Shown one piece after another: positions 1 to 64,000 of a DNA stretch of 64,000 nt (position 1 is the first letter of the stretch; each line of letters opens with the position of its first letter). The notes under the pieces were generated by a model. That model did not search any database. It worked only from the letters and a program-made list of their open reading frames with translations, and was not told where the DNA came from. Made by a program: the position numbers and the translations under genes. Source of the DNA: Clostridia bacterium. Its GTDB lineage: Bacteria > Bacillota > Clostridia > Oscillospirales > Acutalibacteraceae. Where the stretch lies: the NCBI GenBank assembly GCA_017521125.1, contig JAFXDV010000001.1, forward strand, positions 62,001 to 126,000. The letters are read 5' to 3'.

Positions 1-279
1 TTTATGGAGTTCATCTTTAGCCTTTGCGCCATAGCATCTGCCTACAATAATATTGGCGCCTACCGAAAGACCTATAAAAAAGTTGGTAATGAGATTTATA
101 AGTGCGGTGTTTGAGCCAACTGCCGCAAGGGCGGTACCTCCTGCCCATCTTGCAACTACAATCATATCAGCCGCATTGTAAATCATCTGCAAGGCGCCTG
201 ATAAAACTACAGGCAAGGCATAAAGCAGAATGTTCTTACTTAATGGCCCCTCCAGCATATTTATATTATTTCTTCGCAT
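1..279 (-). CDS. MATE family efflux transporter, N-terminal part (gene runs off the window)
   Basis: The first 93 codons of a membrane protein read leftward from an ATG at 277-279 and leave the window in frame. The start MRRNNINMLEGPLSKNILLY is followed by hydrophobic segments carrying LPVVLSGALQMIYNAADMIVV and GGTALAAVGSNTALINLI, typical of the first two helices of MATE (multidrug and toxin extrusion) proteins, which expel organic cations or drugs using a Na+ or H+ gradient. Substrate cannot be read from this fragment. A promoter-like pair lies about 40 bases upstream. The family call is firm; the remainder of the gene is not visible. Confidence 0.85.
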   Translation of the reverse strand, partial: MRRNNINMLEGPLSKNILLYALPVVLSGALQMIYNAADMIVVARWAGGTALAAVGSNTALINLITNFFIGLSVGANIIVGRCYGAKAKDELHK

Positions 280-319
280 AAAAATACTACCCCGCAACCA
301 AGCTATTTTGACTATAATC

Positions 320-347
320 ATTATAGCATAGTTACGGGATAGTTCAA
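320..347 (-). promoter_or_regulatory. Promoter of the MATE gene
   Basis: On the minus strand TTGAAC (342-347) and TATAAT (320-325) are separated by 16 bases, a good sigma-A match about 40 bases before the MATE start. Confidence 0.6.
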
Positions 348-353
348 GTATTT

Positions 354-935
354 TTAATCGGAAATTCCCTTCATAATGGGCTTAATGTTGGATATTGCCA
401 ATACACCAACCACTGTTATGATAATCTCAGGTACCATATAGCTTGCGTTATAGCTTAGAGAGCCAATCCAAACCTCTGTAAAGCCTTCAGCGTAATCTGC
501 CCAAATGGTAACACCTGTGATAAAGTGACAAAGGAGTCTTAAAACACAAGCAATTCCTGCGCCTAAGGCAAGGGCAACGCTGTTGTTTTTAAGTTTTCCT
601 TTAAACATTCCAGACACACCCATTATTCCGTAGGCTACAAAGTAATCTAAAAAGAAAAGGGTTAAGTATGCGGGAATTCCTGCCACGTAGGAGAAATTAT
701 CAAGTCCTCCTATTATCATATCAAGCACACCCATTGTAGCACCACAGGTAAGTCCCCAAGAAAGTCCGTAATGCCAACCGAGGAGTGCCAAAGGCACCAT
801 ACTAAAGGGGGTTACGCTTCCACCGACGGGAAGTTTAATGGGGGTAATTTCGTTTAGTACAATGGAAATTGCAATAAACATTGCCGAAATTACCAGTCTT
901 TTGGTCATTTGCGATTTTGTTAGTGTTTTCTTCAT
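354..935 (-). CDS. thiT: Thiamine ECF transporter substrate-binding protein ThiT
   Basis: A 193-residue integral membrane protein of the ThiT family, the S-component that captures thiamine for an energy-coupling-factor (ECF) transporter; the shared EcfA/EcfT module is not in this window. About six hydrophobic segments are visible, with family-like stretches LNEITPIKLPVGGSVTPFSM and GWHYGLSWGLTCGATMGVLD. A longer in-frame start exists 12 codons upstream (971), but it lies in the leader terminator. The ATG at 935 is preceded by AAGGAAG and is preferred. The TPP riboswitch and terminator directly upstream support thiamine uptake as the function. Confidence 0.92.
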   Translation of the reverse strand: MKKTLTKSQMTKRLVISAMFIAISIVLNEITPIKLPVGGSVTPFSMVPLALLGWHYGLSWGLTCGATMGVLDMIIGGLDNFSYVAGIPAYLTLFFLDYFVAYGIMGVSGMFKGKLKNNSVALALGAGIACVLRLLCHFITGVTIWADYAEGFTEVWIGSLSYNASYMVPEIIITVVGVLAISNIKPIMKGISD

Positions 936-950
936 TTTTCTGCTTCCTTT

Positions 951-985
951 ATAAAAAAATTTACCGCACAAAAACCGTGCGGTAA
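951..985 (-). terminator. Riboswitch-controlled intrinsic terminator before thiT
   Basis: On the minus strand TTACCGCAC (977-985) pairs with GTGCGGTAA (961-969) around a seven-base loop, followed by a T-rich tract at 951-960. It sits between the TPP aptamer and the thiT start, so it is probably the expression platform: thiamine pyrophosphate bound, terminator formed. Confidence 0.85.
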
Positions 986-1001
986 ATTAATTTAAATTTC
1001 A

Positions 1002-1080
1002 TAATCTCCCTACGACGGCATTATCCATATCAGGTTAAAGGGTTTGAGTAAACTCATCTCAGCCTTTCGGCACCCCTGAT
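1002..1080 (-). promoter_or_regulatory. TPP riboswitch (THI element) controlling thiT
   Basis: On the minus strand the conserved THI-box blocks appear in order: CAGGGGTGCC, GGCTGAGA, ACCCTTTAACCTGAT, GGATAATGCCGTCGTAGGGA. These are the pyrimidine- and pyrophosphate-sensing loops of the TPP aptamer. A strong promoter lies upstream and a terminator downstream, followed by thiT. Confidence 0.95.
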
Positions 1081-1112
1081 TAAATATTTAGTTTTTTGTT
1101 CGGTATGGCTGT

Positions 1113-1141
1113 ATTATAATACCTATTTCAACATTTGTCAA
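1113..1141 (-). promoter_or_regulatory. Promoter of the thiT transcript
   Basis: TTGACA (1136-1141) and TATAAT (1113-1118) on the minus strand with a 17-base spacer, both consensus, about 30 bases before the TPP aptamer. Confidence 0.85.
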
Positions 1142-1150
1142 CAATATATT

Positions 1151-3067
1151 TTATACTGTCGCAGTTTCAATTTCCTTTATATTGTGCATTTCATCAGAAC
1201 TGTCGGCGTTCTTATTTACCTCTTCAGGATTTTTGTAGGTAGGCACAGCCTTCATCATTGCCGCTTTTACAATACTGCTATCAATAGTATCCTGAGCCTT
1301 TTCTACCGCTTTAACAAGGGAAGCTATTTTCTTGTCTACCGCTGCTCTTGTAAGAGGTTTATCCTTTTCTATGAATATCATATTGTTTTCGGTTTTATCA
1401 AGGTTTTCCGACTTAATAAGAAGCTCCTCGTAAAGCTTTTCACCGGGACGAAGTCCAACCTCTACAATATCAATATCCTTATAAGGAGTAAGGCCTGAAA
1501 GCTTAATCATATTTTCGGCAAGGTCTATAATTCTGATGGGCTTGCCCATATCAAGAACGAAAAGCTCACCGCTTTTTGCCATATATCCTGCAGTCATAAC
1601 AAGCTGAGATGCCTCAGGTATGGTCATAAAGTATCTGATAATTCGTTTGTCGGTTATTGTAACAGGTCCGCCCTTTTCAATTTGACGTCTAAAGAGGGGT
1701 ATAACCGAACCATTAGAGCCAAGAACGTTACCAAAACGCACTGCAGAAAATGAGGTTTTACTATCATTACGACACTGAATAATCATTTCGCACATACGCT
1801 TTGATGCGCCCATAATATTAGTGGGGTTAACCGCCTTGTCAGTAGATACAAGTATAAACTTTTCTACGCCGTATTTTTCAGCAACATCGGCGGTGTTGTA
1901 TGTGCCAAGCACGTTGTTCTTTATAGCTTCGCAGCCACTATGCTCCATTAACGGAACATGCTTATGTGCAGCGGCGTGGAAAACAATTTGAGGCTTGTAT
2001 GCGGCAAAAATAGCATCTAAACGCACCTTGTCTCGCACCGATGCAATTTCTGCGACAAGGTCTAAACTGTCGCCGTATTTTCTGATAAGTTCTTGTTGAA
2101 TATCGTAGGCATTATTTTCATAGATGTCAACAATAATAAGCTTTTTAGGATTACGGGAGGCTATCTGTCGGCAAAGCTCGCTTCCGATTGAACCGCCGCC
2201 ACCTGTAACAAGAACAGTTTTATCTTTATAGAAATTATTCATTCCCTCATCTTCAAATTTAAGGGCATTTCTAAAGAGAAGGTCTTCGATTTTTACCTCT
2301 CTTATTACTCGACTTGAAGGTCCTCCGTCTGAATCTTCCTTGTTTAAGGGGAAGTCGTAAAGTTTTACCTTACAACCGGTCTGCGAATAAAACTCATAAA
2401 GCTCTTTTGCTGTTTCATTATCAATATTAGGAAGGGCTATAAAAATCTCCTGAATGGGAAGAGATTTAATTTTTTCAATTATATTATCATTTTCCGAGTA
2501 AATAGGTAAATCTTCAAGCTTACTACCTATTTTTACAGGGTTGTTATCTATAAAGCAAAGGGGTCTGTAGTGTGATTTTGTATTATACTTTAATTCCTCT
2601 ACTAAAAGAGTTCCTATCTGTCCTGCGCCAACGATAGCAACACCGATTTTGTTTAAATAATCAACATTCAAATTGAAGTGTCTGTAATATTGTTGATAAA
2701 GGAATCTTGAAGAAAGGGTTGCAAGATTGCAAATAGCAATAATTGAAACACACTGCCAGAAAGTAGTATAACAACCTGCAATCTTGGTGCATAAAACGCC
2801 CATGCAACCAGCCAAAAAGTCAGAAAACACCAACGTTAAAAAGCTTTTTGAGTTCGCATAGCGCCATACATTCTTATATATTGAGAAAATCAGTCTAAAC
2901 ACAAAAAGGGAAACGCCAAAAATTGCTGCGTTGTAAAGATATTTTCTTGAATCCAGAACAAAATTGGGATCAGCCAATTTAATTATCGTTACGGCTCCTA
3001 TAAATACTAAAATATAAATAATCGCATCAATTAAACCCAATAAACATTTGCGCACATTAAATGACAT
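1151..3067 (-). CDS. Membrane-bound nucleotide-sugar 4,6-dehydratase (CapD/PglF/WbpM family)
   Basis: This 638-residue protein has the full family layout. Four hydrophobic N-terminal segments fall roughly at residues 10-120. A first nucleotide-binding fold follows (VGAGQIG near 146-152), then the catalytic short-chain dehydratase domain (TGGGGSIGSELCRQI from about 288, VSTDKAVNPTNIMGASK further on). Relatives convert UDP-N-acetylglucosamine to 4-keto-6-deoxy sugars for capsule, glycan or teichoic-acid decoration. ASKR with no preceding Tyr fits the Met/Lys active site of the large PglF/WbpM group. GGAGG precedes the ATG. It has its own consensus promoter and stands alone, so the exact sugar product cannot be inferred. 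Confidence 0.88.
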   Translation of the reverse strand: MSFNVRKCLLGLIDAIIYILVFIGAVTIIKLADPNFVLDSRKYLYNAAIFGVSLFVFRLIFSIYKNVWRYANSKSFLTLVFSDFLAGCMGVLCTKIAGCYTTFWQCVSIIAICNLATLSSRFLYQQYYRHFNLNVDYLNKIGVAIVGAGQIGTLLVEELKYNTKSHYRPLCFIDNNPVKIGSKLEDLPIYSENDNIIEKIKSLPIQEIFIALPNIDNETAKELYEFYSQTGCKVKLYDFPLNKEDSDGGPSSRVIREVKIEDLLFRNALKFEDEGMNNFYKDKTVLVTGGGGSIGSELCRQIASRNPKKLIIVDIYENNAYDIQQELIRKYGDSLDLVAEIASVRDKVRLDAIFAAYKPQIVFHAAAHKHVPLMEHSGCEAIKNNVLGTYNTADVAEKYGVEKFILVSTDKAVNPTNIMGASKRMCEMIIQCRNDSKTSFSAVRFGNVLGSNGSVIPLFRRQIEKGGPVTITDKRIIRYFMTIPEASQLVMTAGYMAKSGELFVLDMGKPIRIIDLAENMIKLSGLTPYKDIDIVEVGLRPGEKLYEELLIKSENLDKTENNMIFIEKDKPLTRAAVDKKIASLVKAVEKAQDTIDSSIVKAAMMKAVPTYKNPEEVNKNADSSDEMHNIKEIETATV

Positions 3068-3125
3068 TCTTTAAACCTCCGCAAAATTACATTAAATAAA
3101 TTTTGTTGGATATTGTATTTATGTC

Positions 3126-3154
3126 ATTATACTATACCTTTTTGTTTTTGTCAA
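3126..3154 (-). promoter_or_regulatory. Promoter of the CapD-like dehydratase gene
   Basis: TTGACA (3149-3154) and TATAAT (3126-3131) on the minus strand with a 17-base spacer. It begins right after the spoIIE stop codon. Confidence 0.85.
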
Positions 3155-3155
3155 T

Positions 3156-5462
3156 TTAAACTGCTTGCTCTATAATTGCTGCCATTACGGTTATATCGTC
3201 CTGATGATTATCACTCCTTCTCCTTTTGGCGCATTTAGCAATATGCTCAGCTAGGTCCTGAGCTCTTCCCTGCCAGGCATCCGCTTCGGCGCAAATCCAT
3301 TCTGTTCCCTCGCTTGTTACTCCGTCAGACATCATAATTACTATATCTCCCGCACGTAGTTTCACACTTGCCTTATCAAAGCCTACTTCCCTTAAAATTC
3401 CTGCAGGAAGCGAGGTGCTTTGAGCCTTACCGCTTTTTCCGTTTCTTCTGACTACAGTAGGTGCCGCCCCTGCTTTCAGAAGGTCGCATCTTCCGCTAAA
3501 AAGGTCTATGCAGGTAACGTCCACCGTTGCCAGTGATTCATCGGTTGATTTAAAAAGCATTGAGGAATTTACAATTCTGAGTGAACAGTCATAGCCAAAC
3601 CCTGCCCTTAAAAGCCTTGCCATAAGCCCTGATGCCATAGCGCCGTCTACAGCCGCTCTTCCGCCTGAGCCCATTCCATCGCTTAATATCATAAAAAATC
3701 TTCCCTTGCCGTCAAGAAAATAGTTATAAGCATCTCCGCAAATACCTGATGGGGAGCTTGAAATTTGCCATATTCCTATATCTGCGGTTATTACTGCCTT
3801 TTCGGTCAAGGTGATATATATTTTCCCTCCCATTTCATTTATCACGGGAGGCTCGAAATTTCTCTCGCAGCAAAGCTCGGCCTGTCGCAGAATTTTCATT
3901 CTGTTTATTTTTGCATCATTCAGTGATTTTGCAACAAGCTCCACCGACATTCTGCCGAACTTATCAATTCGACAAGAGCATTCCTCTGCTCTTATATCAA
4001 TGTTTTTGAGGGCAGTAGATATTTTTTCAGCAAGCTTCGGCTCGAAAATCTCTTCGTTTTCAAACTCCTGCGCCATATCTTTAAGCATATTGGAAATTCC
4101 GTCAAACTGATCGGACACTACGCTTCGCACATCACTGAGTCTGCTCTCTGCCGCCACCGCAGAAGCATAATCGGTGTAATATTTTTGAGTTGACTTTGCA
4201 AATCTAGACGGTCTTAAACACCGCCCTCTGAATTCTTCTCCTGCCGCTTCTTCAAGATTTTCGCATCCCTCTTTTATTCCCTTTATAATGTCTAAAACTG
4301 CAGTAACCGTATGATTTTTTCTGCTTTCCCAACAATGTATACAAAGAGAACAACCGCTACAAGCTTCATTCTCTACTCCGTTTAAAATATTTTCTATAGT
4401 AGGGGCGTTTATGCGTGAAAGCTCCTTTGCTACCCCCTCTACTGTCTGAGACACGTCGCTTAAGGCATCGGCTGAAAATTTCAGTCTCATTGTAACCGAT
4501 TTTTTCAGGGAGTTTTCCACAGGGGTTTTTGTGGGGGGAGAAAATAGTGCGCCAAGTTTTACGGCTACGGTTTTAGGTATTAACAGATAAACTGCCGAGC
4601 CGAATAGTGCTTCTATTAAAAACTCCACCGTTTTAGTTAGGTCAGTGCTAAGCCCTCCTGAAATTGCCAGACTTAAAAGAAGTGCAACTACCTGAGCATA
4701 TTTTCCTCTTGATGCCGAAATTCCCGAAACAAGTCCTGAAAATACAAGCATTGCTGCAACACCTAAATCTCCTCCTGTTGCCGCCACCGCAAAGCCTGTA
4801 ACTATTCCGCAGACCGCACCCGCATAAATCTCTCCAAAACGAGAGAACACGAGAATAAGTGTGACACAGAGAATTTTACCCAAAGATATTCCGCCTATGA
4901 CAATATATATAACCCCTGTCAGCACTATGGTTACTGTTAGTAGCAGACAGGTTAGTTCTTTGCCTGATAGTCCGTTTTTATCTTTTCCTATGAGTTTAAA
5001 TGTTTTTGAAATAAAATATGTACCGCCAAAGGCAAATGCAGACTCTAAAAGACAGTTTATAACCTCTTTTGCCTGTCCGCTTGTAGCCACCGCTCCGGTA
5101 AGCAGGGTGGTCGCAAAGGCTATAACAGAGCAGACTACTGATATTTTTGCATACTTTGTTACAGCAAAAAGCAGTGCTTTTATTGATACTACCGCAAAAA
5201 GCGCCGCTAAATATCTGAAGGCACTCATATCGGATACGGGAATAAAATATCCCAAAAACGAACCAAATGCCGACATTGCTAAAAAATTTTTAGGTACTGC
5301 AGCGGTAAAGGCAATTCCAAAAGGCAAGAGAGAGGAAAAAATCATCGCTCTCGACGATAAAAAGCCCATTATCATCATTGATAACTGCAAAATTATCTCG
5401 TAAACAATTTCCCTTATGCCTATTTCCCCCAAATTAAACCTGCCTTTTACAATTTCCTTCAT
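3156..5462 (-). CDS. spoIIE: Stage II sporulation protein E (membrane PP2C-type phosphatase)
   Basis: A 768-residue protein (Bacillus subtilis SpoIIE is 827). Roughly the first 310 residues hold about ten hydrophobic segments, a central regulatory region follows, and the C-terminal 200 residues form a PPM/PP2C phosphatase with ICGDAYNYFLDGKGRFFMIL, DGMGSGGRAA and MSDGVTSEG metal-site motifs. SpoIIE dephosphorylates the anti-anti-sigma factor SpoIIAA, which frees sigma-F in the forespore, and it works at the polar septum. The longest frame starts with TTG at 5492; the ATG at 5462 with GGAG nine bases upstream is preferred. The central Cys cluster (CSGCSLCIHCW) is notable. It is monocistronic with a Spo0A-type promoter. 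Confidence 0.93.
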   Translation of the reverse strand: MKEIVKGRFNLGEIGIREIVYEIILQLSMMIMGFLSSRAMIFSSLLPFGIAFTAAVPKNFLAMSAFGSFLGYFIPVSDMSAFRYLAALFAVVSIKALLFAVTKYAKISVVCSVIAFATTLLTGAVATSGQAKEVINCLLESAFAFGGTYFISKTFKLIGKDKNGLSGKELTCLLLTVTIVLTGVIYIVIGGISLGKILCVTLILVFSRFGEIYAGAVCGIVTGFAVAATGGDLGVAAMLVFSGLVSGISASRGKYAQVVALLLSLAISGGLSTDLTKTVEFLIEALFGSAVYLLIPKTVAVKLGALFSPPTKTPVENSLKKSVTMRLKFSADALSDVSQTVEGVAKELSRINAPTIENILNGVENEACSGCSLCIHCWESRKNHTVTAVLDIIKGIKEGCENLEEAAGEEFRGRCLRPSRFAKSTQKYYTDYASAVAAESRLSDVRSVVSDQFDGISNMLKDMAQEFENEEIFEPKLAEKISTALKNIDIRAEECSCRIDKFGRMSVELVAKSLNDAKINRMKILRQAELCCERNFEPPVINEMGGKIYITLTEKAVITADIGIWQISSSPSGICGDAYNYFLDGKGRFFMILSDGMGSGGRAAVDGAMASGLMARLLRAGFGYDCSLRIVNSSMLFKSTDESLATVDVTCIDLFSGRCDLLKAGAAPTVVRRNGKSGKAQSTSLPAGILREVGFDKASVKLRAGDIVIMMSDGVTSEGTEWICAEADAWQGRAQDLAEHIAKCAKRRRSDNHQDDITVMAAIIEQAV

Positions 5463-5497
5463 TTTTAACATCTCCAAGGATAAATTTGGCAATTCTA

Positions 5498-5531
5498 ATT
5501 ATAAATGAAATAGTCTGCTTTTTTTGTCTAA
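5498..5531 (-). promoter_or_regulatory. Spo0A-type spoIIE promoter with 21-base spacer
   Basis: On the minus strand TAGACA (5525-5530) and TATAAT (5498-5503) are 21 bases apart. The plus-strand sequence TTTGTCTAA at 5523-5531 overlaps the -35 and matches the Spo0A box TTTGTCGAA at 8 of 9 positions. An over-long spacer with a 0A box on the -35 is the known design of Spo0A-activated sigma-A promoters of spoIIE and spoIIG in Bacillus. Confidence 0.7.
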
Positions 5532-5551
5532 GGGGGGAGGTCACAAAGCAT

Positions 5552-5589
5552 AAAAAAATAAAGCCTTCTGTCGAAGGCTTTATTTTTTA
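5552..5589 (-). terminator. Terminator after the antiporter gene
   Basis: AAAGCCTTC / GAAGGCTTT hairpin with loop TGTC and A/T-rich flanks on both sides, overlapping the antiporter stop codon. The loop creates TGTCGAA (5569-5575), identical to a Spo0A box core, which may be chance. Confidence 0.85.
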
Positions 5590-6753
5590 CTTGTAGAGTG
5601 TCTTTAAAACAACGGGGGTTGTTATCGAGGATATAACAATCAAGACTATAACCGCCGTGAATAGTACCGGATCAAAAACTCCTGCTTCCATACCCTTGGT
5701 GGCAACAATCAAGGCAACCTCTCCTCTTGCCATCATTCCTGCACCGATTCTCAGAGAATCCTTGGTGTTAAATTTAGAAAGCTTTGCGGCTGCAAAACAA
5801 CCTACCATCTTGCAAAGCATTGCAACCAATGCGAAAAACACCGAGAAAATTATAATCTTACTTGTGAGATTTTCAAGGCCTATGGTAATTTTTATACCTA
5901 TACTTGCAAAAAACACCGGAGTAAAAATCATATATGAATTTATGTTGATTTTGGTATCGGTATATTCTGATGCAGGTTTAACGGTGCTAATAATAACACC
6001 TGCCATAAAGGCGCCCGTTATGTCGGCAATACCGAAAATCTCCTCTGCTGCCCAGGAAAACAAAAGACAGACACTAAGGGCGAAAATAGGAACCCTTACG
6101 TGATGGTCCCAATGTTTTTCAAGCCAGATAAAAATCTTGTGAATAACAAAACCTGCCACTATCGCACAAACAAAGAAGGCAAAGGTTTTTCCCGCAACTG
6201 TAATGGGGTTTATTGAGGCATCTTTTAGTCCTGAAACAAAGGCAAGAAGAACAATTCCGATAACGTCGTCGATTATGGCGGCGCTGAGTATGATTGTTCC
6301 AACCTTACTCTTTATTTTTCCCATTTCTTTTAAAACCTCTACGGTTATACCAACCGAGGTAGCAGTCATAATTACGCCTGTAAAAATAGCCGTAAGAAAC
6401 TGGGGAGAACCAACTGTGCCAAAACCATAGAACAAGGAATAAAGGAGATATCCTCCGCCAAGGGGAGCAATTACTCCCAAAGCCGCAACAAAAAGAGATA
6501 CAAGTCCCGTGCTTTTTATGTCCTTGAGGTCGGTCTCAAGTCCTGCTGAAAACATTAAAAGCAAAACTCCTATTTCGGCAAAAAAGGTAAGCTCGGGGGT
6601 CTTCTCTACAACACCTAAAACATTAGGTCCGATGAGCAATCCCGCAATAATCAGTCCTACTACCTGCGGTATTGCAATTTTCTTCATTATAATACTAAGT
6701 GTTTTACAAACAATGAGTATTAAAGCCAAATCAAAGATTAAACTATAATCCAC
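5587..6753 (-). CDS. Cation:proton antiporter (CPA2 family)
   Basis: A 388-residue protein made of about a dozen hydrophobic helices, of the Na+(K+)/H+ exchanger domain family (Kef/NapA-like). Family-type stretches include IPQVVGLIIAGLLIGPNVLG, the ADITGAFMAGVIIS helix with its acidic residue, and MMARGEVALIVATKGMEAG near the C terminus. There is no TrkA-N/RCK domain, so it is a bare exchanger of cytoplasmic Na+ or K+ against protons. It starts with GTG, preceded by GAGGGG, 25 bases after secA, and is probably cotranscribed with it. Ion specificity cannot be read from sequence. Confidence 0.88.
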   Translation of the reverse strand: MDYSLIFDLALILIVCKTLSIIMKKIAIPQVVGLIIAGLLIGPNVLGVVEKTPELTFFAEIGVLLLMFSAGLETDLKDIKSTGLVSLFVAALGVIAPLGGGYLLYSLFYGFGTVGSPQFLTAIFTGVIMTATSVGITVEVLKEMGKIKSKVGTIILSAAIIDDVIGIVLLAFVSGLKDASINPITVAGKTFAFFVCAIVAGFVIHKIFIWLEKHWDHHVRVPIFALSVCLLFSWAAEEIFGIADITGAFMAGVIISTVKPASEYTDTKININSYMIFTPVFFASIGIKITIGLENLTSKIIIFSVFFALVAMLCKMVGCFAAAKLSKFNTKDSLRIGAGMMARGEVALIVATKGMEAGVFDPVLFTAVIVLIVISSITTPVVLKTLYK

Positions 6754-6778
6754 AAAAAATCCCCTCTTTTAAACCTCG

Positions 6779-9502
6779 CTAATTTTCATCTTTTCCGCAA
6801 CAACGTTTATACTTTTTGCCGCTTCCGCAAGGACACAGGGCATTTTTGCTAACTGCTCCCTTACCCTTTACGGTAGAAGTCTTGCCTGTGGAAGATTCCT
6901 CGGCAACCTTTTCTCGTTTTACATCTTCCTCAGTTTTGATTCGGACAGTTAAAACGAGTCGGGCTGTTTGTTCACGAATTGCTTCGGTCATCGCCTCAAA
7001 CATATCGAAGCCTTCCTTGCGGTATTCCACCACAGGATTGTGCTGACCATAGGCTCTGAGGTTAATTCCCTGTTTGAGTTCCTCCATAGCGTCGATGTGG
7101 TCCATCCAGTTAACATCTACTGCCTTTAGAAGCATTACCCTTTCAAGCTCTCTCATAACCTGAGAACCGTATTCGTTTTCTCTTGCCTCATATAAAGCGA
7201 GAGCCTTTTCTTTCAAGGTATCTGATACATCCTTAACGTCTATATTGTTAAGGTCATCCACCGTATATTTAAGGTCATCCGATGATATGAGCCAACCGCC
7301 AAAGAACTCTCTGAGTCCTTGTAAATTCCAATTATCTTGAACATCGTCTGGAAGGAAATTGTTAACCTCTGAGTCAATAAAGTCGTTAATCATCTTAACA
7401 ACTGTTTCTTTAATATCCTTGCCGTCAAGCACCGCATTTCTCTGCTCGTAAATAAGTTCTCTTTGACGAGTCATAACGTCGTCGAACTCTAAAACGCTCT
7501 TTCTGATAGCAAAGTTTCTTGCTTCGATTTTATTTTGGGCGCTTTCAATAGAACGTGAGAGCATACCGTTTTGAAGAGGCATATTCTCATCCACGTTTAG
7601 TGTATTCATAACGGTTGCCATTCTCTCGCCGCCGAAGAGTCGCATAAGGTCATCTTCCATAGAAACGTAGAAGCGTGTTCTACCGGGGTCTCCCTGTCTA
7701 CCTGCACGACCTCTTAACTGGTTGTCAATTCGGCGTGATTCGTGACGCTCAGTACCCATTATAAAGAGTCCCCCTGCATCCCTTACCTTTTGGGCTTCAG
7801 GAGCAATTTCCGCCTTAAAATCAGCAAAAGCCTTGGCAAATTCTTCCCTTGCCTTTAAAATTACCTCATCATCGGTTTCGCCGTAGCCTGTTGCTTCAGA
7901 GATAATTTCATCACTGTAGCCACTGTGCTTCAGCTGAGCCTTAGCAAGATACTCGGCATTACCGCCAAGCATAATATCGGTACCACGGCCCGCCATATTG
8001 GTAGCTATAGTAACGGCGCCGAACTTACCTGCCTGTGCAATAATCTCGGCTTCCTTTTCGTGATGTTTCGCATTAAGAACATTATGCTTTATTCCTCTGC
8101 GCTTTAGCATACTACTTAAAAGCTCAGATTTTTCAATGGTTACGGTACCAACAAGAACAGGTTGACCGATTTTATTGCACTCTTCAATCTGGTCGATTAC
8201 CGCATTAAACTTAGCCTTTTCGGTTTTGTAAACCACATCAGGCTCATCCACACGAACAACCTCTTTATTGGTGGGAATTTCTATTACGTCTAATCTGTAA
8301 ATCTCTCTGAACTCTGCTTCCTCGGTCATAGCAGTACCTGTCATACCTGAAAGCTTTGAATAAAGTCTGAAAAAGTTTTGGAAGGTAATAGACGCTAAGG
8401 TCTTAGATTCGTGGGCTACCTTAACTCCCTCTTTTGCCTCGATTGCCTGATGAAGTCCCTCGTTGTAGCGCCTGCCAAACATAAGGCGGCCTGTGAACTC
8501 ATCAACTATGATAACCTCTCCGTCTTTTACCACGTAATCAACATCACGCTTCATAATACCATAGGCACGAATTGCCTGTTGAATGTGGTGGGAAATGGTT
8601 ATATTCTCGGCATCGTTAAGATTTTCAAGACCGAAATAGACTTCTGCCTTTTTAACACCCTCAGGGGTTAAAACGCAGGTTTTTGCCTTTTCATCAACAA
8701 CGTAATCGCCGTCAAAATTTTGCTGCTCGTCGGTTGCTTTATCGTCAGACTCCACGACCTTAACCATTTTGAGTCCCTTAGCAAAGCGGTTTGCTCTTAT
8801 ATAAAGGTCGGTTGATTTATCTCCCTGACCCGAAATGATAAGAGGTGTTCTTGCCTCATCTACTAAAATTGAGTCAACCTCGTCCACTATTGCAAAGTTG
8901 TGTCCTCTTTGAACTCGATTTTCCTTATAAATTACCATATTGTCACGAAGATAATCAAAGCCAAGCTCGTTATTGGTGCAATAGGTAATATCTGCATTAT
9001 ATGCGGCTTTTTTCTCTTCATTTGTCATTCCGTGAACGATAAGACCAACGCTAAGTCCCATATAGCGATAGAGTTTACCCATCCACTCCGAGTCACGCTT
9101 AGCCAGGTAATCGTTGACGGTTACAATATGAACACCCTTGCCTGTTAAGGCGTTAAGGTATGCAGGAAGGGTTGCAACCAAGGTTTTACCCTCACCTGTT
9201 TTCATTTCACTGATTCTTCCTTGATGAAGCACTATTCCGCCGATAATCTGCACAGGGAAATGTCTCATTCCCAGTACTCTGTCTCCTGCCTCACGACAAG
9301 CGGCAAATGCCTCGGGCAAAATATCGTCCAAGGTTTCTCCAAGGGTAAGTCGGTTTTTAAATTCGTTTGTCTTCGCCTTTAGCTCCTCATCGGTCAAGGC
9401 TTTATATTCCTCTTCTAAAGCTAAAACTTTTTTCTGAAGGGGAAGTATTCTTTTTATTTCCTTTTCGCTATAATTTCCGAAAAGTTTTTTCATTAGTCCC
9501 AT
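6779..9502 (-). CDS. secA: Protein translocase ATPase SecA
   Basis: A 907-residue SecA, the cytosolic motor that pushes preproteins through SecYEG. Visible are Walker A MKTGEGKT, the DEAD-box-like [20 protein letters not shown], the second helicase motif [10 protein letters not shown], and [11 protein letters not shown]. The C-terminal zinc finger [13 protein letters not shown] (SEC-C) binds SecB or ribosomes. The length is at the long end for Firmicutes because helical-domain insertions and the SEC-C tail are retained. A weak AT-rich promoter region lies upstream, in the divergent gap with proB. The antiporter gene follows on the same strand. Confidence 0.98.
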
Positions 9503-9570
9503 ATTGAACCTCGCAAAATAATGATATATAATAAATTATACTTTAAATTTATTAAAAAATAAAGAATAAT

Positions 9571-9598
9571 TTGTAAATTACGAAAAAAGTGATATAAT
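9571..9598 (+). promoter_or_regulatory. Promoter of proB-proA-asnB
   Basis: TTGTAA (9571-9576), 16-base spacer, TATAAT (9593-9598), about 20 bases before the proB start. Confidence 0.7.
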
Positions 9599-9620
9599 AC
9601 TTTTTAAACGAGGTGTTATT

Positions 9621-10403
9621 ATGGATTTTAAAGATTTTAACAAGATTGTTATCAAGGTTGGCTCATCAACCCTTACATACGATAACGGCAGACCAAATCT
9701 TCGCCGTATTGAACAGTTATGCCGAGTAGTAAGCGACCTTAAAAACAGAGGAACAGACGTTATTCTTGTTTCATCAGGTGCTATTGCTGTTGGTGTTAAT
9801 AGATTAAGACTCCCCGCTCGTCCAAAGGATACCAAGGGTAAACAGGCGGCGGCTGCAGTTGGTCAATGTGACCTTATGAGCATTTATGACAGAAGCTTTG
9901 CGGAGTACGGTTACGTTTCAGCTCAGATTCTTCTCAACCGTGACGTTATCGACCACGAGGACAGAAAGACCAACGTTATAAATACCTTTAACACTCTTTT
10001 GGAATACGGTGCTATTCCTATCGTTAACGAAAACGACTCGGTTTCTGTTGAAGAAATACTTTTTGGTGACAACGACAATCTTTCAGCTATTGTTGCCGCT
10101 TTAGTTGAGGCTCAGGGGCTTATTATCTTAACCGACATTGACGGATACTATGATGACAACCCAAGAGAAAATCCTGACGCAAGACTTATTCACGAAGTTA
10201 CCGAAATTACCGACGAAATGATTGAAAATGCAGGTGGCAACGGCACAAACCGAGGCACAGGCGGTATGAGAACAAAATTAGAGGCGGCAAAATATGCAGC
10301 TGCTCACAACATTCAGACAATCATTATGTCGGGCGATGACCCTAAAAAGATTTTTGACGTTTTTGACGGATACAGTATAGGAACAATTTTTAAAGGAAAA
10401 TAA
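9621..10403 (+). CDS. proB: Glutamate 5-kinase
   Basis: First enzyme of proline synthesis, phosphorylating glutamate to glutamyl 5-phosphate. The amino-acid-kinase fold is shown by KVGSSTLT near the N terminus, SSGAIAVG, IVNENDSV and TDIDGYYDDNP. At 260 residues it consists of the kinase domain only; the C-terminal PUA domain of the 367-residue E. coli enzyme is absent, as in many Clostridia. The ATG is preceded by GAGGTG. It is followed after three bases by proA, so kinase and reductase are made together. Confidence 0.96.
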   Translation: MDFKDFNKIVIKVGSSTLTYDNGRPNLRRIEQLCRVVSDLKNRGTDVILVSSGAIAVGVNRLRLPARPKDTKGKQAAAAVGQCDLMSIYDRSFAEYGYVSAQILLNRDVIDHEDRKTNVINTFNTLLEYGAIPIVNENDSVSVEEILFGDNDNLSAIVAALVEAQGLIILTDIDGYYDDNPRENPDARLIHEVTEITDEMIENAGGNGTNRGTGGMRTKLEAAKYAAAHNIQTIIMSGDDPKKIFDVFDGYSIGTIFKGK

Positions 10404-10406
10404 ATT

Positions 10407-11651
10407 ATGAATTCTTTATTAGATTTAGGCATTAAAGCTAAGGCGGCTTCAAAAGAATTGGGCGCCGCTTCCAAAGATTTAAAAAACAAGGCTTTGGTTT
10501 CTATTGCCGATGCACTAATTTGCAGAAAAAATGAAATAATTGAGGCAAACAGTATTGACTTAGAAAAAGGCAAACAAGCGGGTATGAGCGAGGCTCTAAT
10601 AGATAGACTCTGCCTTGATGAAAAAAGAATACTTGGTATGGCTCAGGGTGTTAAAGACCTTTGCGACCTTGAAGACCCTATTGGCAACGTTTTAGAGGAA
10701 TTTACACGTCCAAACGGAATTAAAATAAAAAAGATCTCTGTCCCAATGGGGGTTATCGGTATTATTTACGAGGCTCGTCCTAACGTAACGAGCGATGCGG
10801 CTGCAATTTCTCTAAAGGCAGGCAGCGCCGTAATTTTAAGGGGAGGCAAGGAAGCCTTTAATTCTAACTTGAAAATTACCGAAATTATGAGAGAGGCTAT
10901 TGCCGAGGTGGGACTAAATAGTGATTGCATTCAACTTGTCTCAGACACCTCAAGGCAGTCTTCCATTGACCTTATGACACTTAAAGGCTACGTTGACCTT
11001 TTAATACCAAGAGGAAGCGCAGGTCTTATTAAAGCGGCGGTTGAAAACTCTACCGTTCCTATAATTGAGACCGGAACCGGCAACTGTCACGCATTTGTTG
11101 ACAGTAGTGCCGATATTGCTATGGCGGCAGATATTGTTTTCAACGGCAAGGTTCAACGCCCGTCGGTTTGTAATGCTTTAGAAAGCCTTCTTGTGTGTGA
11201 GGATATTGCAGATACTGCTCTACCTGTTATTTGTGACAGATTAAAAGAGGCAAATGTAGAGATAAGAGGTTGCGAAAAAACCTGTGAGATTCTGAACTAC
11301 GCTATTCCTGCTTGTGAAGAGGACTTTGCTACCGAATTTTTAGGATATATAATTTCGGTAAAGGTTGTCAAAGATATAAATGAGGCTTTGGCTCATATTG
11401 ATAAATATTCTACCCATCACAGCGAATGTATCATAACAAAATCTGAGGAAAATGCAGAGTTGTTCCTAAAAAGCGTTGATTCTGCGGCGGTTTACGTTAA
11501 TGCTTCAACACGTTTTACCGATGGCGGAGAATTCGGCTTTGGTGCAGAAATCGGCATTTCTACCCAAAAACTACACGCAAGAGGTCCTATGGGACTTAAA
11601 GAGCTTACCTCTTACAAATATATTACCTATGGCAACGGACAAATCAGATAA
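10407..11651 (+). CDS. proA: Gamma-glutamyl phosphate reductase
   Basis: A 414-residue member of the aldehyde dehydrogenase superfamily that reduces glutamyl 5-phosphate to glutamate semialdehyde with NADPH, the second step of proline synthesis. Family motifs are clear: GVIGIIYEARPNVTSDAA, LKAGSAVILRGGKEA, PIIETGTGNCHAFVD, the Cys-containing QRPSVCNALE, and FTDGGEFGFGAEIGISTQKL near the end. It sits three bases after proB; asnB follows after 12 bases. ProC, needed to finish proline, is not in the window. Confidence 0.97.
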   Translation: MNSLLDLGIKAKAASKELGAASKDLKNKALVSIADALICRKNEIIEANSIDLEKGKQAGMSEALIDRLCLDEKRILGMAQGVKDLCDLEDPIGNVLEEFTRPNGIKIKKISVPMGVIGIIYEARPNVTSDAAAISLKAGSAVILRGGKEAFNSNLKITEIMREAIAEVGLNSDCIQLVSDTSRQSSIDLMTLKGYVDLLIPRGSAGLIKAAVENSTVPIIETGTGNCHAFVDSSADIAMAADIVFNGKVQRPSVCNALESLLVCEDIADTALPVICDRLKEANVEIRGCEKTCEILNYAIPACEEDFATEFLGYIISVKVVKDINEALAHIDKYSTHHSECIITKSEENAELFLKSVDSAAVYVNASTRFTDGGEFGFGAEIGISTQKLHARGPMGLKELTSYKYITYGNGQIR

Positions 11652-11663
11652 AGGAGTTTAAAT

Positions 11664-13490
11664 ATGTGCGGATTTGTAGGCTTTACAAATAGAATCAAGG
11701 ATGACGGCACCGTACTTGAGGGTATGATGAACAAAATCATACATAGAGGGCCGGATTCGAGCGGTCAGTTTGTGAGTGACCAGGTTAATTTAGGCTTTAG
11801 GCGACTAAGCATTATTGACCTTGCCGACGGCGACCAACCTATGTATAACGAGGATGGCTCCTTAGTTTTGGTATTTAACGGAGAAATCTACAACTTCTTA
11901 GACTTAAGAGAAGAGCTTGTTGAAAAAGGTCACACCTTTAAAACCAGAAGTGACAGTGAAACCTTGCTCCACGGTTTTGAGGAGTGGGGAACCTCTTTGG
12001 TTGAAAGGCTTCGTGGAATGTATGCTTTTGTTATTTTTAATAAAAATGACAATTCCCTTTTTGGTGCGAGAGATATTTTTGGAATTAAGCCTTTTTACTA
12101 TGCAAATATGAACGGCTCCTTTATGTTTGGTTCTGAAATTAAGTCTTTCCTTGTTCATCCCGACTTTAAAAAGGAGTTAAACGAAGAGGTTTTAGCCCAT
12201 TATCTTTCTTTCCAATATTCTCCAACTGAGGAAACTTTCTTTAAAGACGTATTTAAACTTCCTCCTGCTCATTACTTTACTTATAAAGATGGTAAAATGG
12301 AAAAGGTCAGATATTTCAGACCTGAATTTAAAGCAGAACAAGGCGTTTTAGATTACTATGCAGATCTTGTTGATAAAACACTCAGAGAGTCTGTAAAGGC
12401 TCACAAAATTGCCGACGTTGAGGTTGGCTCATTCCTTTCAAGCGGAATTGACTCAAGCTATATTGCCGAGGCGGCAAACGTTGACAAAACCTTTACTGTT
12501 GGCTTTGTCAGTGAAAATGATAGATATAATGAAATACATTTTGCAAAAGAATTTGCAAAAACTATTGGGGTAGAGAATATTGCTAAGGAGATTTCTCCTG
12601 AGGAATATTGGTCTAATTTTCCAAAAATTCAGTATCAGATGGACGAGCCTCTTGCAGACCCTGCGGCTATTGCTCTTTATTTCGTTTCAAACCTTGCTTC
12701 GCAGTATGTTAAGGTTGTAATGTCAGGCGAGGGCGCAGATGAGCTTTTTGGCGGATATAGAATTTATCAGGAGCCGATTACTCTTACTGCTTACGATAAA
12801 ATTCCTTTCTTTATTAGAAGAATTTTATCAAAAATTGCAGAGTTCTTACCTAAAAAACACGGTATTAACTATATTATAAGAAGAGGAAAAACCATTGAGG
12901 AAAGATTTATCGGAAACGCATACATCTTTACCGAAAAGGAAAGAAAGGCTCTTTTAAAGGTTGGCAAAAATGCACCTGCTCCTAAGATATTATGTGCAAA
13001 ATTTTACGATGAAGTAAAAGATTACGACACCATTACCAAGATGCAATACTTGGATATTAATATGTGGCTTATGGGCGACATTCTTCTTAAAGCCGACAAG
13101 ACAAGTATGGCAAACTCACTTGAGCTTCGTGTTCCTTTCCTTGACAAAAAGGTTTTAGAACTCGCCGTGAAAATACCTACCGACTGCAGAGTTAACACTA
13201 AAACTACCAAACTCGCACTTAGAAAGGCAGCAGAAAAAACCCTACCAAAGAGAACTGCAGAAAAGGACAAGCTCGGTTTCCCCGTTCCTATTCGTGTATG
13301 GCTCAAGGAAGATGGATATTATAATGTAGTAAAAGAGGCCTTTTTAAGCGAAACTGCAGAAAAATATTTTGACACTTCTGCTCTTGTTTCTCTTCTTGAC
13401 CGCCATAAAAATGGTATTGAAGATGTTAGCCGCAAAATCTGGACTGTCTATACCTTCCTTGTTTGGCATAAAGAGTATTTTGAAAATTAA
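11664..13490 (+). CDS. asnB: Asparagine synthase (glutamine-hydrolysing)
   Basis: A 608-residue class B enzyme that transfers glutamine amide nitrogen to aspartate with ATP. The glutaminase domain begins MCGFVGF, so Cys2 is the nucleophile after Met removal, and IIHRGPDSSGQF and ARDIFGIKPFYY follow. The synthetase domain has the pyrophosphate-binding SSGIDSSYIAEA and the GEGADELFGGY loop. AAGGAG lies before the ATG. It is the last gene of the proB-proA-asnB unit and ends in a long terminator hairpin. Grouping proline and asparagine synthesis suggests amino-acid-level control, but no riboswitch is visible at the promoter. Confidence 0.96.
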   Translation: MCGFVGFTNRIKDDGTVLEGMMNKIIHRGPDSSGQFVSDQVNLGFRRLSIIDLADGDQPMYNEDGSLVLVFNGEIYNFLDLREELVEKGHTFKTRSDSETLLHGFEEWGTSLVERLRGMYAFVIFNKNDNSLFGARDIFGIKPFYYANMNGSFMFGSEIKSFLVHPDFKKELNEEVLAHYLSFQYSPTEETFFKDVFKLPPAHYFTYKDGKMEKVRYFRPEFKAEQGVLDYYADLVDKTLRESVKAHKIADVEVGSFLSSGIDSSYIAEAANVDKTFTVGFVSENDRYNEIHFAKEFAKTIGVENIAKEISPEEYWSNFPKIQYQMDEPLADPAAIALYFVSNLASQYVKVVMSGEGADELFGGYRIYQEPITLTAYDKIPFFIRRILSKIAEFLPKKHGINYIIRRGKTIEERFIGNAYIFTEKERKALLKVGKNAPAPKILCAKFYDEVKDYDTITKMQYLDINMWLMGDILLKADKTSMANSLELRVPFLDKKVLELAVKIPTDCRVNTKTTKLALRKAAEKTLPKRTAEKDKLGFPVPIRVWLKEDGYYNVVKEAFLSETAEKYFDTSALVSLLDRHKNGIEDVSRKIWTVYTFLVWHKEYFEN

Positions 13491-13501
13491 AAATTCAATG
13501 C

Positions 13502-13552
13502 AAATCTCTCTCACTTTAGGTAATAATACTACTGAAAGTGAGGGAGATTTTT
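13502..13552 (+). terminator. asnB terminator that also sequesters the next gene's ribosome-binding site
   Basis: AAATCTCTCTCACTTT (13502-13517) pairs with AAAGTGAGGGAGATTT (13535-13550) over 16 bp (one G-U), then TTTT. The right arm contains AGGGAG, the Shine-Dalgarno of the small protein starting at 13553. Confidence 0.85.
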
Positions 13553-13735
13553 ATGATGAAGAACGCAAAAGGTTTTGCGAAGGGTGCCATAACAGGACTT
13601 GCCGCAGGCGCAGCCTTAATGACGGTCGGCAAAATGGTGATGAAGGCTAACAGCCATCATGTACAAAAGGGGTCGTCCAAGGCAGTCAAGGCGGTTGGCG
13701 ATTTCGTATCAGGCATCCAAACTATGATGAGATAA
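13553..13735 (+). CDS. Small glycine/alanine-rich protein of unknown function
   Basis: A 60-residue basic protein starting MMKNAKGFAKGAITGLAAG, with one glycine/alanine-rich hydrophobic stretch (about residues 9-25) that could be a membrane helix, then a Lys/His/Ser-rich tail ending SGIQTMMR. I do not recognise a named family; similar small helical proteins are common in Clostridia. A GTG frame opens at 13538, but the double ATG at 13553/13556 with GAGGGAG five bases upstream is the likely start. Its Shine-Dalgarno is inside the asnB terminator and its own terminator follows, so it may be made from terminator read-through or after processing. Confidence 0.65.
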   Translation: MMKNAKGFAKGAITGLAAGAALMTVGKMVMKANSHHVQKGSSKAVKAVGDFVSGIQTMMR

Positions 13736-13747
13736 TGTGATTCGCAC

Positions 13748-13786
13748 AAAAAAGACTGTATCTCTTTTGAGATACAGTCTTTTATT
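13748..13786 (+). terminator. Terminator after the 60-residue protein
   Basis: AAAAGACTGTATCTC, loop TTTT, GAGATACAGTCTTTT: a 15-bp stem with a T-rich 3' side. Confidence 0.85.
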
Positions 13787-13813
13787 GTAAATATTTAAAT
13801 TTTGTGTTACAAT
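13785..13813 (+). promoter_or_regulatory. Promoter of the RluA-type gene
   Basis: TTGTAA (13785-13790), 17-base spacer, TACAAT (13808-13813), ending 17 bases before the start codon. Confidence 0.6.
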
Positions 13814-13830
13814 ACCTTAGAGGTGAAAAG

Positions 13831-14793
13831 ATGAAAAGCTTTACTATCGGCAAAAATGATGCGGGAAAAAGACTTGATAAGTTTATCAGTCAGGCTCTCC
13901 CCTTACTTCCCACGTCTCTTATGTATAAGTACATAAGAACCAAGGACATAAAGGTTAATCGAAAAAGATGCCAGATTTCCACAAGGCTCTGTGAGGGAGA
14001 TATTGTTGAGGCATACATAAAGGATGAGTTTACCGGTAGCAAAGAGCCGACCTATGACTTTTTATCTGCACCAAACAAAATTGACGTTGTTTACGAGGAT
14101 GAAAATATAATTCTTGTGGATAAAAAGCAAGGAGTTCTCGTTCACCCTGATAATAATGAATATAGGGATACTTTAATTGCTCGAATTCAACATTATTTAT
14201 ATGATAAAGGAGAATATAAACCTGAGGAGGAAAACAGTTTCCGCCCTGCCCTTGCCAACCGCATTGACAGAGGTACAGGCGGCATTGTTATTGCGGCAAA
14301 AAACGCCGAGGCTCTAAGAATTCTTTGTGACAAAATAAAAAGCCGAGAGCTTGACAAGAAATATCTTGCAGTTGTTCACGGTACACCAAAAGAAAAAGAG
14401 GCAACCCTTAAGGGTTACCTCCAAAAAAATAGCGAAAAGAATAAGGTTTATCTGAAATCAAGTCGCACCGAGGGTGCTTTAACCATAAGAACACATTACA
14501 GAGTTTTAAAGACCAAAAACAATTTATCTTTAGTTGAGGTTGACCTGCTGACAGGTCGAACCCATCAAATTAGAGCCCACATGGCATCCATCGGTCACCC
14601 TCTTCTTGGAGACGGTAAATACGGCAAATTAGAGCAGGACAAAAAGATGGGCTTTACAAGACAGGCTCTTTATTCCTACCGCCTCTCCTTTTCCTTTGAC
14701 ACCGATGCGGGAATTTTAAATTATTTAAACGGCAAAACCTTTACTGTAAAAGACGTATGGTTTGCAAGGGAATTATTTGGATTTAGCTTATAA
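13831..14793 (+). CDS. RluA-family 23S rRNA pseudouridine synthase (RluC/RluD-like)
   Basis: A 320-residue protein with an N-terminal S4 RNA-binding domain (about residues 10-80: GKRLDKFISQAL, IRTKDIKVNRKRCQ) and the RluA catalytic domain. The catalytic aspartate is in NRIDRGTGGIVIAAKN, and the fold ends with LLTGRTHQIRAHMASIGHPL and GDGKYG. It isomerises uridine to pseudouridine, most likely in 23S rRNA; the target position cannot be assigned. The ATG at 13831 with AGAGGTG is chosen over an upstream GTG. Its last codons overlap the convergent dCMP deaminase gene by six bases in a perfect palindrome. Confidence 0.92.
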   Translation: MKSFTIGKNDAGKRLDKFISQALPLLPTSLMYKYIRTKDIKVNRKRCQISTRLCEGDIVEAYIKDEFTGSKEPTYDFLSAPNKIDVVYEDENIILVDKKQGVLVHPDNNEYRDTLIARIQHYLYDKGEYKPEEENSFRPALANRIDRGTGGIVIAAKNAEALRILCDKIKSRELDKKYLAVVHGTPKEKEATLKGYLQKNSEKNKVYLKSSRTEGALTIRTHYRVLKTKNNLSLVEVDLLTGRTHQIRAHMASIGHPLLGDGKYGKLEQDKKMGFTRQALYSYRLSFSFDTDAGILNYLNGKTFTVKDVWFARELFGFSL

Positions 14794-14804
14794 GCTAAAT
14801 CCAA
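14777..14804. terminator. 28-bp perfect palindrome at a convergent gene overlap
   Basis: The 14-base half TTGGATTTAGCTTA is followed by its exact reverse complement, centred at 14790/14791. It holds both stop codons and the last codons of both convergent genes, so both proteins end in GFSL. It may serve as a bidirectional terminator or arrest site, but a T-tract is lacking. Confidence 0.6.
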
Positions 14805-15267
14805 TTTCTTTATTACCCATTTTATATTCGGTCATTTTGATTCCTGCGGTTTTAAACATAAGGGTTGAGGCAACAACCGAGTCGGAATCAGCATACTTAT
14901 TAGATTTATAGATAATCTCAGAAACGCCTGACTGAATAATAGCCTTGGCACACTCGTTGCAAGGGAAAAGGGTTGTGTAAATTTTGCTTCCCTCTAAAGA
15001 GCCACCACGGAAATTTAAAATAGCATTAAGCTCGGCGTGGCATACAAAGAAGTATTTGGTATCTAAGTTTCCGCCCTGTCTTTCCCAAGGAAATTCATCA
15101 TCAGAGCAGGACTTTGGCATACCATTATAGCCTACTGAGAGAATTTTGTTATCCTGACTTACAATACAAGCACCCACCTGTGTTGAGGGGTCCTTGCTTC
15201 GCTGAGCCGAAAGCTCGGCAATTCCCATAAAATATTCATCCCAAGAAAGATAGTCTGTTCTTTTCAT
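14788..15267 (-). CDS. comEB: Deoxycytidylate (dCMP) deaminase, ComEB-type
   Basis: A 159-residue zinc-dependent deaminase that converts dCMP to dUMP, feeding dTMP synthesis. The zinc/catalytic motif is CHAELNAI (His ligand, catalytic Glu) with PCNECAK supplying the two Cys ligands. The N-terminal WDEYFMGIAELSAQRSKDPS and CSDDEFPWERQG are typical of the dCMP deaminase group. The name ComEB comes from the competence operon of Bacillus; no competence genes are nearby. It is followed upstream on the same strand by the Gph-like phosphatase with a 15-base gap, so the two are probably one transcript. Confidence 0.93.
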   Translation of the reverse strand: MKRTDYLSWDEYFMGIAELSAQRSKDPSTQVGACIVSQDNKILSVGYNGMPKSCSDDEFPWERQGGNLDTKYFFVCHAELNAILNFRGGSLEGSKIYTTLFPCNECAKAIIQSGVSEIIYKSNKYADSDSVVASTLMFKTAGIKMTEYKMGNKEIGFSL

Positions 15268-15282
15268 AATATCACCTGCATT

Positions 15283-15942
15283 TTAAGAATTTAGTGCATC
15301 TATGAGATTTAAAAGCTCCAATGGCTTTTCGATAATAAATTCTGCGCCGTTTTCGTTTAATTCCTCAATTTCTCTGTATCCCCAGAGTTCTCCAACGGCT
15401 ACGGCTCCGCTGTTTACCGCAGTTTTTACATCCACGCCTGAGTCCCCAAGGAAAACACACTCCTCAGGCTTAACACCAAGCTCTTTCATTAAGAGTTTGG
15501 CAAGTGTTGGGTCAGGTTTTGTGGGTATTCCCTCTCTTTGTCCGAAGATTTCATCAAAGACATCTCCGTAAAGGGACTCTACAACAATTTTTGCCATAGG
15601 CTCCGCCTTATTTGTACAAACGGCAATTTTAAAGCCTCGTTTTTTAAGCTCTTCTAAAAGCTCGCTTACTCCTTCATACTTAACTGTAAGGTCGGAGGAA
15701 TGTTCTTTATAGAAGGGAGCAAAAAGTTCGTTTGTCTTTTTTACATCCTCGGGAGATTTATGTCCTTCGGGCAATGCACGTTCTAACATCTTAGGAATTC
15801 CGTCTCCCACAAAATATTTGAATGCATCGGTCTCGTGGGTGGCATAGCCTTGCTTTGTTAGTGCATAGTTGGTAGCGGCGGCAATGTCTCCAAGAGAGTT
15901 GCAAAGAGTTCCATCAAGGTCAAAAAGTACTGCTTTTATCAT
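15283..15942 (-). CDS. gph: HAD-superfamily hydrolase, phosphoglycolate phosphatase-like
   Basis: A 219-residue haloacid-dehalogenase phosphatase. Motif I is FDLDGTLCNS with the nucleophile Asp, motif II is AVCTNK, the Lys of motif III lies in PTKPDPTL, and motif IV is FLGDSGVDVKTA. The helical cap of about 70 residues after motif I is the C1 type found in phosphoglycolate phosphatase and pyrophosphatase PpaX. Substrate remains uncertain. It is upstream of the dCMP deaminase gene on the same transcript. Confidence 0.85.
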   Translation of the reverse strand: MIKAVLFDLDGTLCNSLGDIAAATNYALTKQGYATHETDAFKYFVGDGIPKMLERALPEGHKSPEDVKKTNELFAPFYKEHSSDLTVKYEGVSELLEELKKRGFKIAVCTNKAEPMAKIVVESLYGDVFDEIFGQREGIPTKPDPTLAKLLMKELGVKPEECVFLGDSGVDVKTAVNSGAVAVGELWGYREIEELNENGAEFIIEKPLELLNLIDALNS

Positions 15943-15963
15943 ATATTAGTGTCAACTCCTATT

Positions 15964-16238
15964 GAAGCAAATACGAATAAACCAAACCTGATTTTAAAGG
16001 GTAGTTTTCCGCCTTTGCTTTGTTAAAATACTCGTTAATCCACAAAGGATTAACTGCGTTTTATGTCTCGCACAGACAAAAAGCTACACCTTTAAAATTC
16101 TACGACCTAAAATTAACAGAATTTTGTGTGATTTTTGGTGCGAAGGAGTCAGTAAGGCTAATGCCTACTAACGACGACAAACCGAAAAGCGCCAAAATTA
16201 TGCCATTTTAGGCAGGTTCGGTTTATCCGTATTGGCTT
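15964..16238. repeat. Non-coding element with imperfect terminal inverted repeats (TIR element A)
   Basis: Most of the 423-base gap between the phosphatase gene and rpmB is a 275-base unit bounded by 27-base imperfect inverted repeats, 15964-15990 and 16212-16238 (about five mismatches). Further pairing is nested inside: 15990-16004 with 16084-16100, and hairpins at 16037-16055 (TTAATCC loop GGATTAA), 16111-16124 and 16150-16169. There is no convincing reading frame. It looks like a miniature inverted-repeat element or a structured RNA; copies elsewhere cannot be checked from this window. Confidence 0.6.
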
Positions 16239-16298
16239 AAATATTGTATCATAATATTGGGTATTTTTCAATAAATATAAATTTTTTTTAAAAAAGTC

Positions 16299-16327
16299 TT
16301 GCATTATTTTAGGTTTTGTGTTATCAT
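16299..16327 (+). promoter_or_regulatory. Promoter of rpmB
   Basis: TTGCAT (16299-16304), 17-base spacer, TATCAT (16322-16327), 40 bases before rpmB. Confidence 0.7.
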
Positions 16328-16366
16328 AACGTTTGCGATTGACTATTACAAAGGAGGTGCAGTGTC

Positions 16367-16555
16367 ATGGCAAAATGTGATATCTGCGATAAAGAAATTG
16401 CTTTTGGCATTAAGGTTTCTCACTCACACAGACGTTCAAACAGAACTTGGAAACCAAATGTTGTAAAGGTTAAAGCCATCGTTAACGGCTCACCTCGTCG
16501 TATCAATGTCTGCACCCGTTGCCTTCGTTCAGGCAAGGTTACCAGAGCAGTCTAA
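16367..16555 (+). CDS. rpmB: 50S ribosomal protein L28
   Basis: A 62-residue ribosomal protein with the L28 signature SHSHRRSNRTWKPNVVKVK. Two Cys pairs (CDIC near the N terminus, CTRC near residue 51) make it the zinc-ribbon form. AAAGGAGGTG stands nine bases before the ATG. It is monocistronic, between its own promoter and a terminator. Confidence 0.97.
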   Translation: MAKCDICDKEIAFGIKVSHSHRRSNRTWKPNVVKVKAIVNGSPRRINVCTRCLRSGKVTRAV

Positions 16556-16568
16556 TATTTACGATATT

Positions 16569-16610
16569 AAAGCAAACAAAACCGTAGGTATATCCTGCGG
16601 TTTTTGCTTT
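16569..16610 (+). terminator. Terminator after rpmB
   Basis: AAACCGTAGG, short loop, TCCTGCGGTTTTT, with outer AAAGCA/TGCTTT pairing. Confidence 0.85.
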
Positions 16611-16644
16611 ATAATGGTAATAATGATGATTTTGAGGTGAAAAA

Positions 16645-18333
16645 ATGAAATTTAACGAAATGGCTTACAGTCGCCCTAATATCGATACTCTCTCAAGTGA
16701 ACTTAATACAATAAAAGAGCAGCTTGAAAATGCTAAGGACCCGGACCAACAAATTAAAGCCTATGACAAGGCAGACAAGATAATCAGAGGCTATCAGACT
16801 ATGGGTTCTCTCGCCTATGTCCGCCATACTATAAACACAAAGGATGAGTTCTACGACAAAGAAAATGATTTTTTTGATGAAAACGGCCCTGTTGTTGAAG
16901 ACTTGCTCCACAAAATAAATACCGTTCTTTTAAAATCTCCTTTTATTGAAGAACTTAAAAAACGTTATGGCGAGTTGTTGTTCCTGAATACCGAAATTTC
17001 TCTTAGGTGTTTTTCATCGGAAATCGTAGACCTTGCCAAAGAAGAAAATAAATTACAGTCGGATTATCAAAAACTTTTTGCATCGGCTACTGTATTATGG
17101 GAGGGAAAAACCATTCCTCTTACTATGCTTGGAGTTCACAAGCAGTCGGCAGACCGAAAGGTTAGAAAAGAAGCTTTTTTAAAGGATGCAGAGTTTTTTG
17201 AAAGCCACAAAGAAGAATTTGACGAGATTTACGATAAGTTAGTAAAAAATCGTAACAAACAAGCAAGAATTTTAGGATATGACAACTTTATTCAAATGGG
17301 CTATGACCGTTTGGGCAGAAACTGTTATTCTCCTAAAGAGGTGGCCGCATTTAGAGAGCAGATAGTGGAACACATTGTCCCTGTTGTATCAAGTCTTCGA
17401 GAGTCGCAAAAAAGCCGTATCGGAGTAGAGAATTTACATCTTTACGATAATGATATTATTTTTAAAGAAGGCAACGTTAAACCCAAAGGTAGCGCTGACG
17501 ACATTTTAAAGGCAGGCTTTGAAATGTATAACCAAATGCACGAGAAAACTGCAGAATTTATTAAATTTATGTTTGATAATTCTCTTTTCGACGTGTTAAG
17601 CCGTGAGGGCAAGGCTCCGGGCGGATACTGCACCGAGTTTGCAGATTTTAAGGCTCCCTTTATTTTCTCTAATTTTAATGGCACCGCAGGAGACGTGGAT
17701 GTTCTGACTCACGAGGCAGGTCACGCCTTTGCATATTATACAGCCGCTAAAAAAGGCGTTATCTCTGCTTACACCTCCCCCACTATTGAGGCCTGTGAGG
17801 TTCATTCTATGAGTGTGGAGTTTTTAACCGCTCCGTATCATAATAAATTTTTCGGCGAGGATACTCCAAAATATGAATATTACCATCTTGCCGATGCCCT
17901 TAATTTCATTCCTTATGGTTGTATGGTGGATGAATTCCAACATCTGATGTATGAAAACGAAGACCTTACTCCTGATGAACGCAAAGAGCTTTGGCTTAGG
18001 TTAGAAAAAAAATACCGTCCACATCTTCATTTAGATGATTTACCCTTTTATAAGGATGGTGGCGGTTGGCAGCGACAACTCCACATTTACCTGTATCCCC
18101 TTTATTATATTGATTACTGTATGGCTCAGACGGTCGCTTTTCAGTTTTTCACTTTATCTTTAAAAGATTATAACGAGGCATTTGAAAAATACCTTGCCTT
18201 TGTGGATTTAGCAGGAACCAAAACCTTTGAAGAACTTGTACAATCGGTAGATCTAAAGCTCCCGTACGAAGAGGGTTGCCTGAAAGAAACCGCAATGCAG
18301 ATTTCAGATTGGCTACAAAATAATAGCATATAA
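16645..18333 (+). CDS. pepF: M3-family oligoendopeptidase
   Basis: A 562-residue zinc metallopeptidase of the thimet/PepF group that cuts short peptides in the cytoplasm. The zinc motif is VLTHEAGHAFAYY, with the third ligand Glu expected in SPTIEACEVHSMSVEFL, followed by the family region FIPYGCMVDEFQH and YLYPLYYIDYCMAQ. No signal peptide is present. GAGGTG precedes the ATG. It stands alone and ends in a bidirectional terminator shared with rfbC. The symbol pepF refers to the family; exact specificity is unknown. Confidence 0.92.
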   Translation: MKFNEMAYSRPNIDTLSSELNTIKEQLENAKDPDQQIKAYDKADKIIRGYQTMGSLAYVRHTINTKDEFYDKENDFFDENGPVVEDLLHKINTVLLKSPFIEELKKRYGELLFLNTEISLRCFSSEIVDLAKEENKLQSDYQKLFASATVLWEGKTIPLTMLGVHKQSADRKVRKEAFLKDAEFFESHKEEFDEIYDKLVKNRNKQARILGYDNFIQMGYDRLGRNCYSPKEVAAFREQIVEHIVPVVSSLRESQKSRIGVENLHLYDNDIIFKEGNVKPKGSADDILKAGFEMYNQMHEKTAEFIKFMFDNSLFDVLSREGKAPGGYCTEFADFKAPFIFSNFNGTAGDVDVLTHEAGHAFAYYTAAKKGVISAYTSPTIEACEVHSMSVEFLTAPYHNKFFGEDTPKYEYYHLADALNFIPYGCMVDEFQHLMYENEDLTPDERKELWLRLEKKYRPHLHLDDLPFYKDGGGWQRQLHIYLYPLYYIDYCMAQTVAFQFFTLSLKDYNEAFEKYLAFVDLAGTKTFEELVQSVDLKLPYEEGCLKETAMQISDWLQNNSI

Positions 18334-18335
18334 AG

Positions 18336-18366
18336 AAAAAGAGGTGCATAATGCACCTCTTTTTTT
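18336..18366. terminator. Bidirectional terminator between pepF and rfbC
   Basis: AAAAAGAGGTGCAT directly followed by ATGCACCTCTTTTT; both sides end in T-runs, serving both convergent genes. Confidence 0.88.
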
Positions 18367-18910
18367 ATAGTTCGGTTAGTTTTGGGTTGTGTTTATCCTT
18401 TTCAGAAAGAATAACCTCCATATCCTCTTGAATGGGCCACTGAATATTTATGGTTGGGTCATCCCAGGCAAGAGAAGCTTCATCGTTGGGATGATAGAAA
18501 TCATCTACCTTGTAAACAAATTCCGCTTCATCAGAAAGGACTAAAAAGCCGTGAGCAAAGCCTCTGGGAATGAAAAACTGTCTTTTATTCTCACTTGATA
18601 AGCGAACTCCTACGTATTTGCCGTAAGTCTTGCTACCCTCTCTTAAATCTACCGCAACGTCATAAACCTCTCCGCTTATCACTCTAACAAGTTTTGCCTG
18701 AGGAAACTCTTTTTGAGAATGAAGTCCTCTAAGCACTCCCTTTTTAGACTTAGATTGATTATCCTGAACAAAGGTACAATCTATTCCGCCTTTTAGGAAT
18801 TCCTCATACTGATATGTCTCCATAAAGTAACCACGTTCATCTCCAAAAACTGTTGGTTCTACAACTATAACACCATCTATTTCGGTTTTAATAAAGTTAA
18901 ACTTACCCAT
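18365..18910 (-). CDS. rfbC: dTDP-4-dehydrorhamnose 3,5-epimerase
   Basis: A 181-residue cupin-fold epimerase acting third in dTDP-L-rhamnose synthesis. Diagnostic stretches are FGDERGYFMETYQ, VQDNQSKSKKGVLRGLHSQ with the catalytic His, RVISGEVYDVAVDLR and FIPRGFAHGFLVLSD. Its start overlaps the rfbB stop by one base (TAATG), so the two are translationally coupled. It is last in the order glycosyltransferase-rfbD-rfbB-rfbC. Confidence 0.96.
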   Translation of the reverse strand: MGKFNFIKTEIDGVIVVEPTVFGDERGYFMETYQYEEFLKGGIDCTFVQDNQSKSKKGVLRGLHSQKEFPQAKLVRVISGEVYDVAVDLREGSKTYGKYVGVRLSSENKRQFFIPRGFAHGFLVLSDEAEFVYKVDDFYHPNDEASLAWDDPTINIQWPIQEDMEVILSEKDKHNPKLTEL

Positions 18911-19977
18911 TAGATTTCCTGCTTCCCGCTATACATTTTCTCATAATAATTCTGATAAGCACCGCTTGTCACGTTTTCAACCCAGTCCATATTATCAAGA
19001 TACCATTTTAGTGTTTTTCTTATTCCTACCTCAAAGGAGGTTTCAGGATACCAGCCTAATGCCTCCTTAATCTTCTGTGGGTCTATTCCGTATCTTCTGT
19101 CGTGTCCCTTTCGGTCGGTTACGTGCTTAATCAGATGCTCAGAAACGGTAGAGTCTACGTTTTCCTTAATATACTGAATAATGGTTTTCACAATAAAGAT
19201 ATTGGTTCTTTCGTTATGGCCGCCCACATTATAAACCTCGCCTAAAACTCCGTCACGGATAACCATATCAATCGCTTTGCAGTGGTCCTCAACGTAAAGC
19301 CAGTCTCTTATTTGCATACCATCACCGTAAACAGGCAAATCTTTATGCTTAAGCGTATTATTCATAATAAGAGGAATTAACTTTTCAGGGAACTGATAAG
19401 GCCCGTAGTTATTGGAGCAACGTGTAATGTTTACAGGGAACTTATAGGTGTCTGAAAAAGCCTGTACAAAAAGGTCAGCACTTGCCTTGCTCGAAGAATA
19501 TGGGGAGTGTGGGTCAAGGGGGGTCATTTCCATAAAGTAACCCTCGGCTCCAAGTGTTCCGTAAACCTCGTCGGTGGAAACCTGAAGATATTTAACGCCC
19601 TTCTTATAGGTGTCATCCCCTACAGTCCAAGCCTCTTTTGCGCACTGGAGCATATTTACAGTTCCCATTACGTTAGTCTGGACGAAAATTTCCGGGTTTG
19701 ATATGCTTCTGTCAACGTGGCTTTCTGCTGCAAAATTTACAACGTAATCTATCTCGTTTTCCTTAAAGAGTTTTGAGATAGCTTCTTTATCGCAAATATC
19801 TGCCTGAACAAAGACGTAATTCGGGTTGTTGGCTATGGTTTTTAAGTTTTCAAGATTTCCTGCGTAGGTTAATTTATCAACGTTTATAATTTTGACGTCG
19901 TTGTACTTTGAAAGCATATAAATCACAAAATTGGAACCGATAAAACCTGCTCCACCTGTCACCAGATAGGTTTTCAT
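18910..19977 (-). CDS. rfbB: dTDP-glucose 4,6-dehydratase
   Basis: A 355-residue short-chain dehydrogenase/reductase that makes dTDP-4-keto-6-deoxyglucose. The NAD site is TGGAGFIGSNFV, substrate contacts are in AAESHVDRSI, the catalytic Thr/Asp/Glu lie in VSTDEVYG, and the Tyr-Lys pair is in YSSSKASADL. SNNYGPYQFPEKLIPL and DGMQIRDWLYVEDH complete the family pattern. It begins three bases after rfbD and overlaps rfbC by one base. Confidence 0.97.
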   Translation of the reverse strand: MKTYLVTGGAGFIGSNFVIYMLSKYNDVKIINVDKLTYAGNLENLKTIANNPNYVFVQADICDKEAISKLFKENEIDYVVNFAAESHVDRSISNPEIFVQTNVMGTVNMLQCAKEAWTVGDDTYKKGVKYLQVSTDEVYGTLGAEGYFMEMTPLDPHSPYSSSKASADLFVQAFSDTYKFPVNITRCSNNYGPYQFPEKLIPLIMNNTLKHKDLPVYGDGMQIRDWLYVEDHCKAIDMVIRDGVLGEVYNVGGHNERTNIFIVKTIIQYIKENVDSTVSEHLIKHVTDRKGHDRRYGIDPQKIKEALGWYPETSFEVGIRKTLKWYLDNMDWVENVTSGAYQNYYEKMYSGKQEI

Positions 19978-19980
19978 ACA

Positions 19981-20862
19981 CTAATCCTCCACCTTACTAA
20001 TATATTCTTTTAAGGCCTCTTCCCAATTTCGCATCTCGTTGCCTACTGTGCATTTAAGCGCCAAATTGTTGAGTGAGGAAAAAGCAGGTCTTTTCGTTGG
20101 ACTTGGGAATTCCTCGCTTGTGCAAGGGTTTACTCTACAAGGTAGATTTGAATACTCCATAATCTTTTTCGCAAAAACATACCAAGTACATTCGCCCTCT
20201 CCTGTACAATGGTATATGCCGTATTCTTCGGTTACACCAAGCTTTAAAAGGTGGTGGGCTAGGTCGTTTGCATTTGTGGGGTTGCCTCTCTGATCGTTTA
20301 CTACCTTGATTTCATCCTTGGTTCTTCCTAAATTTCTCATGGTCTTAACAAAGTTTTTGCCTACGTATCCGTAAAGCCAGGAGGTTCGTACCACGAAGGT
20401 TTTTTTGCAAAACTGCAAAGCATATTCCTCGCCTAACCTTTTGGACTTTCCGTAAATGCTTTGGGGGTTCGTTGTGTCCCACTCGGCGTAAGGTTTTGTT
20501 CCATCTCCTGCAAAAACGTAATCGGTGGAGATATGAACAAATTTTGCGCCAACTCTTTCTGCCGCCACACTTAAATTTCTAACACCCATAGCATTGATTT
20601 TAAAGGCCGTTTCGTATTGGGTTTCGCAACCGTCAACATTAGTCATTGCGGCACAGTTGAAGATTATATCAGGCTTGTTTTCTTTTACGAACTCCAAGAC
20701 CTCTGCGGTGTTTGTTATGTCAAGCTCATCAACATCTGTTGCAATTATCACGCAATCTTTATATTCGTAAGGAATCTTGCCAATTTCGCTTTTTCCCTTA
20801 GATATAATGGAACAAAGCTCGTTTCCAAGCTGTCCCTTTGCGCCTGTAATCAATATTTTCAT
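19981..20862 (-). CDS. rfbD: dTDP-4-dehydrorhamnose reductase
   Basis: A 293-residue reductase completing dTDP-L-rhamnose. It has the N-terminal TGAKGQLGNEL nucleotide site, HISTDYVFAGDG, YGKSKRLGEEY with the catalytic Tyr/Lys, and VNDQRGNPTNANDLA. The longest frame starts at 20880, but that ATG is inside the Shine-Dalgarno (GGAGG); the ATG at 20862 overlaps the glycosyltransferase stop as TGATG and is preferred. The nucleotidyltransferase rfbA that should begin the pathway is not in this cluster and must lie elsewhere. Confidence 0.95.
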   Translation of the reverse strand: MKILITGAKGQLGNELCSIISKGKSEIGKIPYEYKDCVIIATDVDELDITNTAEVLEFVKENKPDIIFNCAAMTNVDGCETQYETAFKINAMGVRNLSVAAERVGAKFVHISTDYVFAGDGTKPYAEWDTTNPQSIYGKSKRLGEEYALQFCKKTFVVRTSWLYGYVGKNFVKTMRNLGRTKDEIKVVNDQRGNPTNANDLAHHLLKLGVTEEYGIYHCTGEGECTWYVFAKKIMEYSNLPCRVNPCTSEEFPSPTKRPAFSSLNNLALKCTVGNEMRNWEEALKEYISKVED

Positions 20863-21611
20863 CAGTCTTTTTTCCTCCATTTTAGAAAATATTTAAAAAC
20901 TGAAGTTATATGCATAAAAAATGGTTTGAGGCTTTTGGCACTTGCTCTTTCCCACGCATGAGTAACTTTTACACTTGGGCAAAATACCACTCTTCCGTAT
21001 TTTTTTGCCCTACGGGATAGGTCGGCATCCTCTAAATACATGAAAAATCTTTTGTCAAAGCCGCCGATTTTTTTAAAAATCTCACTTCTTATTACAAAGA
21101 AACAACCTGTGCAAAAATCAATGTCGGTTAAGGTCTCGAAGGTTTCATTAGACCGAGTATATTCTGCCCTGATTTTCTTTGAAAGACGTCCTAAAAACAT
21201 ATATTTTATTTTTGGTTCTCTTTTAGGAAGGTGTTGTTCGCTACCGTCAGAATTTAATATTTTGGGAGTGAGCATTACTATATCAGGATTTTCCTCCATA
21301 ACGGCGATTAGTTCTTTTAGTACGTCCTCGCTTATTTCAATATCAGGGTTTATAATTGCGTGGTATTTACCGAGGGGAAGTTCTAACGCTTTATTGTGCC
21401 CTCCGCCGAAGCCTAAATTTTTGTTGTTTTCTATAAGGGTTGCACCCTCAATTTCTTTTAATTGTTTTTTATCATCAGAATTATTATCAATGATATAAAG
21501 CCTGAAATTCTCTATTTTAGTATGCCCCAAAATACTCTTGGCAGCCGCAAAAGTTTTCATACTGCAATTATATGAAACTATGGCGGCAGAAAGTAGAAAA
21601 TCTTTTCCCAT
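20862..21611 (-). CDS. GT2-family glycosyltransferase, probably a rhamnosyltransferase
   Basis: A 249-residue GT-A fold enzyme. It begins LLSAAIVSYNCSM, has NLGFGGGHNKALE and an aspartate-containing IINPDIEIS metal-site region, then FCTGCFFVIRSEIFKKIGGFDKRFFMYLEDADLSRRA, typical of the WbbL/rhamnosyltransferase group of family 2. The acceptor is unknown; the dTDP-rhamnose genes directly downstream suggest it adds rhamnose to a cell-surface glycan. The start at 21611, preceded by GGAAGGAGGG, is preferred over an upstream frame extending to 21692. It overlaps rfbD by one base. Confidence 0.85.
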   Translation of the reverse strand: MGKDFLLSAAIVSYNCSMKTFAAAKSILGHTKIENFRLYIIDNNSDDKKQLKEIEGATLIENNKNLGFGGGHNKALELPLGKYHAIINPDIEISEDVLKELIAVMEENPDIVMLTPKILNSDGSEQHLPKREPKIKYMFLGRLSKKIRAEYTRSNETFETLTDIDFCTGCFFVIRSEIFKKIGGFDKRFFMYLEDADLSRRAKKYGRVVFCPSVKVTHAWERASAKSLKPFFMHITSVFKYFLKWRKKD

Positions 21612-21705
21612 TAAAAGCCCTCCTTCCAACATATTTAAATGTATTACTTGTAATTTCCTTTTATAATTCAGTTGCGCTTTTGGTATGACCATGTGACAAT
21701 AAAGA

Positions 21706-21734
21706 TTGAAAAATCTCTTAATATGTGGTAAAAT
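21706..21734 (+). promoter_or_regulatory. Promoter of the lepA operon
   Basis: TTGAAA (21706-21711), 17-base spacer, TAAAAT (21729-21734), about 30 bases before lepA. Confidence 0.75.
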
Positions 21735-21766
21735 ATTTTAAATATTAAAGAAACGGAGCAAATCAG

Positions 21767-23572
21767 TTGTCATACCCACTTGATAAAATCAGAAATTTTT
21801 GTATAGTAGCCCACATAGACCATGGTAAATCCACTCTGGCAGACCGTCTTTTAGAGCATACAAAGTCGGTGTCTTTGCGTGATATGGAGGATCAGCTCCT
21901 TGACAGTATGGATTTGGAAAGGGAGCGTGGCATTACCATAAAGGCTCACGCCGTAACCCTTTATTACACCGACAAAAATGGGGAAGAATATGAGCTTAAT
22001 TTAATTGATACCCCAGGCCACGTTGACTTTAACTACGAGGTTTCTCGCAGTCTTGCTGCTTGTGAGGGTGCGGTTTTGGTGGTTGATGCTTCTCAGGGTA
22101 TTGAGGCGCAAACTCTTGCAAATACCTATCTTGCCGTTGACCACGGCCTCGAAATTTTACCTGTTGTTAATAAAATTGATTTGCCAAGCGCTGACCCTGA
22201 TAGAATTATAGGAGAAATTGAGGATGTAATCGGTATTCCTGCCGAGCATGCTCCAAAAATCTCTGCCAAGACCGGTGTTAACATTGAGGAGGTTTTAGAA
22301 AAGATTGTTTCTGAAATTCCTGCTCCTCAGGGTGACCGTGAAGCTCCCCTTTCTGCATTGATTTTTGACTCTTATTATGATGCTTATAAAGGAGTTATTG
22401 TTTATTTTAGAGTTGTTAGTGGCAAAATTAAAGCAGGGGACGTTATTAAGATGATGGCCACCGGTGCCTCCTTTGACGTTGTAGAGGTTGGCAGAAAGAG
22501 AGCCACCTCCTTAGAGCCTTGCGAATGTCTTGAAGCAGGAGAGGTTGGTTATCTTGCCGCTTCTATTAAAACCGTAGGCGATGCTCGTGTTGGCGACACC
22601 ATAACCCATAGTGATGCACCTTGCAAAGAGGCTCTTGCAGGCTACAGAAAGGTTAACCCCGTTGTTTTCTGCGGTGTTTATCCTGCAGACGGCGCCAGAT
22701 ACTCCGACCTTAGAGAAGCTTTGGAAAAGCTTCAGCTGAATGATGCTTCCCTACTTTTTGAGCCTGAAACCTCCACCGCTTTGGGCTTTGGTTTTAGATG
22801 CGGTTTTTTAGGTCTTCTTCATATGGAGATTATTGAAGAAAGGTTGGAAAGAGAATATAACCTTGACCTTGTTACCACCGCACCAAGCGTTATTTATAAA
22901 TTCGATTTATCAGACGGCACTACCGTTTCGGTTGACAACCCAACTAATTATCCTGACCCTGCTACTATTGTTAATGCTTATGAGCCTGTAGCAGACGTTC
23001 ATATATACTCTCCAAGCGAATACGTTGGTGCTATTATGGAGCTTTGTCAACAACGCAGAGGCGAGTATACCGATATGAAATATATGGGTGACCGAGTTGA
23101 CATCCACTATATTATGCCTATGGGCGAGATAGTTTATGACTTTTTTGATGCGCTAAAATCAAGAACTAAAGGTTACGCTAGTTATGACTATGAGCCTAAA
23201 GACTACAATAAATCTAAACTTGTAAAGCTTGACGTTCTTCTTGCAGGCGACGTGGTTGATGCCCTTTCCTTTATTGTCCATACCGACAATGCTTATTCGA
23301 GGGCAAGAAGAATTGCTGAAAAATTAAAGGAATTTATTCCTCGCCAACTTTTCGAAGTGCCAATTCAGGTGGCAATTGGCGGAAAAATTATTGCACGTGA
23401 AACCGTTAAGGCTCTGCGCAAGGATGTTCTTGCAAAGTGCTACGGCGGAGATATTACAAGAAAGAAAAAACTGCTTGAAAAGCAGAAGGAAGGTAAAAAA
23501 CGCATGCGTCAACTTGGCTCTGTGGAGGTTCCGCAAGAGGCATTTATGGCGGTGCTTAAATTGGACGAATAG
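21767..23572 (+). CDS. lepA: Elongation factor 4 (LepA)
   Basis: A 601-residue ribosome-bound translational GTPase that acts on stalled or mis-translocated ribosomes. G1 [11 protein letters not shown]2 [12 protein letters not shown]3 DTPGHVDF with the catalytic His, and G4 [10 protein letters not shown] are intact. The LepA-specific C-terminal domain ends [21 protein letters not shown]. Translation appears to start at a TTG (21767), with GGAG ten bases upstream. The flippase gene starts three bases after its stop, suggesting coupling. Confidence 0.97.
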
Positions 23573-23575
23573 CTT

Positions 23576-25195
23576 ATGGGTAAATCAAAACTTAAAAGCG
23601 AAAACAACACCTCTTTTCTCAAAAATATCCTTATGCTTATGTTCTCCCAAGTAGTCGTTAAGGTTTTGGGACTTGTATATAAGGTTATTATTGTTGATGT
23701 TGAGGGTTTTGGAAATACGGGTAACGGATATTATGCCACCGGCTACCAGATTTATATGGTGCTTTTGGCAATATCCTCTATTGGCATACCTAACGTTATT
23801 TCAAAGCTTGTTTCCGAGCGTACCGTAAAGGGAGATTTTATAGGTGCTCACAGAATATTTAAAGCCTCCCTTTGTCTCTTTACAGGCTTTGGTTTTTTCC
23901 TGTTTTTGCTTTTATTCTTTGGTGCGGACCTTATTGCAAACAATCTGCTACACGCTTCAGGAGTAAAATATACCCTTATGGTTTTAGCTCCTGCCCTCTG
24001 CTTTGTTCCTGCCTCGGCGGTAATGCGTGGATATTTTGCAGGGCTCGGCAGTATGAAGGCTTCGAGTAATTCGCAGATTGTAGAACAATTTTTCAACTGT
24101 GTACTATCTATCGGCTTTGTTTACGCCTGCGTTGGCAAGGACACTGCAATTATGGCGGCAGCAGGCAACCTTTCTACTACCTGTGCCTGTATTATTGCCT
24201 GTTCCTATCTTGTCCTTTTCTACAGAAAAAGACGAGGCGAAATAAAAAACGAATGTGCATCTCAGGAAATCGCAACCGAAAAAAGCACACGAAAACAACT
24301 GATTTTAATAATTCTTTCGGTTTCTATTCCTATAACGCTAAGTTCCCTTGTTTCTACCGCAAACTCGGCTATTGATACAGTAACTGTAAGCCGTTGCGTT
24401 CAAAATGCTTTTTCCGCTATAATTTCAGATGCCTCGGCCTTGGAAGAAAAGGCTATGGAACTTTACGGAATTTTGCAAAAGGCAGAAATTGTAACTCATC
24501 TGCCTCTTGCGGTTAGCGCCACTTTGTGTACCGCTATTGTTCCTGCTGTTTCTTCGGCTTTAGCTAAAAATAACAAGGGAGAGGCAAATTCTAAAATCGC
24601 ATCCTGCGTATTTATTAGTTCCCTCCTTATTTTCCCTTGTATGAGTGGCTTCATAGTTCTCGCAAGTCCTATTTTGCATCTTTTATACCCAAGCGTTCCA
24701 GAGGGAAGCCTTATTCTACAACTCCTTTGTATAATTCTTCCTTTCTCTTCTCTTACCTACGTTTTAAACGGAATTTTATACGGAATCGGCAAACAGCACG
24801 TTCCTGCTATCGCTCTCACCATCGGCTCGGTTATAAAATTGGGGCTTAACGTTTGGCTTATGAGCATACCGCAAATCAACATTTACGGCGCAGTTATCAG
24901 TACCATTATCTATCAGACTTTGGTATTCATCATTGAAACGATTGTTGTTTATAAATCAATAGAGGTGCGCCTTGACTATATTAAATGCTTTGCAAAACCC
25001 GCTTTTGCATCTGCGGTTATGGGTGGAATTGTTTTGGGGGCATACAAGCTTATAACACTTATCTGCCCTAACACTCTTGCCACACTTTGTTCTATTGCTA
25101 TAGGCGCAGTTATTTATGTTGTTATTCTTATGGTGTTAAAAACCTTTACCAAAGAGGATATTAAAACCATACCTATTCTTAAGAAATTTATGTAA
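23576..25195 (+). CDS. Polysaccharide/lipid II flippase-like protein (SpoVB/YtgP/MurJ type)
   Basis: A 539-residue polytopic membrane protein with about 14 hydrophobic segments, of the MVF/PST branch of the MOP superfamily. Family features are the N-terminal FLKNILMLMFSQVVVKVLGLVYK, YATGYQIYMVLLAISSIGIPNVISKLVSE, and RGYFAGLGSMKASSNSQIVEQ. SpoVB is needed for spore cortex synthesis and relatives flip lipid II or teichoic precursors across the membrane. The sequence does not tell which. No strong Shine-Dalgarno is seen; translation may depend on lepA. Confidence 0.85.
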   Translation: MGKSKLKSENNTSFLKNILMLMFSQVVVKVLGLVYKVIIVDVEGFGNTGNGYYATGYQIYMVLLAISSIGIPNVISKLVSERTVKGDFIGAHRIFKASLCLFTGFGFFLFLLLFFGADLIANNLLHASGVKYTLMVLAPALCFVPASAVMRGYFAGLGSMKASSNSQIVEQFFNCVLSIGFVYACVGKDTAIMAAAGNLSTTCACIIACSYLVLFYRKRRGEIKNECASQEIATEKSTRKQLILIILSVSIPITLSSLVSTANSAIDTVTVSRCVQNAFSAIISDASALEEKAMELYGILQKAEIVTHLPLAVSATLCTAIVPAVSSALAKNNKGEANSKIASCVFISSLLIFPCMSGFIVLASPILHLLYPSVPEGSLILQLLCIILPFSSLTYVLNGILYGIGKQHVPAIALTIGSVIKLGLNVWLMSIPQINIYGAVISTIIYQTLVFIIETIVVYKSIEVRLDYIKCFAKPAFASAVMGGIVLGAYKLITLICPNTLATLCSIAIGAVIYVVILMVLKTFTKEDIKTIPILKKFM

Positions 25196-25209
25196 AAGGA
25201 GCTATCAAT

Positions 25210-25905
25210 TTGGCAGGCAACCTCCACGAAGGACATAGAGACAGACTTAGAGATGAATTTTTGAATTTAAAAGAAAATCAGACTATGCACGACCATAAGT
25301 TACTTGAATTGCTGCTTTTTTATGCAATCCCTCGAAAAGATACTAACCCCATTGCTCATGAACTTATAAACACCTTTGGCTCTTTTTCTGCCGTTTTTGA
25401 TGCCGACGTTGAAGCTTTGGCAGAGATAAAAGATATGACAAAAAATGCGGCAGTTTTAATCAAGACCATCGTCCCTATTATAAGAAAATATGTTGACAGC
25501 AAAGGAGATGCACCCACTTGCATTAAGTCCTTTGAGGATCTTGGAAATTTCTTTATGGCAAAATATTTAGGTGTAAAATCTGAAACGGTTTCTATGCTTT
25601 GTCTTAATGGCAAGGGAGAAATTCTTTCTTTTGAAATTATTTCGGATGGAGATTTAGATTCGGCAGGACTTAGTATAAGAACTGTACTAGAAAAGGTTAT
25701 TAAAACCTCGGCTACGGCTGTTGTTCTTGCCCACAACCATCCAAGCGGTATTGCTCTTCCATCTGCTCAGGATGTTGCAGTTACCAAAATGGTGGCCGAT
25801 GCGCTAAATACTATTTCTGTTAATCTTGTAGACCACATCATTATTGCTAATAACGACTACGTGTCTATGGCGCAGTCCTCTAAATATGAACATATATTTA
25901 AATAA
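25210..25905 (+). CDS. radC: RadC-like JAB-domain protein
   Basis: A 231-residue protein of the RadC/UPF0758 family. An N-terminal helix-hairpin-helix-like part (LLELLLFYAIPRKDTNPIAHELINTFGS) precedes a JAMM metalloprotease-like domain whose zinc motif AHNHPSGIALPSAQD is complete. The name comes from an old link to DNA repair that has not held up; its reaction is unknown, though the motif predicts a zinc-dependent peptidase or nuclease-associated role. A TTG start with AAGGAG upstream follows the flippase by 14 bases. A strong terminator closes the lepA transcript after it. Confidence 0.9.
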   Translation: MAGNLHEGHRDRLRDEFLNLKENQTMHDHKLLELLLFYAIPRKDTNPIAHELINTFGSFSAVFDADVEALAEIKDMTKNAAVLIKTIVPIIRKYVDSKGDAPTCIKSFEDLGNFFMAKYLGVKSETVSMLCLNGKGEILSFEIISDGDLDSAGLSIRTVLEKVIKTSATAVVLAHNHPSGIALPSAQDVAVTKMVADALNTISVNLVDHIIIANNDYVSMAQSSKYEHIFK

Positions 25906-25948
25906 AAAAAGAAACCTACTGATATGTAATCAGTAGGTTTCTTTTTTT
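25904..25948. terminator. Bidirectional terminator between radC and the SpoIID-domain gene
   Basis: AAAGAAACCTACTGAT, short loop, ATCAGTAGGTTTCTTT with T-runs on either strand. Confidence 0.88.
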
Positions 25949-27314
25949 ATAAGCCTTCGCTTTCTACTAAAAAGTCATACTGTCTTGCAATTTCGCTCCA
26001 GGTTCTTGCAAAGACAACCCCTGTTGGCTCTAAACCAAAGAGTCGCTGAAAAGTTTCTACCGCCGCTTTTGTTTGAGGACCGAAATATCCCGTAATTGAT
26101 ACCTTTGGAATTTCAGTATAATAATCACTTATTAGGGATAGATATGTTTGCAAATCGGTTACGTCGTTGTTTTGTATACCCTCTGACAAAAAATAGCCCG
26201 GGAAAAGCTTTGCTTTTTTACCTGAGTAACCTTGGGGCAGGTTGCCTACTGTTGTAATATATGTTTGTCTGAGGCTGTTCCAGGTTGCTCTATCTACCAC
26301 TCCTGTGGGGTTAAGTCCGTAAAACTCCTGAAATGTTCGAACCGCAACTGTGGTGGTAGGGCCGTAAACTCCATCAATAGGCGGAAAAACCAAAGCGCCG
26401 TTAAAATAGGCAAGGATATTAAGAAGATACTGAACGAGTCGCACCTCATCTCCACTACTTCCTTCCCTTAAATTAGTAACAAAGGGAACCTGCGCTTCTT
26501 CTATGGAGACCCCCTCGCTCACAAGCTCGCTAAGTTTTTTTACCCCTGCGTAGTAACGTTTTATCTGATACCATGTGGCTTTACCCACCACCCCGTCCAC
26601 TGCCAGATTGAATATTTCTTGAAAGGCTCTGACCGCATTTTCTGTATTTATGTCAAACACTCCGTTGACGTTTGGTATTTTGGGTATGGCAGGATAATTG
26701 TCCCCTATTCGATTTAATTCTTGTTGTATGATTTCCACCTCGTTGCCTGCATCTCCAAGTCGCAGAGGAAAGCCCGGATAGGACTCCTCAATATCGGCAA
26801 CCGGTGCGTCTTCAATAATATTTATGTCGTTTCCGTAATATCTTTGGAGAATTTCATAAGGGGTCAGACCCTCATTTGCAAGGGTTACTGTTCCCCATTG
26901 GGAAAGACCGTCACATGTGGAGGTCGTTCCGTTACAAAACTGTGTAAAATACGGGTTGATTGTTCCCTGTCGTGCCACGTAGTCATTAAAAATATCGTTT
27001 ACTATTCTGTCAATGTTTTCAAATATATCACGGTTTGGAACAAAGGCTTGGTCTATCTGAGTTGAATTGGTTATATCAAAATTATAGCCTCTCGACCTAT
27101 AATATTCGGTATATATCCTGTTTAGCGCATAGGTAATAATTGCGTATGTATTAGCTCTTATTGCATTTTCCGGCCAATTGGGGTAGATTTCACTTGACAC
27201 TACGTTTTTTATATAGTCTATAAAAGGCACTTCAACGTTTTCTGCCGCTGCATCGGGCGCACCTAAATGCACCGTTATGGTTTCGGGTATTACGGGAGTA
27301 AGTATATCAGGCAA
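25947..27314 (-). CDS. SpoIID-like domain plus three peptidoglycan-binding domains, no signal peptide
   Basis: A 455-residue protein. Residues about 25-170 resemble SpoIID/LytB: VVSSEIYPNWPENAIRANTYA retains the catalytic-type Glu, and CDGLSQWGTVTLANEGLTPY with EILQRYYGND matches the C-terminal family signature. Three PG_binding_1 repeats follow (about 185-270, 285-360 and 375-445), each with a GVVGKATW- or GYFGPQTKAA-type core. SpoIID cleaves denuded glycan strands. There is no signal peptide or membrane segment, so it may act in the mother cell or a developing spore, or leave by lysis. Translation seems to start at TTG (27314) with AGG eight bases upstream. The partner gene lies 25 bases upstream. 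Confidence 0.8.
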   Translation of the reverse strand: MPDILTPVIPETITVHLGAPDAAAENVEVPFIDYIKNVVSSEIYPNWPENAIRANTYAIITYALNRIYTEYYRSRGYNFDITNSTQIDQAFVPNRDIFENIDRIVNDIFNDYVARQGTINPYFTQFCNGTTSTCDGLSQWGTVTLANEGLTPYEILQRYYGNDINIIEDAPVADIEESYPGFPLRLGDAGNEVEIIQQELNRIGDNYPAIPKIPNVNGVFDINTENAVRAFQEIFNLAVDGVVGKATWYQIKRYYAGVKKLSELVSEGVSIEEAQVPFVTNLREGSSGDEVRLVQYLLNILAYFNGALVFPPIDGVYGPTTTVAVRTFQEFYGLNPTGVVDRATWNSLRQTYITTVGNLPQGYSGKKAKLFPGYFLSEGIQNNDVTDLQTYLSLISDYYTEIPKVSITGYFGPQTKAAVETFQRLFGLEPTGVVFARTWSEIARQYDFLVESEGL

Positions 27315-27339
27315 AATTAAAACCTACTTTCTATCATCA

Positions 27340-27861
27340 TTATAAGGTATATTCTTCATACTCGTCACTCACGATAGGTTGATTGTTTTCATTATTTCTT
27401 GGCACCATATTTACCCTTTGCAGAGAGGTTACTCCATCGAATATTGTGGCGTTATAATTAATATTATTTATAAAGCCGTCTGCCTCGGTTAGTATGTTAT
27501 AAAAGGCGTAGGGTCTTACTGTATTTTCCGGACTTTCGGTTAGCACCGAAGGAGGTGCAGGAAGAGTAAATGCAGGTGTTTTACCGCTTTCGTCGGTATT
27601 CAGTTTGGCTATTACCTCCATATTATCAGCACTTCCCTTGAACACTGTAACAAGGGCGTTTTTTACAGGGTAAAGACCTCTTATGGTTGTCACGTCCACT
27701 ACAAGTCTGCCCTGTCCACTCATATCAGGCGTATCTGCGGGCATTACGATATTTTCATTTGCCACCGCTACTGCAAGGCTTGGATCTCGTTCTAATGCCC
27801 TTGCTCTCATTTCTTTCATTTCTTTTACATATTTATCAAAGAGGGTTTTATCCATCTCCAT
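27340..27861 (-). CDS. Uncharacterised protein, partner of the SpoIID-domain protein
   Basis: A 173-residue protein without signal peptide. An N-terminal charged helix (MEMDKTLFDKYVKEMKEMRARAL) is followed by a beta-rich part (GQGRLVVDVTTIRGLYPVKNA to the C terminus) that resembles the carboxypeptidase-regulatory/Cna-B-like sandwich, with a Pro-rich linker. No catalytic motif is visible. The start could equally be the ATG at 27855, which has better spacing from AAAGGGG. It heads the two-gene transcript with the SpoIID/peptidoglycan-binding protein, so a joint structural role at wall or spore cortex is possible. Function unknown. Confidence 0.65.
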   Translation of the reverse strand: MEMDKTLFDKYVKEMKEMRARALERDPSLAVAVANENIVMPADTPDMSGQGRLVVDVTTIRGLYPVKNALVTVFKGSADNMEVIAKLNTDESGKTPAFTLPAPPSVLTESPENTVRPYAFYNILTEADGFINNINYNATIFDGVTSLQRVNMVPRNNENNQPIVSDEYEEYTL

Positions 27862-27938
27862 TTCCCCTTTCTCTTACATATTATGCAAAATGCTAAATAA
27901 TGGCTACTTTTTTTGTAATCATAAATTTTGTAAAACTA

Positions 27939-27967
27939 TTGAATTTGGTAATAACTTGTGGTAAAAT
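27939..27967 (+). promoter_or_regulatory. Promoter of the EF-G-like gene
   Basis: TTGAAT (27939-27944), 17-base spacer, TAAAAT (27962-27967); the leader to the TTG start is about 100 bases. Confidence 0.7.
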
Positions 27968-28073
27968 TATATTAAAATCACGGTAGAAAATTTTATTTTT
28001 TGTGCAATTTAGTCATAATTCGTACTTTTTTCAATGTTTTTATCGTGTTATCTATTTGAAAGGGGCGCTTTCT

Positions 28074-30131
28074 TTGAACCAGTATATCGCAAAAAATATT
28101 CGCAACGTTGTTTTCGCAGGTCACGCATCTGCAGGTAAAACCTCTCTTGTTGAGGCCGCTTACTTTCTTACCGGTAAATCTGACCGTTTAGGCTCTATTG
28201 CCGAAGGCAACACTATTTCCGACTTTGACCCTGAGGAAATCAGAAGAAAATCAAGTATTAGTGCATCTGTTACTCCTTGCGAGTGGAAGGATGTTAAAAT
28301 AAATGTTATTGACACCCCAGGCCAGTTTGACTTTACAGGAGGCCTAAGCGAAGGTATCAGAGCAGCAGGAAGCTCGGTCATCGTCATTTCAGGAAAGAGT
28401 GGCGTTTCGGTTGGCGCCGAAAAGGCCTTTGATGCTGCAAGTAATAAGGGTATTGCAAAAATATTCTTCATAAATAAAATCGACCACGAACACGCAGATT
28501 TTTATAAGGTGTTTGAGGACTTGAAAGCAACCTTTGGTCCAATGGTATGTCCTATTGTTGTTCCCTATGTCGTTGACCATAAAGTACAATGCTACATAAA
28601 CCTTATTGAACACAGAGCCTATGAATATAAAAACGGTAAGGCTTCGGTTGTTCCAATGCCTGATATGGGTCACCGCTTAGAAGGTCTCCGCACCGCTATT
28701 AACGAGGCGGTTGCCGAAACAAGCGAAGAGCTTATGGATAAATATTTCTCAGGCGAGGAATTTACACCTGACGAGCTTATTTTAGGCCTTGCCACAGGTG
28801 TTCGTCGAGGCGAAATTGCTCCTGTTTTCTGCGGTAGTGCTACCGAACTTCAGGCTATTGACCAGTTGCTTAACGGTCTTATTTGGCTTGCTCCATGGGC
28901 TGAAACCGTTGCAGGAGAAACAGGTATTGATAACGATGGTAACGAAATTAAACTTACAGTTAATGAAGATGCTCAAACCGTCGCAACTGTATTTAAGACT
29001 GTGGTTGACCCATTTGTTGGCAAGCTTCTTTACTTTAAGGTTGTAAGTGGTAAGGTTACTTCGGATATGACACTACTTAACACACGCACAGGAGCTCAGG
29101 AGCGTATTGGCAAACTTTATTACGTTTGCGGTAAAAAGCAGATTGAAACCTCTTGTGTTGCTGCAGGAGACATCGGCGCCGCTTCAAAGCTAGCGGCTAC
29201 AGGTACGGGAGACACCCTTTGCTCCCCTGCCAGACCTATTAGACTTCCGGGGGTTAATTTTGATTTACCCTGCTACAAAATGGCGGCTACCCCCAAGGTA
29301 AAGGGAGAGGAAGAAAAGCTTGCTTCGGGACTTTCAAAACTTACCGAAGAGGACCCAACTGTTTCCTTCTACAATAATGAAGCAACAGGCGAAATGATTG
29401 TTGCAGGTCTCGGAGAGCAACACTTGGAAACTGTGGCAGCAAAACTCAAGAGCAAATTTGGCGTTGAGGTTGTTTACAAGGCTCCTAAGGTCGCATATCG
29501 TGAGACCATCCGCAAAAAATCTAAAGTACAAGGCAAATACAAAAAACAGTCCGGCGGACACGGACAGTTCGGTGACGTTTGGATTGAGTTTGAGCCTTGT
29601 GATAGCGAAGAATTGGTATTCTGTGAGACGGTATTCGGCGGCTCGGTTCCCAAGAACTACTTCCCTGCCGTTGAAAAGGGACTCAGAGATTCGGCTCTTA
29701 ACGGTGTTTTGGCCGGCTACCCAATGGTTGGAGTTAAGGCAACCCTTACAGACGGTTCCTACCACCCTGTAGACTCTTCAGAGCTTGCTTTTAAGACTGC
29801 TGCATCTCTTGCCTTCAAATCAGGCATACCTGAAGCCGCTCCCGTTCTTTTAGAGCCTGTACTCAGTGTTAAGGTTTTTGTTCCATCTGACAATACCGGT
29901 GACATTATGGGCGACATCAACAAGCGCAGAGGCAGAGTTTTAGGTATGGAGCCCAGCGGAAAGCTTACACTTATCGAAGCAGAAATTCCTGAAAGAGAAC
30001 TTTCAGATTTCCCAACAGTTCTCCGTTCGGTAACACGAGGCAGAGGCTCCTTTACCACCGAGTTTGCGAGATATGAAGACGTTCCCGCATCTATAGCTCA
30101 AAAGGTTATTGAGGAGAAAAAAGAAGACTAA
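28074..30131 (+). CDS. Elongation factor G-like GTPase paralogue
   Basis: A 685-residue five-domain EF-G homologue. The GTPase motifs diverge from canonical EF-G: G1 is GHASAGKTSL, G4 is NKIDHEHADF, and G3 is DTPGQFDF where the catalytic His of DTPGHVDF is Gln. The domain IV loop GHGQFGDVWIEFEP and the C-terminal EPSGKLTLIEAEIPERELSDF are EF-G-like. Such paralogues occur beside a true FusA in many Clostridia and may act in special translation states; the role is not known. The longest frame starts at 28002; the TTG at 28074 with AAAGGGG upstream is preferred. It is monocistronic with a terminator. Confidence 0.88.
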   Translation: MNQYIAKNIRNVVFAGHASAGKTSLVEAAYFLTGKSDRLGSIAEGNTISDFDPEEIRRKSSISASVTPCEWKDVKINVIDTPGQFDFTGGLSEGIRAAGSSVIVISGKSGVSVGAEKAFDAASNKGIAKIFFINKIDHEHADFYKVFEDLKATFGPMVCPIVVPYVVDHKVQCYINLIEHRAYEYKNGKASVVPMPDMGHRLEGLRTAINEAVAETSEELMDKYFSGEEFTPDELILGLATGVRRGEIAPVFCGSATELQAIDQLLNGLIWLAPWAETVAGETGIDNDGNEIKLTVNEDAQTVATVFKTVVDPFVGKLLYFKVVSGKVTSDMTLLNTRTGAQERIGKLYYVCGKKQIETSCVAAGDIGAASKLAATGTGDTLCSPARPIRLPGVNFDLPCYKMAATPKVKGEEEKLASGLSKLTEEDPTVSFYNNEATGEMIVAGLGEQHLETVAAKLKSKFGVEVVYKAPKVAYRETIRKKSKVQGKYKKQSGGHGQFGDVWIEFEPCDSEELVFCETVFGGSVPKNYFPAVEKGLRDSALNGVLAGYPMVGVKATLTDGSYHPVDSSELAFKTAASLAFKSGIPEAAPVLLEPVLSVKVFVPSDNTGDIMGDINKRRGRVLGMEPSGKLTLIEAEIPERELSDFPTVLRSVTRGRGSFTTEFARYEDVPASIAQKVIEEKKED

Positions 30132-30137
30132 AAAATT

Positions 30138-30174
30138 AAAAGCACTTAAGGAAATTTTTCCTTAAGTGCTTTTT
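30138..30174. terminator. Bidirectional terminator between the EF-G-like gene and ppa
   Basis: AAAAGCACTTAAGGAAA paired with TTTCCTTAAGTGCTTTT, with T-runs on both strands. Confidence 0.9.
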
Positions 30175-30705
30175 CTATTTGCAATAATTTTCAATATAAT
30201 TATTGATGGTGTATTCGATTATCTTTTCGGCTTCAGCTCGGTTTAAAACCTCGTCAACTGCAGTTTCCTTGCCCTCAAGTTCCTTATAGACCTTGAAGAA
30301 ATGTCTCATCTCATCAAAGATATGCTTTGGAAGTTCATCAATATCCTTATAAACATTATATCTGGGGTCGTTAACAGGAATGGCGATTATTTTCTCATCT
30401 GACATCTTGTTATCCACCATTGATATAACCCCTACCGGATAGCATCTTACCTCAGTCATAGGCAAAAGAGACTCGGAACTTAGCACCAAAACATCAAGCG
30501 GGTCTAGGTCGTCTGCATATGTACGGGGAATAAAGCCATAGTTTGCAGGATAATGGGTCGAGGTGTAAAGTATGCGATCAAGCATTAAAACTCCCGTTTC
30601 CTTATCAAGCTCGTATTTGCATTTGCTTCCCTTTTCAATTTCAATTACCGCAATAAAATCTTTTGGGGTAATTCTTTTTGGGTTAATATTATGCCATATA
30701 TTCAT
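30175..30705 (-). CDS. ppa: Inorganic pyrophosphatase (family I)
   Basis: A 176-residue soluble pyrophosphatase hydrolysing PPi to two phosphates and so driving biosynthetic reactions. Conserved features are EIEKGSKCKYELDKETG, the YPANYGFIPRTYADDLDPLDVLVL metal-site segment (three Asp), and HFFKVYKELEGK. It is the last gene of the fhs-tsaE-tsaB-rpiB-upp-ppa transcript and overlaps the upp stop by one base (TAATG). Placing it after upp makes sense, because the phosphoribosyltransferase releases PPi. Confidence 0.96.
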   Translation of the reverse strand: MNIWHNINPKRITPKDFIAVIEIEKGSKCKYELDKETGVLMLDRILYTSTHYPANYGFIPRTYADDLDPLDVLVLSSESLLPMTEVRCYPVGVISMVDNKMSDEKIIAIPVNDPRYNVYKDIDELPKHIFDEMRHFFKVYKELEGKETAVDEVLNRAEAEKIIEYTINNYIENYCK

Positions 30706-31334
30706 TATTTTGTACCAAAAATGCGATCTCCTGCATCGCCAAGGCCAGGGAGAATATAAGCGTGGTCATTAAGCTGACGGTCCAAAGCAGCACAATAAAG
30801 TTCAACGTCAGGATGAGCAGTTGTAAATGCCTCTACTCCCTCAGGAGCCGCAATAATGCACATAAACTTAATGTTCTTGGGACCAAATTCCTTAATACGA
30901 GATACTGCATCAATAGCCGAACCACCTGTTGCAAGCATTGGGTCTAATACAATAACGTCACGCTCAGGAATATCTGCAGGGAGTTTGCAATAATAATCTA
31001 CAGGCTCGTGAGTATCAGGGTCACGGTACATACCAATATGTCCAACCTTTGCGGTAGGGATAAGGCTTAAAACACCGTCCACCATACCAAGACCTGCTCT
31101 TAAAATAGGAACGAAAGCAAGCTTTCGGCCTGAGATTTTCTTTGCGGTCATAATCTCCATTGGAGTCTTAACCTTAACGTCTTCAAGCTCTAAATCTCTT
31201 GTTGCCTCGTAGCACATAAGCATTGCAATTTCATTTATAAGTTCACGGAACTGCTTTGTGCCTGTTCTTTCGTCTCTTAAAATAGAAAGTTTGTGCTGAA
31301 TCAGGGGATGGTCATAGATTAGTACTTTGCTCAT
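30705..31334 (-). CDS. upp: Uracil phosphoribosyltransferase
   Basis: A 209-residue pyrimidine-salvage enzyme joining uracil and PRPP to give UMP and PPi. The PRPP loop [18 protein letters not shown] and the C-terminal uracil-binding stretch [17 protein letters not shown] are conserved. A GTG frame opens at 31343, but the ATG at 31334 with AAGGTGAT is the likely start. It is coupled to ppa by a TAATG overlap and lies 24 bases after rpiB. Confidence 0.97.
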
Positions 31335-31358
31335 TTTTATCACCTTTATTTTAAAATT

Positions 31359-31802
31359 TTAATTATTTTCTTCTATTTCCTTGATTTTTGCAACACGAAC
31401 CGAGTGTCTGCCGCCTTCAAACTCAGTATCCATAAATATATCGGCAAGCTCGGTGGCTACGCCAATACCAACTACTCTTCCGCCAAGGCAAAGAATATTT
31501 GCGTCGTTGTGAAGGCGAGTATATTTAGCGGAAAAATGGTCGCTACAGCAAGCAGCTCTTATTCCCTTAATTTTGTTTGCCGCCATAGACATTCCGATTC
31601 CTGTGCCGCAAACCAAAATACCACGTTGACAGTCGCCGCTTGTAATTTTCTCGCAAACAACCTTTGCAATATCAGGGTAATCAACCGATTTTTGTTCATA
31701 AATGCCACAGTCTAATACCTCAAAGCCTCGCTCTTTCAAATGCTCAGCTATGGCGTTTTTATGCTCAAGTCCACCGTGGTCGCAACCGATTACAATTTTC
31801 AT
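31359..31802 (-). CDS. rpiB: Ribose 5-phosphate isomerase B
   Basis: A 147-residue RpiB/LacAB-family isomerase interconverting ribose 5-phosphate and ribulose 5-phosphate. GCDHGGLEHK starts the protein, and GILVCGTGIGMSMAANK carries the catalytic Cys. AACCSDHFSAKYTRLHNDANIL is the expected substrate-binding region. It overlaps the tsaB stop by four bases. In this operon it links pentose phosphates to PRPP use by upp. Confidence 0.95.
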   Translation of the reverse strand: MKIVIGCDHGGLEHKNAIAEHLKERGFEVLDCGIYEQKSVDYPDIAKVVCEKITSGDCQRGILVCGTGIGMSMAANKIKGIRAACCSDHFSAKYTRLHNDANILCLGGRVVGIGVATELADIFMDTEFEGGRHSVRVAKIKEIEENN

Positions 31803-32494
31803 TTTTTCTTCTCCTTTAGCTCTCTTTCTGCTTGAGGAAGTCTTAAATACAAAGGTTTTAACTCCAAATGACTTATACCCTTTGAGGTTTGGCAGAGTTT
31901 TTCAGCCACTAGAGCGGTGCCAACTGCGTTTTGAAACGTAAGGGGTTCTTTTGCTATGGTAACCTGATTGTTTTCTTCGGCAAAAGCTTCAAACAGTTTT
32001 GCTCCGTCACCTGCAATAACAATTTTACCTTCTATGGCCTCAAGTTCCTTTTGAACCTCGCTCACCAAAACCGCTCTGTCCTCGGTGACACGAGTAACTT
32101 CTCCATTTTGAATTTTGAATATCGCATTATAAACCTGATTGCACCTTGCATCCATTACGGCACATACCGTACAGTCGAAGGTTCTAAAATTCTCCGCAAT
32201 GCTCTCTAAGGTTGACACCTGAAAGCAAGGCTTGTTTTCCGGTGCGGCAAGTCCTTTTATGGCACTAATACCTATTCTTATTCCTGTAAATGAACCGGGA
32301 CCGTAGTTTATTGCAAACGAGTCTATATCTTTAAGGCTTAGCTTTGCCGACTCAAGTATTTGCTTTATCATAGAAAGCAAAGTTTGAGAGTGGGTTAGTT
32401 TCACGTTGATATAGGAGGAGGCAATTACTCTGCCGTCCTCAACAACCGCCGAGGAGGCTGGTCCCGCCGAACAGTCAACGGCTAAAATCTTCAT
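31799..32494 (-). CDS. tsaB: tRNA threonylcarbamoyladenosine modification protein TsaB
   Basis: A 231-residue ASKHA-fold protein, the partner of TsaD in making t6A37 on tRNAs that read ANN codons. The N terminus AVDCSAGPASSAVVEDGRV and the segment YGPGSFTGIRIGISAIKGLA are diagnostic. It overlaps tsaE by 20 bases and rpiB by four, so tsaE-tsaB-rpiB form a tight unit. TsaD and TsaC are not in the window. Confidence 0.94.
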   Translation of the reverse strand: MKILAVDCSAGPASSAVVEDGRVIASSYINVKLTHSQTLLSMIKQILESAKLSLKDIDSFAINYGPGSFTGIRIGISAIKGLAAPENKPCFQVSTLESIAENFRTFDCTVCAVMDARCNQVYNAIFKIQNGEVTRVTEDRAVLVSEVQKELEAIEGKIVIAGDGAKLFEAFAEENNQVTIAKEPLTFQNAVGTALVAEKLCQTSKGISHLELKPLYLRLPQAERELKEKKK

Positions 32495-32915
32495 TTATGT
32501 CACCTGAAATTATTATTTCTCTTGTGTTTTCGCTAATTTTTTCGATACTAACGGTTATAACATTGCCCTCAAGAGCGTTTTCTATATTTTCGCTCCATTC
32601 GGCTGCTATTACACCGCCCATTTCCATATAATCAAAATATCCACAGGAATAAAGGTCCTCCCAAGATTCTATTCTGTACATATCGAAATGGTAGAGTGGG
32701 AGTCTGCCCCCCACATATTCATTAACAATAGCAAAGGTCGGGGAGCTTACCTGTCCGTCAAAACCAAGGCCTTTTGCGAGGCCACGTGTGAAACAGGTTT
32801 TACCCATTCCCATAGAGCCCTTAAAAGCAATTATTTCTCCGCCTTTTAGAGTCTTTGCCAAATTTTCCGCTATGCTTTCGGTTTCCTCAGGGGTGTTCGT
32901 TATAAATTTTAACAT
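32475..32915 (-). CDS. tsaE: tRNA threonylcarbamoyladenosine ATPase TsaE
   Basis: A 146-residue P-loop ATPase that drives the TsaB-TsaD complex of t6A synthesis. Walker A is KGSMGMGKTCFTRGLAKGLG, followed by VSSPTFAIVNEY and YHFDMYRI, then AAEWSENIEN. The start overlaps the fhs stop as TAATG. It overlaps tsaB by 20 bases. Confidence 0.95.
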   Translation of the reverse strand: MLKFITNTPEETESIAENLAKTLKGGEIIAFKGSMGMGKTCFTRGLAKGLGFDGQVSSPTFAIVNEYVGGRLPLYHFDMYRIESWEDLYSCGYFDYMEMGGVIAAEWSENIENALEGNVITVSIEKISENTREIIISGDINEDFSR

Positions 32916-34576
32916 TAGAACAGTCCTGTTATTTTTCCGTCTTCCAGGTCGATGTTATTTGCCGCAGGAATTTTGGGAAGTCCCGGCATAGTCATTATAC
33001 TTCCTGCAAGGGCTACTACGAAGCCTGCGCCTGCGGAAATTTTAACCTCTCTGATAGTAACGGTAAAATCTTGAGGTCTTCCAAGTAAGGTTGCATCATC
33101 AGAAAGAGAATACTGGGTTTTTGCGATACACACAGGCATACCTTTACCCAATTCTTCAAACTGTGCAATGCTCTTTTCGGCATCTGCTGTAAAGTTAACA
33201 TCCTTTGCTCCGTAAATCTTCTGAGCGATAGCGGTAATTTTTTCCTTAATTGTTAGGTCTGCATCGTAGATAGGCGCAAAGTTTGATGGCTTTTCGCAAG
33301 CTTCTACTATCTTTTGTGCCAGTTCAATTCCGCCTTCTCCACCCTTCGCAAAGACCTCAGAAAGTGCAAAATCTGCTCCTAAATCCTCACAGTATTTGGC
33401 AATCATATCGAGTTCTGCCTCGGTATCGGTACCGAAACGGTTAATTGCTACAACTACGGGAACACCGTATTTTTTCATATTCTCAATATGTGCGCCAAGG
33501 TTTACCATACCCTTGCTTAATGCATCAAGGTTTTCGGTAGCTAGCTCTGCCTTTGGTACTAAGCCGTTATATTTAAGGGCACGAACGGTAGCTACAATAA
33601 CAATAGCAGAAGGAGCAAGTCCTGCTAGTCTGCACTTAATATCAAGGAATTTTTCTGCGCCAAGGTCAGAGCCAAATCCTGCCTCGGTAATGCAGTAATC
33701 TGCAAGTTTAAGACCAAGCTTTGTTGCTCTTACAGAGTTGCAACCGTGGGCAATATTAGCAAAAGGTCCGCCGTGCATAATTGCAGGAGTGTTCTCTAAA
33801 GTCTGAACAAGGTTAGGTTTAATAGCGTCCTTTAAAAGAGCTGCCATTGCACCTTCGGCCTTTAAATCTCTTGCGAAAACAGGCTTGTTGTCATAGGTGT
33901 ATGCAACAAGGATATTGCCAAGACGTTCTTTTAAGTCGTCTGAGTCCTTACAAAGACAAAGAATAGCCATAACCTCACTTGCAACGGTTATGATAAAGCC
34001 GTCCTCTCTTGGTACGCCGTTTATCTTGCCGCCAAGACCTACAACTATGTTTCTTAATGCTCTATCATTCATATCAAGGCATCTTTTGATTAAAATTCTT
34101 CTCTGGTCAATGCCTAAAACATTTCCCTGTTGTAAGTGGTTATCAAGAAGGGCGCAAAGAAGGTTGTTTGCAGAGGTAATTGCATGCATATCTCCTGTAA
34201 AGTGTAAATTTATATCCTCCATAGGAACTACCTGAGCATATCCGCCACCTGCAGCGCCGCCCTTTACACCGAAAACAGGACCTAAGGATGGCTCACGAAG
34301 GGCAATAATTGCCTTTTTGCCGATAAGCTCCATAGCCTGTCCAATACCAACGGAAGTAGTTGTTTTGCCTTCTCCTGCAGGGGTTGGATTGATTGCGGTA
34401 ACCAAAACTAATTTACCGTTTTTGTTGTCTTTTATGCGGTCTGCAAGCTCGTCACTGAGTTTTGCTTTGTATTTTCCGTAAAATTCAAGGTCATCCTCAT
34501 TAATATCAAGCTTTTTTGCAACCTCTTTTATAGGAAGCATTTTTGCTCCCTGAGCGATTTCAATATCGGTTAACAT
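32915..34576 (-). CDS. fhs: Formate-tetrahydrofolate ligase
   Basis: A 553-residue ATP-dependent enzyme that makes 10-formyl-THF from formate, used in one-carbon metabolism and, in acetogens, the methyl branch of the Wood-Ljungdahl pathway. Recognisable stretches are [20 protein letters not shown] (P-loop), [23 protein letters not shown]-type glycine-rich region, LNDHALRN-type [15 protein letters not shown], and [13 protein letters not shown] at the end. It heads the operon ending in ppa. Upstream lies an AT-rich promoter region abutting the six-hairpin cluster. Confidence 0.97.
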
Positions 34577-34627
34577 CTGTCTTTGCCCCCAATTTGTGAG
34601 TTTTTATAATTATAATGGAACAGATCA

Positions 34628-34797
34628 GGCGAAACAACCCTGTTTCGCCACAAAATCTTTGATTTTGCAACAAATTTTTATTAAAAATTTGTCCTTTTCC
34701 ATTACAATGATTGTCGTGCAAAATTAAATATTGTAATTTAATTTTGCTAAAGCCACTTGACAAGTGGCTTGTCGAAACGCTTTTGGTGCGTTTCGAC
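34628..34797. repeat. Array of six consecutive hairpins between fhs and rodA
   Basis: The 318-base gap between the divergent genes fhs and rodA holds six back-to-back perfect inverted repeats: 34628-34649 (GGCGAAACA arms), 34651-34667 (CAAAATC), 34670-34692 (ACAAATTTTTA), 34718-34747 (GCAAAATTAAAT), 34750-34770 (AAGCCACTTG) and 34771-34797 (GTCGAAACGC). A small one lies at 34703-34713. The first and last arms share CGAAAC. -10-like ATTATAAT sequences flank both ends on opposite strands. No reading frame is convincing. Function unknown. Confidence 0.7.
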
Positions 34798-34894
34798 TGA
34801 TTATAATCATTATATCACAATTTCAGGAAATAATAAAGAGTTACTTGAAAAAAATATGATAATAAAATATAATAGTTTTAAAGGAAGTGATTTA

Positions 34895-36022
34895 ATGAAG
34901 GGATTATTTGCAAGAATAGCCGATTACATTCGAGAAACCGATAAAATCATGCTTCTTCTTGTGCTTTTTACCGCCTCTTTCGGCTGTGTAGCCGTTTTTT
35001 CGGCAACCTATTATACCGAAAGCCACAGTCAGTTTTTCACCCAGTTTTTCTCTATGCTTTTAGGGCTTGGCGGTGCAATATTTATATCCTTTTTCGACCA
35101 CAACACTATTCTTAAAAAATGGTGGCTTGCGGCTTTTGTTGGCGTTATCCCTGTTATCCTTACCTTCTTTATTGGCTTTGCGCCTGATGGCACAGATGAT
35201 AAGGCCTGGCTTATGGTACCAGGAATTGGAACCTTTCAGCCCTCTGAATTTTTAAAAATTTGCTTTGTTGTTACCTTTTCGGCTCACTTGTCGGCGGTAA
35301 AAAGCAATATAAATAGTCTTAAAGTTCTTATTCCCGTAGTTTTACACGGTGTTTTTCCCGTTGCTTTAATTCATTTTCAGGGAGATGACGGCACCGCACT
35401 TGTATTTGCAGTTATGTTTATAGCTATGCTTTTTTCGGCAGGTCTTAACATAAAATATTTCATTGCGGCAGGAATTTCCGCCATAGTTGCTCTGCCACTT
35501 GTTTACTTTTTTGTTATGAGTGAGGACCAACAGAAAAGAATTTTCACGATTTTTAATCTTGAAGCCGATTTACAAGGCGCAGGCTATCAACAATGGATGG
35601 CTCGTCTTGCCCTTGCCAACGGAGGAATTGTTGGGCAAGGATATTTAAAAGGAGAGCTTACTCAAGCGGCGGTAGTGCCTGAGGGTTATAATGACTTTAT
35701 TTTTGTAACAATTGGCGAAGAGCTTGGTCTTTTGGGTTGTCTCGCCGTTGTAATTTTACTCGCCGCTATTTGTATACGTTGCATCTTCGTAGGCAAGACT
35801 TCAAGCTCGGACAGCGGAATGTTTATTGCGGTTGGTATTTTTGCAATGCTTCTTGCTCAAACCGTTATTAACCTTGGTATGTGCCTTTCAATTCTTCCTG
35901 TTATCGGCGTTACCCTACCCTTCTTTAGCGCAGGCGGAACTTCGCTAACCTGTCTTATGCTTGGAATCGGACTTATGCTTAGCGTTTATATGCACCGAAA
36001 CGCCCTTACTGTTCACATATAA
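34895..36022 (+). CDS. rodA: SEDS-family peptidoglycan glycosyltransferase, RodA-like
   Basis: A 375-residue polytopic protein of the RodA/FtsW/SpoVE family, which polymerises lipid II into glycan strands together with a class B PBP. Conserved segments: IGTFQPSEFLKICFVV, HFQGDDGTALVF, KGELTQAAVVPEGYNDFIFVTIGEELG (with the functionally important Asp), and the C-terminal ILPVIGVTLPFFSAGGTSL. Length and order favour RodA over FtsW. The frame extends upstream to 34757 into the hairpin array, but the ATG at 34895 with GGAAGTGA is the likely start. The E2-like gene after it has its own promoter. Confidence 0.88.
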   Translation: MKGLFARIADYIRETDKIMLLLVLFTASFGCVAVFSATYYTESHSQFFTQFFSMLLGLGGAIFISFFDHNTILKKWWLAAFVGVIPVILTFFIGFAPDGTDDKAWLMVPGIGTFQPSEFLKICFVVTFSAHLSAVKSNINSLKVLIPVVLHGVFPVALIHFQGDDGTALVFAVMFIAMLFSAGLNIKYFIAAGISAIVALPLVYFFVMSEDQQKRIFTIFNLEADLQGAGYQQWMARLALANGGIVGQGYLKGELTQAAVVPEGYNDFIFVTIGEELGLLGCLAVVILLAAICIRCIFVGKTSSSDSGMFIAVGIFAMLLAQTVINLGMCLSILPVIGVTLPFFSAGGTSLTCLMLGIGLMLSVYMHRNALTVHI

Positions 36023-36029
36023 ATAAAGG

Positions 36030-36058
36030 TTGCAAAAAACGTCGATTTATAGTAAAAT
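36030..36058 (+). promoter_or_regulatory. Promoter of the E2-like gene
   Basis: TTGCAA (36030-36035), 17-base spacer, TAAAAT (36053-36058), about 30 bases before the chosen start. Confidence 0.75.
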
Positions 36059-36090
36059 ATTATTAACGAATTATGAATAGGCGGTGTTTT

Positions 36091-36903
36091 ATGAGTTTTA
36101 GAGCAGACGGAAAAAGGGTGAAAGATGCCGATCCGATGTATACAGTTGCCCCATATATTATGGACAAAAGATACGATGCGATGAATATGATTACTGTGGA
36201 TATTCCCATAGAGCCTATACACGATTACATAAACCAAAAACGTAACGAGGGCAAGAGAATAAGTCATCTTGCAGTAATTATTGCGGCATACCTGAAAATC
36301 GTTAAAGAATATCCTATGCTCAACTATTTTATAGTTAACAAGAGAATTTACCAGCGTAACGAATTCCCTGTTGCTATGGTAGTTTTAAAGGCAGGAGATT
36401 CCCACGAAAGCACTATGTCCAAGGCATATTTTGAGATGGACGACAACATTTTCGAGGTTAACGATAAGATTAATTCATACATTGAAAGCAACCGTAAGGT
36501 TGAAAATTCCAACTCTACCGACAAAATGATTAAATTCCTTTTATCTGTGCCGGGACTCGTTTCAGTTGGTGTAAAGTTGTTTAAGTTCTTAGACCGCCAC
36601 GGACTACTTCCAAAGGCTATTATTGATTTAAGTCCGTTTCATTCAGGACTTACCATTACAAACCTTGCTTCTATCAGAACTAATCACATTTATCATCATA
36701 TTTACGAATTCGGTACAACAAGCGTATTTATTTCCATAGGAAACACTCGTGAGGTTCCAAAACGTAAAAATGGCGAGATAGTTTTTGAAAAATGTATGCC
36801 TTTGGGTGTTGTTATGGATGAGCGAATTTGCTCAGGCTCATATTTTGCGGTAGCCTTTAGAAAATTCCGTTCATACCTTGCAAACCCTGAAACATTAGAA
36901 TAA
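36091..36903 (+). CDS. E2/CAT-like acyltransferase-fold protein without canonical catalytic residues
   Basis: A 270-residue single-domain protein resembling the catalytic domain of 2-oxoacid dehydrogenase E2 and chloramphenicol acetyltransferase. It has no lipoyl or subunit-binding domain. The usual C-terminal DHRxxDG active site reads MDERICSG here, so the catalytic His is Glu and the Asp is Ser. HLAVIIAAYLKIVKEYPMLNYF and SIGNTREVPKRKNG are otherwise family-like. It may bind CoA or another ligand or have another activity; it is not part of a dehydrogenase operon. The ATG at 36091 with AGGCGGTG is preferred to 36073. Confidence 0.7.
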   Translation: MSFRADGKRVKDADPMYTVAPYIMDKRYDAMNMITVDIPIEPIHDYINQKRNEGKRISHLAVIIAAYLKIVKEYPMLNYFIVNKRIYQRNEFPVAMVVLKAGDSHESTMSKAYFEMDDNIFEVNDKINSYIESNRKVENSNSTDKMIKFLLSVPGLVSVGVKLFKFLDRHGLLPKAIIDLSPFHSGLTITNLASIRTNHIYHHIYEFGTTSVFISIGNTREVPKRKNGEIVFEKCMPLGVVMDERICSGSYFAVAFRKFRSYLANPETLE

Positions 36904-36904
36904 C

Positions 36905-36938
36905 AAAAGACCACTAAGTAAAACTTAGTGGTCTTTTT
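36905..36938. terminator. Bidirectional terminator between the E2-like gene and the GH16 operon
   Basis: AAAAGACCACTAAG, loop, CTTAGTGGTCTTTTT; T-tracts on both strands. Confidence 0.88.
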
Positions 36939-36940
36939 AA

Positions 36941-37031
36941 CTTAGAACTATGAGTTTCGGTGTCGGCGAAGCCGACTTATATAAATGTGGCAAAGCCACA
37001 CCGAAGTTCATAGTTCATAGTTCTTAGTTTA
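36941..37031. repeat. Modular repeat copy R1 (3' of the GH16-like gene)
   Basis: Heptad units of the GAACTNN type, then hairpins GTCGGCGAAGCCGAC and GTGGCAAAGCCAC separated by TTATATAAAT and enclosed by CGGTGT/ACACCG, then inverted heptads. It runs into the TAA stop of the adjacent GH16-like gene. Confidence 0.85.
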
Positions 37032-37896
37032 TATTTAGTTCGCCTTCATCCTGCTTTTGATAAAGACGTACATAGTCTATTTCCATAGGACATTGAGTTT
37101 CAACATCCTTTTCGGTAACACGAAGGCCTTCATTTTTGGTAAGGGTTTCGGTGTCAACTGCAAGGAAGTTTTCAAACTGCAGATAATGAGGCACTTTAAA
37201 GCCCTCAACTCCGCTGGGTCTAAGGAAATCTTGTGTTAAGTTCATACGAGTATTAACGTATCCGTTGACAGTGAAAATTATCACATTAGGGGTCCAGAAA
37301 ACACCATACGTTTTGAAGTCGTCCATTACAGGCTCGGTATAACGGCTATGGAAACAGTCCGCAGTTGTAACGTCACGGAACTGTGCTCTGTAAGAGGTAT
37401 CTACCGACTTTTTAGCTGCTTCATAAAACGGATGATTCTCATCGTAATTCTCATATTCTTTTATAATATTATTTGTGATATTTTGACCTTCGCTTGGAGT
37501 GGCGATTACCATGTGTGAATAGTAGACGTCGCTTTCTTCGCCGCATAGTGCACCTTTAGCAAAAGCATTCATTGATGGTGCTGCACCGTGTGTAAAAGGC
37601 ATTCTTGCTCTAATCTCTAAATAGCCGTATTTAAAGCTCATTGAATTTTTGGTTTCTACGGGTTTTGGTCCCACAAAGCAGTTTCTTTCTTTGTCAAAAA
37701 AACAATTAAGAATTAGTTTTCCGTCTTTTACGGTTACAACTCTTTCACAGCCACAATAATCATATGTGATTTCGCCCGACTGATTCTTTACAGGGGCAGT
37801 ATCTTCTTTAAGTGAGAATTTTGTATCTTCTAGTGATTTGCCGTCAAATTCTTCTGACCAGACAAGTTTATAATCATTTAAATCTTCAAGTTTCAT
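37024..37896 (-). CDS. GH16-family paralogue with degenerate active site
   Basis: A 290-residue homologue of the next gene, with the same N terminus (MKLEDLNDYKLVWSEEFDGK), the same SMSFKYGYLEIRARMPFTHG core and the same C-terminal GELNIN. In the GH16 catalytic motif ExDxxE the segment reads ESDVYY, so the acid/base Glu is Tyr, and the preceding tryptophan-rich stretch is lost. It is therefore probably not a normal glycosidase; carbohydrate binding is one possibility. There is no signal peptide. GGAGG precedes the ATG. It is the second gene of a two-gene transcript with repeat R2 between the cistrons. Confidence 0.75.
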   Translation of the reverse strand: MKLEDLNDYKLVWSEEFDGKSLEDTKFSLKEDTAPVKNQSGEITYDYCGCERVVTVKDGKLILNCFFDKERNCFVGPKPVETKNSMSFKYGYLEIRARMPFTHGAAPSMNAFAKGALCGEESDVYYSHMVIATPSEGQNITNNIIKEYENYDENHPFYEAAKKSVDTSYRAQFRDVTTADCFHSRYTEPVMDDFKTYGVFWTPNVIIFTVNGYVNTRMNLTQDFLRPSGVEGFKVPHYLQFENFLAVDTETLTKNEGLRVTEKDVETQCPMEIDYVRLYQKQDEGELNIN

Positions 37897-37915
37897 AACA
37901 TTTTCCTCCGGTAAA

Positions 37916-38090
37916 TGAACTGAGAACTATGAACTGAGAACTAAGAGTTAATGTGTCGGCTATGCCGACAATATTAACTTAGAACTTAGAACTGAGAACT
38001 GAGAGTTTCGGTGTCGGCGAAGCCGACTTATATAAATGTGGCAAAGCCACACCGAAGTTCATAGTTCATAATTCATAATTCTTAGTTTAT
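37916..38090. repeat. Modular repeat copy R2 (between the two GH16 genes)
   Basis: The longest copy: a heptad run, hairpin GTCGGCTATGCCGAC, a second heptad run, then the same two-hairpin core as R1 and inverted heptads ending in the stop codon of the upstream GH16 gene. It lies in the intercistronic RNA. Confidence 0.85.
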
Positions 38091-38945
38091 ATTAAGTTCG
38101 CCTTCGCCTTCTTTCTGATAGAGGCGAATGTAGTCAATTTCATATGGCACCTGTGTTTCAACATCAGCAGGTGTTGCATGTACGTGCACAGGACGTGCCT
38201 GTCTTGCATTATCAACTAAAAGATAGTTGTTCATAATAAGGAATTGTGGGTCGTGGAAACCTGCCATTCCGCTGGGTCTACCGTAATCGGTAACAATATC
38301 AAAGTGAGCGTACATTATTCCGTTAAGGAAGATTTCAACCTTCTCAGGAGTCCATAAAAAGCCATATGTATTAAAGCCTGTAGGATCCTCAGGATGAATA
38401 CGAGCCCAACGGTTTTCAGGGCTACCTTTTCCGACTACTATGGAATGTTCAAATGAATCGTTGTTTGGTCTGCCCTCATATTTAAATTCAGGCGCCCTAT
38501 GCCATTTATGTAGGTTTGCAACGGCACAGTGCAGTTGTCCGTTGATTTCGAATATATCAAATTCTGAGAAATATGGAAGGGTTTTGTCCTGATTTAAAGC
38601 ATCTCTGCCAAGAGTCCAGAAGGATGCCCAGCTACCGTGAGAATAAGGAACACGGGCACGCATTTCTACGTAGCCGTATTTAAAGCTCATAGAATCTCTT
38701 GTACTGGGAGAAATTGGGCCGACAAAGGTGTTTCTATAGTAATCGAAGTAAACGTTAAGTTTGAGGAGGCTATCCTCAACCTTGATTACCTTTTCATCAT
38801 CTGAAAGGTCATATACAAGGGAGCCATCGGGTCTTTTTGCTCTTCCCATCATGGGATGTAAAACCCATTTGCTTTTGTCAAGTTCGTTACCGTCGAACTC
38901 GTCTGCCCAGACTAATTTATAGTCTTTTAAATCTTCAAGCTTCAT
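38082..38945 (-). CDS. Glycoside hydrolase family 16 protein (beta-glucanase-like), no signal peptide
   Basis: A 287-residue single-domain protein. LVWADEFDGNELD, SMSFKYGYVEMRARVPYSHG, WASFWTLG and the intact catalytic motif EFDIFE (ExDxxE, nucleophile and acid/base Glu) place it in GH16, whose members hydrolyse or transglycosylate beta-1,3/1,4-glucans, agar, carrageenan or related polymers. The C-terminal strand TQVPYEIDYIRLYQK is typical. No signal peptide or anchor is visible, unusual for this family, so export or a cytosolic role on imported oligosaccharides is open. GGAGG lies before the ATG. It is first in the transcript that continues into the degenerate paralogue. Confidence 0.85.
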   Translation of the reverse strand: MKLEDLKDYKLVWADEFDGNELDKSKWVLHPMMGRAKRPDGSLVYDLSDDEKVIKVEDSLLKLNVYFDYYRNTFVGPISPSTRDSMSFKYGYVEMRARVPYSHGSWASFWTLGRDALNQDKTLPYFSEFDIFEINGQLHCAVANLHKWHRAPEFKYEGRPNNDSFEHSIVVGKGSPENRWARIHPEDPTGFNTYGFLWTPEKVEIFLNGIMYAHFDIVTDYGRPSGMAGFHDPQFLIMNNYLLVDNARQARPVHVHATPADVETQVPYEIDYIRLYQKEGEGELNIN

Positions 38946-38963
38946 AAAATTACCTCCGGAATG

Positions 38964-39128
38964 TTGAACTAGTGCTTGTGCGGTGGCACAAGCAAACTGA
39001 GAACTTAGAACTGAGAACTAAGAACTTCGGTGTGGCTTTGCCACATTTATATAAGTCGGCTTCGCCGACACATTAACTCTAAGTTCTAAACTCTTAGTTG
39101 TTAAGGTTGGCACAGCTAACCTTAACTC
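38964..39128. repeat. Modular repeat copy R3 (5' leader of the GH16 operon)
   Basis: Hairpin GCTTGTGC-GGTG-GCACAAGC, heptad run, then the two-hairpin core in the opposite order (GTGGCTTTGCCAC then GTCGGCTTCGCCGAC) and inverted heptads, ending in a GTTAAGG/CCTTAAC hairpin. It lies between the promoter and the first GH16 start, so it is in the mRNA leader. Confidence 0.82.
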
Positions 39129-39135
39129 TATTGTC

Positions 39136-39164
39136 ATTGTAACGAATATGCTATAAAAGGTCAA
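39136..39164 (-). promoter_or_regulatory. Promoter of the GH16 operon
   Basis: TTGACC (39159-39164) and TACAAT (39136-39141) on the minus strand, 17-base spacer. The roughly 185-base leader contains repeat R3. Confidence 0.75.
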
Positions 39165-39232
39165 GAAGATTTCTTACTTTTTTATAAGAAAATAAGAATT
39201 TTAACTAATATCTTTAAACTTAAAACTTAGAT

Positions 39233-39270
39233 GAAAAAAATCACAGTTCTTTCGAACTGTGATTTTTATT
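39233..39270 (-). terminator. Terminator after the dockerin-like protein gene
   Basis: AAATCACAGTTC, loop TTTC, GAACTGTGATTT, with a T-tract in the minus direction. Confidence 0.85.
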
Positions 39271-39286
39271 AATTTAATGATTTTTA

Positions 39287-41488
39287 TTAGTTAGCGTAAA
39301 CGTATACGATATCGGTAATATCAATATCGTCAAGGTCATTATAACCCTTTTCATTGCCATCACTTAATGTAAGCTGATCGAAGGTTTCGTGAAGAACAAT
39401 GTTCACAAGTGCTGCTGCGTCTTGCTTATCAAGATTTGTATCGCCGTCTCCGTCGATATCCTTATCCTTGGTAGCAATTCTGTTCTTGAGAAGAGGAGAA
39501 GTGTCTTTATTAACGTTATCCCAATAGAAATTGTCGGATAACTCAACAGACGCTACTGTTCTCAACTGATATTTAAGGCCTTCAAATGTTGAATAACTGC
39601 CAACTCCAGTTGTACCTACTCCGCTACCTATTGCATATGCTCTGGTAGGTGTAACTGTACCGCCAGCACCTACAACTTTATAACCATTTGATACTACGTC
39701 TGTAAGATTTATTGTTGTTCCGTCTTCAGCTTTTGCAACGAAAGCACCAACAGAGAAAACGTCGCCTGAAATTTTGTTTTCATTAAGTGTGCCACTTCCG
39801 AATACAGATTCTTTAATGTCAGCAGAAGCGTTTTCTTTTAACGTTCCAACAAAGGCAGAAGCAACAAGACGAGCTTCTACTGCCGCATTAATAACAGAAC
39901 AGCCTTCAATATTAACTGCACCAGTTGCTGTACCAATAAGGATGCCGGTTCCTTGCGCATTCCATGCGTCTATACTAACATCGCTAAAATGTAGGTTCTT
40001 GATGGTGACATTAGATGCAACAGGAATAAAGCCTAATCCTCTTTTAGCATTGAAGTTGTTGGAAAAACCTTGTGTATCAGTGTAATCTTGATATCCGTAT
40101 ATGGTATAACCATTACCATTGATGGTACCTGTGAACTCGTTTGTAGTTCCATCTTTATACTTTTGCCATAATTCCCAGTTGTTTGCATCAGAGTCAGCAG
40201 TATTGAGATAGATGTCATTTATAATATCAAAGGTTCTACCAGCTTCGGTATTCTGAAGTGCAGCGAAAAGTTCATTACCGGTAGAAATTTTATAGTTGCC
40301 ATCAGTACCAATTGCAAGGTCGCCAATAGATAATGTCTTCTTACCTGTCCAGTCTTTCAGATAGGTATGCTTATTTAAATTTTCTAGTCCAACGTACATT
40401 GGATATCCATCAGCAGCATTTACAATCCAGCCGTGAGCAGGTGTAAAGCCCAATTGGCTATCATATGCTGCTAAGCCTTTTACTTGTGAATCGGTAACAA
40501 TTGTAGCTTCTACTTTGCTACCAGTACCATAAGCTGGTTTGGTTTCAGAGTTGGTTGTGTAAGCATTTTCATAAATAAAATATCCGGCAGGGTCACCAGC
40601 AAGACAAAAGACAACATCATCGGTAAAGCAATTTCTAATTGTTCCTTTTTTCTGTGCAGTACCAACCAAGCCTGCGCCATGATTAGATGCAGAAACTATA
40701 GTGTTATCAAAAGCAGAACAATTAATAACCTCAATAGTTCCGCCAGTCATGAACCAACCGGTTATACCGCCAGCATAAGCATTGCTACTGCTACTATTTT
40801 TAATATATGAATGTACAACGTTACAAGCCTCTATCGAACCAGGAGACGAAGAGCCTAAACGAACTTGACCTGCTATACCACCTACTGCGTACTTACCTGT
40901 AATATAAGCTCCGTCAACAGTTATATTTTTAGCAGAAGAAGTACCTCTCATGTTAGGAACGAGACCAGAAACGGTAGAAGAAGCTGTGGCTGGCGCATAT
41001 AATCCTCTAATTGTATGAGAACCACCATCAATGTGTCCCTTGAACGTTTGGCCTTCCGCATTACCAGCAGTCAGAGCAGTGGTGTGCCAGGTTAAAACGC
41101 CTTCTGGCAGAGCGACTGAATTTGTGCCTGCTCTTTGGTCTGCAACGTATGCTTCAAAAGCTTCTAGTGTTGCTTTGTCAGGCTGAAGAACAATGTCGTT
41201 CATAATCTCAAAGTAATACCCGCCAACAGACACTACAGCACGATAAAGCTGATCACCGGTAGTAATTTGATATGGGTTGCCCTCAGAACCATCGCCTGGG
41301 TTATTTGCGAACGCATCGTCAAACGATGCCTTCGTACCATCCCAATAGGTAACAGTATCAGTTGAACCGTCACCAGCAGCATTGGAAATTACAGGAGCGA
41401 TTGCGTAAAATGCCGTTAAGAATACTGCTACTGCTAAAACGAAAGCAATAATCTTAGAATGGCGCCAAGAAGTAATTTTGCTTAACAT
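39287..41488 (-). CDS. Secreted beta-helix/GLUG-type protein with C-terminal dockerin-like module
   Basis: A 733-residue secreted protein. The signal peptide spans about residues 1-38 (basic start, FVLAVAVFLTAFYAI core, SNAAG cleavage region). Repeats of the form GGIAGQ, GGITGWF, GAGLVG with NC turns (about 80-330 and 390-600) resemble GLUG motifs and pectate-lyase-like beta-helices. The last 55 residues hold a calcium-loop DIDGDGDTNLDKQDAAALVN and a degenerate second copy (NDLDDIDITDIV), as in type I dockerins. It could bind a cohesin scaffold or the cell surface; no catalytic motif is visible. The ATG at 41488 with AAAGGTGA is chosen over a GTG at 41497. Confidence 0.78.
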   Translation of the reverse strand: MLSKITSWRHSKIIAFVLAVAVFLTAFYAIAPVISNAAGDGSTDTVTYWDGTKASFDDAFANNPGDGSEGNPYQITTGDQLYRAVVSVGGYYFEIMNDIVLQPDKATLEAFEAYVADQRAGTNSVALPEGVLTWHTTALTAGNAEGQTFKGHIDGGSHTIRGLYAPATASSTVSGLVPNMRGTSSAKNITVDGAYITGKYAVGGIAGQVRLGSSSPGSIEACNVVHSYIKNSSSSNAYAGGITGWFMTGGTIEVINCSAFDNTIVSASNHGAGLVGTAQKKGTIRNCFTDDVVFCLAGDPAGYFIYENAYTTNSETKPAYGTGSKVEATIVTDSQVKGLAAYDSQLGFTPAHGWIVNAADGYPMYVGLENLNKHTYLKDWTGKKTLSIGDLAIGTDGNYKISTGNELFAALQNTEAGRTFDIINDIYLNTADSDANNWELWQKYKDGTTNEFTGTINGNGYTIYGYQDYTDTQGFSNNFNAKRGLGFIPVASNVTIKNLHFSDVSIDAWNAQGTGILIGTATGAVNIEGCSVINAAVEARLVASAFVGTLKENASADIKESVFGSGTLNENKISGDVFSVGAFVAKAEDGTTINLTDVVSNGYKVVGAGGTVTPTRAYAIGSGVGTTGVGSYSTFEGLKYQLRTVASVELSDNFYWDNVNKDTSPLLKNRIATKDKDIDGDGDTNLDKQDAAALVNIVLHETFDQLTLSDGNEKGYNDLDDIDITDIVYVYAN

Positions 41489-41626
41489 AAAAATCACCTT
41501 TCCTATTTACTGTTAAACTTTGTACGCTTCTTTAAACTAAAGTTTAAATTCGCAATTTTTAACATATGATTGTAAACTCAGTTCTAAAATATGTATACGA
41601 AGCCAAATTTACATTTATACATACTA

Positions 41627-41654
41627 ATTATATCGCTTTTTTTAAAAATGTCAA
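41627..41654 (-). promoter_or_regulatory. Promoter of the dockerin-like protein gene
   Basis: TTGACA (41649-41654), 16-base spacer, TATAAT (41627-41632) on the minus strand; the leader is about 130 bases. Confidence 0.82.
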
Positions 41655-41715
41655 GAAAAATTATGTGGTTTTTATATATAAAATATCACAAATTTTTTGT
41701 AAGTTTTGTAGTAAA

Positions 41716-41892
41716 TGCTTTTGCGCAAGCAAACTGAGAGTTGAGAGCTATGAACTAGTGCTTATGCTTTGCATAAGCAAACTAAGAACTTAGAGTTTAG
41801 AACTTAGAGTTAATGTGTCGGCAAAGCCGACAGTATATATAATGTGGCAAAGCCACACATTAGTTCTCAGTTCTAAGTTCATAGTTCTAAAC
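41716..41892. repeat. Modular repeat copy R4 (between the M23 gene and the dockerin-like gene)
   Basis: Hairpins GCTTTTGCGCAAGC and GCTTATGC-TTT-GCATAAGC, each followed by heptads, then the core GTCGGCAAAGCCGAC / GTGGCAAAGCCAC and inverted heptads. It starts just past the M23 terminator and ends about 60 bases before the dockerin gene's promoter. Confidence 0.82.
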
Positions 41893-41895
41893 TAA

Positions 41896-41926
41896 AAAAG
41901 ACAACACCGTTCGGTGTTGTCTTTTT
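41896..41926 (-). terminator. Terminator after the M23 peptidase gene
   Basis: AAAAGACAACACC, loop GTTC, GGTGTTGTCTTTT, with T-tract on the minus strand, right at the stop codon. Confidence 0.88.
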
Positions 41927-43148
41927 AACTGTTAGCCAAATATGGCATTGGGTTTACTCTTGTTCCGTTAAGGATAACCTCAAAATGCAGGTGGTTTCCT
42001 GTGGACTGTCCTGTAGAACCAACCAATGCTATGGTTTGTCCCTGTGTTACGGTTTCTCCTTTTTTAACAAGGAGCTTGGATGCGTGGGCATATCTTGTTT
42101 TAATTCCGTTTCCGTGGTTTATGATTACGTTATATCCGTAGTCGTTATTCCAGTTGGCATATTCTACGGTTCCGCCCTTTGCGGCATAAATGGAAGTTCC
42201 GTAAGGAGAACAGATGTCTATCCCCTTATGGCCTCTGCCATCTCCCCAATAGGCAGTGATGAACTGCGCTCTAACGTTTTTATTAAGAGGCCAGATAAAG
42301 CCATGGGAGGATGCCATTTTCTCTGCGGCGGTATAATAAGACTTGCCTACACCTACCACTACAACCTCGTTTACCGCTTCCTTTACTACGGCGGTGTGGG
42401 TGGTTGTGTCCTCAATTACCTGTCCATTTAAGTATTTTATATTATGTGTTTCCTGTTTTTCGCCCTTTACGCCCTTTGTTGATACCTGGTTGTATCCTGC
42501 AAGCTTGGCAGTGGTTTTCTTGGTTACGGTTTTATATGGAATTTCTATTGTTTTTACTGTGTTTACTACAGTCTCTACGTTAAGAGAGTTTACAAACTCA
42601 TTTTGCATATCTAATGATGCAAAATCTGCGTCGGCACAGTAAACAGTATTAAGGGCAACTGCATTTGTAAAAGAGGTGATTCCGTTTTCAATAGCGAAAC
42701 TATTAAGTCTTGCTTTGAGAGCAGAACCAAAATCTTCTTCGCTTGATACGAAAAGTTTTTGCTCGCCATCTAAGGTTACGCTATATCCCTTTATGATTTT
42801 TGGGGAATTGTTTAAAATCTCGTTTGCAACGTCGGCGCTGCTACTTTTACCGCCGTTTACTGTAAGTGTTGGGAAAAAGAATGGTTTTTCCATAAGCGAC
42901 TCAGGGTCTTTAGAAGAAATCTTCTGGGCTGCGAGTTTTGCTCCCTCAAAGTAAACCGAGGGGCTTTCAACCTGAGCTACCCTTTTTCCGTTATATCTTA
43001 CATTATAAGAAACACTTATATCTGATGCGAAAAGCATTACAAACATAAGAGCTAATGCTAACAAACTGAGGAATATTAACTTGTGAAGCTTTTTAAATGC
43101 ATAAAGTTTTTCCGCAAGGGAAATTATCATTTGCTTTATAGTTCTCAT
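41925..43148 (-). CDS. Membrane-anchored M23 metallopeptidase with G5 domain
   Basis: A 407-residue wall-active enzyme. One membrane helix (about 22-43, LIFLSLLALALMFVMLFASD) anchors it with the rest outside. A G5 domain (about 190-265, VNTVKTIEIPYKTVTKK to VVVVGVGK) may bind glycans. The C-terminal peptidase M23/LytM domain has both zinc motifs, GHKGIDI and HLHFEV. Such enzymes cut peptidoglycan cross-links in growth, division or sporulation. The ATG at 43148 has AAAGGA almost touching it, so the start is less certain. Its promoter region carries several TGTAAC/GTTACA motifs. Confidence 0.88.
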   Translation of the reverse strand: MRTIKQMIISLAEKLYAFKKLHKLIFLSLLALALMFVMLFASDISVSYNVRYNGKRVAQVESPSVYFEGAKLAAQKISSKDPESLMEKPFFFPTLTVNGGKSSSADVANEILNNSPKIIKGYSVTLDGEQKLFVSSEEDFGSALKARLNSFAIENGITSFTNAVALNTVYCADADFASLDMQNEFVNSLNVETVVNTVKTIEIPYKTVTKKTTAKLAGYNQVSTKGVKGEKQETHNIKYLNGQVIEDTTTHTAVVKEAVNEVVVVGVGKSYYTAAEKMASSHGFIWPLNKNVRAQFITAYWGDGRGHKGIDICSPYGTSIYAAKGGTVEYANWNNDYGYNVIINHGNGIKTRYAHASKLLVKKGETVTQGQTIALVGSTGQSTGNHLHFEVILNGTRVNPMPYLANS

Positions 43149-43164
43149 TCCTTTCTAAAAGTTA

Positions 43165-43217
43165 CACAGTTGTAACCACAACTGTTACTATTATAACAAA
43201 AAGTTACAAAAATGCAA
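43165..43217 (-). promoter_or_regulatory. Promoter and TGTAAC-rich control region of the M23 gene
   Basis: TTGCAT (43212-43217) and TATAAT (43190-43195) on the minus strand, 16-base spacer. TGTAAC and TGTTAT lie in the spacer and -10, and ACAGTTGT-GGTT-ACAACTGT (43165-43184) forms a hairpin in the leader. More TGTTAC/TGTAAC copies lie upstream to about 43280. TGTWAH motifs resemble WalR sites, but the spacing differs by one base. Confidence 0.55.
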
Positions 43218-43285
43218 CCTTTATTTAATAATTTGTAACAGTTGCACAGTAAAGTTTTCGCCTAACTGTGCATTTGTTACAAATT

Positions 43286-43343
43286 GAACTTAGAACTAAG
43301 AACTGAGAACTGAGAGTTGTTGTGTGGCTTCGCCACATTATAT
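43286..43343. repeat. Modular repeat copy R5 (half copy upstream of the M23 gene)
   Basis: Five GAACTNN heptads, then GTGTGGC-TTC-GCCACA and TTATATAAA, ending at the polC terminator. The second hairpin and inverted heptads are missing. Confidence 0.75.
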
Positions 43344-43380
43344 AAAAAAAGAACAAGAATAGCAAGCTATTCTTGTTCTT
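43340..43380 (-). terminator. Terminator of the pyrH-polC operon
   Basis: AAGAACAAGAATAGC and GCTATTCTTGTTCTT pair over 15 bp, followed on the minus strand by a run of seven T. Confidence 0.9.
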
Positions 43381-43399
43381 AGTTTTTTAAAGCGCGGCT

Positions 43400-46300
43400 T
43401 TAAAAGAATGTCATTTGGTTGGTTTCGGGCAGCGAATCAAACACATGCATATCAGAAAGTGCCTGCATAACGGTTTTTGAAACGCCTGCTTGAGCTTGAA
43501 ACTCCTGTTTTGAGATAAAATCTTTTTTCTGCGCTGTTTCATAAAGGGCGTCTGCCGCTTTTTCGCCAACTCCAGCAAGAGTGCCAAAGGGAAGTCTCAT
43601 TTTGCCGTCTTCCACAAGATACTTTCTTGCGTGAGATTTTTCAAGGTCTATGGGGAGCACCTCGAGACCACGAGCAAACATTTCATTAAATATAAGCATA
43701 TTTTCAAAGACGTCAAGTTCCTTCTTGGTAGCATCTTTGCCCTTTAGTCTAATATTGAGCATATACGCCTTTACTGCCTCTTTGCCTTTTAATATGGTAG
43801 GCACGTCTACATCCTCAGGTCTTGCGGTAAAATATGCACAGTAAAACTCGATAGGATGATACACCTTATACCAAGCAAGGCGGAGCGCCGAAATTACATA
43901 TGCGGCGGCGTGGGCTTTAGGGAACATATACTTGATTTTAAGGCAAGAGTCTAAATACCACTTTGGTACGCCGTGGGAAAGCATTTGCTCCTTATGTTCA
44001 TCGGTCAAAAGTTTAGTAGCATTACCCTTACGTACAATTTCCATTATCTTAAAGGACATTTTGGGGTCAAGTCCTTTGTGCATTAGGTACACCATAATGG
44101 AGTCACGTGTACCGATAACGTCGGAAATGGTACAGGTGCCGTTGGCAATAAGGTCTTTTGCGTTGCCTAAGTATACGTCGGTACCGTGGGAAAGTCCTGA
44201 AATCTGTAAAAGGTCGGAGAAATTCTTAGGTTGACAGTCCACAAGCATTTCTCGTGAGAACTTGGTACCAAACTCAGGAATACAGTAGGTGCCTGTTTTA
44301 GATTCAATATCCTCAGGAACTACGCCAAGAGGCTCGGTGGAAACAAAAAGTTTATAAACATTGGGGTCGCTCATGGGAACGTCGTTTACAGGAATCCCTG
44401 TGTATTCCTCTAAGTATTTATATGTAGTAGGAACAACGTGGCCCAATTCGTCAAGTTTTAAAATTGTATCGTGGATAGAGTGGAAGTCGAAATGGGTTGT
44501 AATGGATGCCGAGCTTGTGTCGTCGGCAGGATGCTGAACAGGGCAGAAATCGTAAATGGTATTTGTTCGAGGAACTACTACCATTCCGCCGGGGTGCTGA
44601 CCTGTAGTCTGCTTGATTTTTGATTTTTCCACCTTTTTGGCAAGGCGATTCATTTCTGCCTGAGATAAAACTATGCTCTTTTTCTCGCAATAGGCTCTTA
44701 CAAAGCCAAATGCGGTTTTTTCAGCGATAGTAGAAATTGTACCTGCTTTGAAAACGTTTTCGCTACCGAAAAGACTCTCGGTAAAACGATGGGCAAAGGG
44801 CTGATATTCATCAGAGAAGTTAAGGTCGATATCGGGCACCTTATCTCCGTCGAAGCCTAAGAAGGTTTCAAATGGGATATCGTGTCCGTTACGGTTATAT
44901 GGAATGTTGCAGTCAGGGCAATCTTTTGGAGGCAGGTCGAAGCCTGAGCCATACTCGCCCTTTAGGAAAAATTCGCTCTTTCTGCATTTAGGGCAGACGT
45001 AGTGAGGTGCTAATGGGTTAACCTCAGAAATACCTGCCATTGTTGCAACAAAGGAGGAGCCAACCGAGCCTCGTGAGCCTACTAAATAGCCGTGAGCCTC
45101 ACTATCGGCAACTAACTTTTGCGCCGTTACATACATTATGGAAAAGCCGTGCTTGATGATGGAAGAAAGTTCTCTGTCAAGACGCTTTTCTACAACCTCA
45201 GGCAAATCTTCGCCATACATTTCTCTTGCTCTTTTCCAACAGGTTTCGGCAAGAATTTCATCGGAGCCCTCAATTACAGGGGGGTAGTTGCCCTCGGGCA
45301 CAGGGATAATATCGTCGTCGATTAAATCGGCAATTTTATTAGGGTTATCTATTACGAATTCCTTGGCTCTGTCTCCAAAATAGTCGAAGTCGGACAGCAT
45401 TTCAGGAGTGTTTTTAAGGTACAAAGGAGCCTGATTATCAAAATCGTCAAAGTCCTGACCTGCCATAAGTATTTTACGGATGATTTCATCCTCTTTTGTG
45501 AGAAAATGAACGTCTCCTGTTGCTACAACAGGTTTGCCTAATTTATCGGCAAGTTCTACAACCTTGCGGTTAAAGTCCTTTATAACCTCAAAGTTTGTAA
45601 CGTTTTTGAACTTGTTTGGCTTGGGTTGGCCTGTTTTCTTATCAACACGGACAACCGAGCTTTCTCTTATCATAAATTCGTTATTGCCAAGAGGCTGAAT
45701 TTCAAGATAATCGTAATAATTAGCAATTTCTAAAAGACGCTCTTCGCTTTCTCCGTCGATTATTGCCTTATAAAGTTCTCCCTGTTCACAGGCGCTACCA
45801 AGGATAAGTCCCTCACGGTGCTTATCGAGTTCACTTTTAAGGGTTATTGGTCTTTTATAGAAATTATCAAGGTGTGCTTTTGAAACGAGTTTATAAAGGT
45901 TTTTAAGTCCCTCAAAGTTTTTAACCAGAATAATCTGGTGGTTTATTCTGCCTTCTTTATAAAGTGTAGCAAAGTCTGTACCGTATTTTTCATCATTAAG
46001 ATAATATGCCTCTACACCATAGATAACCTTGAAATTGCCACCGTCTCTTCTGATATCCTTAACGGCACCTGCGGCAGATGGGAACGCCTGAACTACACCG
46101 TGGTCGGTTATGGCAATAGCCTTATGACCCAGTTTGTAGGCACGGTTAACAAGCTCTGCGCCGCTGGCGATAGCATCCTTGGAGGACATATTTGTATGGG
46201 CGTGAAGCTCTACCCTATGTTCGCCTTCGTAGGTTTCCTTTGGTTCGTATTTCTCCACAGTTGCAATAGCGGTTGGTGTTACGACAAAATCTTTAGACCA

Positions 46301-47173
46301 GTCATCAAAGCCATAATCTCCGTTTAAAATTACCCAGACACCGTTTTTAAGAGGGGCAATTTCCCCTATTCTGTTATTGTCGATAGGGCGCATTTTTACG
46401 GTAACAGCATTTTGATGGTCACTAACACAGAAGCTTACCCTCTGCTTGTCCCCTCTTTTTGTGGGGGCAATTTCTAAATCAAAGACCTCACCATACACCG
46501 AAATCTTGGTGTCGTCAGGGGTTATGCTCATCATTGGGCGCACCTTGGTATCAAGGCGTCTTCCGTAGAACTGATTTGCACTTTCTATATATATAGGTAG
46601 ATTGTCTGCAGGAACGTAGTCGTAAACCTTTTTCTCTTTAGGCTTTTCTGCTTTTTCATGAGGTATGGTTACGGGAACAGTTTGAACAGGTGGCGGTACT
46701 AGTTCTATGTCATCTGTTACACCTGAAAATTCTACCTCCACATCAATATTAAAACTCTCTTTAACAGCGTTGGCGAAACGGAGAGCAAAATCGGTATTAG
46801 TAAGTGTTTCAAGACCGCCAAATTTCAGTTCAATATTAACCTTGTTATCATTTATAGTGTAAACCGCTTGGTTTAAATATCCGTTAAGAACTACTATCTT
46901 TCGGCGAATGGAGGCTGCGATATCTTCACACGCCTCTACGCAAAAGGCTTCGGGGGGATAGTTTACTGCTATATCCATTGATTTTAAAGCCATAGAAGAT
47001 ATATATGTAGACTTAAAATCAAAAAAATCTGAATTCTTTATATACACATCACTAAAAAGGCTCAGGGAAATTTCCCTTGCCTCAATATCTATGTTATATG
47101 ATTTGATTTGAGCGTTGGCTAGTGCGCTCTCGTTATGAGCAAAAGCATCAAAAATCTCTGATAATTTAGACAT
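43400..47173 (-). CDS. polC: DNA polymerase III PolC-type alpha subunit without exonuclease insertion
   Basis: A 1257-residue replicative polymerase of the PolC class (usually about 1430). In order: N-terminal domain, OB fold (about 205-300), PHP domain opening at VELHAHTNMSSKDAI (about 322), palm with SRGSVGSS (about 700), zinc ligands CPKC and CPDC (about 727-755), active-site PDIDLNFSDEYQ (about 780) and C-terminal duplex/clamp-binding end NQMTFF. PHP residues run straight from VIYGVEAYYLNDEKYG to NHQIILVKN (about 386-417), where other PolC proteins carry a DnaQ-type exonuclease of roughly 170-180 residues; no DxE exonuclease motif is present. It is last in the pyrH operon, six bases after ispG. 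Confidence 0.95.
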   Translation of the reverse strand: MSKLSEIFDAFAHNESALANAQIKSYNIDIEAREISLSLFSDVYIKNSDFFDFKSTYISSMALKSMDIAVNYPPEAFCVEACEDIAASIRRKIVVLNGYLNQAVYTINDNKVNIELKFGGLETLTNTDFALRFANAVKESFNIDVEVEFSGVTDDIELVPPPVQTVPVTIPHEKAEKPKEKKVYDYVPADNLPIYIESANQFYGRRLDTKVRPMMSITPDDTKISVYGEVFDLEIAPTKRGDKQRVSFCVSDHQNAVTVKMRPIDNNRIGEIAPLKNGVWVILNGDYGFDDWSKDFVVTPTAIATVEKYEPKETYEGEHRVELHAHTNMSSKDAIASGAELVNRAYKLGHKAIAITDHGVVQAFPSAAGAVKDIRRDGGNFKVIYGVEAYYLNDEKYGTDFATLYKEGRINHQIILVKNFEGLKNLYKLVSKAHLDNFYKRPITLKSELDKHREGLILGSACEQGELYKAIIDGESEERLLEIANYYDYLEIQPLGNNEFMIRESSVVRVDKKTGQPKPNKFKNVTNFEVIKDFNRKVVELADKLGKPVVATGDVHFLTKEDEIIRKILMAGQDFDDFDNQAPLYLKNTPEMLSDFDYFGDRAKEFVIDNPNKIADLIDDDIIPVPEGNYPPVIEGSDEILAETCWKRAREMYGEDLPEVVEKRLDRELSSIIKHGFSIMYVTAQKLVADSEAHGYLVGSRGSVGSSFVATMAGISEVNPLAPHYVCPKCRKSEFFLKGEYGSGFDLPPKDCPDCNIPYNRNGHDIPFETFLGFDGDKVPDIDLNFSDEYQPFAHRFTESLFGSENVFKAGTISTIAEKTAFGFVRAYCEKKSIVLSQAEMNRLAKKVEKSKIKQTTGQHPGGMVVVPRTNTIYDFCPVQHPADDTSSASITTHFDFHSIHDTILKLDELGHVVPTTYKYLEEYTGIPVNDVPMSDPNVYKLFVSTEPLGVVPEDIESKTGTYCIPEFGTKFSREMLVDCQPKNFSDLLQISGLSHGTDVYLGNAKDLIANGTCTISDVIGTRDSIMVYLMHKGLDPKMSFKIMEIVRKGNATKLLTDEHKEQMLSHGVPKWYLDSCLKIKYMFPKAHAAAYVISALRLAWYKVYHPIEFYCAYFTARPEDVDVPTILKGKEAVKAYMLNIRLKGKDATKKELDVFENMLIFNEMFARGLEVLPIDLEKSHARKYLVEDGKMRLPFGTLAGVGEKAADALYETAQKKDFISKQEFQAQAGVSKTVMQALSDMHVFDSLPETNQMTFF

Positions 47174-47178
47174 CTCTA

Positions 47179-48234
47179 TTATTTAAAGGAATTGATTTCC
47201 TCCTCTAAGGCATCAAGCAACTCCTTTTCAGGCACCTTTCTTAATATTTGTCCGTGTTTAAATAGCAACCCTTCTCCGTTGCCTCCTGCTATTCCCAGGT
47301 CGGCTTCTCTTGCCTCTCCGGGTCCGTTTACAACGCAACCCATAATGGCAACGGTTATGTTTTTATTTACATGTGAAAATCTTTCCTCTGCCGCCTTGGC
47401 AAGACCTATTAAATCGATACTTGTCCTACCGCAAGTTGGACAGGAAACAAATTTTATTCCTTCGTTTCTAAATCCTATAGCTTTTAACAAATCTTTTGCC
47501 GCTTCGACCTCTAAAACAGGGTCGTCGGTTAAAGATATTCTGATTGTTGAGCCTATGCCTCTAAGTAATAGACCTCCGATTCCTGCGGCAGATTTTATAA
47601 CGCCTAAACGCTGAGTTCCTGCCTCGGTTACGCCTAAATGCAAAGGGTATTTGCATTTTTCTGCCGCTAAAACGTAAGCATCGTACATTCTTTTTGTATC
47701 TGAAGATTTTAGGGACAAAACGATATCGTCAAAATCAAACTTTTCAAGGAGTGATATATGGTAAATTCCGCTTTCTACCATAGCCTCAGGGGTGGGAGCA
47801 CCGTATTTTGCTAAAATCTCTTTTTCTAAAGAGCCTGAGTTTACCCCTATTCTTATGGGAACTCCTGCATTTTTACAAGCGGTTGCAACCTCTTTTACCC
47901 TAGATTCATCTCCGATGTTACCTGGGTTAATTCGAACCTTATCTACCCCTGCCGCTACGCTCTCTAAGGCTAAGCGATAATCAAAATGAATATCTGCAAC
48001 AACAGGAATATTTATATTTTCTTTTAAAGCAGAAATTATCTTTACCGCATCCTTGTCAGGCACCGATACTCTGACAATTTGGCAACCCGCTTCTTCAAGC
48101 CTTTTCGCCTGAGCAACATTTCCCCCAATATCGCAAGAAGACACGTTGAGCATTGACTGTATTGTAACAGGAGCGCCGCCACCTATGAGGGTTGCGCCTA
48201 CCTTAACTTGTTTTACTGTATCATTTGTATACAT
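47179..48234 (-). CDS. ispG: 4-hydroxy-3-methylbut-2-enyl-diphosphate synthase
   Basis: A 351-residue iron-sulfur enzyme of the non-mevalonate (MEP) isoprenoid pathway, converting MEcPP to HMBPP. The [4Fe-4S] ligands are in SCPTCGRTS and CVVNGPGEA. The TIM-barrel part shows ADIHFDYRLALE and KVRINPGNIGD. It follows rseP by four bases and precedes polC by five. With dxr in the same operon it supplies precursors for undecaprenyl phosphate made by UppS. Confidence 0.97.
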   Translation of the reverse strand: MYTNDTVKQVKVGATLIGGGAPVTIQSMLNVSSCDIGGNVAQAKRLEEAGCQIVRVSVPDKDAVKIISALKENINIPVVADIHFDYRLALESVAAGVDKVRINPGNIGDESRVKEVATACKNAGVPIRIGVNSGSLEKEILAKYGAPTPEAMVESGIYHISLLEKFDFDDIVLSLKSSDTKRMYDAYVLAAEKCKYPLHLGVTEAGTQRLGVIKSAAGIGGLLLRGIGSTIRISLTDDPVLEVEAAKDLLKAIGFRNEGIKFVSCPTCGRTSIDLIGLAKAAEERFSHVNKNITVAIMGCVVNGPGEAREADLGIAGGNGEGLLFKHGQILRKVPEKELLDALEEEINSFK

Positions 48235-48238
48235 ATTT

Positions 48239-49300
48239 TCACCCCATTATGAGTGTTAAGATATCCTTCGCCATAATAAGAATCATAAGTCCGAAAAGGA
48301 GGACAAAGCCTATTGTATGGATGAGCCCCTCGTACTTTTGAGGTGCAGGCTTTCTTATTATTAGCTCAATTAGTATAAATAAAATTCTTCCCCCATCAAG
48401 TGCAGGTATTGGGAAGAGATTGAATATTCCTAGGTTTATGGTAATAAGGGCAAGTATTGGCAAGGTGTTAAAGAGGTTCTCTTTAGCTATAGAGCCGATT
48501 GTTGCCGTAATTCCTACAGGACCGGACATTGCCGATATTCCGTATTTGCCTGTAATAAGGTCAATAAAGGAAAACCAAACAACCTTGCACTGAGAAATTG
48601 CCGTTTTAAAGGTGTACTCCACAAAGGTAAAGAAATTTTTCTCTACACCCTTGACATAAAAGTCAAAATCGACGTAAGAAATTCCCTGAGCCTCGCTCAT
48701 TTTAAAGCGAACATCTTTTAAATCAGTTTTTTTGCCGTCTCTTAGGACCACAAAGTCAAGACTTCCGTCCTCTACTCCCGTAAAGGCATAGCTTAAATCG
48801 TATGTGGTTAAAATCTTTCTGCCTTCTACCTCAAGAATTTTATCCCCTACCATCAGTCCGCTTTGGCTACTTGTGGCGCCCTCTCTGAATTCCGCCACAG
48901 TTGTAGAAGCGAATTTGGTTTGTGGGATAAGGGTAATCGCAACAATTACAAGACCTAAGAGGAGATTGAAAATTGCTCCGTTGGCCACAATAAAAAGTCG
49001 TTTTAAGGGCGACTTATTACAAAAAGCCCTATCATCCTTACTTTCTTCCTCTTCTCCCTCCATAGCACAAAAACCGCCAAGTGGAATAAGATTTACACTA
49101 TAAAGGGTTTCCCCCCATTTTTTCTTGAATAGCTTGGGTCCGAAGCCTACGCCAAACTCATTTACTCTCACTCCTGAGATTTTTGCCGCAATAAAATGGC
49201 CAAGCTCGTGAATTATAATAAGAAGCACGAACATTAGTATTGCTACTAAATAGGGCCATACGTTACTCCAGAGGTTTACTAAAAAAGAAATTGTAATCAC
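48239..49300 (-). CDS. rseP: Site-2 intramembrane metalloprotease RseP/RasP
   Basis: A 353-residue membrane zinc protease that cuts membrane-spanning anti-sigma factors and leftover signal peptides. The zinc motif HELGHFIAAK is in the first helix, a PDZ domain follows (about 125-205, GLMVGDKILEVEGRKI), and the second catalytic motif NLFPIPALDGGRILF lies near the C terminus. The GTG at 49300 overlaps a Shine-Dalgarno-like AAGGTG, so the exact start is uncertain; no better in-frame ATG precedes the zinc motif comfortably. It sits between dxr and ispG with four-base gaps. Confidence 0.93.
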   Translation of the reverse strand: MITISFLVNLWSNVWPYLVAILMFVLLIIIHELGHFIAAKISGVRVNEFGVGFGPKLFKKKWGETLYSVNLIPLGGFCAMEGEEEESKDDRAFCNKSPLKRLFIVANGAIFNLLLGLVIVAITLIPQTKFASTTVAEFREGATSSQSGLMVGDKILEVEGRKILTTYDLSYAFTGVEDGSLDFVVLRDGKKTDLKDVRFKMSEAQGISYVDFDFYVKGVEKNFFTFVEYTFKTAISQCKVVWFSFIDLITGKYGISAMSGPVGITATIGSIAKENLFNTLPILALITINLGIFNLFPIPALDGGRILFILIELIIRKPAPQKYEGLIHTIGFVLLFGLMILIMAKDILTLIMG

Positions 49301-49304
49301 CTTT

Positions 49305-50444
49305 TTATATAGATTTTAAGACCAATTCTCTTGCCGACTTATCTGCGGCAAAAACGTCTTCTAAATTAAAGTTTTTAACATGCTTTTGGGCATCGGTTGC
49401 AAGCTTTACAAGCTGAGGAATTTCCAAAAACTTGATTTTGCCGTTAAGAAAGAGGGCAACCGCCTCTTCGTTAGCGCCGTTTGCTGCGGCAGGTTTAAGT
49501 CCGCCCTGTCTTATTGCATCAACGCAGATATTAAGACAAGGGAAAGCTTCTCTGTCAGGTCTAGCAAACGTAAGAGTTCCTACATCTGAAAGACTAAGTC
49601 TATCGCAACACATCTGCTCCCTTTCAGGATAGGTTATAGCATATTCTATGGGCAGCCTCATATCAGGTGTACCCATCTGACCGATGACTGCGCCGTCGCA
49701 GAGCTCTACTGCCGAATGAAGTATGCTTTGTCTGTGAATCAAAACCTCAATATCATCAGGTGCAACACCAAAAAGGTGCACGGCTTCTATAACCTCAAGG
49801 CCTTTATTCATAAGGGTTGCAGAATCTATGGTAATTTTGCTTCCCATAGACCAGTTGGGGTGATTAAGTGCCTCGGCCACCGTAACATTTTCAAGTTCCT
49901 CTTTAGTTTTACCATAAAATGGTCCGCCTGATGCGGTTAAGAGAATTTTGGAAAGTGCGCCTTTGGGTACGCCCTGCAAGGACTGGAAAATTGCCGAATG
50001 TTCGCTGTCCACAGGGATAATGCTTACTCCGTTTTCTTTTGCGGCGGCGTTAACCAAATCTCCTGCGGTTACTAAAGTTTCCTTGTTGGCAAGAGCAATA
50101 TTATTTTTTGCTTTTATTGCCGAAAGGGTTGGTTTTAGTCCTGCAATACCAACTATGGAGTTGAGAACTATATCTGCTTTTTGACTTGCCACCTCGCAAA
50201 CGCCTTCTTGCGAGGACAAAACCTTAATGCTTGTATCTTTAAGTCTATCTTTAAGGTCTTTTGCCGCTATGGTATCAAAAACTGCTACAAACTCAGGAGA
50301 AAATTCTCTTGCCTGAGCTTCAAGTCTTTCTATATTCTTTCCTGCGACAAGGCCTTTTATTTTATATCCGTTTTTTCTTGCTACGTCTAACGCCTGTTCT
50401 CCGATAGAACCGGTGGAACCTAAAATTATAAGGGTTTTACTCAT
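49305..50444 (-). CDS. dxr: 1-deoxy-D-xylulose 5-phosphate reductoisomerase
   Basis: A 379-residue NADPH enzyme giving MEP in isoprenoid synthesis. The nucleotide loop ILGSTGSIGEQALDV, the metal and substrate region PVDSEHSAIFQSL, LTASGGPFYGKT and HPNWSMGSKITIDSATLMNKGLE are all present. It overlaps the cdsA stop by four bases. Also known as ispC. Confidence 0.97.
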   Translation of the reverse strand: MSKTLIILGSTGSIGEQALDVARKNGYKIKGLVAGKNIERLEAQAREFSPEFVAVFDTIAAKDLKDRLKDTSIKVLSSQEGVCEVASQKADIVLNSIVGIAGLKPTLSAIKAKNNIALANKETLVTAGDLVNAAAKENGVSIIPVDSEHSAIFQSLQGVPKGALSKILLTASGGPFYGKTKEELENVTVAEALNHPNWSMGSKITIDSATLMNKGLEVIEAVHLFGVAPDDIEVLIHRQSILHSAVELCDGAVIGQMGTPDMRLPIEYAITYPEREQMCCDRLSLSDVGTLTFARPDREAFPCLNICVDAIRQGGLKPAAANGANEEAVALFLNGKIKFLEIPQLVKLATDAQKHVKNFNLEDVFAADKSARELVLKSI

Positions 50445-51259
50445 AGCACTATCCTCCCGTGAACAAGCAAGAGGCTAACTACCGGGGCCACCAACAATAT
50501 AGAATCTAATCTGTCCAAAACTCCACCGTGGCCCGGCATAAGATTTCCGTAATCTTTTATTCCGAAATCTCTTTTAATTGCCGACATAAATAAATCTCCC
50601 ATCATTCCCACAACGCTTAAAAAAGGTGTTGCGGCAAGGAGTAACCACAGGTTTGCGGTATAGCCTGTAATTTTATTAAATATAAGGCAAATAACAATAG
50701 TGCCTAAAACTGCGCCCAAAACTCCTCCAACCGAGCCCTCTATTGTCTTTTTAGGGCTGATAACGGGGGCTAATTTATGCTTTCCTATTGCTACACCAAC
50801 GAAGTAGGCAAAGCAGTCTGATATAGACGCAAAGTTTAAAAGAAGAATTATATAAAATAGTCCATGTCCGTCAGAGAAATTCAAAATTTTCTCAAGACAA
50901 GAAAAGGCATAGGATAATATTATTGGCATCGAAAGAGACATTATAATCTGCTCTGCCCCAAAAGTTTTGTGGCGGAAAATTGCGAGAAGCACAACGAAAA
51001 GAGCGAAAAGTATAGTGATTATTCTAGGGTCTATAAAAATTCCACTATATGAAAACTGCACCACTGCCGAATAAATCATAGCCGCCACAACCGGAGTCAT
51101 TCTCTTTACGCAACCTGTATTATGAAGCATTTCATAAGAAGCAAGGGCGGCTAGTATACTAATAGCAATTACTGCAGTTAAAGAATAATAGCTGTTTAAA
51201 AACAAAACTGCCACTAATATAATAATAGCAACCGCACCTGAAATTATGCGTGTCTTCAT
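50441..51259 (-). CDS. cdsA: Phosphatidate cytidylyltransferase
   Basis: A 272-residue membrane enzyme making CDP-diacylglycerol from phosphatidate and CTP, the branch point of phospholipid synthesis. About eight hydrophobic segments are visible, and the signature SPKKTIEGSVGG together with the C-terminal KDYGNLMPGHGGVLDRLDS, carrying the catalytic Asp residues, is diagnostic. It follows uppS by two bases and overlaps dxr by four. Confidence 0.96.
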   Translation of the reverse strand: MKTRIISGAVAIIILVAVLFLNSYYSLTAVIAISILAALASYEMLHNTGCVKRMTPVVAAMIYSAVVQFSYSGIFIDPRIITILFALFVVLLAIFRHKTFGAEQIIMSLSMPIILSYAFSCLEKILNFSDGHGLFYIILLLNFASISDCFAYFVGVAIGKHKLAPVISPKKTIEGSVGGVLGAVLGTIVICLIFNKITGYTANLWLLLAATPFLSVVGMMGDLFMSAIKRDFGIKDYGNLMPGHGGVLDRLDSILLVAPVVSLLLVHGRIVL

Positions 51260-51261
51260 TT

Positions 51262-51984
51262 TTATACACCCCCAAATCTACGGTTTCTCAAATTAAAGTC
51301 ATCAATGGCCCTATCTAAGTCTTCAGGCGAAAAATCGGGCCATAAAACATTGGAAAACCAAAATTCACTATATGCCGACTGCCATATAAGAAAGTTGGAA
51401 AGCCTGTATTCTCCGCTTGGTCTGATTATAAGCTCGGGATCGGGATAATCTTTAGTGTAAATATGGGAAGAAATGGTATCTTCTGTTATTTCCTCAGGGC
51501 TAATTCCCTCTTTTACTATATCTCTGACTGCGTGGACAAGCTCATCTCTGCCACCGTAATTTATAGCCATATAGACTTTAAGTCCTGTAGCATCTTTGGA
51601 GTCATACTCTGCCTGAGCCATAAGTTCTGCAATATCCTGAGGCATTCCGCTTCTGTCTCCAATAAATTTTAACATAATATTTTCGCTCTTAAAGTTTGCC
51701 GAGTCTTGAAGATAGTCTCTAAAAATATTCATAATGGCATCAACCTCTTCCTTAGGTCTGCGCCAATTTTCAGTAGAAAAAGCATAAACTGTAAGATATT
51801 TTACACCTATTTTGTTACAGTATCTTGCTATTTCCTTAAACTTTTTGGAGCCTGCGGCATGGCCTGCGGTACGGGGCATAGAGCGTTTTTTAGCCCATCT
51901 TCCGTTGCCGTCCATAATTATAGCAATATGAGTAGGTATATTTCTTTCGGCACTTGCCGTTATTTTCTTTTTCTTAAAAAACAA
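51262..51984 (-). CDS. uppS: Undecaprenyl diphosphate synthase
   Basis: A 240-residue cis-prenyltransferase extending farnesyl diphosphate to the C55 lipid carrier of wall synthesis. The catalytic Asp lies in HIAIIMDGNGRWAKK, followed by GHAAGSKKFKE, VYAFSTENWRRP, INYGGRDEL and RPSGEYRLSNFLIWQSAYSEFWF. A 59-base gap separates it from frr upstream. Confidence 0.97.
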   Translation of the reverse strand: MFFKKKKITASAERNIPTHIAIIMDGNGRWAKKRSMPRTAGHAAGSKKFKEIARYCNKIGVKYLTVYAFSTENWRRPKEEVDAIMNIFRDYLQDSANFKSENIMLKFIGDRSGMPQDIAELMAQAEYDSKDATGLKVYMAINYGGRDELVHAVRDIVKEGISPEEITEDTISSHIYTKDYPDPELIIRPSGEYRLSNFLIWQSAYSEFWFSNVLWPDFSPEDLDRAIDDFNLRNRRFGGV

Positions 51985-52043
51985 GCTTCTCCCCGCCTTT
52001 CAAAAAATCCACCAAAGCGAAAGCCGTGATGGATTTTAAAAAT

Positions 52044-52598
52044 TTAGATTTCCAGTATTTCTTTTTCTTTGGCAGCCTGTAAAGTGTCAACCTCTGCGCA
52101 ATATTTATCGGTTACGTTCTGAACCTTCTTTTCGCCGTTTTGCTGGTCGTCCTCAGTAATATCTCCTGCTTTTTTCATAGCCTTAAGCTTTTCAATGGCA
52201 TCTCTTCTAATAGAACGAATAGCAACCTTGCTATCTTCTGCCATTTTTTTAATGTCTTTTACAAGCTCTTTGCGGCGTTCCTCGGTTAGAGGTGGGAAAA
52301 TAAGTCTTATTACTCTGCCGTCATTGTTAGGATTTATTCCGATATCTGAAGCCTGAATTGCCTTTTCAATAAGCTTTAGAGTTGTGGTATCCCAAGGTTG
52401 AATCTGTAAGGTGCGTCCTTCAGGAACTGAAACGGTTGCAATCTGTTGAATTGGGGTTGCAGTGCCGTAATAGTCAACTGTGATTTTATCAAGAACCGCA
52501 GCGTTTGCTCTTCCTGCTCTAACTGTTGCAAACTCTCTTGTTAGGGCATCAATGCTTTTCTCCATACGTGCTTCTGTGTTTTTAATAAGCTCGTTCAT
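52044..52598 (-). CDS. frr: Ribosome recycling factor
   Basis: A 184-residue RRF that, with EF-G, splits post-termination ribosomes. It is recognisable by FATVRAGRANAAVLDKI, YYGTATPIQQIATVSVPEGR, the INPNNDGRVIRLIFPPLTEERRKELVKDIKK hinge region and the coiled three-helix bundle at both ends. It follows pyrH by ten bases with an AGGAGG Shine-Dalgarno. Confidence 0.98.
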   Translation of the reverse strand: MNELIKNTEARMEKSIDALTREFATVRAGRANAAVLDKITVDYYGTATPIQQIATVSVPEGRTLQIQPWDTTTLKLIEKAIQASDIGINPNNDGRVIRLIFPPLTEERRKELVKDIKKMAEDSKVAIRSIRRDAIEKLKAMKKAGDITEDDQQNGEKKVQNVTDKYCAEVDTLQAAKEKEILEI

Positions 52599-52608
52599 AA
52601 ATATCCTC

Positions 52609-53322
52609 CTATTTTACAAGTGTACCGATGGTTTCTCCGGTAATAGCTTTTTTGATGTTTTCAGGGTCATCAAGATTAAACACTAAAATCTTAATGTTGT
52701 TGTCCATACAAAGTGATGCGGCGGTGCTATCCATAACGTTAAGTCCTAAGCTTAATACATCGTGATGGGTAAGCTCGTCATATTTTTTCGCATCAGGGTT
52801 TTTCTTGGGGTCACTATCGTAAACGCCATCAACGTTTGTTGCCTTAAAGATAACGTCTGCATCGATTTCTGCGGCACGAAGTGCGGCGGCAGTATCGGTT
52901 GAGAAGAATGGGTTACCTGTTCCGCAGCCAAAGACTACTAGTCTTCCCTTTTCTAAATGGCGTACTGCTTTATTTCTGATATAAGGCTCGGCAATCTGTC
53001 GCATTTCAATAGCAGTCTGAACTCTTACGTCAACGCCTAATTGCTCTAAAGCATCGCAAAGGGCAAGAGAGTTGATACAGGTTGCAAGCATTCCCATATG
53101 GTCGGCTCTGGTTCTGTCCATTTTGCCGCTGCTTCTGCCACGCCAAAAGTTTCCGCCGCCAACTACTATGGCAATTTCGGCTCCCATTTCGTGACATTCC
53201 TTTATGCTCTTGCAAACTTCAATAACCTTATCAAAATCAAGGCCGGTTTTTTGGCTTCCCGCAAGGGCTTCGCCACTAAGCTTAATCAGTACTCTTTTAT
53301 ACACGGATTTTTTGTTTTCCAT
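52609..53322 (-). CDS. pyrH: Uridylate kinase
   Basis: A 237-residue UMP kinase of the amino-acid-kinase fold, making UDP for RNA, DNA and wall precursors. Motifs are [37 protein letters not shown] and [17 protein letters not shown] longer frame begins at 53346, but the ATG at 53322 with GGAGGAAAA upstream is preferred. It heads the operon that runs to polC. Confidence 0.97.
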
Positions 53323-53353
53323 AAAATTTTCCTCCGTTTTCGTCATTAGTTAT

Positions 53354-53382
53354 ATTTTACATTATGGGCTCCATAAAGTCAA
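53354..53382 (-). promoter_or_regulatory. Promoter of the pyrH-polC operon
   Basis: TTGACT (53377-53382), 17-base spacer, TAAAAT (53354-53359) on the minus strand. Confidence 0.78.
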
Positions 53383-53404
53383 TTAAATTATATTATAATT
53401 TATA

Positions 53405-53433
53405 TAAAATAAGAGCAGGGCCTTGCCCTGCTC
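53405..53433 (-). terminator. Terminator after the lysyl-tRNA synthetase gene
   Basis: GAGCAGGGC, loop AAG, GCCCTGCTC on the minus strand, followed by TTATTTT. Confidence 0.85.
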
Positions 53434-53440
53434 AAAAAGT

Positions 53441-55426
53441 TTAGTGAATAGCAGTTCCTACGGGAACGCTGTCATCAACAAATATTATCTTGCAACCACA
53501 TTCCTCAGCAGAAGCCGCAATAAGCATACCTTCGCTTACTACCCCTGCAAGTTTTGCGGGTTTTAGGTTGGCAACAACAATAATCTTTCTGCCAATAAGC
53601 TCTTCGGGCTTATATTCTGCCTTAATGCTTGACATAATTACTCTGCCTTTTAACCCGTCATCTAAGGTAAGTTTTAGGCAGCTATGAGATTTTGGTACCT
53701 CTTCGCATTTTAAAACCTTGCATACTCTAAGGTCAATTTTATCAAAATCGTCAATGGTAATCTGCTCTTTTACAGGCTCTGCGGTCTGCTCTACTACTTC
53801 TTGCGTCTCCTTTGCATCTGCAGCCTTTTCTTCCTCGGTCTGAGGTGTAGAAAAATCAAGAAGCTTTAAATATCTTGCCTTATCAACTGCATAGAGGAAG
53901 AGGTAAAGTCTTGGACCCTTTTCCTTGTCAATAAGAAGCTTGTAAACATTCTTGAAGAAAGCTCCCTGAAGGGTTTTCGCAGTCTTCATATCAATATCCT
54001 CGCCAAAGACCTTCTTAGGAACGGCATAGAGGAAGGTGTTAAGATCGTCAAGAGAATATCCGTCGGTAGAGAGATAGTCGAAAAGGATAGAAATCTCCTT
54101 TTTCTCCTCATCAGAAAGGGTGTTGTAAACCTCAAAGTTTCTTGTTTCTCTCAGGCGATTTACACTCTCAGGAGAGCACTGTTCAAGCCAGAATTTTGCT
54201 CTCTGGAGTCTCTCAGTAAACTCGTTATGCTTGTATGGTGTGCCGATTTTCTCAAATACGGTTTCAAGCATTGGAATATTAAAGTCAACAACCGAGCCTA
54301 AGGCAACTAAAAGTTGCATAGGAACTCTCTCAACCTTTCTTCCCTCAATAAGAGCTCCCTCCATAATAGATGCGGTATGCTCGTCGGCAGTTCCGTCAAG
54401 GTATGCGGTCATCATTTTATCAAACTCGAAATACTGACGAAGAATTTCATCATCGAAACAGAAATTAAACGCCTTTGTTGGCTCGGTTTTAGAATAGAGC
54501 CACAAAATTATTTCAGGGTCGTAGAGCTTTAAAAGGGTATCGGGAGTAAGGTTAAGTCCGCTTGAGCCTGACATTTTACCTGTTGTTCCCTTAATACCGA
54601 TAAATTCATAACCCTGGAAGAGAGGTGCCTCGTAGCCGAAAATCTTTTCAGATATAATACGGCTTGTCTGATAAGAGCCTGTAGGACTTGCGTGGTCCTT
54701 TCCGCCCGGTTCAAAGTCAACACCTTCTACCAGCCAACGCATTGGCCAGTCGATTTTCCAAGCAAGCTTACAGTTAAAATCATTCTTGAAATCAAAGGTT
54801 CCGTGATGTCCGCAAGCGCACTCATACTCGGCGTTAATGCAATCATCTGAAAGCTTTGTGATTTTGGTGGTATCCTTACCGCACTTTGAGCAATAAATGC
54901 CTACCGGATAGTAATTTTTTCTCTCTTCCTCGGTAGAGTCTTGGGTACGGAAAGAGTCTAAAATATCAAAAATTTCTTCTCTCTTCTTTAAAGCGTGAAT
55001 AATATATTCAGAATATCTGCCGCTTCTGTACTGAGTTGCCTGATAACGATAATCCATCTCGATACCGAAGCGTTTGATAGAAGCCTCAAATTCATTCTGG
55101 AAATGCTTTGCGTAAGATTCGCAACAACCAAATGGGTCCTCAACATCAACATAAGGTCTGCCGATGTATTTATCCATTCCTTCCTTTATTGCCGCAACGT
55201 TTACAGGCACCTTGCGAAGTCGGTCAAACTCATCCCAAGAAAAGAGGAGTTTTGCCTTTTTGCCCTTTTTCTGAAGAGCTTTAACAACAAAATAGCTTGT
55301 TGCAATATCTCTAAAGTTACCAATATGAATAGAGCCCGAAGGACTTATTCCTGCGGCGCATACATATTCTGCCTTGTTTGGATTTCTGTCAATTATTCTT
55401 TGCGCTATATCATCAGCCCAATGCAT
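53441..55426 (-). CDS. lysK: Class I lysyl-tRNA synthetase with C-terminal tRNA-binding domain
   Basis: A 661-residue synthetase of the class I (archaeal/spirochaete) LysRS type, not the class II lysS usual in bacteria. The Rossmann-fold signatures are GSIHIGN (about 31-37) and KMSGSSG (about 284). A zinc-ribbon-like Cys set (CSKC, CACGHH) lies in between. From about residue 555 an EMAPII/Trbp111-type OB domain follows (ITIDDFDKIDLRVCKVL, ANLKPAKLAGVVSEGM), the module usually fused to methionyl-tRNA synthetase. The acidic linker (about 525-550) is low-complexity. A consensus promoter and a terminator bracket the single gene. Confidence 0.92.
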   Translation of the reverse strand: MHWADDIAQRIIDRNPNKAEYVCAAGISPSGSIHIGNFRDIATSYFVVKALQKKGKKAKLLFSWDEFDRLRKVPVNVAAIKEGMDKYIGRPYVDVEDPFGCCESYAKHFQNEFEASIKRFGIEMDYRYQATQYRSGRYSEYIIHALKKREEIFDILDSFRTQDSTEEERKNYYPVGIYCSKCGKDTTKITKLSDDCINAEYECACGHHGTFDFKNDFNCKLAWKIDWPMRWLVEGVDFEPGGKDHASPTGSYQTSRIISEKIFGYEAPLFQGYEFIGIKGTTGKMSGSSGLNLTPDTLLKLYDPEIILWLYSKTEPTKAFNFCFDDEILRQYFEFDKMMTAYLDGTADEHTASIMEGALIEGRKVERVPMQLLVALGSVVDFNIPMLETVFEKIGTPYKHNEFTERLQRAKFWLEQCSPESVNRLRETRNFEVYNTLSDEEKKEISILFDYLSTDGYSLDDLNTFLYAVPKKVFGEDIDMKTAKTLQGAFFKNVYKLLIDKEKGPRLYLFLYAVDKARYLKLLDFSTPQTEEEKAADAKETQEVVEQTAEPVKEQITIDDFDKIDLRVCKVLKCEEVPKSHSCLKLTLDDGLKGRVIMSSIKAEYKPEELIGRKIIVVANLKPAKLAGVVSEGMLIAASAEECGCKIIFVDDSVPVGTAIH

Positions 55427-55461
55427 AACTTTACACTTCCTTTAAAATGCAATAATAAATA

Positions 55462-55490
55462 ATTATATAGCAGAGATTTATTTTAGTCAA
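55462..55490 (-). promoter_or_regulatory. Promoter of the lysyl-tRNA synthetase gene
   Basis: TTGACT (55485-55490), 17-base spacer, TATAAT (55462-55467) on the minus strand. Confidence 0.82.
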
Positions 55491-55495
55491 TCTTT

Positions 55496-55990
55496 TTATC
55501 CTATAATTAAGGCTAAACAGCCACACAAAACGCCTATAAGCAGTCCGACAAGGACATCTTTTACAAAATGGAGCCCCAAAGCCACCCTAAGCGCCGCTAT
55601 TATCAAGGTGAGAAGCAGAAACGCCGCTCCTAACCAAACCGAAGTGTGAAAAAGGCATACCGAGATTACTGCCGCCGAAAAGGAATGTCGGCTTGGGAAT
55701 GATTTTCCCTCTTTCCCCTTTTCTATTGCCGAAGGGATATTATAAACTTCGCTTGGCCTTTTTTTGTCTACCATTTTTCTATAAAAACTCAATAAAATAA
55801 AGGATATTAAACAAACCGAAAATGCCGTGATAAAAAAGGTGTCCTGCTTTAAAGCGGTATATAAAAGAAAAAAAGGAAAGGCGGCATAAACTGCCATTAC
55901 CGACAAGTGATGTATCATCTTGGCGGTAAACAGTAGTTTTGCGTGTCTTTCCCAAAAATTCATAACTTTTTGATATTTTAATGCGTTCAT
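55496..55990 (-). CDS. PAP2-family membrane phosphatase
   Basis: A 164-residue membrane protein with about five hydrophobic segments and the three phosphatase motifs: KKRPSEVYN, PSRHSFSAAV and GLHFVKDVLVGLL. Relatives remove phosphate from undecaprenyl pyrophosphate or phosphatidate outside the cytoplasm; which one cannot be told. The ATG at 55990 preceded by AAAGGAAG is chosen over a frame opening at 56014 inside the lipoprotein gene. It begins one base after the lipoprotein stop. Confidence 0.85.
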   Translation of the reverse strand: MNALKYQKVMNFWERHAKLLFTAKMIHHLSVMAVYAAFPFFLLYTALKQDTFFITAFSVCLISFILLSFYRKMVDKKRPSEVYNIPSAIEKGKEGKSFPSRHSFSAAVISVCLFHTSVWLGAAFLLLTLIIAALRVALGLHFVKDVLVGLLIGVLCGCLALIIG

Positions 55991-55991
55991 T

Positions 55992-56492
55992 TTAACTTCC
56001 TTTAATTGTAACATTATAGAAATTTACCGAAAAGCGTTCATCGGGCAAAAGGAGTTTTTGCGGTAGTCCGGTTGGAGAGAGATAAAGGGTGTAGTCTATA
56101 TCTCCCACCTCCCCCTTCAGTATGTATTCCTCGCCTGAAAGGGTTGCCCTTTTATCTTCCAAACAACATTCCTGCAAAGCCTTGTAAAAGGAGTCGATTG
56201 CCCCTGAAAATGGCATATTGTTTGTAGTTGGGGTATAAGAAATTCCTAAATAATCTGCCGTTATTTTGTCTTTACTAACGGTAAGTACAAAGCCGCTTAA
56301 TATTTCAGGTTCAATTATTTTTGCAGTTAAAACACCGTCTTGGGAGATTGAGCACTCGCAGGAATAATTCTCGTTGTAATAAACCAGTTCTCCCTTAAAG
56401 GAGATCCCCAAAAGATTCGGCTGCACCTCACTTTTTTTGCCGCAAGAACAGAGCAAAATAAGCGGAATAATAAGACAGATTATTTTCTTCAA
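55992..56492 (-). CDS. Putative lipoprotein of unknown function
   Basis: A 166-residue protein with a type II signal peptide: basic MKK, hydrophobic core IICLIIPLILL and a Cys-containing box ending CSC near residue 18. The rest is beta-rich, with ISQDGVLTAKI and IDYTLYLSPTGLPQKLLLP, resembling small substrate-binding or stress-sensing lipoproteins. I do not recognise the family. It lies 12 bases after nnr and is directly followed by the PAP2 phosphatase gene. Confidence 0.7.
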   Translation of the reverse strand: MKKIICLIIPLILLCSCGKKSEVQPNLLGISFKGELVYYNENYSCECSISQDGVLTAKIIEPEILSGFVLTVSKDKITADYLGISYTPTTNNMPFSGAIDSFYKALQECCLEDKRATLSGEEYILKGEVGDIDYTLYLSPTGLPQKLLLPDERFSVNFYNVTIKGS

Positions 56493-56504
56493 TTACCTCA
56501 CACC

Positions 56505-58016
56505 CTATAATCTTCGCAGCAGGTCAGGCAATAGATTTATCATATCCGTAGGCAACATTGCGGTTTCACTAAGCTTTTCTGCCGCCATATCCCCCACAGT
56601 AGAGTGTAGCCAAACGGCAGATTTTACTCCTTCAGTTATTTCATAACCCTGTGCCAACAAGGCTAAAATTATTCCCGAAAGCATATCTCCGCTTCCCGCT
56701 TTTGCCATTCCGGCATTACCCAATAAATTCACAAAGGTTTCTCCCTTGGGTGTTGCTACAACTGTATTTGCGCCTTTAAGGATAACATAAACCCCATACC
56801 GATTAGCAAACTCTGAGGCGGTATCTATGCGTGAAGACTCTATCTCGCTTATAGATTTTCCGCAAAGCCTTGACATTTCTGCCGGGTGAGGAGTCAGTAT
56901 AATCGGCGCCTTTGCCTGCTTAATTATATCTATGCAGGAAGAAATACAGTTTATACCATCGGCGTCTATAATTACGGGAACTGTCGACTCCAAAATCAGT
57001 TTGCAAATTAGCTCTCTAGCCCCCTGTGATACCCCTATTCCACAACCCACAAGGAGAGCATCTGAGGTGTTTAAATGTTCCTTTAAAAGTGAAAAATCAG
57101 ACAGAGAATATTTGCCGCCGTTAGTTTTGCAAGGAATAAGCACCGCTTCGGGAGCGCTTATTGCAGAAATTTCATAATTTTCCTTTACACAAGCCATTTT
57201 AAGTATACCAATTCCGCATCTAAGCGCCGATTTTGCAGCAATCACAGCCGCTCCGGGCATACCGTAGCTTCCGCAAATTGAAAGACCTTTGCCAAAGGTT
57301 CCTTTATGGTCGTTTTTTCTGCGTTTTCTAATTGTTGGCTTGTCTATTGTTTTGCAAACATAAGGAAGACGCTCTATAATTTCCTCGTCTATCCCTATTT
57401 TTACAGGCGTTACTTTGCCGCAAAATTCATTGGACGGCGGTAAAATATGGCAAGGCTTCAAGCACTCGAAGGTTACCGTATAATCTGCCTTTACGCAAGA
57501 AGTTTTAATCTCGGCAGTATCGCAAACAACACCACTTGGCAAATCTACCGAAAAGGTGGTGGCAGAAGATTTCGACATAATGCCGAAAAGCCTTGTTATA
57601 AGACTATCGGGTTCTCTGCTAAGGCCTGTTCCAAAGACCGCATCCACTAAAATATCACAGTTTAAAATCAGGTTATTACAGGTATCTGAAAATTTTGTGT
57701 AATCAAGTATTTTAATATCGCCGCTGAGTTTTTCAAAGTTTTCCTTGGCGTTATGTGTGGAGGGTGTTCCACCTACTAAAACAACCGACACTGTAGCAAA
57801 ATTCTCAAAAAGTTTTCGTGCTACAACAAAGCCATCGCCGCCGTTGTTGCCTGCACCGCAGACCACAACAGCATTTTTGTTTTTTACATCCACCGTTTCT
57901 CTGATAACACGAGCAACAGCCACACCTGCGTTTTCCATAAGGCGCAAATAAGAAATTCCACTTGCAAACGCCATTTCTTCCGCTTGAAGCATTGTTTGGC
58001 GGTCTATTATTTTCAT
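56505..58016 (-). CDS. nnr: Bifunctional NAD(P)H-hydrate epimerase / ADP-dependent dehydratase
   Basis: A 503-residue repair enzyme that restores hydrated NADH and NADPH. The N-terminal epimerase (YjeF_N, about 1-210) shows VVCGAGNNGGDGFVVAR and DAVFGTGLSR. The C-terminal dehydratase is ribokinase-like (about 225-503) with ILTPHPAEMSRLCG and GNAGMAKAGSGDMLSGII, including the catalytic Asp. A full-length fusion as in E. coli. It follows the membrane-protein gene by 21 bases. Confidence 0.95.
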   Translation of the reverse strand: MKIIDRQTMLQAEEMAFASGISYLRLMENAGVAVARVIRETVDVKNKNAVVVCGAGNNGGDGFVVARKLFENFATVSVVLVGGTPSTHNAKENFEKLSGDIKILDYTKFSDTCNNLILNCDILVDAVFGTGLSREPDSLITRLFGIMSKSSATTFSVDLPSGVVCDTAEIKTSCVKADYTVTFECLKPCHILPPSNEFCGKVTPVKIGIDEEIIERLPYVCKTIDKPTIRKRRKNDHKGTFGKGLSICGSYGMPGAAVIAAKSALRCGIGILKMACVKENYEISAISAPEAVLIPCKTNGGKYSLSDFSLLKEHLNTSDALLVGCGIGVSQGARELICKLILESTVPVIIDADGINCISSCIDIIKQAKAPIILTPHPAEMSRLCGKSISEIESSRIDTASEFANRYGVYVILKGANTVVATPKGETFVNLLGNAGMAKAGSGDMLSGIILALLAQGYEITEGVKSAVWLHSTVGDMAAEKLSETAMLPTDMINLLPDLLRRL

Positions 58017-58037
58017 AATAATCCCTCTTGCTTTTTG

Positions 58038-58547
58038 TTAAAATGCAATTCTTGGAAGATTTGCTTCCAAGGCTTTTGACATTCTCTCATTTGGCTCAAA
58101 CACCAACATAACAGTACCCTCTTTTTCTACAGGGACAATTATGTACATAGCGTCCTTTGAGTTTTTGTCACAGGTATAATAAACCTTTTTTATAGAGTCT
58201 GAAATTCTGGCCTCAGCATTAAACTTGCCGTATTTTTGAACAGAGGGAATCTTAAAGGAAAGCACCCTTTGTCTTGAAGATTTCGCTACTATTTTATCTA
58301 CGTCAAAGTCACGGTTTGTAAAAATATATTCATATTCAATATAGGTTAGTGAGGTGAGTTTCACCGCTCCCCATATAACAAGGGCGGTTCCTATAATCGA
58401 AGGTACCGAAAGCATCCCTGCACTAAAGCCCATCAAAAAGAAAAGGATGAAAATAAGCACAAAGGCGCCAAGCCAAATAGCCGCTACCTTTAAATAATCT
58501 TTTCCTGTTCTTTTAACTCTTACAATTTGTTCAACAAAAGTATCCAT
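58038..58547 (-). CDS. Conserved membrane protein of unknown function
   Basis: A 169-residue protein with two adjacent membrane helices (about 24-60: VAAIWLGAFVLIFILFFLMG and VPSIIGTALVIWGAVKL) and a cytosolic C-terminal half ending EANLPRIAF. The segment YIEYEYIFTNRDFDVDKIVAKSSR resembles PH-like membrane-associated domains. The ATG at 58547 with AGGAG is preferred to a frame opening at 58568. It heads the transcript to nnr, the lipoprotein and the PAP2 gene. Function unknown. Confidence 0.75.
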   Translation of the reverse strand: MDTFVEQIVRVKRTGKDYLKVAAIWLGAFVLIFILFFLMGFSAGMLSVPSIIGTALVIWGAVKLTSLTYIEYEYIFTNRDFDVDKIVAKSSRQRVLSFKIPSVQKYGKFNAEARISDSIKKVYYTCDKNSKDAMYIIVPVEKEGTVMLVFEPNERMSKALEANLPRIAF

Positions 58548-58567
58548 AATCATTCTCCTTTTTACCA

Positions 58568-58597
58568 ATTATACACCATAACCTGTCACTCTTGCAA
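58568..58597 (-). promoter_or_regulatory. Promoter of the membrane protein-nnr transcript, sharing its -35 with the divergent promoter
   Basis: TTGCAA (58592-58597), 18-base spacer, TATAAT (58568-58573) on the minus strand. TTGCAA is self-complementary and also serves the plus-strand promoter. Confidence 0.7.
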
Positions 58598-58620
58598 TAT
58601 TTATATCTTTATTGTATAAT
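58592..58620 (+). promoter_or_regulatory. Promoter of the ABC exporter gene
   Basis: TTGCAA (58592-58597), 17-base spacer, TATAAT (58615-58620). The predicted transcript starts at about 58627, at the edge of TIR element B, leaving a leader of nearly 290 bases. Confidence 0.72.
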
Positions 58621-58626
58621 TATTTT

Positions 58627-58900
58627 AAAGTTGGCAAGAGTCGAACACAATACGCCTTCAAAACAAAATTTACGTAATAATTTGCCTCAAAACTTGAAAT
58701 ACCACAGTATTTCTGAATTTAGTTGACTTCCTCTACGGCAAAAATTTTGTCTTTGAAAGGTCGAAGAGTTTCTGCCAACGACTTTATTAGTGGACAAAGC
58801 GTGATTTTGCCGCAAGGCTGTCGCCTTGCAAAAAAGAGCGCAAAGTTCAATGATTAAAGGCGATGAGCGAAACCGTATCGGGTTCGACTCTTGCCATCTT
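58627..58900. repeat. Non-coding element with terminal inverted repeats (TIR element B)
   Basis: 27-base imperfect inverted repeats bound a roughly 270-base unit: AAAGTTGGCAAGAGTCGAAC at the left (from 58627), with its counterpart ending in GGTTCGACTCTTGCCATCTTT at the right, three to four mismatches in total. Inside are GCAAGGC-TGTC-GCCTTGC (about 58812-58829) and other pairings. No credible reading frame is present. It fills the gap between the exporter promoter and its Shine-Dalgarno, so it would be transcribed as leader RNA. Its sequence is not evidently related to element A. Confidence 0.65.
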
Positions 58901-58916
58901 TCTGGAGGTGCATATT

Positions 58917-60551
58917 TTGAAAAGCAACCGCCCCTTAAAATACATTGCCACACAGGCTAAACCTTTTTTATCTAAAATCATATGGCGCAGTATTATTGGT
59001 ATTCTATCTTCTGTCGCTCTATTTTCATTTGCTATTTTTTCAGGAAACGTGCTTGACATTTGCACCGGAGAAAAACAGGGAGATTTAACCCTTAATATAA
59101 TCTTTCTTTTTGCGGCAATTCTTCTTAACGCTCTGCTTACCGCCTTGAACGTTCATTTGTCGGCGGTGCTTACCGGCAGACTTAAAATGCATTTCCAAAA
59201 ATCTGTTTTTTTAGGGTTCACTTTAAAGCAGTTTGACAAAACCTCAAAGTATCATTCCGGAGATATTTTAAACCGCCTGACCGATGACATAAACATCATT
59301 ACAGGCTCGGTTTCAAGCATTATTCCTACCATTTGCTCCTTTGTGGCTAAAATTGCTATTGGCGTTACGGCTCTGGTTATGTTCAGTCCGTCTTTTGCCC
59401 TTATTGCCGTAGTGGGCGGCCTTATTGTTCCGACCTTTGGCAGACTTATTTCTGCAAAATACAAGTCACTACACAAGCAGGTGCAAAAATCAAACGGTGT
59501 TACACGCTCTTTCCTACAAGAGTGTTTAGAAAATATGTCGGTTGTAAAAAGTTTTTCAAGTTTTACTCCTATCGAAAACCGACTTGACGGCTTTTTGGAG
59601 AATAATTATAAGCTGAAAATCAAAAGAAATAATCTTCACATTTTAACCCATTCGGGACTACATACCGTATTTTCTCTTATCTATTACGTGATTTTGGTTT
59701 TAGGAGCCTTTTCTATTGTTAAAGGCGATATTACCTATGGTGTACTTATTGCTATTTTGCAAATTGTAAATCAGCTTAGAATGCCGCTACAAAATATTTC
59801 AGGCATTCTGCCTCAGTACTATTCGGCTATTGCCTCGGCAGAAAGACTTTTAGATCTCCACGACATTGAGGATGAAGAAACTCCTATAGATTCTGATAAA
59901 TTAGGAGAAATTGCTCAGAACTTTAAGGAGATTAAAGCGGAAAACCTCAGTTTTTCATATAACGAGGAAAAAGTGATTTTTGACAATCTTAATTTCTCTA
60001 TAAACCGTGGCGATACAGTAGCCTTAAGAGGAAAATCAGGCAGAGGAAAAACAACCCTGTTCAAACTCCTTTTAGGTCTGTATTCGGCAAATAGCGGAAG
60101 CATTTCTATTGATGGCAAAGCGCTTTCATCGGTATATCGAAGGCTTTTTGCATACGTTCCTCAGGGTAATATGATTTTATCAGGAAGTATCAGAGAAAAT
60201 ATCGCATTAAACCGTGAAAATTTAACCGATGAGGAACTGATTTCGGCCTGTAAAACCGCAGAAATTTATGATTATATCTCTTCTCTGCCTAAAGGCTTTG
60301 ATACCGTTTTAGCAGAGCGAGGCGCAGGTCTCAGCGAAGGTCAGGTGCAACGCCTTGCCATTGCAAGAGCACTTGTTTCCTCCTGCCCCATTCTGCTTCT
60401 TGACGAGTCTACCTCGGCACTTGACGAAAAGACCGAAAAGGCGGTGCTTAAAAATCTGTCAACCCTAAAGGATAAAACCATTCTCATTATAACCCACAGA
60501 GAATCTGTCCTTGATATTTGTAATAAAACAATAAGTTTACAGTGTGAGTGA
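58917..60551 (+). CDS. ABC transporter, fused permease and ATP-binding domains
   Basis: A 544-residue half-exporter of the ABCB/MsbA type. About six membrane helices occupy residues 30-310, then the nucleotide-binding domain shows Walker A LRGKSGRGKTTLFKLLLG, signature LSEGQVQRLAIARAL (LSGGQ with Glu), Walker B ILLLDESTSALDE and the switch His in IITHRES. It probably exports lipids, peptides or drugs as a homodimer or with a partner not seen here. A longer frame begins at 58863 inside TIR element B; the TTG at 58917 with GGAGGTG seven bases upstream is the likely start. The XRE gene follows after five bases. Confidence 0.88.
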   Translation: MKSNRPLKYIATQAKPFLSKIIWRSIIGILSSVALFSFAIFSGNVLDICTGEKQGDLTLNIIFLFAAILLNALLTALNVHLSAVLTGRLKMHFQKSVFLGFTLKQFDKTSKYHSGDILNRLTDDINIITGSVSSIIPTICSFVAKIAIGVTALVMFSPSFALIAVVGGLIVPTFGRLISAKYKSLHKQVQKSNGVTRSFLQECLENMSVVKSFSSFTPIENRLDGFLENNYKLKIKRNNLHILTHSGLHTVFSLIYYVILVLGAFSIVKGDITYGVLIAILQIVNQLRMPLQNISGILPQYYSAIASAERLLDLHDIEDEETPIDSDKLGEIAQNFKEIKAENLSFSYNEEKVIFDNLNFSINRGDTVALRGKSGRGKTTLFKLLLGLYSANSGSISIDGKALSSVYRRLFAYVPQGNMILSGSIRENIALNRENLTDEELISACKTAEIYDYISSLPKGFDTVLAERGAGLSEGQVQRLAIARALVSSCPILLLDESTSALDEKTEKAVLKNLSTLKDKTILIITHRESVLDICNKTISLQCE

Positions 60552-60556
60552 TTTAT

Positions 60557-60781
60557 ATGAATAAAATTTTAGCTCAGCGTTTAAGGGAATGTCGCAAAGA
60601 GAGGAAACTAACCCAATGGGAAGTTGCGGTTTACTGTGATATTACTGAAAAAGCCTATCAGAATTATGAACTTATGACCAGAGAGCCAAGGCTCGAAATT
60701 CTTGTTAGAATTGCAGATAAATTTAATGTATCTTTAGATTACCTTACAGGAAGAACTGATAAAAAGAATGTTAGTAAATAA
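60557..60781 (+). CDS. XRE-family helix-turn-helix regulator
   Basis: A 74-residue DNA-binding protein with a single Cro/C1-type HTH: RLRECRKERKLTQWEVAVYCDITEKAYQNYELMTREP, followed by LVRIADKFNVSLDYLTGR. It follows the ABC exporter gene after five bases, so it may be cotranscribed and regulate the exporter or its own promoter. No clear Shine-Dalgarno is seen, so translation may be coupled. A frame opening at GTG 60548 overlaps the exporter stop and is less likely. Confidence 0.85.
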   Translation: MNKILAQRLRECRKERKLTQWEVAVYCDITEKAYQNYELMTREPRLEILVRIADKFNVSLDYLTGRTDKKNVSK

Positions 60782-60814
60782 AAAAGATGTGTAGAAAATT
60801 CTACACATCTTTTT
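60781..60814. terminator. Bidirectional terminator between the XRE gene and thrS
   Basis: AAAAAGATGTGTAGA, short loop, TCTACACATCTTTTT, with T-runs on both strands. Confidence 0.9.
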
Positions 60815-60816
60815 GT

Positions 60817-62754
60817 TTATCCAATATATTTGGTTTTGATTTCTTCTAAGGCTCTTTGTTTAAAGTCCTCAAAGCTCATTACTCCAAGGTCTCCGTTTTC
60901 GCCTCTTGTTCTGACCGATACGCTGCCAATTTCAACCTCAGCATCGCCTACTGTCAACATATAAGGAAGCTTTTCAAGTCTTGCTTCACGAATTTTATAA
61001 CCGATTTTTTCGTTTCTTGCGTCAACCTCAACACGCATGCCTAGTTCTTCAAGTTTTGCCTTAATTTCATAAGCATAATCGTGGTGGCGGTCGGCAATTG
61101 GGAGAATTCTAACCTGTTCAGGAGCAAGCCATAGTGGGAATGCGCCTGCATACTTTTCAATTAACAAAGCAAGAGTTCTCTCGTAGCAACCGATAGAAGT
61201 TCTGTGAATGATGTATGGGTTTTTCTTAACGCCGTCGGTGTCAACATATTCCATACCGAATTTTTCGGCTAACATCTGGTCAATTTGAATGGTAATGAGG
61301 GTGTCCTCTTTACCGAAAACGTTCTTAATCTGAATGTCAAGCTTAGGTCCGTAGAATGCGGCTTCGCCAACTCCAACCTTATAAGGAATTTCCAGGTGGT
61401 CAAGAATTTTCGCCATCATTCCCTGTGCTTCATCCCACTGCTCAACTGTTCCGATGTATTTCTCCTTATCATCAGGATCCCACTGAGAGAAACGATAGGA
61501 AACGTCCTCGTAAAGTCCTAAGGTTTTAAGCATATATACTGCAAGTTCTACGCAGTTTTTAAACTCCTGCTCCAACTGAGAAGGTGTGCACATAAGGTGT
61601 CCCTCAGAAATGGTAAACTGTCTTACACGGATAAGTCCGTGCATCTCTCCGCTTGCCTCGTTTCTGAAAAGGGTTGAGGTTTCATTGTATCTCAGTGGCA
61701 AATCACGATAGGAACGTGCCTTATTTAAGTATGCTTGATACTGGAATGGGCAGGTCATAGGACGTAGGGCGAATACCTCGTCATCCTTTTCCTCATCTCC
61801 TAAAACGAACATTCCGTCTTGATAGTGGTCCCAGTGGCCTGAAACCTTATACAAATCGCTCTTAGCCATAAAAGGAGTTTTGGTTAGGAGCCAACCACGT
61901 TTTTGCTCTTCATCCTCAACAAAACGCTGTAAAAGCTGAATTACCCTTGCACCCTTTGGTAAAAGGATGGGAAGTCCTTGACCGATAAGCTCACTTGTGG
62001 TAAAGAAGCCTAAATCTCTACCCAGTTTATTGTGGTCACGCTTTTTAGCCTCTTCCATCTGTAAAAGATATGCTTCAAGTTCAGCTGCCTTTGGGAAAGC
62101 GGTTCCGTAAATTCTCTGAAGCATTTTATTGTCAGAGTTTCCTCTCCAATAAGCACCTGTTGCGCTTGTTAATTTAAATGCCTTAATAGAGCCTGTTGAC
62201 ATAAGGTGGGCACCTGCGCAAAGGTCGGTAAACTCTCCCTGTTTGTAAAAACTGATTACAGAACCCTCGGGCAAATCTTTGATAAGCTCTACCTTATATG
62301 GCTCCTGCTTTTCCTCAAAGAATTTTACTGCCTCGTCAAAGGGTAAAGTGAAATATTCCAAGGGAAGATTCTCTTTAATAATCTTCTTCATTTCCTCTTC
62401 AATTTTTACCAGGTCCTCAGGGGTAAACATAACAGGAGAATCAATATCGTAATAAAAACCGTCCTGAGTGGCAGGTCCGATAGCAAGTTTTGCCTCAGGG
62501 TAAAGTCTTTTAACTGCCTGAGCCAAAATGTGAGATGCGGTATGGCGGTAGGTCCATTTACCATAATCGTCCTCAAAGGTTAAAAGCTCTAAGTCATCTC
62601 CATCCTTTAAAGGAGTTCTTAAATCTTTGTTTTCGCCGTTGATTTTAGCAGCTAAAACATTTTTGAAAAAGCCTCCTCCGAAGCTTTTTGCCACGTCATA
62701 GGCGTTGATGCCATCTTCAAATTCTTTTATATTTCCTCTAAGCGAAATATTCAT
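60817..62754 (-). CDS. thrS: Threonyl-tRNA synthetase
   Basis: A 645-residue class II synthetase. The order is TGS domain (about 1-60), the editing domain with HTASHILAQAVKRLYP and the second Zn-type motif TDLCAGAHL, then the catalytic core: the zinc/ligand stretch RPMTCPFQYQAY, motif 2 FRNEASGEMHGLIRVRQF and motif 3 HRTSIGCYERTLALLIEKY, and the anticodon-binding domain from about 540. The longest frame reaches 62880 inside the T-box; the ATG at 62754 with AGGAGAG is the likely start. It is controlled by a threonine T-box. Confidence 0.97.
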   Translation of the reverse strand: MNISLRGNIKEFEDGINAYDVAKSFGGGFFKNVLAAKINGENKDLRTPLKDGDDLELLTFEDDYGKWTYRHTASHILAQAVKRLYPEAKLAIGPATQDGFYYDIDSPVMFTPEDLVKIEEEMKKIIKENLPLEYFTLPFDEAVKFFEEKQEPYKVELIKDLPEGSVISFYKQGEFTDLCAGAHLMSTGSIKAFKLTSATGAYWRGNSDNKMLQRIYGTAFPKAAELEAYLLQMEEAKKRDHNKLGRDLGFFTTSELIGQGLPILLPKGARVIQLLQRFVEDEEQKRGWLLTKTPFMAKSDLYKVSGHWDHYQDGMFVLGDEEKDDEVFALRPMTCPFQYQAYLNKARSYRDLPLRYNETSTLFRNEASGEMHGLIRVRQFTISEGHLMCTPSQLEQEFKNCVELAVYMLKTLGLYEDVSYRFSQWDPDDKEKYIGTVEQWDEAQGMMAKILDHLEIPYKVGVGEAAFYGPKLDIQIKNVFGKEDTLITIQIDQMLAEKFGMEYVDTDGVKKNPYIIHRTSIGCYERTLALLIEKYAGAFPLWLAPEQVRILPIADRHHDYAYEIKAKLEELGMRVEVDARNEKIGYKIREARLEKLPYMLTVGDAEVEIGSVSVRTRGENGDLGVMSFEDFKQRALEEIKTKYIG

Positions 62755-62769
62755 CTGTATCTCTCCTAA

Positions 62770-63011
62770 CAAAAAAATAAACTCCGTCCCTGAAAATAGG
62801 GACGAAGTAAAAATTAAAACTCCGTGGTTCCACCCAAATTGTACTAAAAGTACCACTCTTTCGTCCTTTAACGGAGACAACCCGTTCTGCTTGAATTCAC
62901 AGACACTCAGGGGTGGTTTTCATCAAATCTTTTATGATGCAGGTTTTCAGCCTATGACCCACACTCTCTTGCAAAAAAGAAAGGACTACTCTTCCCATCA
63001 ACGTTTTCACA
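62770..63011 (-). promoter_or_regulatory. T-box riboswitch (tRNA-Thr) controlling thrS
   Basis: On the minus strand the leader has the stem I AGAGAG motif with GGGTCATAGGCTGAAAACC, a specifier ACC (62915-62917, followed by A) for threonine, the antiterminator T-box GGTGGAACCACGG (about 62822-62834) and a terminator CGTCCCTATTTTCAGGGACG with T-run at 62770-62806. Uncharged tRNA-Thr is expected to favour read-through. Confidence 0.93.
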
Positions 63012-63017
63012 CACTTA

Positions 63018-63046
63018 ATAATAACTTTTAAATTAAAACTTGTCAA
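63018..63046 (-). promoter_or_regulatory. Promoter of the thrS T-box leader
   Basis: TTGACA (63041-63046), 17-base spacer, TATTAT (63018-63023) on the minus strand. Confidence 0.85.
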
Positions 63047-63100
63047 GTATTTTGCTTGAATAAAATGTTATTATATGTTAAAATCGTGGGTGGAGATGAA

Positions 63101-63706
63101 ATGATGTTTAGTTTTAAGAAAAAGTTTAACGGCTCGGCTTATGATATGCTAATAGTCGGCCTTGGTAATCCGGAGCCTAAATATGACGGCACTCGCCACA
63201 ATATTGGCTTTGCCGCATTAGATGCTTTTTTAGAAAAGCATAGTATAAATCTTAATAAAATGAAATATAATGCTGAAATAGGCGAGGCTACAGTTTGCGG
63301 TAAAAGGGTTCTTCTTATAAAGCCTCAGACCTATATGAATAGTTCCGGCGAGGCGGTTGGAAAAATAGCCTCCTTTTATAAGATTGAGCCTGAAAATATT
63401 CTTATTATTTTTGATGATATTTCTTTAGATGTGGGCAAAATACGTTTGCGCCGCAAGGGTAGCGCAGGCGGTCACAACGGAATAAAAAGCATTATTTCAC
63501 ATCTTGGAAGCGAAAATTTCCCACGAATTAAAATTGGTGTCGGTCAGAAGCCGCACCCAGACTACGACCTTGTAGATTGGGTTTTAGGAAAATTTCCTAA
63601 ATCTGACGAGGCGAACTTAAAAGAAGCTCTTACCGCTTCCACAAATGCAATCGAAGAAATTCTTGCACGAGGAATTGAGAGTGCAATGAATAAATATTCT
63701 AAATAG
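63101..63706 (+). CDS. pth: Peptidyl-tRNA hydrolase
   Basis: A 201-residue enzyme freeing tRNA from peptidyl-tRNA dropped by the ribosome. Active-site features are NIGFAA after the catalytic His in GTRHN, the Asn in KPQTYMNSSGEAVG, the Asp in IIFDDISLDVGKIRLR, and GSAGGHNGIKSII. A frame opens at 63056; the paired ATGs at 63101 and 63104 with GGTGGAG upstream are the likely starts. It is followed after 11 bases by mfd, a neighbourhood common in Firmicutes. Confidence 0.96.
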   Translation: MMFSFKKKFNGSAYDMLIVGLGNPEPKYDGTRHNIGFAALDAFLEKHSINLNKMKYNAEIGEATVCGKRVLLIKPQTYMNSSGEAVGKIASFYKIEPENILIIFDDISLDVGKIRLRRKGSAGGHNGIKSIISHLGSENFPRIKIGVGQKPHPDYDLVDWVLGKFPKSDEANLKEALTASTNAIEEILARGIESAMNKYSK

Positions 63707-63717
63707 GTCGGTATTAT

Positions 63718-64000
63718 ATGAAGTTTTTAAACTCGGTAATATCCAAAACCTCGGTTTTTAAAAGCCTTGTTTCCCTAGAGGCTAAGGGCAAACTACCCTT
63801 TGAGGTTTCGGGTCTATCGGACATTCACAAGGCTCTGATACTCTCGGCTTATAAGGCACAAAACGATAAACAGGTTATTGTTATAGCGCCTGACGAAGCC
63901 GCCGCCCTATCCCTCAAAGACGACCTGACTTCTCTTGGTGTAAAGGCAGGTTTTTTACCCTCAAGGGATTACACAATCGGAGGCTTTCAGGGGCACTCAA
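63718..64000 (+). CDS. mfd: Transcription-repair coupling factor Mfd, N-terminal fragment (runs off the window)
   Basis: The first 94 codons of a protein starting MKFLNSVISKTSVFKSL, with FEVSGLSDIHKALILSAY and VIVIAPDEAAALSLKDDL, and FLPSRDYTIGGF where the UvrB-homology domain of Mfd has its phospho-sugar-like loop. Mfd removes stalled RNA polymerase and recruits UvrA to lesions. Identification rests on this N-terminal domain and on the pth-mfd order; the helicase part lies outside. The start ATG at 63718 has only a weak GGTCGG upstream. Confidence 0.82.
   Translation, partial: MKFLNSVISKTSVFKSLVSLEAKGKLPFEVSGLSDIHKALILSAYKAQNDKQVIVIAPDEAAALSLKDDLTSLGVKAGFLPSRDYTIGGFQGHS

Follow-up and report, generated by a model that had tools for sequence, protein, structure and literature searches.

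A palindromic repeat, very probably a MITE-type mobile element, in the leader of an ABC exporter gene of an uncultured Clostridia bacterium

Small palindromic repeats of bacteria

The Correia/NEMIS, ERIC and RUP repeats are small, have inverted ends with TA at their termini, and give stem-loop transcripts (Table 1 of PMC2229807). The Correia/NEMIS repeats of Neisseria are described as short, with inverted ends of 24-26 bp, terminal TA and a stem-loop transcript (PMC2229807; PMC3049150), and RNase III cleavage of these transcripts is reported in the accounts of PMC10969869 and PMC2649163. The ERIC/IRU repeats of enterobacteria are, as PMC2229807 describes them, palindromic and intergenic, associated with TA, and co-transcribed with their neighbours; the same description gives a length of 127 bp, a contiguous end pairing of 7 bp, and an mRNA effect for which orientation is crucial. 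The RUP repeat of Streptococcus pneumoniae is a short and simple Firmicute repeat with inverted ends and terminal TA, and according to the description in PMC3049150 it is over-represented between convergent genes and downstream of genes, being densest 50-150 bp from genes. Another example is the CIR repeat of Caulobacter and Brucella, for which PMC2229807 describes a two-armed secondary structure kept between species.

A palindromic element with similar features is located upstream of an ABC exporter gene in the window, the whole stretch of 64,000 nucleotides of Clostridia DNA that was analysed. The element is very probably a non-autonomous, MITE-type copy of a short non-coding palindromic family of uncultured Clostridia, for which insertion at TA and an effect on the leader are proposed, and the case for its identity as a mobile element is strong. 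It would work like Correia/NEMIS, ERIC and RUP, although homology to any of them is not claimed. Correia/NEMIS, to which it is likened by its features, belongs to another phylum, and the window element differs from it in being longer (273 bp), in having two internal arms, and in having ends that vary between subfamilies yet stay paired. Whereas orientation is crucial for the reported effect of ERIC, members of the window element's family adjoin Shine-Dalgarno sequences in both orientations. CIR differs in that a linker joins its two arms, with no closing end-to-end stem in the description of PMC2229807. The MITE-type family found here is apparently new, and its two unusual traits are a strand-neutral covariation over the full length and a crowding next to Shine-Dalgarno sequences; a literature search, made by text and thus unable to query by sequence, gave no description of it.

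Organization of the exporter locus

The exporter locus contains the following features, all of them on the plus strand.

58592-58620, plus strand: sigma-70-like promoter of the exporter, TTGCAA-17-TATAAT, with 10 of 12 positions matched; outside the element
58628-58900, plus strand: complete palindromic element, very probably mobile, 273 nt (nhmmer, model positions 2-275, E 1.8e-72; copy 2 at 91%)
58627-58659, plus strand: left terminal inverted repeat, its arm measuring 33 nt in this copy; the stem conserved among relatives is 27 bp
58660-58753, plus strand: left internal arm, with inner repeat 58660-58671 / 58742-58753, the folded arm being somewhat wider; helices 2-6
58766-58872, plus strand: right internal arm (approximate limits), containing the hairpin GCAAGGC..GCCTTGC; helices 7-11
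58869-58901, plus strand: right terminal inverted repeat, a 33-nt arm pairing with the left repeat
58904-58908, plus strand: Shine-Dalgarno sequence GGAGG, just beyond the element edge
58917-60551, plus strand: ABC exporter gene with TTG start, membrane and ATPase domains fused (PF00664, PF00005)

Most of what an initial annotation had read from this locus was confirmed. It had placed the promoter at 58592-58620 with its start point at the left terminal repeat and, assuming the usual spacing, we take transcription to start at about 58627, where the predicted start of the exporter transcript coincides with the element edge. The Shine-Dalgarno sequence and the TTG start of the exporter (58917-58919, in frame, with the reading frame open from 58917) were also as annotated. 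An element of 270 bases with inverted ends of 27 bases had been proposed; the repeat is real, and the borders common with relatives (58628-58900) correct its length to 273 nt, with terminal arms, as found, of 33 nt that are 85% complementary, have a perfect core of 14 nt and are separated by 209 nt. On the other hand, the longest reading frame does not begin in the right repeat as stated: it starts at 58863, within the element and 6 nt to the left of the right arm. The element carries no transposase gene and is overlapped by short frames only, besides the exporter frame where this extends upstream of the TTG. The promoter scan returned 5 sites in 701 bases versus 1.7 expected, and the promoter match is therefore weak evidence by itself. 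An opposite promoter-like site at 58597-58568, for a minus-strand DUF6106 gene, uses the TTGCAA of the exporter promoter, the pair spanning 58568-58620; with TTGCAA common to both, the two sites form a divergent promoter-like pair, and the element follows it close to where the exporter transcript is predicted to begin.

Copies in the same genome and in related genomes

The genome that holds the window (G000; 17 contigs, 93.65% complete) has a second full copy of the element, 91% identical, on another contig, where it is placed before what is presumably an aldolase-like gene and is oriented the other way with respect to that gene. These two full copies are the only matches in this genome to the 14-nt end core with one mismatch allowed. 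Counting G000, element matches are present in 11 of the 98 genomes of a set of relatives and in 24 of 398 genomes of the family, the latter being a lower bound, as are the copy numbers from that search, in which two candidates were scored per genome. A two-ended exact pattern searched against 84,980 species, with one genome each, gave six stretches in three metagenome-assembled genomes (MAGs), SVPI01 (Oscillospiraceae SIG587), JAGBGJ01 (RGIG9094) and JAFTPI01 (RGIG4027); JAGBGJ01 and JAFTPI01 are recorded as deer-gut genomes. The end pattern is found in 22 of 25 genomes tested, with up to 24 matches per genome versus 0-2 for a reversed-pattern control, and plasmid and phage collections had no element match. 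With an element profile oriented by strand, 41 full or nearly full copies were compiled, and 43 full-length rows entered the structure alignment. The copies precede unrelated genes, in either orientation. That full-length homologues recur elsewhere in the genome and across genomes rules out a chance inverted repeat. Several contigs of G285, G258, G214 and G007 end within or near the element, an indication that it disrupts MAG assemblies and that the copy numbers given are too low.

An invertible promoter switch, flipped by a recombinase, would likewise have inverted repeats (here 27-33 bp long and enclosing about 210 bp) and both orientations among the copies. This reading is hardly tenable, as the promoter is located outside the repeats and the copies are at different sites, some of them with empty alleles.

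Empty sites, TA flanks and mobilization

The mobility of the family is seen where one genome has the element and a relative does not. The joined flanks of six insertion sites were searched in two genomes of the genus of G058, and three G058 sites (L035, L069 and L021) each match the sister species G214 in a single unbroken piece, with identities of 98, 98 and 88%, which means that G214 lacks the element at these sites. At L035, the occupied allele, its flanks joined, exceeds the empty allele by exactly one TA, while the comparisons for L069 and L021 are not clean, differing by one base and by substitutions, small indels included. The L070 site carries the element in both G058 and G214; L030 is probably occupied in G214, since the match stops at the junction, near a contig end bearing element sequence; and the L041 site, occupied in G214, gives an ambiguous match in G058, split into two parts with about 1.1 kb between them. 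Of the 41 copies compiled, 38 have both flanks; TA adjoins both ends in 20 of these and one end or both in 30.

The window copy has AA on its left and TT on its right, so its own target duplication was lost or never present. Its right end has one base changed, CATCTT for CAACTT, and this change together with the missing TA indicates that the copy is probably old. A DNA search with the exporter in nine relatives of the genus found no orthologous match beyond one short piece, which leaves the window site with no empty allele for comparison. The check proposed initially, a search for other copies with target duplications, thus found other copies, a clean extra TA at one of three empty sites, and no duplication at the window copy itself. 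As a whole, the suggestion that a miniature transposable element sits between promoter and gene gains support from the copies, their two orientations, their presence or absence at given sites, and the TA sites.

In the proposed mechanism, a hypothetical trans-acting enzyme would recognize the paired ends and insert the element at TA. RUP ends resemble those of IS630-Spn1 in the description of PMC3049150, whereas none of 26 genomes carrying the window family has a DDE_3 (IS630-type) transposase, which was detected in 3 of 14 control genomes. DUF4096 was found in none of 12 genomes, and paired ends 1-3 kb apart were seen neither among the matches listed for the end pattern nor in the fetched loci. 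No parent transposon with matching ends came to light in these searches, which covered draft genomes. The family also includes shortened derivatives of 48 bp (L083), ~105 bp (L087), ~160 bp (L086) and ~192 bp (L088), which look like internal deletions, and footprint-like end remnants of ~23-35 bp (L095, L096 and L097).

Fold and covariation

The element region, folded as RNA, reaches -93 kcal/mol, with a z-score versus shuffles of -6.5 on the plus strand and -6.6 on the minus strand. Its structure was studied in an alignment of 43 full-length copies with 77% mean column identity. RNAalifold gave a partial fold by default and a full fold with ribosum scoring on 39 rows, a set that omits the truncated or aberrant L015, L019, L026 and L076, and the full fold was then counted on 43 rows. 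The resulting model is a three-way junction of 96 pairs, in which 89.0% of 4076 cells pair. Double changes are found in 55 of the 96 pairs, with 425 double-change cells versus 142 (sd 11.5) in shuffles, and the covariation score is 0.290 versus at most 0.076 for slid structures, a comparison biased toward the model, which comes from the very alignment on which it is scored. Further pair types, 120 versus 118.8 in shuffles, are not in excess. The terminal stems of full-length copies vary widely yet stay paired, some examples being AAGTTGGC/GCCAACTT, AGGCTAAC/GTTAGCCT, AGGGTAAC/GTTACCCT and AGTGTGAC/GTCACACT. The initial expectation that the ends pair, to be checked by covariance of the closing stem in relatives, therefore holds, as pairing is kept by compensatory changes in the 43 copies. 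Typical MITEs are deletion products of insertion sequences and have a free interior; the interior of this element, unlike theirs, is kept by compensatory change, a point against the MITE reading.

The pairing has no preferred strand. RNA tolerates G-U pairs on the transcribed strand, while A-C, which corresponds to G-U on the other strand, is not tolerated. Among the 86 pairs that the plus-strand and minus-strand models share, counted on 39 rows, 86 cells are G-U and 91 are A-C, and the near equality means that pairing is kept with no preference between strands. The same procedure applied to a TPP-riboswitch control (24 of 30 loci from related genomes, recovered by a motif rule) gave G-U/A-C counts of 27 versus 10 on shared pairs and 73 versus 11 on its own structure. 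A TPP riboswitch is also present in the window itself, at 990-1087 on the minus strand (79.6 bits, Rfam). Strand-neutral pairing fits selection at the DNA level, on a folded single strand or cruciform, or a process that corrects palindromes, and it also fits a selection on RNA averaged over copies transcribed both ways.

These results bear on the other possibility raised initially, a dedicated leader RNA of the exporter, riboswitch-like or otherwise structured. The strong fold and the occupation of the whole leader are what such an RNA would display, but it is very improbable here: the element had no Rfam match at gathering score, the scan of the whole window returning the TPP riboswitch only; the element is absent from the fetched DNA of all 11 exporter homologues found in other genomes (29-40% identity); and the copies precede unrelated genes in both orientations, with a fold that is equal on both strands and with G-U no more frequent than A-C.

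The ends were also considered as mimics of the T-arm and acceptor stem of a tRNA, by which RNase P and RNase Z could excise the element from mRNAs ahead of the Shine-Dalgarno sequence. The end core matches the tRNA T-loop consensus, TTCRANY, which occurs in 64 of the 86 ends of the 43 copies; the end pattern with 2 mismatches also matches a tRNA-end-like sequence common to several genomes, and its one match in a viral contig is a tRNA-like stretch, as judged by eye. Nevertheless, full pairing of the T-stem is limited to 19 of these 64 ends, with 249 of 320 pairs formed versus 235 in shuffles, and the conserved feature is instead the long end-to-end stem. Excision of this kind is highly unlikely, and the TTCRANY core may reflect chance or origin. 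When the window and four loci were scanned for tRNAs, none was detected.

Placement next to start codons and possible effects on mRNA

Placement was scored by simple gene calls on the joined flanks of 38 of the 43 copies, those that were scorable, with start calls that favour Shine-Dalgarno sequences and may thereby affect both copies and control sites. By the simple rule, 11 of the 38 copies are inside reading frames, several of them at gene ends, and setting these aside leaves 27 intergenic copies. No more than 30 nt upstream of a start are 14 of these 27, versus 260 of 1323 (20%) intergenic TA sites (Fisher one-sided p 2e-4); the counts are 12 versus 225 within 25 nt (p 9e-4) and 10 versus 186 within 20 nt (p 3e-3). 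In the AAGTTGGC subfamily, to which the window copy belongs, 7 of 8 scored copies are within 25 nt of a start (L001, L002, L010, L011, L021, L030 and L035, but not L020), in a subset that was picked after seeing the data and omits L046, which has the same end and is 147 nt away. L001, L021 and L035 have their gene to the right of the element and L002, L010 and L011 to the left, while L030 has one on either side. Thus the copies crowd next to starts and RUP does not, which makes their placement different.

In L002 and L035, the upstream gene ends in a TAA stop codon formed where the flank meets the first bases of the element. Most copies start with an A that adjoins the TA, so a stop codon whose TA receives the element would be restored as TAA; insertion between a stop codon or promoter and the Shine-Dalgarno sequence would leave the gene intact, and such copies would therefore be tolerated. 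At the exporter, an old copy would have landed at about the transcription start, and the exporter mRNA would consequently begin with the whole hairpin, its 5' end base-paired. Such a hairpin probably alters mRNA stability or RNase III cleavage, by analogy with Correia/NEMIS, and the element would not be a dedicated regulator; the effect on the exporter is one that we only infer.

A second reading keeps the same identity and assigns another function, the mobile element having been domesticated as a functional leader whose 5'-paired hairpin stabilizes the mRNA or provides an RNase III site, with copies adjacent to Shine-Dalgarno sequences kept by selection in either orientation. The placement counts, including those of the subfamily, speak for it, as do the conserved structure, the coincidence of the element edge with the predicted transcription start, and the equal numbers of G-U and A-C, which are also expected if copies are transcribed on different strands. 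However, the start-near sites L035 and L021 are empty in the sister species, where the genes manage without the element, and the 11 scored copies within reading frames also argue against it. Domestication is possible, though we consider it rather unlikely.

More doubtful still is a further proposal: the palindrome would move as a folded single strand or cruciform, the pairing of its whole length (96 pairs) would be selected on DNA, the outermost end sequence would be free as long as it stays paired, and the preferred target would be the gap from a stop codon or transcription start to the Shine-Dalgarno sequence, where the A of the element adjoining TA would restore TAA stops. The negative search for DDE_3 transposases belongs to the case for this proposal.

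Other palindromic families

Additional palindromic families were observed. One is represented in the window by a further large palindrome at about 15962-16234, whose ends are approximately AAGCAAATACGAATAAACC / GGTTTATCCGTATTGGCTT; folding of 15941-16260 gives -98.6 kcal/mol, and the interior of this palindrome is weakly similar to the element model (E 5e-4). Ends like these also adjoin the remnant in L097. A further hairpin family, with ends CGGAACGYACCCTTAAGGA, is represented outside the window by L003 (1445-1730, G000:C12) and L004 (G000:C6), one of the two copies being cut by a contig end, and it has a short inner stretch in common with the window element. In relatives, L027, L060, L098 and L115 have another end type, AGGGTAGAGCGAAT, L098 being apparently a chimera that joins two families.

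Implications

An element of this kind can mislead riboswitch searches that rely on structure alone, as it combines a strong fold, strong covariation and a leader position, and its transposed origin is revealed only by copy number, empty sites and the comparison of G-U with A-C. Should the folded-strand proposal be true, this would be a mobile element specialized for a harmless life in 5' leaders and operon gaps. Moreover, if the bias toward Shine-Dalgarno sequences is real, these elements would rewire leaders in uncultured gut Clostridia, the opposite of what is seen for the pneumococcal repeats.
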